A stretch of 33,968 nucleotides of DNA from an uncultured Mycoplasmatota bacterium (GTDB lineage: Bacteria > Bacillota_I > Bacilli_A > RF39 > UBA660), in the NCBI GenBank assembly GCA_945872435.1, contig CAMBYP010000008.1:1-33968 (forward strand), read 5' to 3'. Shown in pieces: positions 1 through 33,968 of the stretch. The notes under the pieces were generated by a model. It saw only the letters and a list, made by a program, of their open reading frames with translations, searched no databases and was not told the DNA's origin. The number at the start of each line of letters is the position of its first letter. Within the stretch, counting starts at the first letter, position 1. The translations under genes and the position numbers were made by a program.

Positions 1-96
1 TGATATAATCCGTCTTTACCGATGTTTGTTATAATAACAAAAAACATAAAGAAATAAAATTTTGAAAATTGAAATCTTTATGTTCAGCATTATACG

Positions 97-105
97 TGAT
101 ATAAT
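97..105 (+). promoter_or_regulatory. Extended -10 promoter of the SGNH-pilin fusion gene
   Basis: TG (97-98), one base, then TATAAT at 100-105. The GGTGAT Shine-Dalgarno lies at 114-119 and the ATG at 123, so the predicted leader is about 11 nt. No convincing -35 box is seen. Confidence 0.6.
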
Positions 106-122
106 AGAAATGTGGTGATAAC

Positions 123-1025
123 ATGAAAAAATATTTGATATTTTCATTTTTTATGTTTTTTTTCTTAATATTTCCTGTATCAGCTGAGGATTATTCTGGA
201 ATATGTTTTGTAGGAGATTCTAGAACTGTTGGTATGAAAATAGTAAATAGTAATCCAAGTAATCACTTTATTGCTCAAAGTAGTACTGGTTATGAATGGT
301 TTTCTACAACCGCTGCAAATGAATTAAGAAATTATTTACATAGTCATTCTTCTGTTGCTGTTGTTTATAATTTTGGAGTTAATGACTTAGGAGCTAATGG
401 TGAAGCCAATGTTTATAAATATATATCTTTATATAAAAAAATACAAAATGAATTTCCAAAAGTTGATTTCTATTATATGACGGTAAATCCTGTTCAAAAT
501 CACCCTTATATTTCAAATAGTGCAATTGAACACTTTAATTCAATTGTAGAAAATAATTTTCCTAAACAGATCATTAATACATATTCAAATATTAATTTTC
601 AATTTTCTGATAATGCCCACTATCAAGTAGCAACTTATCGTGAGATTATTTCATATACAGAAAATCAATTAAAAGACAAAAAAGGTTCAAATGTTAGAGA
701 AGTATACCCTAAACCAGTGATGACAGAACTTGATCCTGATGCCAAAGGATGTAAATTATTTGGCGATGAATTATTGGATTTATTGGCAGAAATTTATCAT
801 TGGATTCGTGGAATTTGTATAGCTGCTGTAGTAATTTTAGGAGTTACAGATTTTATTAAGGCTGTTGTAGTAAATAATGATGAAGCTGTAAAAAAAGCTG
901 GAGTTACATTTTTTAGAAAACTTATTTTACTAGCAATTTTAATTATTTTACCAGATTTAATTGATTTTATTTTACAACTTATTTTTGGACAAACTACAGC
1001 TGGTAATTGTTTGGAAAAATTTTAA
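123..1025 (+). CDS. Secreted SGNH/GDSL hydrolase fused to a C-terminal pilin-like two-helix membrane module
   Basis: A signal peptide spans residues 1-21 (hydrophobic core, then VSA before Glu22). The SGNH catalytic blocks are intact: GDSR with nucleophile Ser33, GVND at 85-88, and DNAH at 163-166 supplying Asp and His, so an extracytoplasmic esterase or acetylhydrolase is likely. After a linker at about 182-205 comes a separate module: Cys210, a membrane helix at about 228-250, a short Asp/Glu/Lys loop, a second helix at about 265-289, and Cys296 near the C-terminus. This layout resembles TrbC/VirB2-type pilin-like proteins that I recall from uncultured Firmicutes (family memory, not a search). 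The two cysteines would lie on the same outer face and could pair. The tail may simply anchor the enzyme. The start is set by GGTGAT at 114-119. The gene stands alone and ends in a bidirectional terminator. The substrate is unknown. Confidence 0.75.
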   Translation: MKKYLIFSFFMFFFLIFPVSAEDYSGICFVGDSRTVGMKIVNSNPSNHFIAQSSTGYEWFSTTAANELRNYLHSHSSVAVVYNFGVNDLGANGEANVYKYISLYKKIQNEFPKVDFYYMTVNPVQNHPYISNSAIEHFNSIVENNFPKQIINTYSNINFQFSDNAHYQVATYREIISYTENQLKDKKGSNVREVYPKPVMTELDPDAKGCKLFGDELLDLLAEIYHWIRGICIAAVVILGVTDFIKAVVVNNDEAVKKAGVTFFRKLILLAILIILPDLIDFILQLIFGQTTAGNCLEKF

Positions 1026-1056
1026 AACAGATATTATTTAAAATATCTGTTTTTTT
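1026..1056. terminator. Bidirectional intrinsic terminator between convergent genes
   Basis: A 9-bp perfect stem (1027-1035 with 1042-1050) has a 6-nt loop. T residues follow on the plus strand (1051-1056) and T-rich sequence follows on the minus strand. It begins immediately after the SGNH-pilin stop codon and directly follows the kinase stop on the other strand. Confidence 0.85.
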
Positions 1057-2023
1057 ATTGCTTTTTATATAAAATTTTTTGATGATTCAACTCTAAATAT
1101 GATGTTGCGTTGTATTGAAATAAATGAGGTTTTAATATACTATTATTAATAGTTATGACATCATATGTTTCTATTCCATGATGAGATATAGAAGATATTA
1201 TATTCAATATTTCGTGGGAAGATAATGTATTTTCAGGTATTGTTAGTATGATTTTGATGTCTTGTTGTTTTATTAAATTTTTAATGGTATTTATAGAATG
1301 TTGATTGATTTCATAGTATGGAACTAATATAAAATTAATGTGATTAGAAAGAGTATTTATATATTGATATAAATCATGATATTTGATTATTTTTTTTTGT
1401 TCTAATTGTTCAATAGTACGAAAATATGTTAAAGAATGAAGAACATCTCTATCATAAAGAATTGTATTTGGTTGTAAAAAGTGAAATATTGTTTTTGAAA
1501 GTGATACTAAACTTTGATTAAATGAGTGGGAGTTTTTTATTAATTTTATTTTTGTTAGTTTATCATCTAAATCTATAATTTGAATTTTTCCATGCAATGT
1601 ATAAATAATATTATTTAATTTATAATCTAAGGGATATATGTTGTGATTAGTTAATTCTTTTGCGTTTCTTATAAGTTGTTTAGAAATTTCTACTTTTTCA
1701 AAAATTGGTTTGAAAATAATGCTTTCTAAGATATCACCTTCATAATATGGATAACATACTCCGGCAAATTGATTGTCAATATATAGTTTATCAATTATTA
1801 AATCAGTATATTTTAATTTGTTGTTGTAATGTTTCATTAAATGAAATTTTATTTGGTTTTCTTTTAAACATGGATTTTTAATAACTTCATATCCAGATAC
1901 ACCATGTGCTTTTATTGTTTTATGATATTTTTTAAAGGCAATTTCTTTATTATGCCAAACCGAACCAAATGTTCCAGATGAAATATAATCTAGTTTTTCA
2001 AAATCTTCTTTTGTTAACTTCAT
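1055..2023 (-). CDS. Atypical protein-kinase-like protein with an unknown C-terminal domain
   Basis: Kinase landmarks are in order and canonically spaced. There is a glycine loop (GTFGSV, 17-22), a VAIK-type Lys31, a candidate helix-C Glu55, a catalytic-loop D133-x-K135-x-x-N138, and D151-L-D153 in place of DFG. Asp133 to Asn138 is 5 residues and Asn138 to Asp151 is 13, as in eukaryotic-like kinases. The HRD histidine position is Pro131. Only about 20 residues separate DLD from the next helix (about 170-182), and no APE motif is seen, so the usual activation segment is missing. This fits a small-molecule or atypical kinase at least as well as a Ser/Thr protein kinase. Residues about 225-322 look like a separate alpha/beta domain that I do not recognise. 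No membrane segment is present, so the protein should be cytoplasmic. GGAGG at 2031-2035 (complement) supports the ATG. It is divergent from uvrB. Confidence 0.65.
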   Translation of the reverse strand: MKLTKEDFEKLDYISSGTFGSVWHNKEIAFKKYHKTIKAHGVSGYEVIKNPCLKENQIKFHLMKHYNNKLKYTDLIIDKLYIDNQFAGVCYPYYEGDILESIIFKPIFEKVEISKQLIRNAKELTNHNIYPLDYKLNNIIYTLHGKIQIIDLDDKLTKIKLIKNSHSFNQSLVSLSKTIFHFLQPNTILYDRDVLHSLTYFRTIEQLEQKKIIKYHDLYQYINTLSNHINFILVPYYEINQHSINTIKNLIKQQDIKIILTIPENTLSSHEILNIISSISHHGIETYDVITINNSILKPHLFQYNATSYLELNHQKILYKKQ

Positions 2024-2046
2024 AGACGTTCCTCCAAGTAAAAAAT

Positions 2047-2075
2047 ATCATATCAAAAAAAACATTTTACTTCAA
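2047..2075 (-). promoter_or_regulatory. Candidate promoter of the kinase-like gene
   Basis: On the minus strand, TTGAAG (complement of 2070-2075) and TATGAT (complement of 2047-2052) are separated by 17 bp. The -35 overlaps the region expected for the uvrB -35, so the two divergent promoters would share DNA. Confidence 0.45.
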
Positions 2076-2090
2076 TAAAAATGAGGGATG

Positions 2091-2099
2091 TGATAGAAT
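2091..2099 (+). promoter_or_regulatory. Candidate extended -10 promoter of uvrB
   Basis: TG (2091-2092) plus one base and TAGAAT (2094-2099) lie upstream of the GGGAG Shine-Dalgarno and the ATG at 2123. The -35 is weak. No LexA-type operator was recognised. Confidence 0.4.
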
Positions 2100-2122
2100 A
2101 ATCATGGAAAGGGAGTGTTGAT

Positions 2123-4072
2123 ATGTTTGATTTAGTTTCTAAATATAAGCCAAGTGGTGACCAACCAAGAGCAATAGAAAAATTAGCGGAAAATATAAAA
2201 CGTGGAACAAAGCATCAAGTATTATTGGGAGCAACAGGTACAGGTAAAACATTTACAATTGCTAACGTAATAAAAGAAGTAAATAAGCCAACTTTGGTAC
2301 TTGCCCATAATAAAACGTTAGCAGGACAATTATATGGAGAATTAAAAGAGTTATTTCCAAATAACCATGTTGAATATTTTGTAAGTTATTATGATTATTA
2401 TCAACCAGAAGCATATGTTGCAAAAACAGACACTTATATCGAAAAAGATGCAGCAATTAATGATGAAATTGATGAACTTCGTCACTCGGCAACATCGGCA
2501 CTCTTAAAGTATAAAGATGTGATTGTTGTTGCAAGTGTTTCGTGTATCTATGGAATCGGAGACATCGAAGAATATCGAAAAAAAATGTTAACAATTGAAG
2601 TAGGAGAAATAATTGATCGTGATGCAGTTATTGAAAAATTAATTGAAATGTTATATGAAAGAAATCAAATGGATTTAAAACGTGGAGCTTTTCGAGTACG
2701 TGGAGATACGTTAGAATTAGTTCCAATTAGTCAACATGGAAAAGGAATTCGTATTGAGTTTTTTGGTGATGAGGTAGATAAAATTGCAGAATTTGATACC
2801 GTAACTGGAGCTGTTTTAAACTTAAAAAAAAGTATTAGTATTTTTCCTGCTAGTCATTTTGTAACGAGCGAAGAAAAATTAAAAATTGCAGTAAAAAATA
2901 TCAAAGAAGAATTAGAAGAACAATTGCAAAAGTTTAAGAAAGAAAATAAATTAATTGAATATCAAAGATTGATGGAAAGAACAAATTATGATATGGAAAT
3001 GCTTTTAGAAACAGGTTTTTGTAGAGGTGTTGAGAATTATTCTCGTCCTCTTGCTTTAAAAGAACCAGGAGCAATGCCTACGACATTAATTGACTTTTTT
3101 GGTGATGACTTTTTATTAGTTGTTGATGAGTCACATGTTACATTACCACAAGTAAGAGGAATGTATAATGGAGACAGAGCTCGTAAAGAAGTTTTAGTAA
3201 ATTATGGTTTTCGTTTACCTAGTGCTTTAGATAATAGACCCCTTCGTTTTGAGGAATTTGAAGGAAAGATTCATCAAGCTATTTATGTATCGGCAACACC
3301 TGGTGATTATGAAAAAAATCTAGCTAAAGATCATATTATTGAACAAATTATTCGCCCTACTGGTCTATTAGATCCTACAATTGAAGTAAAAGAGACAAAA
3401 AATCAAATTGATGATTTATTAAATGAAATACATAAACGTATTGCTAAAAATGAAAGAACTTTGATTACAACATTGACGATACGTATGGCAGAAGAATTAA
3501 CAACATATTTAAAAAATGCTGATATAAAAGTAGCATATTTGCATAGTGAAATAAAAACACTGGAACGTATGAAAATTATAAGAGATTTAAGATTAGGAAA
3601 ATATGATGTAGTGGTAGGAATTAACTTATTACGTGAAGGGATTGATATTCCTGAAGTTAGTTTAATTGCTATTTTAGATGCAGATAAACAGGGATTTTTA
3701 AGAAGTGATAGAAGTTTAATTCAAACGATCGGAAGAGCAGCAAGAAATAGTGAAGGACATGTAATTATGTATGCTGATACGATTAGTGATTCTATGAATA
3801 TAGCAATTCAAGAAACAAAAAGACGCCGTGAAATTCAAATGGAATATAATAAGGAACACGGTATTGTGCCAAAGACAATCATAAAAGAAATTCATGAAGT
3901 GATTTCAAATAACAAAGAATTAGAAGAAGCAAAACCTGAAAAAATGAGTAAGAAAGAAAAACATAAATTAATGATGGATATTGAAGCAGAAATGAACCGT
4001 GCTGCAAAAAATTTAGATTTTGAAAGAGCTATGGAATTAAGAGATATTTTATTCGAATTACAAAGTGAATAA
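2123..4072 (+). CDS. uvrB: Excinuclease ABC subunit B
   Basis: UvrB is the damage-verifying helicase-like ATPase of nucleotide excision repair. It is loaded by UvrA and then recruits UvrC. At 649 aa it is full length. Walker A GATGTGKT is at 36-43 (Lys42), the tyrosine-rich beta-hairpin ([10 protein letters not shown]) that clamps DNA follows near residue 93, and DESH is the Walker B/DEAD-type box. The C-terminal residues about 615-649 form the UVR domain that contacts UvrC (conserved [10 protein letters not shown]). The start is supported by an AGGGAG Shine-Dalgarno. In many Firmicutes uvrA follows directly; here 128 bp without a gene separate uvrB from the next promoter, so uvrA must lie elsewhere. 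No terminator is obvious after it. Its position before the YvlD-like gene and lgt matches the B. subtilis neighbourhood. Confidence 0.98.
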
Positions 4073-4170
4073 AGGAAAAAAATAGCAAAAAAACAAAACC
4101 TATACTTTAAAACTGTCTAAAAATGTCAGATGGAATTAAAAAAGTGTAGATAGAAGTTAGCATATAATTA

Positions 4171-4179
4171 TGATATAAT
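4171..4179 (+). promoter_or_regulatory. Extended -10 promoter of the holin-family/lgt/trxB operon
   Basis: TG (4171-4172), A, TATAAT (4174-4179), followed by an AAGGAAGTG Shine-Dalgarno and the ATG at 4201. The predicted leader is about 15 nt. It probably serves three genes through trxB. Confidence 0.6.
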
Positions 4180-4200
4180 AGCAAACAAGGAAGTGACTTC

Positions 4201-4629
4201 ATGAAAATTATAATAGAAGATGAAAAAAATCATAGATTTCGTTTAAATGAAACAATTGAATGGTTAATTGGAATGGTGGGATATGCATTGATATTAATTG
4301 CTGTTTCACTTCTTTTCCCTAAAACATTACAAATTGATTCTAATTTATTTGGATTATGGGCTCTTGTTGCAGCTATTATTACCTTTATTTTAAATAAAAC
4401 AATTAAACCAATTTTATTTTGGCTTACATTACCTATTACAGGTCTTACATTGGGGCTTTTTTATCCCTTTTTGAATGTATTTATTTTATATATTGTTAGT
4501 TTTTTATTACAAGAACATTTTCAAATACATGGAATAGGTATGGCTTTCTTAATTGCAATTATTATTTCAATTATGAATATGTTAATGGATACAATTGTTT
4601 TAACACCACTTTTTAGAGGTAAAAAATAA
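4201..4629 (+). CDS. YvlD-like membrane protein of the phage-holin-like family (PF04020)
   Basis: A 142-aa integral membrane protein with four hydrophobic segments, at roughly 22-42, 50-64, 71-103 and 111-135. The family-typical stretch NKTIKPILFWLTLPIT near residues 65-80 is present, as in B. subtilis YvlD and the 'mycobacterial 4 TMS phage holin' family. Despite the family name these are chromosomal envelope-associated proteins of unclear function, not phage lysis genes. Context supports the assignment: in B. subtilis yvlD is followed by hprK and lgt. Here the stop codon overlaps the lgt start by one base (TAATG), so lgt is probably translationally coupled, and hprK is absent from the gap. 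Confidence 0.8.
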   Translation: MKIIIEDEKNHRFRLNETIEWLIGMVGYALILIAVSLLFPKTLQIDSNLFGLWALVAAIITFILNKTIKPILFWLTLPITGLTLGLFYPFLNVFILYIVSFLLQEHFQIHGIGMAFLIAIIISIMNMLMDTIVLTPLFRGKK

Positions 4630-5423
4630 TGAATCCTATTTTATTAAGTTTTGGCCCTATTCAAATTCATTGGTATTCTTTTTTCATTGCTTTAGGATTG
4701 TTGATTGGTGGATATATGGTTCTAAAAGAAACCAAAAAACATGGAATCTTAGAAGATAATATGATTGATTTTTTCTTTGTACTACTCCCTATTTCATTTG
4801 TTGGAGCAAGACTGTATTTTGTGGTGTTTCATCTTGATTATTATTTAACTTATCCTATAGATATCATTAAAGTATGGGAAGGTGGTCTTGCAATACATGG
4901 TGGAATAATTGCTGGTGGTTTATATTTACTATATTTTACAAGAAAAAATAATTACTCTCCCCTCTTTTTTTGTGATACCATTGTCATTTCACTGATTTTA
5001 GGTCAGGCTATTGGCCGATGGGGAAATTTCATGAATGGTGAAGCTTATGGACCTGTGACGACATTATCATTTCTTAAAAGTCTTCATTTATCACAATTTA
5101 TTATTGATGGTATGAAAATTAATGGTGTTTATCATCAACCTACTTTTTTATATGAATCATTATGGTGTTTATTAGGATTTATCATAATGTTATGTTTGAA
5201 AAATTTAAAATCATTAAAATTAGGAACACTTACTAGTTTTTATTTAATATGGTATGGTATAGAAAGATTATTTGTAGAACAATTAAGAACTGATAGTTTA
5301 ATGCTAGGTCAATTTAAAATAGCACAAATTGTTTCATTTGTATTTATTTTAATTGGTTTATCTTTAATTATTTATATAAGAAAGAATCCAAAGCAATATA
5401 GGGAGGAAATGTATGAAAAATAA
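4629..5423 (+). CDS. lgt: Prolipoprotein diacylglyceryl transferase
   Basis: Lgt transfers diacylglycerol from phosphatidylglycerol to the lipobox cysteine of prolipoproteins in the membrane, the first step of lipoprotein maturation. The 264-aa sequence has about seven membrane segments. It carries the family signature GRWGNFMNGEAYG, the HGGIIAGG motif, IHWYS near the N-terminus (residues 13-17) and a late GIERLFVEQLR segment carrying conserved arginines. The start overlaps the upstream stop by one base and has no strong independent Shine-Dalgarno, so coupling is likely. The 3' end overlaps trxB by 11 bases and contains the trxB Shine-Dalgarno (GGGAGG, 5401-5406). The lgt-trxB-yvcK-whiA order is conserved in Bacilli. 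Confidence 0.97.
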   Translation: MNPILLSFGPIQIHWYSFFIALGLLIGGYMVLKETKKHGILEDNMIDFFFVLLPISFVGARLYFVVFHLDYYLTYPIDIIKVWEGGLAIHGGIIAGGLYLLYFTRKNNYSPLFFCDTIVISLILGQAIGRWGNFMNGEAYGPVTTLSFLKSLHLSQFIIDGMKINGVYHQPTFLYESLWCLLGFIIMLCLKNLKSLKLGTLTSFYLIWYGIERLFVEQLRTDSLMLGQFKIAQIVSFVFILIGLSLIIYIRKNPKQYREEMYEK

Positions 5424-6318
5424 AAAATATCCATTTATAGTAATTGGTGCAGGAGTTAGTGGTATGACAGCTGCCATTTATTTAAAAAGATCAGGTCATG
5501 ATGTTTTATTATTAGAACAAGAAATTCCTGGTGGTCAAATCAATCGTACAGCGGAAATAGAAAATTATCCAGGTTTTTTAAAAATAGATGGACCTACATT
5601 TGCAATGAATATTTATCAACAAATTCAGAATTTAAAGATTCCTATTAGTTTTGAAAAAGTTCATTCTGTGTTAAAAAATAATGAAATATCTGTTATAACT
5701 AATAAAAATGAATATATATGTAATCAATTAATTATTGCGTCTGGTAGAAATCCTCGCCATTTAGAAATAGAAAATGAAGAAAAATATATTGGTCGTGGAA
5801 TTAGTTATTGTGCATTATGTGATGGAGCTTTTTTTAAAAATCAAACTGTTGCTGTAGTAGGAAGTGGTAATAGTGCTTTAGAAGAAGCTTTATATTTAGC
5901 AAAAATTTGTAAAAAAGTAATTATGTTAAATCGTAGTTTAGAATTTAAAGGTAGTAAATTGTTATATGATAAGTTAAAAAAATGTGATAATGTTTCCTTT
6001 TTGTTTCAAACTCACGTTATAGATGTAATTGGGGATGGCAATCAATTAACAGGAGTAAAAATAAAACAAAATGACCAGGAACAAACGTTATCATTAAATG
6101 GATTATTTGTATATGTCGGTTCTATACCAAATACTAAATTTTTAGAAGATCTAAATATTAAAATGGAAAACGGATTTATTATTACTGATGAACATATGTG
6201 TACAAATATTGAAGGAATTTATGCGTGCGGTGATTGTATTAAAAAAGATGTTTATCAATTAACAACTGCTGTTGGAGATGGTGCAATAGCGGCTACAACA
6301 GCTGACAAAAGAGAATAA
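5413..6318 (+). CDS. trxB: Thioredoxin reductase family flavoprotein with an altered pyridine-nucleotide site
   Basis: A 301-aa FAD-dependent disulfide reductase. The FAD site GAGVSG is at 12-17, the redox pair Cys133-Ala-Leu-Cys136 precedes Asp137, and the C-terminal flavin motif ACGDC is present. The second Rossmann motif GSGNSA (150-155) is intact. The HRRxxxR segment that grips the NADPH 2'-phosphate reads N173-R174-S175 with no following arginine (Gly180 nearby), so three of four key residues are lost. Canonical NADPH use is therefore doubtful, and NADH or another donor is possible (inference). The C-terminus stops soon after the conserved VGDGAIAA region, slightly shorter than E. coli TrxB. 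Synteny with lgt and yvcK supports trxB over other family members. The stop codon lies in the loop of its terminator. Confidence 0.9.
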   Translation: MKNKKYPFIVIGAGVSGMTAAIYLKRSGHDVLLLEQEIPGGQINRTAEIENYPGFLKIDGPTFAMNIYQQIQNLKIPISFEKVHSVLKNNEISVITNKNEYICNQLIIASGRNPRHLEIENEEKYIGRGISYCALCDGAFFKNQTVAVVGSGNSALEEALYLAKICKKVIMLNRSLEFKGSKLLYDKLKKCDNVSFLFQTHVIDVIGDGNQLTGVKIKQNDQEQTLSLNGLFVYVGSIPNTKFLEDLNIKMENGFIITDEHMCTNIEGIYACGDCIKKDVYQLTTAVGDGAIAATTADKRE

Positions 6319-6332
6319 TTTCTCTTTTTTTT
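6307..6332 (+). terminator. Intrinsic terminator with the trxB stop codon in its loop
   Basis: A 9-bp stem (6307-6315 with 6320-6328) has a 4-nt loop holding the TAA at 6316-6318 and is followed by a T run. The last three trxB codons form the 5' arm. Confidence 0.88.
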
Positions 6333-6362
6333 GTTGATTTAAGATAGAATTAAAAAGAGAAA

Positions 6363-6391
6363 TTAACATTATAAGAAAAATATAGTATAAT
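6363..6391 (+). promoter_or_regulatory. Sigma-A-type promoter of yvcK-whiA
   Basis: TTAACA (6363-6368), a 17-bp spacer, then TATAAT (6386-6391). GGTGAT begins at 6398, almost at the predicted transcription start, and the ATG is at 6407. Confidence 0.75.
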
Positions 6392-6406
6392 GATAGTGGT
6401 GATAGG

Positions 6407-7351
6407 ATGAAAAAGAAAATTGTTGTTTTAGGTGGAGGAACAGGTATGTCTACTCTACTTCGAGGATTAAAACAATTTCCAGTAGATATTACTGCAATTG
6501 TTTCAGTGTGTGATGATGGTAAAAGTACAGGAAGGTTACGACAAGAATTCAATACCATTGCTGTAGGTGATATGAGACGTGTATTAGTCGCTCTTTCTGA
6601 AGTAGAACCTTTAGTTGAAAAGTTATTTAATTATCGTTTTCATACAACAAGTGATTTAGATGGTCATACTGTTGGTAATTTATTATTAACAGCTATGTCT
6701 AATATTAACGGTAATTTATCTGAAGGAATAGAAGCTTTAGCAAAAATATTAAATTTAAAAGGAAGAGTTTTACCCCTTACTGAGGATAATGTAGTTTTAA
6801 TGGCTGATATGGAAGATGGTAGAACCATTGAAGGTGAACATAACATAACGGAAACACATGGTGTGATTAAAAAGGTATATTATAAAGAAGAACCAGTTGT
6901 TAGTTCTGAAGTGATTCGCTCTATAAAAGAAGCTGATTTAATTTTACTTTCAATGGGAAGTTTATATACTAGTATTATTCCTAATTTAATATGCAAAGAT
7001 GTGATTCAAGCAATTGATAAAAGCGATGCACAGGTTATGTATGTTTGTAATATGATGACTCAACCAGGAGAAACGGATAATTTTACCGTGGCAGATCATG
7101 TAGAAGTATTGAATAAATATTTAGGAAAACATAAAGTTGATAAAGTAATTGCAAATGAAGGAAAAATCGATAAAGTATTAAGAGATAAATATGCTGATTT
7201 AGAGCAAAAAGATCCTGTAAAAGTTGATATTGCTTCTTTAAGAAAATTAAACGTAAAGATTATAGAAGATGACTTTGTCATTATAGAAGATGGAGTATTA
7301 CGACATAATACAATGAAATTAGCATTTCACATCTTCTCTAATTTACTTTAA
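6407..7351 (+). CDS. yvcK: YvcK-family (CofD-like) gluconeogenesis/morphogenesis factor
   Basis: In B. subtilis YvcK is needed for growth on gluconeogenic carbon sources and influences cell shape and PBP1 placement. The protein binds UDP-sugars. The 314-aa sequence begins with the nucleotide-binding VVLGGGTGMSTLLRGLK stretch, followed by the family's D-D-G-x-S-x-G-R-L-R region, here CDDGKSTGRLR. The usual GGSS is changed to GKST, a small departure. The domain runs to the C-terminus with the conserved PGETDNFTVADHV segment. The last base of the stop codon is the first base of whiA (TAATG), so the two are coupled. rapZ (yvcJ), which precedes yvcK in most Bacilli, is missing between trxB and this gene. 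Confidence 0.95.
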   Translation: MKKKIVVLGGGTGMSTLLRGLKQFPVDITAIVSVCDDGKSTGRLRQEFNTIAVGDMRRVLVALSEVEPLVEKLFNYRFHTTSDLDGHTVGNLLLTAMSNINGNLSEGIEALAKILNLKGRVLPLTEDNVVLMADMEDGRTIEGEHNITETHGVIKKVYYKEEPVVSSEVIRSIKEADLILLSMGSLYTSIIPNLICKDVIQAIDKSDAQVMYVCNMMTQPGETDNFTVADHVEVLNKYLGKHKVDKVIANEGKIDKVLRDKYADLEQKDPVKVDIASLRKLNVKIIEDDFVIIEDGVLRHNTMKLAFHIFSNLL

Positions 7352-8277
7352 TGTCATTTACTGCAACAGTTAAAGAAGAAGTAAGTCAGTTAAATACAAC
7401 GACAACAGAAGAAATTTCTGAATTGTCTGCATTAGTAAGAAATCTTAGCTTAATTCAAGAAAGTTCATTTCAAATTATGACAGAAAATGAAAATGTTTCA
7501 AGACATATTTTCTTATTAATTAAGAAGTTATATGATGTAACTTCAAGAATTACAGTACGTAGAGGTTATAATTTTAATAAAAATTTGCAATATATTTTAG
7601 AAGTTAGAACAAAAAAGAATGAAATATTAGAAGATTTGTCTATTATAGAATCTGGAAAAATGTTAATGATTCCTCACACATACATATATGATGATTTTGA
7701 ATTAAAAAGAGCATATTTAAGAGGTATTTTTCTATCGTGTGGAAGTATTAATGATCCTAAAACTTCAAGATATCATTTAGAATTCCTATTCAGTGATTTA
7801 GATTATTCACAATTTATAATGAATTTATTGAATCATTTTAAATTGAATGCAAAATTCTTAAAGCGAGATAATAAATATATGATATATATGAAAGAATCTG
7901 AAAAAATCGGGGATTTTTTAAGAATTATAGGTGCAGATAAAGCGACCATGTATTATGAAGATATTCGTATTTATAGAGAAGAAAAAAATAGAACAAATCG
8001 TTTAAATAATTGTGAACAAGCAAATGTTGATAAGTCAATTGAAACAGCTAGTCAGCAGATAAAAGAAATAGAATATTTGAAACAATATGATATGTTTGAT
8101 TTGTTAGATGAAAAAGTACAAGAAGTAGCAAATTATCGTTTGAAGTATCCTGAAGTTTCATTATTAGAGTTAAGTGAAATTATTACTTTAGAAACAGGTA
8201 ATAAAATTACAAAATCAGGATTATATCATCGTTTTAAGAAAATAAAAGAATTAGTAGGAAAAACAAAAACAGAATGA
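7351..8277 (+). CDS. whiA: DNA-binding protein WhiA
   Basis: WhiA pairs an N-terminal LAGLIDADG-type fold (homing-endonuclease-like, without nuclease activity) with a C-terminal helix-turn-helix. In Actinobacteria it drives sporulation septation; in Bacillus it affects cell division and chromosome segregation. The 308-aa protein shows the family's N-terminal TATVKEEV, the LRGIFLSCGSINDP segment around residues 125-138, and a C-terminal HTH with SEIITLETGNKITKSGLYHR. It follows yvcK with a one-base overlap. Its TGA stop lies in the 5' arm of a strong terminator, which closes the operon and shows that TGA is not sense in this genome. Confidence 0.96.
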   Translation: MSFTATVKEEVSQLNTTTTEEISELSALVRNLSLIQESSFQIMTENENVSRHIFLLIKKLYDVTSRITVRRGYNFNKNLQYILEVRTKKNEILEDLSIIESGKMLMIPHTYIYDDFELKRAYLRGIFLSCGSINDPKTSRYHLEFLFSDLDYSQFIMNLLNHFKLNAKFLKRDNKYMIYMKESEKIGDFLRIIGADKATMYYEDIRIYREEKNRTNRLNNCEQANVDKSIETASQQIKEIEYLKQYDMFDLLDEKVQEVANYRLKYPEVSLLELSEIITLETGNKITKSGLYHRFKKIKELVGKTKTE

Positions 8278-8295
8278 ATTTTCATTCTGTTTTTA
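8269..8295 (+). terminator. Intrinsic terminator overlapping the whiA stop
   Basis: A perfect 10-bp stem (8269-8278 with 8281-8290) has the TGA stop (8275-8277) within its 5' arm, followed by TTTTATT. The formal loop is only 2 nt, so the innermost pairs probably open. Confidence 0.85.
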
Positions 8296-8305
8296 TTATG
8301 TAGTA

Positions 8306-8334
8306 AAGACATATTGAAAAAAATATAGTATAAT
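8306..8334 (+). promoter_or_regulatory. Promoter of the DHH phosphodiesterase-rplI-dnaB operon
   Basis: AAGACA (8306-8311), a 17-bp spacer, then TATAAT (8329-8334). GGTGAT is at 8343-8348 and the ATG at 8352, giving a predicted leader of about 11 nt. Confidence 0.6.
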
Positions 8335-8351
8335 GATATATAGGTGATTCC

Positions 8352-9326
8352 ATGGAAACAATGTTTAAAAAATTAACAACTTTAATTCGTGAAAGTGATA
8401 ATGTTATGATTATGGCACATCACGATATTGACATGGATGCTTTTGGTTCTTCCTTAGCACTATATGAAATTGTTAAAAGCTTTGATAAAAATGCATATGT
8501 TTTTTTAGAAAATTTAAAAGATAATATTGCTATTAATCACGCTTTAGAATGTTTAGAAAACTCTAAAATAAATATTTCATTTTTAGATGAAAAAAATTAT
8601 ATTGAAAAAAAGAAAAAAAATAGTTTATTAGTTATATTAGATGTTTATAAACAGGAAATGTTAGAATTTCCAGATGTAGTTACTGATTTTGATCATATTG
8701 TGGTAATTGATCATCATGTAAAAAACAATAAAATTCAATATCCTACTTTATTTGAATATATTTCACCTGATTTATCTAGTATTAATGAAATTATGGTAAA
8801 TTATTTAAAGTATTTAAACAAAACAGTAAATCCAGTGATAGCTACTATTATGTTAGCTGGAATAGAGATTGATACAAATCAATTTAATGTTAAAACAACT
8901 GATAAAACTTATGAAGCCGCAGCATTTTTAACTAAAATAGGGGCCAATCATATATTGAAGCAAGAATTATTAAAAGAAGATAGAAATAGTTATTTAAAAA
9001 GACAACATTTTGTTAAAAAAAGTTTTATGGTTAATAAAAATATGGCAATGTGTATTTTAGATGAAGAACATTATGAAAGAAAAGATTTAGCAGTTATTGC
9101 TGAAGAATTATTAAAATTTGATGATGTAGAAGCTTCTTTTGTAATTGGTAGATTGGATAAAGAAACAGTTTATATTAGTGCTAGATCAATTGGAAAAATA
9201 GATGTAGAACAATACATGAGAAAATTAGGTGGTGGTGGTCATACGACTGATGCTGCAGCTCGTTTTGAAAATCAAACCATTGCTGATGTAAAAAATAATT
9301 TATTAAACATTTTGAATGGAGAGTGA
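8352..9326 (+). CDS. GdpP-type DHH/DHHA1 phosphodiesterase lacking the membrane and sensory domains
   Basis: The 324 aa correspond only to the catalytic half of GdpP, the c-di-AMP phosphodiesterase. Metal-binding residues are visible: His23, Asp27 and Asp29 in the first DHH motif region (AHHDIDMDAFGS), Asp97, and D120-H121-H122. The DHHA1 domain carries GGGGHTTDAA near residue 294. B. subtilis GdpP has two membrane helices, a PAS-like domain and a degenerate GGDEF domain before this region; none is encoded here, and an upstream terminator and promoter rule out a lost 5' part. The position directly before rplI and dnaB is the conserved gdpP position, supporting orthology over NrnA. Stand-alone DHH enzymes elsewhere cleave pApA or c-di-AMP, so the substrate could be either. 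The TGA stop lies just before rplI. Confidence 0.85.
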   Translation: METMFKKLTTLIRESDNVMIMAHHDIDMDAFGSSLALYEIVKSFDKNAYVFLENLKDNIAINHALECLENSKINISFLDEKNYIEKKKKNSLLVILDVYKQEMLEFPDVVTDFDHIVVIDHHVKNNKIQYPTLFEYISPDLSSINEIMVNYLKYLNKTVNPVIATIMLAGIEIDTNQFNVKTTDKTYEAAAFLTKIGANHILKQELLKEDRNSYLKRQHFVKKSFMVNKNMAMCILDEEHYERKDLAVIAEELLKFDDVEASFVIGRLDKETVYISARSIGKIDVEQYMRKLGGGGHTTDAAARFENQTIADVKNNLLNILNGE

Positions 9327-9330
9327 AATT

Positions 9331-9768
9331 ATGAAAGTTATATTTATTAGAGATTTAAAGGGACAAGGAAAAAAAGGTGATATTAAAGAAGTCAAGGATG
9401 GATATGGCAATAACTTTTTAATTAAAAACGGTTATGCAGTACTAGCAAATTCTGGTAATATGACTAAATTAAAAAATGAAGAAGCACGTCGTGGAATTGA
9501 AGAAACATTAAAAGTACATGACATGGAAGATATAAAAAAAGAATTAGAGAAAAAAACATTTGAATTTAAAGCTAAAACTGGTAAAGAAGGAAAAATGTTT
9601 GGTCAAATTTCTGTGAAACAATTGAAAGAAGCTTTAGGTAAAGAAGGATATCAAATTGATAAAAAACAAATTCATTTAGATCATCCAATTCAATCTTTAG
9701 GAATTCATTTTGTGGAAATTGAATTACATAGAAAAGTACTTGCAAAAATGAGAGTACATGTAAAATAG
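9331..9768 (+). CDS. rplI: Ribosomal protein bL9
   Basis: bL9 has an N-terminal 23S-binding domain joined by a long helix to a C-terminal domain. The 145-aa protein begins MKVIFIRDLKGQGKKG and carries the signature continuing to about residue 40 (GYGNNFLIKNGYAV). A longer reading from 9316 adds five residues but overlaps the preceding stop. GGAGAG at 9318-9323, seven bases before ATG 9331, decides the start. It lies between the DHH phosphodiesterase and dnaB, the usual Bacilli order. Confidence 0.97.
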   Translation: MKVIFIRDLKGQGKKGDIKEVKDGYGNNFLIKNGYAVLANSGNMTKLKNEEARRGIEETLKVHDMEDIKKELEKKTFEFKAKTGKEGKMFGQISVKQLKEALGKEGYQIDKKQIHLDHPIQSLGIHFVEIELHRKVLAKMRVHVK

Positions 9769-9789
9769 ATTATTTCAGGGGGGAAGTTT

Positions 9790-11133
9790 ATGAAGGAAAG
9801 AGTCATTCCACATAATTTAGAAGCAGAACAATCCGTATTAGGTTCTATGTTTTTATCAAAATATGCTGCTCAAAAATGTGTAGAAAATTTGGAAAAAGAC
9901 TTATTTTATTCTGATAATCATAAAAAGATATTTGAAGTAATGAGTGATTTATTAGAAAAACAAATTCCAATTGATTTTACTACTGTTAGTGCGGAATTAG
10001 ATAAAAGAAAATGGTTAAAGCAAGTTGGAGATGTTGAATATTTAAGTGAACTTACTAATATTGTACCAAGTGCTGCAAATGTTGATAATTATATACAAAT
10101 AGTAGAAGAAAATGCAATACTAAGACGATTAATTGAAGAATCTACTGAAATAGCAAATGATTGTTTTGGTGCAACAGGAGATATTAGCGAATTACTTGAT
10201 AATGCAGAAAAGAAAATTTTAAATGTTGTAAAAACTAGAAAAGGTACAGAGTTTAGAAGTTTATCTGATGTATTAAATAAAACACAGCTAGATTTAGAAA
10301 AACTTTCAAAAAATAAGGGAGAAATCACAGGGATTGCAACTGGTTTTTATGACTTAGATAAAATTACATCTGGTTTCCATGAAAATGAGTTAATTATTTT
10401 AGCAGCTCGTCCAGCAATGGGAAAAACAGCGTTTGCTCTTAATTTAGCAATGAATATGGCAGATAATACGGATAAAGCAGTTGCTATTTTTAACTTGGAA
10501 ATGGGTGCTGAACAATTAGCTATGCGTATGATTGCAAGTGCTGGTCAAATTGATAGTAGAAAACTTCGTACTGGAAGATTAGAACATCAAGATTGGAAAC
10601 GAGTAAATGAAGCAATGAGTCGTTTAGCAAACAAGAATATTTTTATAGATGATACTCCAGGTTTATCTATTAGCGATATACGTGCTAAGTGTCGTAGATT
10701 ATCAGCAAGTGACTCTGGATTATCAGCAGTTATTATTGATTATTTACAGTTGATTAATGGTTCCAGTAAATATGCTGGTCAAAGACAACAAGAAGTTTCC
10801 GAAATTTCTCGTTCCTTAAAAACAATGGCAATGGAACTTAATATTCCAGTTATTGCTCTTGCACAACTTTCTCGTAGTGTGGAAAGTAGAGATGATAAAA
10901 GACCAATTTTAAGTGATTTAAGAGAATCTGGTTCTATTGAACAAGATGCTGATTTAGTTGCATTTTTGTATCGTGATGATTATTATAATAAAGAAAATGC
11001 AATTGATGAAAATACAAGCCGTAGTGAATTATTAATAAGAAAAAATCGTAGTGGTCCAACAGCAACAGTTGATTTGATTTTTAAATTACAGACTTCTACA
11101 TTTTTAAATTTTATTAATCGTGAGGAAAATTAA
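9790..11133 (+). CDS. dnaB: Replicative DNA helicase
   Basis: This is the hexameric 5'-3' helicase of the replication fork (named DnaC in B. subtilis). At 447 aa it is the expected length. The N-terminal domain (about 1-110) begins with the typical IPHNLEAEQSVLGSM. The RecA-like C-terminal ATPase domain has Walker A at 206-213 (ARPAMGKT, Lys212), the Walker B region ending IIDYLQL, and LAQLSRSVESR before a DLRESGSIEQDAD motif. No intein or insertion is seen. The start is preceded by a G-rich Shine-Dalgarno (AGGGGGGAAG). It is co-transcribed with rplI; the next gene starts 28 bases downstream. Confidence 0.97.
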   Translation: MKERVIPHNLEAEQSVLGSMFLSKYAAQKCVENLEKDLFYSDNHKKIFEVMSDLLEKQIPIDFTTVSAELDKRKWLKQVGDVEYLSELTNIVPSAANVDNYIQIVEENAILRRLIEESTEIANDCFGATGDISELLDNAEKKILNVVKTRKGTEFRSLSDVLNKTQLDLEKLSKNKGEITGIATGFYDLDKITSGFHENELIILAARPAMGKTAFALNLAMNMADNTDKAVAIFNLEMGAEQLAMRMIASAGQIDSRKLRTGRLEHQDWKRVNEAMSRLANKNIFIDDTPGLSISDIRAKCRRLSASDSGLSAVIIDYLQLINGSSKYAGQRQQEVSEISRSLKTMAMELNIPVIALAQLSRSVESRDDKRPILSDLRESGSIEQDADLVAFLYRDDYYNKENAIDENTSRSELLIRKNRSGPTATVDLIFKLQTSTFLNFINREEN

Positions 11134-11161
11134 TATTTATGAATAGAAAGGTATGTGATTT

Positions 11162-12610
11162 ATGAAAAAGTTTGGTATTTTAATTTTAATGATAATTTTA
11201 ATTAGTACTATTTTTGTATCTGGATTTCAGTCAAAAGGTGATGTAGAGCCAAATACTGTATATGAGGTATATTTAGACAATAAAATTATAGGAAGAGTAA
11301 AATCTAAAGACGCATTAGAAGATTATATTGATAAAAAAGGTGAAACATACAAAAAGAAATTAAATGTAAGTAAGATATATGCACCTAATGGTTTAGAAAT
11401 TAAGAAAGTAATCACATACGATAATAAAACTGAAAGTGTATCAACTATTTATGATAAAATTGCGAAAGAAAAACCGTTTACGATTAAAGGATATCGTTTA
11501 ACGATTCAAAATGGTGATAAAAAAACAAGAATATACGTAGATAAAAAATCAGTAGCCAAAGAAGCTCTGGAAAATACAGTGAAAACATTTGTTGGAACTG
11601 AAGGATATGAAGCATATATGAATGATACTCAAACAAAAGTGACTACAACTGGTTCATATATTAATAATATTTATATTAAAAATAATATGACAATGAGTGA
11701 TAGTTATATTCCTGTAACAGAAAAAATTTATACTGATTCAGCAGAATTATCACAGTATTTATTGTTTGGAAAGAATAATAATAAACGTGATTATACGGTA
11801 CAAGTTGGCGATACTATTAATCAAGTTGCTTTTAATAATCAAATTAGTGTAAACGAATTTTTAATATCAAATCCAGAATTTACTAGTGAGAAAAGTTTAT
11901 TATTTCCAGGTCAAACAGTTGTGATTGGTATGACTGATCCACAGATTCAGGTTGTAACTGTTGTAAATCAAACTTCAGATGTTGTTAATAATTATTCAAC
12001 GGAAGAACGATATGATTCCAATAAATTAGTAGGAGAAGATGAGGTAATTCAAGAAGGTGAAAATGGATTAGACAGAGTAAAACAAGAATTAACTTATGTA
12101 AATGGGGATGTTATTGCAACAGAAATTCAGTCTCGTGAAGAATTGAAACCGGCTATCAAGAAAATTGTAATAAAGGGTGATAAAGTAATTCCATCAGTAG
12201 GTTATGGAGCATGGTTCTGGCCAGTACCAAGTCATTATATTATTAGTCCAATGGGATATCGTATTGACCCAATTAGTGGTGCTCGTTCACTTCATACTGG
12301 AGCAGATATTGCAGAAAGTTGTGGGAAACCAATTTGGGCTGCTAATAATGGTGTTGTAACAGAAGCGGCATATCGTCCTGATTTAGGAAATGGAAATTAT
12401 GTTGCAATTAATCATAATAATGGTTATTACACTTTATATGCACATATGTCAAAATATATAGTACATGTAGGTCAAGTAGTTGCTAAAGGTCAATTAATTG
12501 GATATGTTGGAAAAACAGGACGAGCAACAGGATGTCATTTGCACTTTGAAGCATGGAGGAATGGAGCACCACGACGTGGTCAAGCATATAATGCTCTATT
12601 GTTATATTAA
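11162..12610 (+). CDS. Membrane-anchored M23 endopeptidase with LysM and G5 domains
   Basis: This is a predicted wall hydrolase that cuts peptide cross-links outside the membrane. The N-terminal hydrophobic segment (about 4-22) is a signal anchor or signal peptide. LysM (about 211-256, YTVQVGDTINQVA) binds glycan and a G5-like domain follows (about 265-345). The C-terminal M23 domain keeps all zinc ligands: His378-x-x-x-Asp382 and His459-Leu-His461. It should therefore be active, unlike the LytM domain of the SpoIIQ-like protein at 20307-20939. Its stop overlaps the walJ start by one base (TAATG). In B. subtilis the walRKHI genes occupy this position, so the hydrolase has direct linkage to walJ without the two-component genes. 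A housekeeping role in wall growth is inferred. Confidence 0.9.
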   Translation: MKKFGILILMIILISTIFVSGFQSKGDVEPNTVYEVYLDNKIIGRVKSKDALEDYIDKKGETYKKKLNVSKIYAPNGLEIKKVITYDNKTESVSTIYDKIAKEKPFTIKGYRLTIQNGDKKTRIYVDKKSVAKEALENTVKTFVGTEGYEAYMNDTQTKVTTTGSYINNIYIKNNMTMSDSYIPVTEKIYTDSAELSQYLLFGKNNNKRDYTVQVGDTINQVAFNNQISVNEFLISNPEFTSEKSLLFPGQTVVIGMTDPQIQVVTVVNQTSDVVNNYSTEERYDSNKLVGEDEVIQEGENGLDRVKQELTYVNGDVIATEIQSREELKPAIKKIVIKGDKVIPSVGYGAWFWPVPSHYIISPMGYRIDPISGARSLHTGADIAESCGKPIWAANNGVVTEAAYRPDLGNGNYVAINHNNGYYTLYAHMSKYIVHVGQVVAKGQLIGYVGKTGRATGCHLHFEAWRNGAPRRGQAYNALLLY

Positions 12611-13362
12611 TGAAAGTTAGTGTTTTAGCAAGTGGGAGTAAAGGAAATTGTACGTATCTTGAAACAAGTAATCATAAATTTTTAGTGGATTTAGGTACTA
12701 CTTCTTTATATGTAGAAAAAAAGTTAAAAGAATTAGATATAGATCCAAAATTAATTGAGGGAATTTTCTTAACTCATACGCACGTAGATCATATTGGTGG
12801 TCTACGTGTCTTTATCAAAAAATATCATCCTGAATTATATGTTAGCCAAACTATGTATGATGAATTAATAAAGACATATCCACAATTTTCTTATGTGATT
12901 ATTGATAAATATTTTGAAATAGATACATTTCATATTAAAATTTTTAAAACCAGTCATGATGTTGATGATTCTAATGGATACTTATTTGAAGAAAATGACT
13001 CATCCATTGTTTATATCACAGATACAGGTTACATAAATCAAAAGTATTTTCCTTTTTTAAAAAATAGAAATATGTATATTATGGAAAGTAATCACGATGT
13101 AAATTTGTTAATGAATGGAAATTATCCATATCATTTAAAACAACGTATTTTAGGAGATAAAGGTCATTTATCCAATGCTGATAGTAGTTATTATTTATCT
13201 AAATTAATTGGTGAGAATACATCAAAAATTATTTTAATTCATTTAAGCGAAGAAAATAATGATGAAAAGATTGCTTACGATACATGTATTAATAAAATTC
13301 CTTATCAAATTCCAGTTATTATTTCTCACCAAAAAGAACAAACGGAGTTGGTAGAAGTATGA
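12610..13362 (+). CDS. walJ: WalJ/YycJ family metallo-beta-lactamase-fold hydrolase
   Basis: WalJ (YycJ) is a metallo-beta-lactamase-fold protein, reported as a 5'-3' exonuclease in B. anthracis and linked to the WalRK operon elsewhere. At 250 aa it shows the N-terminal ASGSKGNCTYL segment typical of the family and the metal motif H56-x-H58-x-D60-H61. Downstream ligands are likely the His in SNHDVN and the His in a late ILIHLSEENN segment. Translation is coupled to the M23 gene (shared A of TAATG) and to rlmH (ATGA overlap). walR and walK are not in the window. Confidence 0.92.
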   Translation: MKVSVLASGSKGNCTYLETSNHKFLVDLGTTSLYVEKKLKELDIDPKLIEGIFLTHTHVDHIGGLRVFIKKYHPELYVSQTMYDELIKTYPQFSYVIIDKYFEIDTFHIKIFKTSHDVDDSNGYLFEENDSSIVYITDTGYINQKYFPFLKNRNMYIMESNHDVNLLMNGNYPYHLKQRILGDKGHLSNADSSYYLSKLIGENTSKIILIHLSEENNDEKIAYDTCINKIPYQIPVIISHQKEQTELVEV

Positions 13363-13814
13363 TTAAAATAATTTGTGTAGGAAAAATAAAAGAAAAATTT
13401 TATAGAGAGGCAGTCTTAGAGTTTCAAAAACGATTGTCAAAATATACAAAATTAGAAATTATTGAATTAAATGATATTACAACGAATCAAATAGAAGAAA
13501 ATAAAAAACGTGAAGCAATTAATATTCAAAAATATATTAATGAAAGGGATTATATTATTACTTTAGAGATTGAAGGACATCAACTTAGTAGTGAAGAATT
13601 AGCTCAAAAAATTGATTCTATTTATCAAACAAATTCTACAATTACATTCATTATTGGTGGTTCTTATGGATTAGATGATTCTATAAAAAAACAAAGTAAT
13701 TACTCCCTATCATTTAGTAAATTAACTTTTCCCCATCAATTATTTAGAATTATTTTATTAGAACAAATATATCGTTCATATAAAATTCTTCATCATGAAT
13801 CTTATCATAAATAA
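13359..13814 (+). CDS. rlmH: 23S rRNA pseudouridine-1915 N3-methyltransferase (SPOUT)
   Basis: RlmH methylates pseudouridine 1915 in helix 69 of 23S rRNA. The 151-aa length is slightly under the usual 155-159. The SAM-binding trefoil knot is visible in the C-terminal third: IGGSYGLDDS, then LSFSKLTFPHQLFRIILLEQ, and the family-typical end HHESYHK. In many relatives the tail reads GEPYHK or GNPYHK. It starts by a 4-base ATGA overlap with walJ, the same walJ-rlmH linkage as in B. subtilis. A hairpin follows 18 bases after the stop. Confidence 0.97.
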   Translation: MIKIICVGKIKEKFYREAVLEFQKRLSKYTKLEIIELNDITTNQIEENKKREAINIQKYINERDYIITLEIEGHQLSSEELAQKIDSIYQTNSTITFIIGGSYGLDDSIKKQSNYSLSFSKLTFPHQLFRIILLEQIYRSYKILHHESYHK

Positions 13815-13832
13815 TGAATAAAAAAATAAAAG

Positions 13833-13866
13833 TCGCTCACTATTACAATAGAAGGAGCGATTTTTT
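13833..13866 (+). promoter_or_regulatory. Terminator-like hairpin overlapping the spoIIR Shine-Dalgarno
   Basis: TCGCTC (13833-13838) pairs with GAGCGA (13855-13860), followed by six T residues that run straight into the spoIIR ATG (13867). The 3' arm covers the end of the GAAGGAG Shine-Dalgarno (13851-13857). It could terminate rlmH transcripts, mask the ribosome site, or both. No promoter fits between hairpin and start. Confidence 0.55.
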
Positions 13867-14394
13867 ATGAAACAATATGCTATAATTGGAATTATTTTAA
13901 CTTTATGTTTTCAAGCATTTACTTCTAATAACAATTTACTAATACCAGAAGAAGCAATTCGTTTGCGCGTACTTGCTAATTCTAATAGTAGTGAAGATAA
14001 AAAATTAAAAATGAAAGTCAGTGAAACAGTTCAAAAAAATTTATATCAACTTTTAAAAGATACAAAAGGAATAGAATCAGCTCGTAATAAAATAAACGAA
14101 AATTTGCCTTCTTTAAAACAACAAATATCTAATACTTTAAAATTAGAAAATAGTTCTATACCATTTCAATTAGACTATGGAATTCATTATTTTCCTCAAA
14201 AAGTATATAAAGGTGTAACTTATGAAGAGGGTGAATATGAATCACTACTAGTAACTTTAGGAAAAGGTGAAGGCGATAATTGGTGGTGTGTATTATTTCC
14301 ACCATTATGTATTATGGAAGCAGAAGAAACAGAAGTAAAGGAAGAAACAGAATATAAATTTTTTATTCAAGAACTGATTGAAAAATATTTATAA
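13867..14394 (+). CDS. spoIIR: Stage II sporulation protein R
   Basis: SpoIIR is made in the forespore and secreted into the intermembrane space, where it triggers SpoIIGA to process pro-sigma-E in the mother cell. The 175-aa protein has an N-terminal signal segment (about 1-20), the family motif IRLRVLANSNSSEDK near residues 34-48, and VTLGKGEGDNWWCVLFPPLC near 134-153, which is diagnostic. A charged Glu-rich tail follows. The ATG is preceded by GAAGGAG, partly within a hairpin. In B. subtilis spoIIR is sigma-F controlled; I could not pick out a convincing sigma-F promoter here, and one would have to lie upstream of the hairpin, within rlmH. Confidence 0.95.
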   Translation: MKQYAIIGIILTLCFQAFTSNNNLLIPEEAIRLRVLANSNSSEDKKLKMKVSETVQKNLYQLLKDTKGIESARNKINENLPSLKQQISNTLKLENSSIPFQLDYGIHYFPQKVYKGVTYEEGEYESLLVTLGKGEGDNWWCVLFPPLCIMEAEETEVKEETEYKFFIQELIEKYL

Positions 14395-14399
14395 TAAAA

Positions 14400-14436
14400 A
14401 TGCATAGGATGAATTAGGTGATTCTATGCATATTTT
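14400..14436 (+). promoter_or_regulatory. Hairpin enclosing the ytaF start codon
   Basis: ATGCATAG (14400-14407) pairs with CTATGCAT (14424-14431), then TATTTTTATT. The ytaF ATG (14426-14428) lies in the 3' arm and its AGGTG Shine-Dalgarno (14416-14420) in the loop. It resembles a weak spoIIR terminator that doubles as a structure over the ytaF start. Confidence 0.5.
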
Positions 14437-14956
14437 TATTGTTATAACCATCGCAATTAGTTTATCTATGGACGCTTTTTCATTATCATTATTATATGGA
14501 ACATTAAACTTAGAAAAAAAATTTATTTGGAAATTATCCTTAATTGTTAGTATATATCACTTTTTCATGCCAATTTTGGGACAATTATTTGGAAAAGTGA
14601 TTTTTTCTATTTTACCGATTAATCCTAACTTTATTGTGTCTATTATTTTATGTGTGATTGGAATACAAATGATTATTGAAAGTTTAAAAGAAGAAAAAGA
14701 AGTATCTGTTTTGAATTTATTAGAATTACTTGTTTTTGGTTTTGCTGTATCAATAGATAGTTTTTCGGTAGGAATTGGTTTATCTGCCATTTCTTCTCAT
14801 ATTATTTATTGCTCTAGTACTTTTGCACTATGTAGTGGTTTTTTTACTTATCTTGGCCTAAAATTAGGAAAAAAATTAAATACAATTTTTGGTTTATTAG
14901 CTCCAATTAGTGGTGGAATTGTTTTAATTATATTAGGAATTATATATGGACTATAA
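14426..14956 (+). CDS. ytaF: Sporulation membrane protein YtaF (MntP-like fold)
   Basis: A 176-aa polytopic protein with about six membrane helices. It belongs to the MntP/YtaF family, in which YtaF members occur in spore formers and are annotated as sporulation membrane proteins of unknown biochemical role. The first helix carries the family's SMDAFSLSLLYG (about residues 13-24). The second half repeats it as FAVSIDSFSVGIGLS (about 107-121), the internal pseudo-repeat expected for this fold, with an Asp in each copy. It follows spoIIR by 31 bases on the same strand, which fits a sporulation role. A manganese-exporter assignment is possible from fold alone but less likely in this context. Confidence 0.85.
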   Translation: MHIFIVITIAISLSMDAFSLSLLYGTLNLEKKFIWKLSLIVSIYHFFMPILGQLFGKVIFSILPINPNFIVSIILCVIGIQMIIESLKEEKEVSVLNLLELLVFGFAVSIDSFSVGIGLSAISSHIIYCSSTFALCSGFFTYLGLKLGKKLNTIFGLLAPISGGIVLIILGIIYGL

Positions 14957-14985
14957 TTGTTTTATAATTAAAAAATTGATATAAT
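14957..14985 (+). promoter_or_regulatory. Promoter of fba-murA
   Basis: TTGTTT (14957-14962), a 17-bp spacer ending in TGA, then TATAAT (14980-14985). GGGTGAT begins at 14991, at the predicted transcription start, so the leader is about 9-10 nt. Confidence 0.7.
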
Positions 14986-15000
14986 AATATGGGTGATAAT

Positions 15001-15852
15001 ATGTTAGAAAATACAAAAGTAATGTTAGAAACAGCAAAAAAAGAAGGATATGCTGTTCCACATTTCAATATTAATAATTTAGAATGGACAAGATTTATTT
15101 TAGAAGAATGTGAAAAAGAAAAAAGCCCGGTCATATTAGGAGTTAGTGAAGGTGCAAAAAAGTATATGATTGGTTTTCACACAGTAACTGAAATGGTAAA
15201 AGCTATGATTAAAGAATTAAACATTACTGTGCCAGTTGCTTTACATCTTGATCATGGAAGTAGTATCTTAGCATGTAAAGAAGCAATTGATGCAGGATTT
15301 ACATCTGTTATGATTGATGCTTCTAAATTTAGTTTGGAAGAAAATATAGCGATGACAAAAGAAGTAGTTCAATATGCACATGAAAGAAATGTAACAGTTG
15401 AAGCTGAAATAGGACATGTAGGTGGAGAAGAAGATGGCATTGCATCAGAACTTGCATATGCTAAAGTAGAGGATGCAGTATTATTGGCAAATTCAACAGG
15501 AATTGATACATTGGCACCTGCTTTAGGAAGTGTTCATGGAATTTATAAGGGTGAACCAAAATTAGATTTTGATAGAATGTTAAAAATAAAAGAATTAACA
15601 AATTTACCATTGGTACTTCATGGTGGTTCAGGAATTCCAGATGAATTAATTGAAAAAGGAGTAAATTGTGGAATTTGTAAATTAAATATTAATACTGATT
15701 TGCAAATTGTATGGGCAAAAGCAGTTAGAACATATTTAAATGAAAATGAAACAGTATATGATCCAAGAAAAATTATTAAAGCAGGTGAAAAAACTTTAAA
15801 AGAAAAAGTGAGTGAAAAAATACATTTGTTAAAAAGTAACAATCGTATATAA
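15001..15852 (+). CDS. fba: Class II fructose-bisphosphate aldolase
   Basis: This zinc aldolase interconverts fructose 1,6-bisphosphate with dihydroxyacetone phosphate and glyceraldehyde 3-phosphate in glycolysis and gluconeogenesis. The 283-aa protein has AVPHFNINN near the start and the H82-L-D84-H85 motif with the catalytic Asp and a zinc His. EIGHVGGEEDG and the phosphate-binding LHGGSGIP follow. A reading from 14989 would add four residues, but GGGTGAT at 14991-14997 is the Shine-Dalgarno and sets ATG 15001. Tagatose-bisphosphate aldolases (GatY/KbaY) are close relatives, but linkage to murA as in B. subtilis fbaA-murZ favours Fba. Confidence 0.93.
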   Translation: MLENTKVMLETAKKEGYAVPHFNINNLEWTRFILEECEKEKSPVILGVSEGAKKYMIGFHTVTEMVKAMIKELNITVPVALHLDHGSSILACKEAIDAGFTSVMIDASKFSLEENIAMTKEVVQYAHERNVTVEAEIGHVGGEEDGIASELAYAKVEDAVLLANSTGIDTLAPALGSVHGIYKGEPKLDFDRMLKIKELTNLPLVLHGGSGIPDELIEKGVNCGICKLNINTDLQIVWAKAVRTYLNENETVYDPRKIIKAGEKTLKEKVSEKIHLLKSNNRI

Positions 15853-15870
15853 AATATAGAGGTGTGGAAA

Positions 15871-17124
15871 ATGAAAAAACTAATTATTCATGGTGGTGAA
15901 TATTTATTAGGTACAATTCATATTAGTGGTGCTAAAAATAGTGCAGTTGCACTTGTTCCTGCATCATTGCTATCAGATGATGAAATCATAATTGATAATA
16001 TACCTAATATTACAGATATTGATGCATTGGATGAAATACTAACTTATTTAGGTGCTACAATTGAAAGAATTGACTCTAGAATGGTAATAAAATCAAAAAA
16101 TATTGAAAATAAAGAAATACCTGAGAATATTTCAAAAAAATTAAGAGCTTCTTATTATTTTATGGGTGCACTTTTAGGAAAATATAAAAAAGTAGAAATG
16201 TACTTTCCAGGAGGTTGTGCGATTGGAAAAAGACCAATTGATCAACATTTAAAAGCTTTTGAAGCCCTTGGTGCTAAAATTCAAATAGAGGGAAATAAAT
16301 ATAGAATAGAAGCACAAGAACTAATTGGTAATGATATTTATTTAGATTGCGCCAGTGTTGGTGCTACAATTAATGCGATGTTAGCAAGTGTAAAAGCAAT
16401 TGGAAAAACAAAAATTCACAATGCTGCAAAAGAACCAGAAATTGTGAATGTTGCTACACTTTTAAATAATATGGGTGCAGCAATCGAAGGAGCAGGAACA
16501 AGTGAAATTAGTATTCAAGGAGTAGAAAAATTAGGAAAATCGTATATTGAAGTAATTCCTGATAGAATAGAAGCAGGAACTTATATGATATTAGGAGCTT
16601 TGGTAGGAAATCCATTAACAATAGATAATATGATTCCAAATCATGTAGAATCATTAATATCAAAATTAAAAGAGATGGGTGTTCAATATGAATTAAATCA
16701 AAATAGCATTACAATATGGCATGCAAATGAAATAAGTCCTACACATGTTACAACTGCTGTTTATCCAGGATTTCCAACTGATTTACAGCAACCAGTTACA
16801 ACATTATTAGCATTTTCTAATGGTATTTCTAAAATTACTGAAACAATTTATGAAAATCGTTTTCAAAATGTTGAATATTTAAATAAAATGGGTGCTAATA
16901 TTAAAATAATAGATGATACACTTGAAATAAAAGGAGTTCCTTGTTTATATGGTAATACGGTAAAAGCAACTGATTTAAGAGCTGGAGCATGTTTATTTTT
17001 AGCAGGTTTAAAAGCTCATGGAACAACAGAAATTGAAAATGTTGAATATGTTTTAAGGGGTTATGAAAATATTATTCAAAAATTAAGCCAAGTTGGTGCT
17101 AAAATAGAACTTCAAGAAATATAG
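15871..17124 (+). CDS. murA: UDP-N-acetylglucosamine 1-carboxyvinyltransferase
   Basis: MurA transfers enolpyruvate from PEP to UDP-GlcNAc, the committed step of peptidoglycan precursor synthesis, and is the fosfomycin target. The 417-aa protein has the Lys-Asn pair in GAKNSAVALVPA, the active-site loop PGGCAIGKRP with Cys116 (so fosfomycin-binding chemistry is retained), PDRIEAGTYM and FPTDLQQP. AGAGGTG at 15858-15864 selects ATG 15871 over an upstream GTG at 15862. It follows fba by 18 bases. The order fba-murA-(two genes)-rpmE echoes B. subtilis fbaA-murZ(murAB)-rpmE, so this is more likely the MurZ-type paralogue; the murAA position beside spoIID in the minus-strand block holds no murA. 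Confidence 0.97.
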   Translation: MKKLIIHGGEYLLGTIHISGAKNSAVALVPASLLSDDEIIIDNIPNITDIDALDEILTYLGATIERIDSRMVIKSKNIENKEIPENISKKLRASYYFMGALLGKYKKVEMYFPGGCAIGKRPIDQHLKAFEALGAKIQIEGNKYRIEAQELIGNDIYLDCASVGATINAMLASVKAIGKTKIHNAAKEPEIVNVATLLNNMGAAIEGAGTSEISIQGVEKLGKSYIEVIPDRIEAGTYMILGALVGNPLTIDNMIPNHVESLISKLKEMGVQYELNQNSITIWHANEISPTHVTTAVYPGFPTDLQQPVTTLLAFSNGISKITETIYENRFQNVEYLNKMGANIKIIDDTLEIKGVPCLYGNTVKATDLRAGACLFLAGLKAHGTTEIENVEYVLRGYENIIQKLSQVGAKIELQEI

Positions 17125-17125
17125 T

Positions 17126-17155
17126 AAAAGTAGAGAAATCTACTTTTCTTTTTTT
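17126..17155 (+). terminator. Intrinsic terminator abutting the next gene's Shine-Dalgarno
   Basis: A 9-bp stem (17126-17134 with 17139-17147) has a GAAA tetraloop, then C and seven T residues (17149-17155). GGAGG of the next gene starts at 17156, leaving no room for a promoter between them. Confidence 0.88.
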
Positions 17156-17166
17156 GGAGGAATTTT

Positions 17167-17901
17167 ATGAAATTAAAAACTTTATTTGTACTGTCTTTTA
17201 CTCTTTTAATTGTATTTTTAATATATTTATCTCATATAGATAAAAAAGTGTATTATGTTGCATTAGGTGATTATCAAGCTTTAGGAGTTACAAATGAAGG
17301 AATTATTACATACGGTTATTCTGATTATCTGAAAGATAGACTAAAAACTAATAATAAATTAGAAACTTATTTGATCGGATATGCTAAAGATAATGCTCGT
17401 ATTACTGATGTCATTAATGACATAGAGCAAAATCGAGAATTAAAAATTAAATCAAGAAAGCAGACATTAAAAAATGCATTAATTAAAGCAGATTTGATTA
17501 CATTATCTATAGGCATGAATGACTTATTTTATAAAATAGGAGTGAATCATAATTTAGAACAATTAAATTATAATGAATTATATTATCATGTAGATGAAAT
17601 GATGGAAGATATGGAAAAATTATTTAAGTTATTACGAGAATATTGTAAAGAAGATATCATTATTACCAACTTTTATAATCCTACAAACCAAACCTATACG
17701 AAATTAGAAGATGTATTGACATATGCAAATAATCGTTTAGAAGAACTTTCTAATTATTATGATATAGAATACATTAAAGTGGATGATATTTTTAAAACTC
17801 GTAAGACTTCATTTGAAAACATTTATCCTACAAATAATGAATATAAAAAAATTAGTAAAAGAATAGAAACAAAAATGAATCAAATTTTGCTAAACAAATA
17901 A
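17167..17901 (+). CDS. Membrane-anchored SGNH-fold protein with lost catalytic Ser and His (probable pseudoenzyme)
   Basis: The 244-aa protein has an N-terminal hydrophobic anchor (about 5-22) and then an SGNH/GDSL-hydrolase fold. Block I reads YVALGDYQALG where active relatives read GDS, so the nucleophile position is Tyr36. Block III is intact (G116-M-N118-D119). Block V reads NIYPTNNEYKKIS near residues 218-230, where active members have H-P, so the catalytic His position is Tyr220. Both changes are in clean reading frame (GGT GAT TAT and ATT TAT CCT). The fold looks intact, with no frameshift, so a non-catalytic binding role outside the membrane is likely (inference). GGAGG at 17156-17160 sets the start. 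A strong terminator lies directly upstream. The SGNH protein at 123-1025 keeps its catalytic residues. Confidence 0.8.
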   Translation: MKLKTLFVLSFTLLIVFLIYLSHIDKKVYYVALGDYQALGVTNEGIITYGYSDYLKDRLKTNNKLETYLIGYAKDNARITDVINDIEQNRELKIKSRKQTLKNALIKADLITLSIGMNDLFYKIGVNHNLEQLNYNELYYHVDEMMEDMEKLFKLLREYCKEDIIITNFYNPTNQTYTKLEDVLTYANNRLEELSNYYDIEYIKVDDIFKTRKTSFENIYPTNNEYKKISKRIETKMNQILLNK

Positions 17902-17905
17902 GTTA

Positions 17906-17914
17906 TGCTATAAT
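17906..17914 (+). promoter_or_regulatory. Extended -10 promoter of the BI-1 family gene
   Basis: TGC (17906-17908) and TATAAT (17909-17914), followed by GAGGTGA at 17921-17927, at the predicted transcription start. Confidence 0.65.
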
Positions 17915-17932
17915 AACATTGAGGTGAATATG

Positions 17933-18577
17933 ATGAATCAAAAAAGTATGTTTGCAAAAATATTTTTATGGATGTTTATTGGATTATTTATTACATTTGG
18001 AACTGCTTATTATGTTTCAACACAAGAATTTTTAATGCTAAATGTACTAAATTTAAATTGGATTTGGTTTATTTTAGAAATTGGAATTGTTTTATTCCTT
18101 AGTGCAAGAATTACAAAGATGAGTTCTTTTACTGCAAAACTATCATTTGCATTATATAGTTTTATTACTGGTCTTACTTTGTCTTATATCTTTCTAGTCT
18201 TTTTATTACCATCTATACTTATCATTTTTCTAGCAGCAGCATTCATGTTTGGTATATTTGGTCTAATTGGATATTTTACTAAAGTAGATCTTTCAAAACT
18301 ATCAACAATATTACTTATGGCACTTTTAGGAATCATTATAGCAAGTGTGATTAATATTTTCCTTGGAAATGCAACAATAGACATGATAATATCAATTGTT
18401 GGTATTATTGTCTTTGTAATTTTTGTTGCATATGATATTCAAAAAGCAAAATTATTTGCAACTTTAGATACAATACCAGAAGATAATTTGGCTATTTATG
18501 GAGCATTAAATTTATATTTGGATTTTATTAATCTATTCTTACATTTACTATCTATGTTTGGAAATAGTAGAGACTAA
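17933..18577 (+). CDS. Bax inhibitor-1 (BI-1/YccA) family membrane protein
   Basis: A 214-aa protein with about seven membrane helices filling most of its length. Family hallmarks are near the C-terminus: VAYDIQKAK (the conserved Asp in YD-x-Q-K), then NLYLDFINLFLHLLSMFG ending in SRD. B. subtilis YetJ of this family is a pH-sensitive calcium leak channel, while E. coli YccA modulates FtsH; which role applies here cannot be read from sequence. In-frame GTG 17924 and ATG 17930 exist, but GAGGTG at 17921-17926 is best spaced for ATG 17933. It carries its own compact promoter and lies between the SGNH pseudoenzyme and rpmE. Confidence 0.85.
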   Translation: MNQKSMFAKIFLWMFIGLFITFGTAYYVSTQEFLMLNVLNLNWIWFILEIGIVLFLSARITKMSSFTAKLSFALYSFITGLTLSYIFLVFLLPSILIIFLAAAFMFGIFGLIGYFTKVDLSKLSTILLMALLGIIIASVINIFLGNATIDMIISIVGIIVFVIFVAYDIQKAKLFATLDTIPEDNLAIYGALNLYLDFINLFLHLLSMFGNSRD

Positions 18578-18587
18578 AAGAAAAGAC

Positions 18588-18616
18588 TTGCCAAAAAGAA
18601 TGAAATTTGGTATATT
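18588..18616 (+). promoter_or_regulatory. Promoter of rpmE
   Basis: TTGCCA (18588-18593), a 17-bp spacer, then TATATT (18611-18616). The predicted start near 18623 gives a leader of about 52 nt, much longer than for neighbouring genes. Confidence 0.7.
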
Positions 18617-18633
18617 ATATAGGTATTTAATAT

Positions 18634-18655
18634 CTATGACATGAATTTGTCATGG
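18634..18655 (+). promoter_or_regulatory. Leader hairpin upstream of rpmE (candidate r-protein leader)
   Basis: ATGACA (18636-18641) pairs with TGTCAT (18648-18653), extendable by a G-U and a C-G pair, with the loop TGAATT. It ends just before GGAAGGAGAG (18658-18667 region). Firmicutes L31 leader motifs that may bind the protein have been described. Whether this matches that motif needs a covariance-model search. Confidence 0.4.
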
Positions 18656-18674
18656 CGGAAGGAGAGATTACAAT

Positions 18675-18890
18675 ATGAAAAAGAATATTCATCCAGAATA
18701 CATGGATGCTACAGTTACTTGCGCATGTGGAAATACTTTTCAAGTAAGAAGTAATCGTAGTGAAATTCATGTTGAAGTTTGTAGTCAATGTCATCCAGCT
18801 TATACTGGTAAAAATTCTCAATCAGGAAAAAGAGCAGGAAATATTGAAAAATTCAACAAGAAATATAATCGTACAACAAAAGAAGCATAA
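18675..18890 (+). CDS. rpmE: Ribosomal protein bL31, zinc-binding type
   Basis: A 71-aa large-subunit protein at the intersubunit bridge. All four zinc cysteines are present: Cys16-x-Cys18 and Cys36-x-x-Cys39, so this is the C+ form that relies on zinc and can be displaced by a C- paralogue in zinc-poor conditions. [15 protein letters not shown] and the CHPAYTGK segment are characteristic. A strong GGAAGGAGAG Shine-Dalgarno lies upstream. The last codons (KEA) form the 5' arm of the terminator and the TAA is in its loop. Confidence 0.97.
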
Positions 18891-18902
18891 GCTTCTTTTT
18901 TG
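18878..18902 (+). terminator. rpmE terminator with the stop codon in its loop
   Basis: A 9-bp stem (18878-18886 with 18891-18899) has the loop ATAA holding the TAA (18888-18890), followed by T residues. Confidence 0.88.
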
Positions 18903-18918
18903 TTACTAATCAATTAAA

Positions 18919-18941
18919 AAAATCGCTTTAAAAGCGATTTT
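18919..18941. terminator. Terminator of mbl (symmetrical, could work both ways)
   Basis: A 10-bp perfect stem (18919-18928 with 18932-18941) has a 3-nt loop. A/T runs on both sides give a T tract on either strand. It backs onto the rpmE terminator at a convergent junction. Confidence 0.85.
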
Positions 18942-19930
18942 TATTTATCTATCAAATGTAAATTATCTAATAAAATACCAGTACCTTCAGCCACACAAGT
19001 TAAAGGACTTTCAGCAATAAATACAGGAACTTTTAATTCATGTGATAATAGTTGATCAAATCCCTTAATTAATGCTCCTCCACCAGTAATAACAATACCT
19101 TTATCAATAATATCAGCAGATAATTCTGGTGGTGTTTGTTCTAATACATTTTTAGCTTGATGAACTAATAGATATACACTTTCACGTAATGCTTCTTCTA
19201 CTTCATCAGAAGAAAGTGTAATTGTATGTGGAAGTCCTGTTACTAGATCACGTCCACGAACTTCCATTTTTTCTACAGTATCGCCTGGATATACAGATCC
19301 TATTGTCATTTTAATTTCTTCAGCAGTACGATCCCCTACTAATAATTTATATTTATCTTTGATATATTTAATAATATCAGTATCAAATGTATTTCCAGCA
19401 ACTTTAATAGAACAACTTGTTACAATTCCTCCAAGTGAAAGAATAGCAATATCAGTAGTTCCACCACCAATATCAATTACCATGTTTCCACTTGGTTTAG
19501 AAATATCCATACCAGCTCCAATTGCAGCAACTTTAGGTTCTTCTTCCAAGAATACTTTTTTAGCACCAGTTCTTTCTGCTGCTTCTTTAATAGCATTTTT
19601 TTCTACTTGAGTAATATTAGATGGACAACAAATCAAAATACGAGGTCTTGATAAAAAGCTTTTTCCATTTACTTTTCTAATATAATGATTTAACATGATT
19701 TCTGTTAAATTAAAATCAGCGATTACACCATCTTTCATTGGTCGAATAGCTTGAACTCTTCCAGGTGTTCTACCTAGCATTTCACGAGCTTCTGTACCAA
19801 CTGCAAGTGGTTTTTTTGTTTCAGAATCGATGGCAACGACACTAGGCTCATTTAACACGATTCCTTGACCTTTAATGTATATTAAAACATTTGCTGTACC
19901 CAAATCTATTCCAATGTCTTTAGTAAACAT
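18941..19930 (-). CDS. mbl: MreB-like actin homologue Mbl
   Basis: Mbl forms membrane-associated filaments that guide the elongation machinery for sidewall peptidoglycan. The 329-aa protein shows the actin-fold phosphate loops DIGIDLGTANVL near the start, DIGGGTTDIA in the middle, and GIVITGGGALIKG near the C-terminus. LICCPSNITQVE and EEEPKVAAIGAG are also family-typical. Assignment to Mbl rather than MreB rests on its position directly after spoIIID, as in B. subtilis. AAGGAGGG (complement of 19937-19944) sits six bases before the ATG at 19928-19930, so a start two codons upstream at 19936, directly against the Shine-Dalgarno, is rejected. Confidence 0.95.
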   Translation of the reverse strand: MFTKDIGIDLGTANVLIYIKGQGIVLNEPSVVAIDSETKKPLAVGTEAREMLGRTPGRVQAIRPMKDGVIADFNLTEIMLNHYIRKVNGKSFLSRPRILICCPSNITQVEKNAIKEAAERTGAKKVFLEEEPKVAAIGAGMDISKPSGNMVIDIGGGTTDIAILSLGGIVTSCSIKVAGNTFDTDIIKYIKDKYKLLVGDRTAEEIKMTIGSVYPGDTVEKMEVRGRDLVTGLPHTITLSSDEVEEALRESVYLLVHQAKNVLEQTPPELSADIIDKGIVITGGGALIKGFDQLLSHELKVPVFIAESPLTCVAEGTGILLDNLHLIDK

Positions 19931-19958
19931 TACCATCCCTCCTTGATTAACATTATCT

Positions 19959-19967
19959 ATTATATCA
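19959..19967 (-). promoter_or_regulatory. Extended -10 promoter of mbl
   Basis: On the minus strand, TGA then TATAAT (complement of 19959-19964), upstream of AAGGAGGG. This lets mbl be expressed vegetatively, independently of spoIIID. Confidence 0.6.
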
Positions 19968-19993
19968 CAAACTCTCTTGAAATAATAGGAAAA

Positions 19994-20242
19994 TTAGAGT
20001 TTCTGAAACTTTTTTTTTGTAGATTCTCCACCACGAATATGACGTATACAATTATGAAAATTTAAAATTTTTTTAATTTCTTGAAAAAGAATGAAATCTA
20101 TTTTAGGTAGTCTTTCATGTAAGTCTTTATGAACAGTACTTTTTGATACTCCAAAATGATTAGCTATCTCTCTAACAGTATACCCTGTTTTTAGCATATA
20201 ATAAGCTTCATTCATAATTCTTTCATAAATTTTGTGATTCAT
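19994..20242 (-). CDS. spoIIID: Sporulation transcriptional regulator SpoIIID
   Basis: SpoIIID is a small DNA-binding protein that reshapes the sigma-E regulon in the mother cell during sporulation. The 82-aa protein matches the family throughout. The helix-turn-helix is EIANHFGVSKSTVHKDLHER (about residues 25-44), followed by the conserved IRHIRGGE and a basic tail that makes extra DNA contacts. AAGGGGG upstream supports the ATG. An AT-rich TATAAT-like box at complement 20260-20265 could be a promoter, but a sigma-E promoter could not be confirmed. It lies between spoIIQ and mbl, as in B. subtilis. Confidence 0.96.
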   Translation of the reverse strand: MNHKIYERIMNEAYYMLKTGYTVREIANHFGVSKSTVHKDLHERLPKIDFILFQEIKKILNFHNCIRHIRGGESTKKKFQKL

Positions 20243-20286
20243 AATTTCCCCCTTAATTTATTATATAAATCAGTAAATAATTTATA

Positions 20287-20308
20287 CAAAAAAAGAGCTA
20301 ATGCTCTT
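20287..20308 (-). terminator. Terminator of spoIIQ
   Basis: On the minus strand, a 6-bp AAGAGC/GCTCTT stem (20303-20308 with 20293-20298) has a 4-nt loop and is followed by a T run (complement of 20288-20294). It overlaps the stop codon at 20307-20309. Confidence 0.75.
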
Positions 20309-20939
20309 AATTTTCTTCTATTTTTTTATCAAAATAGTCATTAGGATTTACAGTTTGTCCATTGTCGATTAATTCAAAATGTAAATGATTACCTAGTTCT
20401 TTTTCTACATTTGATGTTCCACTTTTACCGATTTGTTGTCCTTGTTTTACAGTATCACCTTTTTTTACAGAAACATCACTTAAACTTTGATAAACACTTG
20501 TTAAATGATTATCATGTTTTATTTCTACTATTTTACCAAGTAATTTATCTTCTTTTACGTCATTAACTGTTCCATCTAATATAGAAGTAACATCAAAATT
20601 ATCTTTTCCACCATAACTAATACCACTATTCTGTAAATATGTAGATTCATATAAAATTAATGAATTTTCCTGTTTGGTACTATCAGCTTTGTAATCATAA
20701 TAATCTTTTAAAACTGTAATTTCAGGATCAGTATATGGTCTAGTAATTACAATGTCTGTGTTTACAACTGGCTCTGAATTTTCAAAAATAGTTTCAGAAA
20801 CATAACCATAGTGATCATCATCTTGAAAGTTTTCTTGATTAATCAGGCTTTCTATCATGTAAGCACATCCTAAAACTAGAACAATTGCACTCATATAAAT
20901 AAATGGAATGACAGACTTTTTCAATCTTCTTTGTCTCAT
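20307..20939 (-). CDS. spoIIQ: SpoIIQ-like forespore membrane protein with a degenerate LytM (M23) domain
   Basis: SpoIIQ spans the forespore membrane and binds SpoIIIAH across the intermembrane space to form the engulfment zipper and feeding-tube channel. The 210-aa protein has a basic N-terminus, a membrane helix (about 11-30), a linker and a LytM domain (about 95-205). The HxxxD zinc pair is replaced by Asn104 and Ser108, while the final His185-Leu-His187 remains, so peptidase activity is unlikely. Loss of the first ligand also occurs in B. subtilis SpoIIQ; C. difficile keeps the full set. TVYQSL, SVYQSL-type and GKSG motifs of this family are recognisable (here SVYQSLSDVSVKKGD). GAGGTGAT before ATG 20939 sets the start, although the frame is open to 20987. 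It is downstream of spoIID, as in B. subtilis. Confidence 0.9.
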   Translation of the reverse strand: MRQRRLKKSVIPFIYMSAIVLVLGCAYMIESLINQENFQDDDHYGYVSETIFENSEPVVNTDIVITRPYTDPEITVLKDYYDYKADSTKQENSLILYESTYLQNSGISYGGKDNFDVTSILDGTVNDVKEDKLLGKIVEIKHDNHLTSVYQSLSDVSVKKGDTVKQGQQIGKSGTSNVEKELGNHLHFELIDNGQTVNPNDYFDKKIEEN

Positions 20940-20979
20940 ACTATCACCTCTATTTAAAGTGTGAACGAAAATTGAAAAA

Positions 20980-21897
20980 TTATTCAATTTTTTTTATGTC
21001 TACGCCCTGATAATAATATTTTAATATTTCTTGATAATTAGAACCATTTTTAGCCATACCATAAGCACCATATTGACTCATGCCAACACCGTGACCGAAT
21101 CCTTTTGTATGTACAATAATTTGATTATCATTTTTTGTAATTTCAAAAAAACTAGAACGTAGTCCTAAAGCTTTTGTTACATCAGAAGCTAAAAATAATT
21201 TACCATTAATTTGTATTTCTTTTACTCTTCCAGTCGATGTTGTTTTTGTAACTTGGATTGAAAAGTTAGAATTAGAGTCTAGGTTTAGTTTTTCATAAAA
21301 TTCTTGGATTGTAAATGTTTTAGAATCTTCAAAAACTGGCGAAATATCTTTTTCCCAATCTGATTTAACACTTCTTAAATAAGGCAAGTTTTCTTGAAAT
21401 ACTTCTTCACAATTTTCAGTATATCCAGTACTTGTTGAAAAGAAGAAAGCATTAACAATTTGTCCTTGGTAGGTTAAATATTCTCCTTTTGTTTCTAATA
21501 CTGCTTTTTGAATTAAATTTATTTTTTCATTATATTCTGTTTTCCAACGTTCTTTTAATTCACCATTACTATAATAAACTTGATTTGTAACAGTATCAAC
21601 AACGTCATATTCTTGATTTTTTGCATATTCTATTTTTCGTAATACATAAGTTCTTGCTGCTACTGCTTGTGCTTTTAATGCTTCCATTGGAAATGTAGTT
21701 GGCATTTCACCGGATAAAACGCCCATGACATAATTTTCTAATGGTATTTTTTCAATCACATTTTTTTTCTCTCTTTTTACTCTAACGATTTGATTTTTTT
21801 CAAAATGAGTTTCTTTTTCTTCTACTTGATTGAAAATTTGTACAATGACAAATGGAAGTATGATTAAAATAATTGTAATCAATATGACTTTTTTCAT
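20980..21897 (-). CDS. spoIID: Stage II sporulation protein D (lytic transglycosylase)
   Basis: SpoIID cleaves glycan strands during septal thinning and engulfment, working with SpoIIM and SpoIIP. The 305-aa protein has an N-terminal anchor (about 4-22). The catalytic region has Glu64 in LSGEMP, LKAQAVAARTYVL, and a C-terminal GFGHGVGMSQYGAYGMA signature. In-frame GTG 21945 lies inside an upstream terminator, so ATG 21897 is the likely start. It lacks a clear Shine-Dalgarno. A TATAAT box only six bases upstream (complement 21904-21909) would give a leaderless mRNA if it is used. Confidence 0.95.
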   Translation of the reverse strand: MKKVILITIILIILPFVIVQIFNQVEEKETHFEKNQIVRVKREKKNVIEKIPLENYVMGVLSGEMPTTFPMEALKAQAVAARTYVLRKIEYAKNQEYDVVDTVTNQVYYSNGELKERWKTEYNEKINLIQKAVLETKGEYLTYQGQIVNAFFFSTSTGYTENCEEVFQENLPYLRSVKSDWEKDISPVFEDSKTFTIQEFYEKLNLDSNSNFSIQVTKTTSTGRVKEIQINGKLFLASDVTKALGLRSSFFEITKNDNQIIVHTKGFGHGVGMSQYGAYGMAKNGSNYQEILKYYYQGVDIKKIE

Positions 21898-21932
21898 ATT
21901 ATTATTATATCCATAAAGATAGAAAAAATTTG

Positions 21933-21957
21933 TCAAAAAAAACACTAAAAAGTGTTT
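21933..21957 (-). terminator. Terminator separating rpiB/DUF1146 from spoIID
   Basis: On the minus strand, a 7-bp stem (complement of 21951-21957 with 21940-21946) has a 4-nt loop and is followed by a T run (complement of 21935-21942). It isolates spoIID from upstream transcription. Confidence 0.82.
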
Positions 21958-22156
21958 AATTTATAATCATTGAGTTGATAAAAAAATCATAAAAGAAATT
22001 TACTACTAAATAAGATAATCCTAAACTAACCATTAAATATAGTAATTTTATTTGAAATTCATGATTTTTTTTAAATTTGTTATTTAAGTTAATGGAATCG
22101 AGAGCAAAAATAGACAATGGAACAATAATAATATATAAAATGGTTTTAATTGTCAT
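21956..22156 (-). CDS. DUF1146 (YwzB) family small membrane protein
   Basis: A 66-aa protein with two membrane helices (about 3-20 and 40-60) joined by a basic loop. The loop pattern KFKKNHEFQIKLLYLMVSL matches the DUF1146/YwzB family, whose function is unknown. In B. subtilis ywzB lies just before ywmB-murAA-spoIID, so position near spoIID supports the call. The ATG at 22154-22156 overlaps the end of rpiB by 11 bases. A TTG three codons upstream (22165) is an alternative start closer to the AAAGG Shine-Dalgarno (complement 22169-22173). It is probably co-transcribed with rpiB. Confidence 0.75.
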   Translation of the reverse strand: MTIKTILYIIIVPLSIFALDSINLNNKFKKNHEFQIKLLYLMVSLGLSYLVVNFFYDFFINSMIIN

Positions 22157-22583
22157 AATTGTCAATTTCCTTTACTCGTCTTATGTATCTGTCGGTTTCT
22201 AAAAAAGGTGTATTTAAAAATGTTTCTACCATTTTTAGTGCTAAATCAACTGTAGTGTTTTCTCCAAATGCTATGACATTTGCATTATTATCTCTTCTAG
22301 TCATTTTTACTTCTTCTACTGTATTTACTTTGGCACATCTAACTGTATGAACTTTATTACAAGCTATACTCATTCCAATTCCAGAACCACATATCAAAAT
22401 TCCATAATCGATTTGATGTTTTTTAATAGCCTCTCCTACTTGAAATGCATATTTTGTATAGTCAACATTTTCTGTACTATTTGTTCCAAAATTTATGACA
22501 TCGTATCCTAGTTGATTTAAATAACTCATTATTTCTTGTTTTAATTGTACACCATGATGGTCATTTCCAATTCCTATTTTCAT
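22146..22583 (-). CDS. rpiB: RpiB/LacAB family sugar-phosphate isomerase
   Basis: RpiB interconverts ribose 5-phosphate and ribulose 5-phosphate in the pentose phosphate pathway. Relatives LacA/LacB act on galactose 6-phosphate. The 145-aa protein has the catalytic Cys65 in LICGSGIGMSIACNK and Asp8 in GNDHHG, where most relatives have SDHGG or ADHAG, so one substrate-loop residue differs. RCAKVNTVEEVKMTRRDNNANV carries the usual Arg/Asn contacts. No lac or tagatose genes are nearby, which favours RpiB. AAGGAGG lies upstream. In B. subtilis rpiB (ywlF) is also in the region leading to spoIID. Confidence 0.9.
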   Translation of the reverse strand: MKIGIGNDHHGVQLKQEIMSYLNQLGYDVINFGTNSTENVDYTKYAFQVGEAIKKHQIDYGILICGSGIGMSIACNKVHTVRCAKVNTVEEVKMTRRDNNANVIAFGENTTVDLALKMVETFLNTPFLETDRYIRRVKEIDNYDN

Positions 22584-22592
22584 AGTGCCTCC

Positions 22593-23858
22593 TTATTGTT
22601 GTTTTGTTTCTATTTTTGATTTTTGTAATATTTTTTGTTTTTCTCCCAATTTCATTGTTTCTTGGTAAGTATGTTTTCCATTTTCTAAAACGGTATCATT
22701 TCCAATTACAATACCTTCTCCTTCTTTCATTTTTTCAATTGTATCTTGATTTAAAGAGAAAGTATATGGCTTTTCAATTTGCTTTCCATTTTGATCTACT
22801 ATTTTTGACTTAGTAGGTTCAAATAAAATTGGGTTTACTTCTTCGGGATTACAAACAATAAATTCTTCCGTTTTTTCTTTATCATCTTGAGATTTTGCTT
22901 TAATTAAATGAGAATCAATCTTCAGCATTTTTAAAATATTATGTGAAATGCTAACAATTTCATTATGTGATAATGTATTTTGATGTTCTTTACCAAATCG
23001 TGATAATACTTCCATAGCACGTGTTGGTAAATTAGCAGAGGTTGCATGATATGATTCGATTTGAGAGAGTATCATAGGGTAATACATATTGAAATTCCCT
23101 TGATTGATAAATTGTTTTGAACCTTGATATGAATCATTTTGAAATGTTGATTGTTCTTCTTTATTGGTAGTTAACTCTTGAATTTTTTTCTCTGCGAATT
23201 TATTCATACGGTTCATTTGTAATTCGTTGGTATCTGTTTTCATAAGTGATACTTTTTTGATAATATTATCTATGTTTTTTGAAAAGCTTTCAAATAATTG
23301 ATTATAATTTTCGCTAATTTTATTTAAATAATCTTGTGAACATAGATTTAGTTTCTTTTCAATAGATTTGAAGTTAATATGTTCACTTCCTTTTCTTTTT
23401 CTAGCATTTTCAATGATGGTATAAACCCCATCATCACAAAATAGTTCTTGTTTTTTTTCACATACTCTTTTTAAACGTGTGTTTATATTTTGCTTTGTTT
23501 CGTTTACACCATTTTCAATAGTTTCAACTGTTTTAGCTGTTTGATCGAAATTCGGTTTGTCGACTTGACTGCTTAAAGTATCAGGTAATGTCTTAAGATA
23601 TGCTTCCATATCTTTACAACATGAAAATAGTTCTTGGTTTGTATGCTCAACATGATCTTCATGGCTTGTATTAAAAATTTTAGAAATTTCAGTAAAAGGA
23701 ATTGATAAATTATTGTCATTTAGCAATGTATAAATTTGTTGAGAGTATTCAAAAGAACGTAATAGATTATTTTTAGTTAATTCATGAAATAAATGTTCTG
23801 CAGTTAAATTAATATTGACTGCATTTTGTAATTCATAAATTGCCCCTACATTAGCCAT
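22593..23858 (-). CDS. Unknown helical cytoplasmic protein, 421 aa
   Basis: I do not recognise this protein. It has no signal peptide and no membrane segment. Residues about 1-300 look almost wholly helical and rich in Lys, Glu, Asn and Gln, with coiled-coil-like stretches around 95-240 and scattered cysteines (a CC pair near residue 56 and four more further on). Residues about 330-421 look like a small beta-containing domain ending in a charged tail. AGAGGTG upstream selects ATG 23858 over an open frame to 23936. An extended -10 promoter precedes it, divergent from the FemX cluster promoter. The next gene, rpiB, is 9 bases away upstream of nothing shared in function. No repeats or catalytic motif are evident; a structural or scaffold role is a guess. 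Confidence 0.7.
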   Translation of the reverse strand: MANVGAIYELQNAVNINLTAEHLFHELTKNNLLRSFEYSQQIYTLLNDNNLSIPFTEISKIFNTSHEDHVEHTNQELFSCCKDMEAYLKTLPDTLSSQVDKPNFDQTAKTVETIENGVNETKQNINTRLKRVCEKKQELFCDDGVYTIIENARKRKGSEHINFKSIEKKLNLCSQDYLNKISENYNQLFESFSKNIDNIIKKVSLMKTDTNELQMNRMNKFAEKKIQELTTNKEEQSTFQNDSYQGSKQFINQGNFNMYYPMILSQIESYHATSANLPTRAMEVLSRFGKEHQNTLSHNEIVSISHNILKMLKIDSHLIKAKSQDDKEKTEEFIVCNPEEVNPILFEPTKSKIVDQNGKQIEKPYTFSLNQDTIEKMKEGEGIVIGNDTVLENGKHTYQETMKLGEKQKILQKSKIETKQQ

Positions 23859-23891
23859 AATAACACCTCTTACTTTCCAAATTCTATCAAT

Positions 23892-23900
23892 AGTATAGCA
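23892..23900 (-). promoter_or_regulatory. Extended -10 promoter of the unknown 421-aa gene
   Basis: On the minus strand, TGC then TATACT (complement of 23892-23897). No good -35 is seen at 17 bp. It may also drive rpiB. Confidence 0.5.
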
Positions 23901-23985
23901 CACAATTTTACAAGTATGTGAAAAACTGACAAACATCTAGTCAAGCAATTGTCAATTAAAGACGACTTTGTTTCTTCTACTTTTG

Positions 23986-24014
23986 TTGACTACAAATATA
24001 AAACAAGATATACT
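23986..24014 (+). promoter_or_regulatory. Sigma-A promoter of the FemX cluster
   Basis: TTGACT (23986-23991), a 17-bp spacer, then TATACT (24009-24014), one of the clearest two-box promoters in the window. It probably serves all three FemX genes. Confidence 0.75.
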
Positions 24015-24045
24015 AATAATAATGAAATTTAGAAAGGATGATAAA

Positions 24046-25338
24046 ATGGAATTTGTTCTCTTAACAAACGAAGAATTTACAGCTTTTGAAAAAAATCATC
24101 CATATGGAAGTTTTTATCAAACAATTGGTTGGGGAGAATTAAAAAAAAGAAATGGTTGGCAATATCATTTAGTTGGATTAAAAGATGAAGGAAATGTGGT
24201 TGCAGGAGCAATGTTACTTGAAAAAAAGTTACCACTGGGGCTTTCATTTATATATTCACCACGTGGTTTTTTAATCGATTATTTGGATTATGACCTATTA
24301 GCTAAATTTACTTCTGAAATAAAGAAATTTGGAAAAAAACATCATGCAATATTTGTTAAAATTGATCCATATGTACAATTACAAGAAAGAGATTTAGATG
24401 GCAATATTGTTGAAAATGGTTTTAATAATGAAAAAGCAATTTTTAATTTGAAAAAACTAGGTTATCATCATAATGGTTATACAATGAATATGGAAGACTT
24501 ACAACCACGTTTTGCTTTCGCCCTTAATTTAGAAGGAAAAAGTATAGATGATATTATGAAAGATATGGAGTCAAAAACACGACAATTAATTCATAAAAAT
24601 GAGAAGACAGGAATTATAACACGTGAAATAAAGATAGATGAAATTGATAAATTTAAAAGTATTATGCAACATACTGCAGATCGTAGAGGATTTATTGATA
24701 GACCTCTTAGTTATTATAAAAATATGTTAACAGATTTAAAAGACGGTGCCAAAATCATTATTGCTGAAATTAATTTGGAAGATTATACAAATCGTTTAAA
24801 GAAGGAAATTGATTCTTCTAAAAAAATAATAGAAGAAAAAGAAGCTGCTTTAAATGATCCTAGTAAAAAAATAAATCCGGATAAAACAAGAAAAAAAATA
24901 GAACAAGAACAGGCCAATATAAAACGTATTAGCAAAAAATTAAGTGAAGGAGAAAAATTATTACAAGAGCATGGAAAAATGTTAACACTTGGAGGAATTA
25001 TTTTTATGCTTCACAGCAATGAAATTTTGTCATTATTTGGTGGCTCTTATGAAGAATATAAAGACTTTTTAAGTCCTTATTCTACTTATTTTCATATGAT
25101 TAAATATGGAGTAGAACAAGGATATCATAAATATAATTTTTATGGAATTAGTGGGGATTTTAAAAATAAGAAAAACGAGTTATACGGATTATATGACTTA
25201 AAACGTGGTTTTGGTGGTCATGTAGAAGAATATATAGGAGAATTTGATCTTATTATTAAACCAATTATGAATCATGTTTATCATATTGCTTTTTCACTGT
25301 ATGGTAAGTTAAAAAAGATTAGAAGAAAGAAGGGATAA
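24046..25338 (+). CDS. FemAB-family aminoacyltransferase, first of three (FemX1)
   Basis: FemAB enzymes add amino acids from aminoacyl-tRNA to the peptidoglycan stem peptide, building the interpeptide bridge at the membrane's inner face. The 430-aa protein has two GNAT-like halves. A long charged helical hairpin at about 245-309 is typical of FemA/FemX, where it is thought to contact tRNA. Family-typical pieces are IYSPRGFLIDY, KIDPYVQ and a late YNFYGISGDF plus LKRGFGGHVEEYIGEFDL. The frame is open upstream to 23968, but AGAAAGG at 24031-24037 selects ATG 24046. The N-terminus MEFVLLTNEEF aligns with FemX2, supporting both starts. It lacks a membrane anchor; the basic C-terminus may touch lipid. 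Confidence 0.9.
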   Translation: MEFVLLTNEEFTAFEKNHPYGSFYQTIGWGELKKRNGWQYHLVGLKDEGNVVAGAMLLEKKLPLGLSFIYSPRGFLIDYLDYDLLAKFTSEIKKFGKKHHAIFVKIDPYVQLQERDLDGNIVENGFNNEKAIFNLKKLGYHHNGYTMNMEDLQPRFAFALNLEGKSIDDIMKDMESKTRQLIHKNEKTGIITREIKIDEIDKFKSIMQHTADRRGFIDRPLSYYKNMLTDLKDGAKIIIAEINLEDYTNRLKKEIDSSKKIIEEKEAALNDPSKKINPDKTRKKIEQEQANIKRISKKLSEGEKLLQEHGKMLTLGGIIFMLHSNEILSLFGGSYEEYKDFLSPYSTYFHMIKYGVEQGYHKYNFYGISGDFKNKKNELYGLYDLKRGFGGHVEEYIGEFDLIIKPIMNHVYHIAFSLYGKLKKIRRKKG

Positions 25339-25339
25339 T

Positions 25340-26581
25340 GTGCAATTTTGTGAAATATCTGAAGAGGAATTTCGTGAATTTTTAAATGCTAGTACATTAC
25401 AAACATTTTTACAAACACCTGAAATTGGTAAATTACGAAAAAAAGGTGGTTGGAATGTAGATTATGTTGGAGTAAAACAAGATAAAAAATTAGTGGCTGC
25501 AACTATGTTAGTAAGCAAAAAAAATTTTATGAATTCTTATGAATTTTATACTTCACGTGGACCATTAATTGATTTTCATAATAAAGATTTAGTTACATTT
25601 TTCTTTCGTCAATTAAAAAAATATGTTCAAAAGAAAAAAGGATATATATTAAGAATTGATCCTTATTTAATATACCATGAGCGAGATATTGATGGTAATG
25701 TTGTCGAAGATGGAGTAAATAATGAAAGTGTTGTTCAATTATTAAAACGATTAGGTTTTAAAAGAAAAGAATCACCAGAACAAGTACAGTATATGTTTTC
25801 TATTGATTTGGGAAAACCAAATGAAGAAATTTTTCAATCTTTTCGTTCTAATGTAAGAAATTATATTAGAAAAACAGAAAAAATGGGGATTGTTGTAAAA
25901 GAACTTACAAAAGGAGAATTACCATCATTAAAAAAAATTACTGAGGAAACAGGTAAACGAAAAGGTTTTGTCGATAAATCACTTACTTACTATGAAGATA
26001 TGTATGATTTATTTCATCCACGTGGTGAAATTAGATATTTATTAGCTACAATTTATTTAGATGATTATTTAGATAAATTAAGGAAAGAACTAAAGGAATA
26101 TGAAACACGATTAGAAAATACAGAAGATGTTCATTCTAAAAAGGGACTTAGAAAATCTCTTTCAATTAATATAGAAAATACAAAAAAGAGAATTGAAGAA
26201 ACAGAAAATTTAATGAAAGAACATGGTAGTCAATTGGATTTATCAGCAGCAATGTTTATGATGACTGGACATGAAGTAATTTACTTATTTAGTGGAAATT
26301 ATGATGAATATATGAAATTTAATGCCCAATACGCAATTCAATGGAATATGATCAAATATGCAAATGAACATGGATTTGATAAATATAATTTTTATGGAAT
26401 TAGTGGCAATTTTGATGAAACAGATTCTGAGTATGGTGTATATGAATTTAAAAGAGGCTTTTCTGGATATGTTGAAGAATTAATTGGAGAATTCCAATTA
26501 CCAGTAAATCAAAAAATTTATACAACATTTAATGTAATTAATAATACAAAACGTTTAATTAAAAGATGCATAGGGAGGTAA
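25340..26581 (+). CDS. FemAB-family aminoacyltransferase, second of three (FemX2)
   Basis: The 413-aa paralogue starts at GTG 25340, two bases after the FemX1 stop. AAGGGA just upstream and the alignment of MQFCEISEEEF with FemX1 MEFVLLTNEEF support this start. It shares TSRGPLIDF, RIDPYL, a helical arm at about 240-294 and YNFYGISGNF with FemX1. The halves are clearly related but well diverged at protein level, so duplication is old. Sequential Fem enzymes usually add successive bridge residues, so FemX1 and FemX2 may add different positions or amino acids (inference). Confidence 0.9.
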   Translation: MQFCEISEEEFREFLNASTLQTFLQTPEIGKLRKKGGWNVDYVGVKQDKKLVAATMLVSKKNFMNSYEFYTSRGPLIDFHNKDLVTFFFRQLKKYVQKKKGYILRIDPYLIYHERDIDGNVVEDGVNNESVVQLLKRLGFKRKESPEQVQYMFSIDLGKPNEEIFQSFRSNVRNYIRKTEKMGIVVKELTKGELPSLKKITEETGKRKGFVDKSLTYYEDMYDLFHPRGEIRYLLATIYLDDYLDKLRKELKEYETRLENTEDVHSKKGLRKSLSINIENTKKRIEETENLMKEHGSQLDLSAAMFMMTGHEVIYLFSGNYDEYMKFNAQYAIQWNMIKYANEHGFDKYNFYGISGNFDETDSEYGVYEFKRGFSGYVEELIGEFQLPVNQKIYTTFNVINNTKRLIKRCIGR

Positions 26582-26585
26582 CAAA

Positions 26586-27809
26586 ATGAAGTATGAATTC
26601 AAGACTAATGTCAAAAAAACAGAATATGATGAATTTGTAAAAAAAGCTTCTACCCTTTCTTTTATGCAGGAATATAATTGGGCTTTTGTAAAAGAAGAAT
26701 GGAATCATTTTCATTGTGGTTTATATAAAGATAAAAAATTAGTAGCAACTGCCCTTGTTTTAAAAAGAAAATTACCATTAGGAATTTCTTTGATGTATAT
26801 TCCAAGAGGAATTTTAGTAGATTATAAAAATAAAGAAATATTGGAAATTTTCACAAAAAAATTACGAGAGTTAGCAAAACAAGAACACGCCTATGTTGTA
26901 AAAATTGATCCAAATTTTTGCTATAGAGAATATTCAATAAAAGAAATAGAAAAACAAGAAAAAGTTGATATTCCCCTATATTATTCAAATGATTATGAAC
27001 TAAAACATAAAAATATTTTATCTTGTGGTTATCATTTTAAAGGATATACGAAATCAATTCAAGATACATTACAACCAAGATACCACATGTATATCCCATT
27101 AATAAATAAAGATCATAATTTTTTAACAGAGTCTGAAATAAAAACAAGTTTTAAAAAACGTATTCGAAGTTACATAGGAAATTATCATGAAAAAAGAGGT
27201 GTAACTTATTTTCATACAAGTGATCCAAAATATTTAGATATGTTTATGGAAGTTATCACACAAACAGAAAAAAGACAAAATATTCGTCTTAGAAATAAGT
27301 CATATTTTAAAAAAATGATGGAACAATATAAAGGAGAAGCATATTTGTTTTTTGGAATGTTAAATTTAGAAACATATTTACAGTTTTTGAAGAATAATAA
27401 CGGCAAAGAAGAAGAAATAAAAGAAGTAGAAAATTTACAAACAGATGGGCAAAAAGAAATTGTGTTATCTGCTGCATTTGTCATTATTCCACAAAATGAA
27501 GGACTTCGTACTAGTGAATATTTATATGCTGGTAATCATTTATTGTTTACAAAATTAAATGTTTCTGTGGGATTAGTTTATGAAATTTGTAAATATTCTT
27601 TAGAACAAGGTTGTAGTTACTGTAACCTAGGAGGAATTAATGGAACTTTTGATGATCATTTAACTCCATTTAAATCAAGATTTAATGCTATTGTATTTGA
27701 ATTTGCTGGAGAATATGATTTAATTGTTCAACCAATTCGATATCATATTTATGAATTTTGTATGCCTATATTAAAGAAGATATATCGTTTCCTTCGTAGA
27801 AAAAAATAA
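26586..27809 (+). CDS. FemAB-family aminoacyltransferase, third of three, with a short arm (FemX3)
   Basis: The 407-aa paralogue follows FemX2 by four bases with a strong GGGAGG Shine-Dalgarno. It keeps YIPRGILVDY, KIDPNF, the central QPRYHMYIPL strand and a late YCNLGGINGTF with FEFAGEYDL. The central helical arm is cut to about 30 residues (about 260-288) against about 55-65 in its neighbours, and an insertion lies near residues 115-140 after KIDPNF. It is the most divergent of the three and may recognise a different acceptor or tRNA. Its stop is followed by the promoter of a WecA-type gene. Confidence 0.88.
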   Translation: MKYEFKTNVKKTEYDEFVKKASTLSFMQEYNWAFVKEEWNHFHCGLYKDKKLVATALVLKRKLPLGISLMYIPRGILVDYKNKEILEIFTKKLRELAKQEHAYVVKIDPNFCYREYSIKEIEKQEKVDIPLYYSNDYELKHKNILSCGYHFKGYTKSIQDTLQPRYHMYIPLINKDHNFLTESEIKTSFKKRIRSYIGNYHEKRGVTYFHTSDPKYLDMFMEVITQTEKRQNIRLRNKSYFKKMMEQYKGEAYLFFGMLNLETYLQFLKNNNGKEEEIKEVENLQTDGQKEIVLSAAFVIIPQNEGLRTSEYLYAGNHLLFTKLNVSVGLVYEICKYSLEQGCSYCNLGGINGTFDDHLTPFKSRFNAIVFEFAGEYDLIVQPIRYHIYEFCMPILKKIYRFLRRKK

Positions 27810-27834
27810 AATAGTAGCAAATATAACAAATATT

Positions 27835-27843
27835 TGATAAAAT
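27835..27843 (+). promoter_or_regulatory. Extended -10 promoter of the WecA/TagO-like gene
   Basis: TGA (27835-27837) and TAAAAT (27838-27843), with GGTGGT at 27850-27855 and ATG 27862. The predicted leader is about 12 nt. Confidence 0.5.
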
Positions 27844-27861
27844 GAAATTGGTGGTATGCAT

Positions 27862-29037
27862 ATGAGTTATGAAATTATCAGAAGAGTATTTTTAATGCTA
27901 GGAACAACATTCTTTTTTTCACTAGGAATTACTCCAATTGTGAAAATGATAGCAAAACATGTAGGAGCACTAGATATTCCAAATGAAAGAAAAGTACATA
28001 AAGTGCCAATGCCAAGGCTAGGTGGCCTATCAATCTTTTTTGGATTTTTGTTAGGATATATGTTGTTTGGAGAACAAAGTGTAGTGATGAATTCTGTTTT
28101 GATAGCAAGTTTTGTTGTAATTTTAATTGGTGTATTTGATGATATTAAGCCATTACGTGCTTTGGTTAAATTTATTGGCCAATTGGCAGCAGCATGTATT
28201 ATTGTATTTTATGGAAATATTATTTTGCAAGATGTAAGTGCATTTGGAATTTATATTGATTTTGGATGTTTTGCAATTCCATTTACAATTTTCTTTATAT
28301 TAGGATGTATTAACTGTATGAATTTAATTGATGGATTAGATGGTCTAGCTGCTGGTATTTCTAGTATATATTTTGCAACAGTTGGAATTATTGCAATTAT
28401 GCAAGGAAAATTTGGATTAGATTTCCTATTAACATTTATTATGTTAGGTTCTACTTTAGGATTTTTAGTACACAATTTTAATCCTGCTACTATTTTTATG
28501 GGAGATAGTGGTTCTATGTTTTTAGGATTAATTATTTCTGTAATTGCATTGTTAGGATTTAAAAATGTTACTATGACATCTTTAATTATCCCATTACTTC
28601 TTTTAGCAATACCAATTTTAGATACAGTATTTGCCATTATAAGAAGAACTTTAAAAGGTGAAAAAATATCTACTCCTGATAAATATCATATTCATCATCA
28701 ATTATTAAAACGTAATTTATCTCAAAAACAGACAGTACTATCTATTTATGTAATTAATATATTATTTGCCTTTGCTTCAATTGTTTATGTCTTAAAAGAT
28801 GCAAAATTAGGATATATTATTTATGGAATTCTTTTAGCAATTGTACTTATATTTGTTTTAACAACAGATGTTGTTTATGATAGTTCTAGTTTAAGAGATA
28901 AAATAAAGAAAAAGATTCTTCATAAAGAAGAACCAAACGAAAATAAAAAAGAGAAACCAAAAACAAAAGAAACAACAAAAAAACAAATAACTAAAACAAT
29001 TCCAAAGAAAAAGAAGAATAAAACAAAGAAGAAATAA
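27862..29037 (+). CDS. WecA/TagO-type undecaprenyl-phosphate sugar-1-phosphate transferase
   Basis: This enzyme class moves HexNAc-1-phosphate from a UDP-sugar to undecaprenyl phosphate, starting teichoic acid or polysaccharide synthesis. The 391-aa protein has about ten membrane helices. Catalytic motifs are Asp93-Asp94 (FDDIKPLR), NLIDGLDGLAAG from residue 154, GDSGSMFLG from 214, and His276-x-His278-His279 (HIHHQLL), the last typical of the WecA/TagO group rather than MraY. GGTGGT selects ATG 27862 over ATG 27856. The last 45 or so residues form a very Lys-rich cytoplasmic tail absent from typical TagO. Its stop lies in a terminator loop. Position after FemX genes suggests an envelope cluster. 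Teichoic acid use is not proven here. Confidence 0.92.
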   Translation: MSYEIIRRVFLMLGTTFFFSLGITPIVKMIAKHVGALDIPNERKVHKVPMPRLGGLSIFFGFLLGYMLFGEQSVVMNSVLIASFVVILIGVFDDIKPLRALVKFIGQLAAACIIVFYGNIILQDVSAFGIYIDFGCFAIPFTIFFILGCINCMNLIDGLDGLAAGISSIYFATVGIIAIMQGKFGLDFLLTFIMLGSTLGFLVHNFNPATIFMGDSGSMFLGLIISVIALLGFKNVTMTSLIIPLLLLAIPILDTVFAIIRRTLKGEKISTPDKYHIHHQLLKRNLSQKQTVLSIYVINILFAFASIVYVLKDAKLGYIIYGILLAIVLIFVLTTDVVYDSSSLRDKIKKKILHKEEPNENKKEKPKTKETTKKQITKTIPKKKKNKTKKK

Positions 29038-29049
29038 TCTTCTTTTTTT
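29025..29049 (+). terminator. Terminator with the WecA-like stop codon in its loop
   Basis: An 8-bp stem (29025-29032 with 29038-29045) has a 5-nt loop containing TAA (29035-29037), followed by a T run to 29049. Confidence 0.85.
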
Positions 29050-29077
29050 GTTTATAAATAATAAAAAAAACCATAAT
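29048..29077 (+). promoter_or_regulatory. Candidate promoter of the YetF-like gene
   Basis: TTGTTT (29048-29053), an 18-bp spacer, then CATAAT (29072-29077). GGTGAT is at 29085-29090 and the ATG at 29094. The -35 overlaps the preceding terminator's T run. Confidence 0.45.
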
Positions 29078-29093
29078 AATATTAGGTGATAAT

Positions 29094-29831
29094 ATGTTTG
29101 AAAATATTTTAAATGTAAATGGAATGGAATTATTAGATGTAACTTTACGAGCATTTATTTCTTTAATTACTTTATTTCTAATTACTAAAATGTTAGGTAA
29201 AAGACAAGTATCTCAACTTAGTTTATTTGATTATGTAATAGGAATTAGTATTGGAAATTTTGCTGCTGAAATGACAATCAATTTAGAATCAGATTATTTG
29301 CATGGTATTTTAGCAGTAGTAATATTTGGTTTTGTTGCTTACTTTGTTAGCATTCTAACTATGAAGAGTATTCATTTACGAAGGTATTTCATGGGAGTGC
29401 CAACAATACTAATTCAAGATGGGAAATTATTAGAAAAAAACATGAAAAAAATTAAATATGATATGAATGATTTGTTAGAACAATGTAGGATTAATGGATA
29501 TTTTGATTTAAGCGAAATTAAATATGCTTTGATGGAAGCCAATGGAACTCTTAGTATTTTACCTTTTGAAAAAGAAAGACCTTTAAAAGTAAAAGATATG
29601 AATATTAATCCAAAGATGGAAGGATTATGTGCTAATGTTGTGATAGATGGAAAGATAATGAAAAATAACTTGAAAAATTGTAATAAAACAGAAGAATGGT
29701 TACAAAAAGAATTGAAATTAAGAGGCTATATTCATTTAGATGATATTCTATTAGTAACATTAGATGTGAATGAAAAATTACAAATTTATGAGAAGAACTT
29801 GAATGAAACAATTAAAAATGTTTTAGAATAA
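29094..29831 (+). CDS. DUF421 (YetF-like) membrane protein
   Basis: The 245-aa protein has three membrane helices in residues about 8-85, followed by a soluble domain. The family segment KMLGKRQVSQLSLFDYVIGI (about 33-52) is clear. After the helices come VPTILIQDGKL and a region with RINGYFDLSEIKYALMEANG, typical of DUF421 proteins such as YetF and YdfR. Spore-former members (YetF and relatives) have been linked to germination and envelope functions, but the biochemical role is not settled. GGTGAT sets the start. A second, weaker repeat of the soluble motif (LRGYIHLDDILLVTLDVN) occurs near the C-terminus, as expected for the family. Confidence 0.85.
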   Translation: MFENILNVNGMELLDVTLRAFISLITLFLITKMLGKRQVSQLSLFDYVIGISIGNFAAEMTINLESDYLHGILAVVIFGFVAYFVSILTMKSIHLRRYFMGVPTILIQDGKLLEKNMKKIKYDMNDLLEQCRINGYFDLSEIKYALMEANGTLSILPFEKERPLKVKDMNINPKMEGLCANVVIDGKIMKNNLKNCNKTEEWLQKELKLRGYIHLDDILLVTLDVNEKLQIYEKNLNETIKNVLE

Positions 29832-29882
29832 TGTCAAATAAATGTATTTATTAAAAAGATCGTAGTAAATTTATGAAATATT

Positions 29883-29891
29883 TGATATTAT
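29883..29891 (+). promoter_or_regulatory. Extended -10 promoter of the Nudix gene
   Basis: TGA (29883-29885) and TATTAT (29886-29891), with GGTGAT at 29899-29904 and ATG 29908, giving a predicted leader of about 10 nt. Confidence 0.55.
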
Positions 29892-29907
29892 GATATGTGG
29901 TGATAGT

Positions 29908-30363
29908 ATGCAAGAATCAATGAATAGACAATTTTGTGCATCGGTTTTTATTATTAATCCAGAAAATTTAAAGATTTTATTAGTTCATCATAAAAAATTT
30001 CGTAAATGGGTGCAACCTGGTGGACATATTGAAGCTGGTGAAGTTCCAGAAGAGACAGCGGTAAGAGAAGTATTTGAAGAAACTGGTATGAAAGTAAAAT
30101 TATTAGGAGAACATTTTCCAAGAGAAAATGATTTTATTAAACCTATGGGAATTCAATGTAATCGTAATTTATTAGGAGAAATTCATATTGATATTTTATA
30201 TGCCGGAATTCCAAAAGATTCTGTTGATGTGAAAATTAATACAGATGAAAATGATGGAGTGAATTGGTTTTCTAGAGAAGAATTAGAACATTTAAATGTT
30301 TTTCCTGATATATTAATTACAATGGATCATATATTAAAGACATACTTTAATCAAGAAGCATAA
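29908..30363 (+). CDS. Nudix hydrolase
   Basis: The 151-aa protein carries a complete Nudix box (G-x5-E-x7-R-E-U-x-E-E-x-G-U) starting with GHIEAGE near residue 40 and ending EETGM, with the metal-binding glutamates present. WVQPGGH just before the box is typical of a branch of small Firmicutes Nudix proteins. Substrate cannot be told; nucleoside diphosphate derivatives are the usual class. An open frame begins at 29890, but GGTGAT at 29899-29904 selects ATG 29908. Its last codons and stop form the terminator. It is a single-gene unit. Confidence 0.88.
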   Translation: MQESMNRQFCASVFIINPENLKILLVHHKKFRKWVQPGGHIEAGEVPEETAVREVFEETGMKVKLLGEHFPRENDFIKPMGIQCNRNLLGEIHIDILYAGIPKDSVDVKINTDENDGVNWFSREELEHLNVFPDILITMDHILKTYFNQEA

Positions 30364-30376
30364 TGCTTCTTTTTTT
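30353..30376 (+). terminator. Terminator with the Nudix stop codon as its loop
   Basis: An 8-bp stem (30353-30360 with 30364-30371) encloses a 3-nt loop that is exactly the TAA stop, followed by T residues to 30376. Confidence 0.88.
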
Positions 30377-30426
30377 ATAATTAAAATACAGTATATGTTT
30401 TGTTTTTGGACAATATTAAAAAAATA

Positions 30427-30456
30427 TTTACATCAATATTGAAATTGTGATATAAT
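30427..30456 (+). promoter_or_regulatory. Promoter of typA
   Basis: TTTACA (30427-30432), an 18-bp spacer ending TGA, then TATAAT (30451-30456). An AAGGGAGTG Shine-Dalgarno precedes ATG 30484. Confidence 0.7.
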
Positions 30457-30483
30457 AGCGAGAGCCAAAAAGGGAGTGTATGT

Positions 30484-32295
30484 ATGAAAGAAATTAGAAA
30501 TATTGCAATTATAGCCCACGTCGATCACGGAAAGACAACTTTAGTTGATCAATTATTAAAAATGTCTGGTACTTTTCGTGAAAATGAAGAAGTAGGAAGT
30601 ATGGATTCAAATGCAATTGAACAAGAAAGAGGAATTACAATTTTAGCAAAGACTACAGCTATTGATTATAAAGGAGTACGTATTAATATTTTAGATACGC
30701 CAGGTCATGCAGACTTCGGTGGAGAAGTAGAACGTATTATGAATATGGTTGATGGAGTGTTATTGGTTGTAGATGCATATGAAGGTACGATGCCACAAAC
30801 ACGTTTCGTATTAAAAAAAGCATTAGAGGCTCATGTTACTCCAATTGTCGTTGTAAATAAAATTGATAAACCATCTGCTCGTCCGCAAGAAGTAGTAGAT
30901 GAAGTGATGGATTTATTTATTGAATTGGGAGCTGATATTGATCAATTAGAATTCCCAGTGATTTATACAAGTGCATTAGCTGGTACTTCTAGTTTAGATC
31001 CAGATGTTACTACTCAAGAACATACAATGGATCCAATTTTAGATATGATTGTAGATTATATTCCATCTCCAAATGTTCAAAGCGACGGGGGATTACAATT
31101 CCAACCTGCCTTACTTGATTATAATGACTTTGTCGGAAGAATTGGAATTGGACTTGTAAAAAGAGGAAATGTGAAAGTAAACGAAATGGTTTCATGTGTT
31201 CGTTTAGATGGTTCAAAAAAACAATTTAGAGTACAAAAAATATTTGGATTTTTAGGATTAAAACGAATTGAAGTACAAGAAGCAAATGCAGGAGATATTG
31301 TTGCTATTGCAGGACTTCCAGATATTGAAGTAGGAGAAACTGTTTGTACACAAGGTCAAGAAGAAGCATTACCACTTCTTCATATTGATGAACCTACATT
31401 ACAAATGACTTTTGGAGTTAACTCTTCTCCATTTGCTGGTCGTGAAGGGAAATTATTAACGGCAAGAAAGATTGAAGAACGTTTACATAAAGAGACAGAA
31501 AGAGACGTTAGCTTAAAAGTAGTACCAAATCCAAATGATAGTGAGTCTTTTATTGTTTCTGGACGTGGGGAATTACATTTATCTATTTTAATAGAAAATA
31601 TGAGAAGAGAAGGATTTGAATTACAAGTATCAAAACCTGAAGTAATTGTAAAAGAAATTGATGGTGTGAAATGTGAACCTTTTGAAGATGTAACAATTGA
31701 AGTGCCAGAAGAATTTGTCGGTTCAGTAATTGAATCATTAGGAAATCGTGAAGGAGAAATGATTAACATGACTGCTCATGAAAATCAAACACAACTTACA
31801 TATGTTGTACCATCACGTGGATTAATAGGATTTTCTATGGAATTTATGACAATGACAAAAGGTTATGGAATTTTAAGTCATACGTATAAGGAATATCGTA
31901 AACAAGCATCACAACATGTTGGACAAAGAAAAGCTGGTGTATTAGTTTCAATGGAAAATGGAAAAGCAACGGCTTATGCGTTAGGACAATTAGAAGATCG
32001 TGGAATTATGTTTATTGAACCAGGTACTGATGTATATGAAGGTATGATAGTAGGTGAACATAGTCATGATAATGATTTAGCAGTCAATGTAGTAAAAGGA
32101 AAGAAATTAACAAATACCCGTGCTGCTGGTAGTGATCATACAGTTGTATTAAAAAGACCTCGTACAATGACATTAGAAGTTTGTTTAGATTATATTAATG
32201 ATGATGAATTAGTAGAAGTAACACCAAAGTCTTTCCGTCTTAGAAAAAAGATTTTAAATACCAATGAGAGAAAAAAATATGATGCAAGAAAATAA
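30484..32295 (+). CDS. typA: Ribosome-associated GTPase TypA/BipA
   Basis: TypA (BipA) is a translational GTPase that binds the ribosome near the EF-G site and helps subunit assembly and stress or cold growth. The 603-aa length is standard. G1 is AHVDHGKT at 11-18, G3 [11 protein letters not shown] near residue 75, and G4 NKIDKP near 130. Domain II, the EF-G-like domains and the BipA-specific C-terminal domain ([31 protein letters not shown]) follow. The gene has its own promoter, and its stop is followed closely by the next promoter and an 8- or 9-T run with only a weak hairpin. Confidence 0.97.
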
Positions 32296-32317
32296 CTATC
32301 TTAATGATATTTTTTTT

Positions 32318-32326
32318 TGTTATACT
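32318..32326 (+). promoter_or_regulatory. Extended -10 promoter of the anchored 225-aa gene
   Basis: TGT (32318-32320) and TATACT (32321-32326), followed by AGGAGGTG and ATG 32346. Confidence 0.5.
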
Positions 32327-32345
32327 GATAATAGGAGGTGTGTAT

Positions 32346-33023
32346 ATGAAAAATGCAGTATTGTTGATAGTGGGTGTACTTATTGGATTAGCTATTGGTA
32401 TATTTGGAGGGTATTATTATTTTGAAAATTTTTCTGATAAAGAATTTTCAAAAGAAGTAAAACAAGAAGAAAAGAAAAAAGAAGAGCCGAAAGAAGAAAC
32501 AAAGGTTTGGACAGATGAAGAAGTTCAGAATATTTTGTCATTATTTTTTAAAAATACAAGAATGTCAACTGCAACAGCAACAAAAGATATAACAGATGCA
32601 GATGTATTTACATCAATAACATATATGATATTATTTGACTTAGATTCTGAAGAGTATGGTGTGGTAAAAGGTGATGAAACAGGTAATGTCTTTGCTTTAT
32701 CAATTCCATTAGATTCTATTCAAAAATTAGCAAAACAATATTTTAATCGTGATGATTTCATGTATCCTGGTGACACTATTTTTAAATATGATGAAGAAGC
32801 TAAAGTATATCGCAGTACTAATACTATTGGTTTAACTGGCCCGGTTCCAGACTATGTAGTACAAAAGATAACACGTGATGAAACAAAGTACACTGTAAAC
32901 TTATTAGAAACATATAGCGCTGAAATGAAACAACAAATGCCTCAATTACAAGATGTGAATTATACTGTAACAATGCACTGTGATGATGAAATTTGTTATC
33001 CAGTGTCTTGGACAAATCAATAA
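32346..33023 (+). CDS. Unknown membrane-anchored extracytoplasmic protein, 225 aa
   Basis: I do not recognise a named family. One N-terminal hydrophobic helix (about 4-27, glycine-rich) is followed by a Lys/Glu-rich spacer (about 35-55) and a compact domain of about 165 residues. The topology suggests the domain is outside the membrane. There is no lipobox cysteine in the hydrophobic segment. Two cysteines close to the C-terminus (HCDDEICYPV) could form a disulfide. AGGAGGTG sets ATG 32346, although the frame is open to 32304. It sits between typA and a dehydrogenase, each with its own promoter, so context gives no clue. Confidence 0.65.
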   Translation: MKNAVLLIVGVLIGLAIGIFGGYYYFENFSDKEFSKEVKQEEKKKEEPKEETKVWTDEEVQNILSLFFKNTRMSTATATKDITDADVFTSITYMILFDLDSEEYGVVKGDETGNVFALSIPLDSIQKLAKQYFNRDDFMYPGDTIFKYDEEAKVYRSTNTIGLTGPVPDYVVQKITRDETKYTVNLLETYSAEMKQQMPQLQDVNYTVTMHCDDEICYPVSWTNQ

Positions 33024-33029
33024 TTTAAG

Positions 33030-33064
33030 AAAACTTTTATTCCTTGCTTGAATAAAAGTTTTTT
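33030..33064 (+). terminator. Strong intrinsic terminator
   Basis: A perfect 13-bp stem (33030-33042 with 33050-33062) has a 7-nt loop and is followed by T residues. The next promoter starts four bases later. Confidence 0.9.
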
Positions 33065-33067
33065 GTA

Positions 33068-33076
33068 TGATAGAAT
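33068..33076 (+). promoter_or_regulatory. Extended -10 promoter of the SDR gene
   Basis: TGA (33068-33070) and TAGAAT (33071-33076), upstream of GGAG (33088-33091) and GTG 33100. A second TATAAT at 33082-33087 would leave the Shine-Dalgarno outside the message, so it is less likely. Confidence 0.45.
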
Positions 33077-33099
33077 GTCTATATAATGGAGATGATAAG

Positions 33100-33888
33100 G
33101 TGAAATTAGAGAATAAAATTGCGGTCGTAACTGGTGGTGCTATGGGAAATGGTGCTGGAATTGTAGAAATATTTGCTAAATATAAAGCACGTGTTATCAT
33201 CTTTGATTACAGTGATAAAATAGCAGAAGCCATTCAGAAGTTTAGAAGTCAAGGATATGATGTAGCAGGATATAAAGTTGATATTAGAGATGCTAGAAGA
33301 GTAAAATTATGTGTTGATGATATTATAAAAAGATATGGGCATATTGATATTTTAGTAAATAATGCCGGAGTAGCTAAGTTAGTTCCATTTGTAGAAATGA
33401 CAGATGAAATTAGAGATTTTCATTTTGATATTAATATTAAAGGCACTTGGAATGTAACAAAAGCTATTGTCCCTTATATGCAAAAACAAAAATATGGTAA
33501 AATTATAAACTTATCTAGTGTTACAGGACCGATGGTAGCTGATGCTGGCGAGGTTGCTTATGCAACCACTAAATCTGCATTATTAGGTTTTACGAAAGGT
33601 TTAGCACGTGAATTAGTGGATGATCATATTAATGTAAATGCTATTATGCCAGGATATATTATGACTCCAATGGTTGATGGTATTGCAAAAGATAGTAATG
33701 CAAATGACCCAGAATCTGTTGTAAAAGGTATTGCAGAAGGAATTCCTATGGGAAGACTTGGTACAATTCAAGAATTAGGTGAATTGGCTGCATTTTTAGC
33801 TAGTGAAGAATCTAGTTATATTACTGGGCAAGGAATTGTGATTGACGGTGGTTCTACTTTACCAGAAACAAAATCAGTTGGTGTTTAA
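33100..33888 (+). CDS. ucpA: UcpA-type short-chain dehydrogenase/reductase
   Basis: The 262-aa NAD(P)-dependent oxidoreductase has TGGAMGNGAG as the glycine motif, NNAG, the catalytic Ser in NLSSVTG, and the YxxxK pair in YATTKSALLG. The C-terminal ASEESSYITGQ and GGSTLPETKSVG match, from memory, E. coli UcpA, as does FHFDINIKGTWNVTKA in the middle. An acidic Asp at the end of beta-2 (IIFDYSD) favours NAD(H) over NADP(H). The ORF could start at ATG 33067, but that codon is upstream of the promoter -10; GGAG at 33088-33091 selects GTG 33100, where KLENKIAVVTGG begins the fold. UcpA confers furfural tolerance in E. coli; its natural substrate is uncertain. It ends with a strong terminator. Confidence 0.88.
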   Translation: MKLENKIAVVTGGAMGNGAGIVEIFAKYKARVIIFDYSDKIAEAIQKFRSQGYDVAGYKVDIRDARRVKLCVDDIIKRYGHIDILVNNAGVAKLVPFVEMTDEIRDFHFDINIKGTWNVTKAIVPYMQKQKYGKIINLSSVTGPMVADAGEVAYATTKSALLGFTKGLARELVDDHINVNAIMPGYIMTPMVDGIAKDSNANDPESVVKGIAEGIPMGRLGTIQELGELAAFLASEESSYITGQGIVIDGGSTLPETKSVGV

Positions 33889-33912
33889 AAGATTCTAAAA
33901 GAATCTTTTTTT
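33887..33912 (+). terminator. Terminator of the SDR gene
   Basis: A 10-bp stem (33887-33896 with 33900-33909) has a 3-nt loop and is followed by T residues to 33912. It begins inside the stop codon. Confidence 0.87.
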
Positions 33913-33953
33913 GTGATTATCTAAGTTTTGTCAAATTGTAAAAATTATGATAT

Positions 33954-33959
33954 TATAAT
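33954..33959 (+). promoter_or_regulatory. Possible promoter running off the window end
   Basis: TATAAT (33954-33959), with TTGTCA 20 bp upstream (33928-33933), which is longer than ideal. It probably belongs to a gene beyond the window. Confidence 0.35.
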
Positions 33960-33968
33960 CACGACAAA

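Follow-up and report, generated by a model that had tools for sequence, protein, structure and literature searches.

The protein encoded by the window gene (P0001, 300 aa) is probably an enzyme-bearing pilin of a chromosomal T4SS, which would bring an esterase to the part of the wall that surrounds the T4SS; we give this reading a probability of about 0.6. The window is the whole analyzed stretch of 33,968 nucleotides (contig CAMBYP010000008.1, here C8) from an uncultured Mycoplasmatota bacterium. Based on sequence comparisons it is close to certain that the tail of P0001 is a homologue of T4SS pilins. Free-standing pilins of the same family are encoded within a T4SS and Tad gene cluster elsewhere in the genome, and related genomes join the same tail to a variety of other enzymes.

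The window gene and its enzyme half

The layout of the gene is given in Table 1. The enzyme half was compared with 31 aligned relatives that share 28-66% identity with the window protein. P0001 contains the SGNH blocks, namely GDS with Ser33, block-II Gly56, GxND with Gly85 and Asn87, Asp163 and His166, and all of these residues are invariant or nearly so among the relatives. Ser33, Gly85, Asn87, Asp88, Asp163 and His166 are invariant in the alignment of 31 sequences, so that the intact Ser33/Asp163/His166 set reported in the preliminary description is borne out. In an AlphaFold2 model computed from this alignment, residues 21-188 adopt an SGNH fold, for the most part at pLDDT >90; a disordered linker follows, and then two long helices (residues 215-250 and 253-288). 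The Pfam profile Lipase_GDSL_2 scored 20.9 bits on P0001, under its cut-off of 32.9, and the relative L056:17226-18239 clears PF00657 with 28.3 bits (cut-off 23.6). Foldseek matched the enzyme half to PatB, sialate O-acetylesterases and TesA (E 2e-6 to 5e-4). P0001 resembles these proteins in predicted fold and in the Ser-Asp-His set, but shares only about 12-19% identity with them, the match to PatB being at fold level with 12%. Outside the genus, the proteins most similar in sequence come from Lachnospiraceae and other Clostridia. A second SGNH-like protein without a hairpin is encoded in the window at 17167-17901 (Lipase_GDSL_2, 37.6 bits); judged from its sequence it may be inactive, as GDS reads GDY and the Asp-x-x-His block looks lost.

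Table 1. Coordinates of the window gene, its predicted parts and the adjoining repeat.
Feature	Position	Strand	Basis
Whole gene: Sec signal peptide, SGNH hydrolase, linker, VirB2-like pilin hairpin	123..1025	+	translation, ORF list
Predicted signal peptide, residues 1-21	123..185	+	inferred from sequence; N-terminal helix 2-16 in model
SGNH hydrolase domain, residues 22-188	186..686	+	Pfam below cut-off; AF2; Foldseek
Catalytic Ser33	219..221	+	invariant, 31 relatives
Catalytic Asp163	609..611	+	invariant, 31 relatives
Catalytic His166	618..620	+	invariant, 31 relatives
Flexible linker, residues 189-209	687..749	+	pLDDT <50 over most
VirB2-like T4SS pilin hairpin, residues 210-296	750..1010	+	pilin-only HMM; own-genome pilins; modelled helices
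Cys210, first of conserved pair	750..752	+	near-invariant
Cys296, second of conserved pair	1008..1010	+	invariant column
Inverted repeat with T run, terminator-like, between two convergent genes	1022..1056	.	sequence reading only

Relationship of the tail to T4SS pilins

The tail has four further relatives in its own genome. A second fusion protein, encoded on contig C4 and cysteine-rich in its N-terminal part, has a tail 57% identical to that of P0001, and the others are three consecutive free-standing pilin ORFs on contig C11 (109, 116 and 198 residues); comparison of the P0001 tail with the own-genome pilins gave E values of 4e-8 to 2e-6. A profile built from 36 free-standing short pilins scores P0001 with 47.9 bits (E 6.5e-14). 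Since these pilins were gathered by an iterative search that started from the P0001 tail, the evidence lies in the bit-score gap and not in the E value alone: every family ORF collected earlier scores 35.9 bits or more, against 12.1 bits for the best ORF outside the family, a gap of 24 bits. Among 38 diverse hairpins, 28 match the Pfam family PF18895 (T4SS_pilin) at E<=1 (best 5.7e-8), and the next-best family for the same hairpins is 7tm_1 (12 of 38, best 3.6e-4). The curated cut-off of PF18895 is cleared in 15 of 60 genomes. A fusion from the same genus (G002:C4), whose tail is 52% identical to that of P0001, clears it with 26.8 bits (cut-off 26.6). P0001 itself has no match to PF18895 at E<=10 in the Pfam search; thus its link to T4SS_pilin goes via its relatives. 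TrbC (PF04956) did not match the P0001 tail and is outside the 25 most frequent families for the 38 hairpins.

The resemblance to pilins would be fortuitous if the tail were an ordinary helical hairpin anchor. In line with this, P0001 alone lacks a direct Pfam pilin match, Foldseek with the isolated tail (a low-confidence model, pLDDT 68) gave no match better than E 3.5, and a PDB profile search with the hairpin alignment returned rhodopsin-like chance matches only. However, the score of P0001 with the pilin-only profile, the gap that separates the weakest family member from the best other ORF, and the passing of the curated T4SS_pilin cut-off in 15 genomes, the same-genus fusion included, led us to reject a chance hairpin, to which we attach only a very small probability. 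The likeness to VirB2-type pilins proposed in the preliminary description is therefore upheld by the own-genome pilins, the pilin-only profile and the PF18895 matches among relatives. On the strength of sequence homology traced by way of intermediates, the tail is classed here as a relative of T4SS pilins rather than as an established pilus subunit.

The cysteine-bracketed helical hairpin with a charged turn that had been described for P0001 is borne out by Cys210, Cys296 and the modelled helices, and the turn is rich in Lys and Arg across the family. Both bracketing cysteines are present in 114 of 119 non-redundant hairpins, and they form the sole invariant or near-invariant columns in the 38-member alignment, which has a mean column identity of 29%. 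The turn between the helices contains on average 5.4 Lys/Arg and 3.1 Asp/Glu (119 non-redundant hairpins). Such a turn is what a cytoplasmic loop with both cysteines outside would show, and we infer a topology in which both ends lie on the same, outer side of the membrane and the turn is cytoplasmic. Cys210 and Cys296 would then probably form a disulfide. The cluster on contig C11 also encodes, at its edge, a TraF-like double-thioredoxin protein (L007:17772-18578, PF13728, 44.1 bits, cut-off 23), which is consistent with disulfide handling in this system.

The hairpin profile has matches in 36 of the 37 genomes of the bacterial family, and only two marginal matches were obtained in 23 genomes outside it. 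VirB4 was detected in 31 of the 37 family genomes; five genomes have hairpins and no detected VirB4, and the sole family genome without hairpins (G032) is also without VirB4. The named relatives are from uncultured Mycoplasmatota and Bacilli MAGs.

The T4SS and Tad cluster and the enzymes fused to the hairpin

Contig C11 of the same genome carries a chromosomal T4SS and Tad cluster with the three free-standing pilins at its middle. It encodes VirD4, a split VirB4, VirB3/PrgI-like and VirB6-like proteins, a SpoIID+CHAP protein, and Tad-type CpaF and CpaB; further ORFs without Pfam match were named TadB, TadC, CpaE and TadE-like by position and sequence. The window gene, located on contig C8, is unlinked to this cluster. 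The earlier statement that no conjugation genes are nearby holds for the window alone, in which neither such genes nor a conjugative element were seen, because genome-wide a full T4SS is present on contig C11. Many genera share one gene order: CpaB, CpaF, TadB, TadC, two pseudopilin-like ORFs, a CpaE-like ORF, the pilins and VirB6, followed by PrgI, VirB4-N, VirB4-C, in some cases SpoIID-CHAP, and VirD4. The split of VirB4 (L006:11372-13697) gives an N part of 183 aa and a C part of 594 aa, which are separate ORFs in other genera too. DUF5411 of Pfam (L007:11622-12038, 169.9 bits) is a conserved member of the cluster, and this membership supplies a context for that family.

Pilins precede VirB6 at 22 loci. 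The one closest to VirB6 is extended N-terminally by at least 84 residues at 18 of these loci, and by at least 250 residues at 12. These extended pilins share the plan of P0001, i.e. a signal peptide, an ectodomain and a C-terminal hairpin. In VirB systems the pilus is initiated by the tip protein VirB5, which docks on VirB6 (PMC12857230). By this analogy, a tip-like role of the extended pilins is a reasonable guess.

No match to the Relaxase family PF03432 was found in the genome and no relaxase was recognised among the C11 ORFs; one Mob_Pre relaxase over cut-off (G000:C34:7285-7953) lies on a contig other than that of the T4SS. On these grounds, which cover the Relaxase and Mob_Pre families, conjugation was rejected as the role of the machine. 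According to a 2025 review, VirB2 pilins do not occur in Gram-positive T4SSs apart from Patescibacteria (PMC12857230), and monoderm T4SSs are likewise described as lacking VirB2, with the same exception, in the review and in PMC12102498. The pilin array of a Saccharibacterium is essential (PMC10633639). The arrays of Patescibacteria (PMC12102498; PMC10633639) resemble the present system in being monoderm T4SSs with several divergent VirB2-like pilins that match the same PF18895 model, in VirB4, VirB6 and PrgI/VirB3, in the absence of a recognised relaxase on the T4SS contig and in the small genome. In contrast to Patescibacteria, the present system belongs to Bacilli/Mycoplasmatota, is joined to a Tad-type cluster, has VirD4 and has enzymes fused to its hairpins; enzyme fusions to pilin hairpins find no mention in the passages compared from the two papers. 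The present system looks like a second monoderm case with VirB2, in Bacilli and with Tad genes in the same cluster. A widespread Bacilli/Mycoplasmatota lineage here has VirB2-like pilins in a conserved T4SS and Tad cluster, contrary to the Patescibacteria-only exception of the review.

Fusions of the hairpin are not restricted to SGNH hydrolases. In relatives it is joined to NlpC/P60 (four proteins, 47-94 bits), M23, phage lysozyme, NAGPA (phosphodiester glycosidase) and SGNH domains, and below cut-off to YkuD and a C39-like peptidase. Both parts of ORF L175 are over their cut-offs, NlpC/P60 with 94.4 bits and T4SS_pilin with 29.2 bits. The fusions occur in either domain order, with joining usually at the N-terminus. 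The suggestion that one tail serves many different domains is confirmed by this variety of fused enzymes in related genomes, and a function of the hairpin as a general carrier of enzymes is well supported. Most of the fused domain families act on bacterial walls, which is the main reason to suppose that the SGNH partner acts there too. Neighbouring pairs of hairpin-SGNH and hairpin-C39-like genes were observed in two genomes (L144:4554-6577 and L056:17226-19346), and in L165 the partner of the hairpin-SGNH gene is a hairpin-NAGPA gene. No account of pilin-enzyme fusions turned up in the literature searched on RF39 and T4SS, on VirB2 fusions in Gram-positives and on PF18895, which covered few subscription journals. 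The cluster and the set of fusions together give direct access to the function of such chromosomal T4SSs, and might serve as a natural scaffold on which to display enzymes.

The SGNH domain appears to have been recruited repeatedly. Among 80 named SGNH loci, the hairpin fusions all come from MAGs with the titles Bacilli, Bacillales, Mycoplasmatota, Tenericutes or Firmicutes; those titled Lachnospiraceae or other Clostridia have none. In the SGNH tree the clade of the window protein, with its C-terminal hairpin, is positioned near Lachnospiraceae enzymes, and the N-terminal fusions are found in two other places. Trees in which all fusions were held together were rejected by the AU test (p-AU 0.0038), as were those that grouped just the N-terminal fusions (0.0088). 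One ancestral SGNH-hairpin fusion with later permutation is thus rejected, and at least two, probably three, independent fusions are supported. The SGNH-hairpin form with the domain order of P0001 is known from only three genomes, all of one genus.

Proposed role at the wall and gene neighbourhood

In the proposed mechanism, the signal peptide would export the N-terminal SGNH esterase, and the C-terminal hairpin would enter the membrane in the topology given above. The T4SS and Tad cluster of the cell would provide ordinary pilins of the same family, which the fusion would join as a minor or accessory subunit, or close to which it would at any rate lie in the membrane. Assembly of P0001 with the T4SS is likely; it may also be incorporated into a filament, although homology to pilins does not prove polymerisation. 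We guess, with moderate support, that its substrate is an O-acyl group on peptidoglycan or another wall glycan, and removal of this group would let the upstream-encoded GH25 muramidase and other hydrolases cut. Points against this reading of P0001 are that SGNH domains as a class act on many substrates, that the gene is unlinked to the T4SS cluster and that its SGNH-hairpin form is confined to one genus so far. A comparable arrangement is known from the VirB1-type wall hydrolases PrgK, TraG and Orf14, which are membrane-anchored extracellular wall enzymes serving a T4SS (PMC12857230), as is proposed here; the T4SS operon of the present genome also has its SpoIID+CHAP protein. In P0001, however, the anchor is a pilin hairpin and the enzyme an SGNH esterase instead of a transglycosylase or peptidase: no lytic transglycosylase, CHAP or M23 domain as in VirB1-like wall hydrolases was found by Pfam or Foldseek.

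A rather unlikely alternative is that the hairpin, although descended from T4SS pilins, has become a general device that anchors secreted enzymes at the surface and is no longer involved in the T4SS. Many fusions, including P0001, are encoded away from the T4SS cluster, the five genomes with hairpins and no detected VirB4 would be accounted for, and the variety of domains, joined in both orders, fits such an anchor. A mere anchor would leave unexplained, however, why pilins with ectodomains occupy a fixed spot before VirB6 in most T4SS loci, why the family is restricted to a T4SS-bearing lineage and missing from most outside relatives, and why the cysteine pair and the loop are retained as in pilins. 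We consider it improbable that the fused enzymes are T4SS cargo or weapons, carried by the hairpin to a neighbouring cell in killing or an epibiotic life style. No immunity gene was recognised beside the window gene, and genes for peptidoglycan synthesis are present in the genome (MraY over cut-off and six transpeptidase matches), which makes work on its own wall the simpler reading. This weighs against the capability of most fused domains to attack bacterial walls, the lack of a recognised relaxase on the T4SS contig and the parallel with the essential VirB2-like pilin arrays of epibiotic Patescibacteria (PMC10633639; PMC12102498). Under the preferred reading of P0001 as an enzyme-bearing pilin, the many wall enzymes on the same tail in relatives suggest that a DNA-transfer-type machine was turned into an enzyme holder. 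More tentatively, and with the odds against it, the T4SS of wall-bearing Bacilli might be an enzyme-display organelle rather than a DNA pump, with pili or membrane collars of VirB2-like subunits that bear interchangeable wall enzymes.

The gene neighbourhood fits an action on the wall. O-acetylated peptidoglycan is resistant to muramidases, and an esterase next to a muramidase therefore makes sense. Two same-genus genomes have an ortholog of the window gene in the corresponding position next to uvrB, and a GH25 muramidase gene directly upstream on the same strand, ~50-60 bases away, was found in two genomes of the genus. In the present genome, the GH25 ortholog stops 77 bases short of the end of contig C59, and the window gene begins 123 bases into C8, as would be expected if a contig gap had split the same layout. 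On the minus strand, a convergent protein-kinase-like ORF (window:1055-2023), without Pfam match at E<=0.001, adjoins the SGNH-pilin gene in G003 and G004. Elsewhere in the window, ORFs resembling SpoIIR, M23/SpoIIQ, SpoIID and MreB/Mbl (13867-21945) represent putative engulfment-type genes in a genome of 1.07 Mb, and three apparent FemABX-like ORFs, each with a helical insert, are arranged in tandem at 23968-27809.
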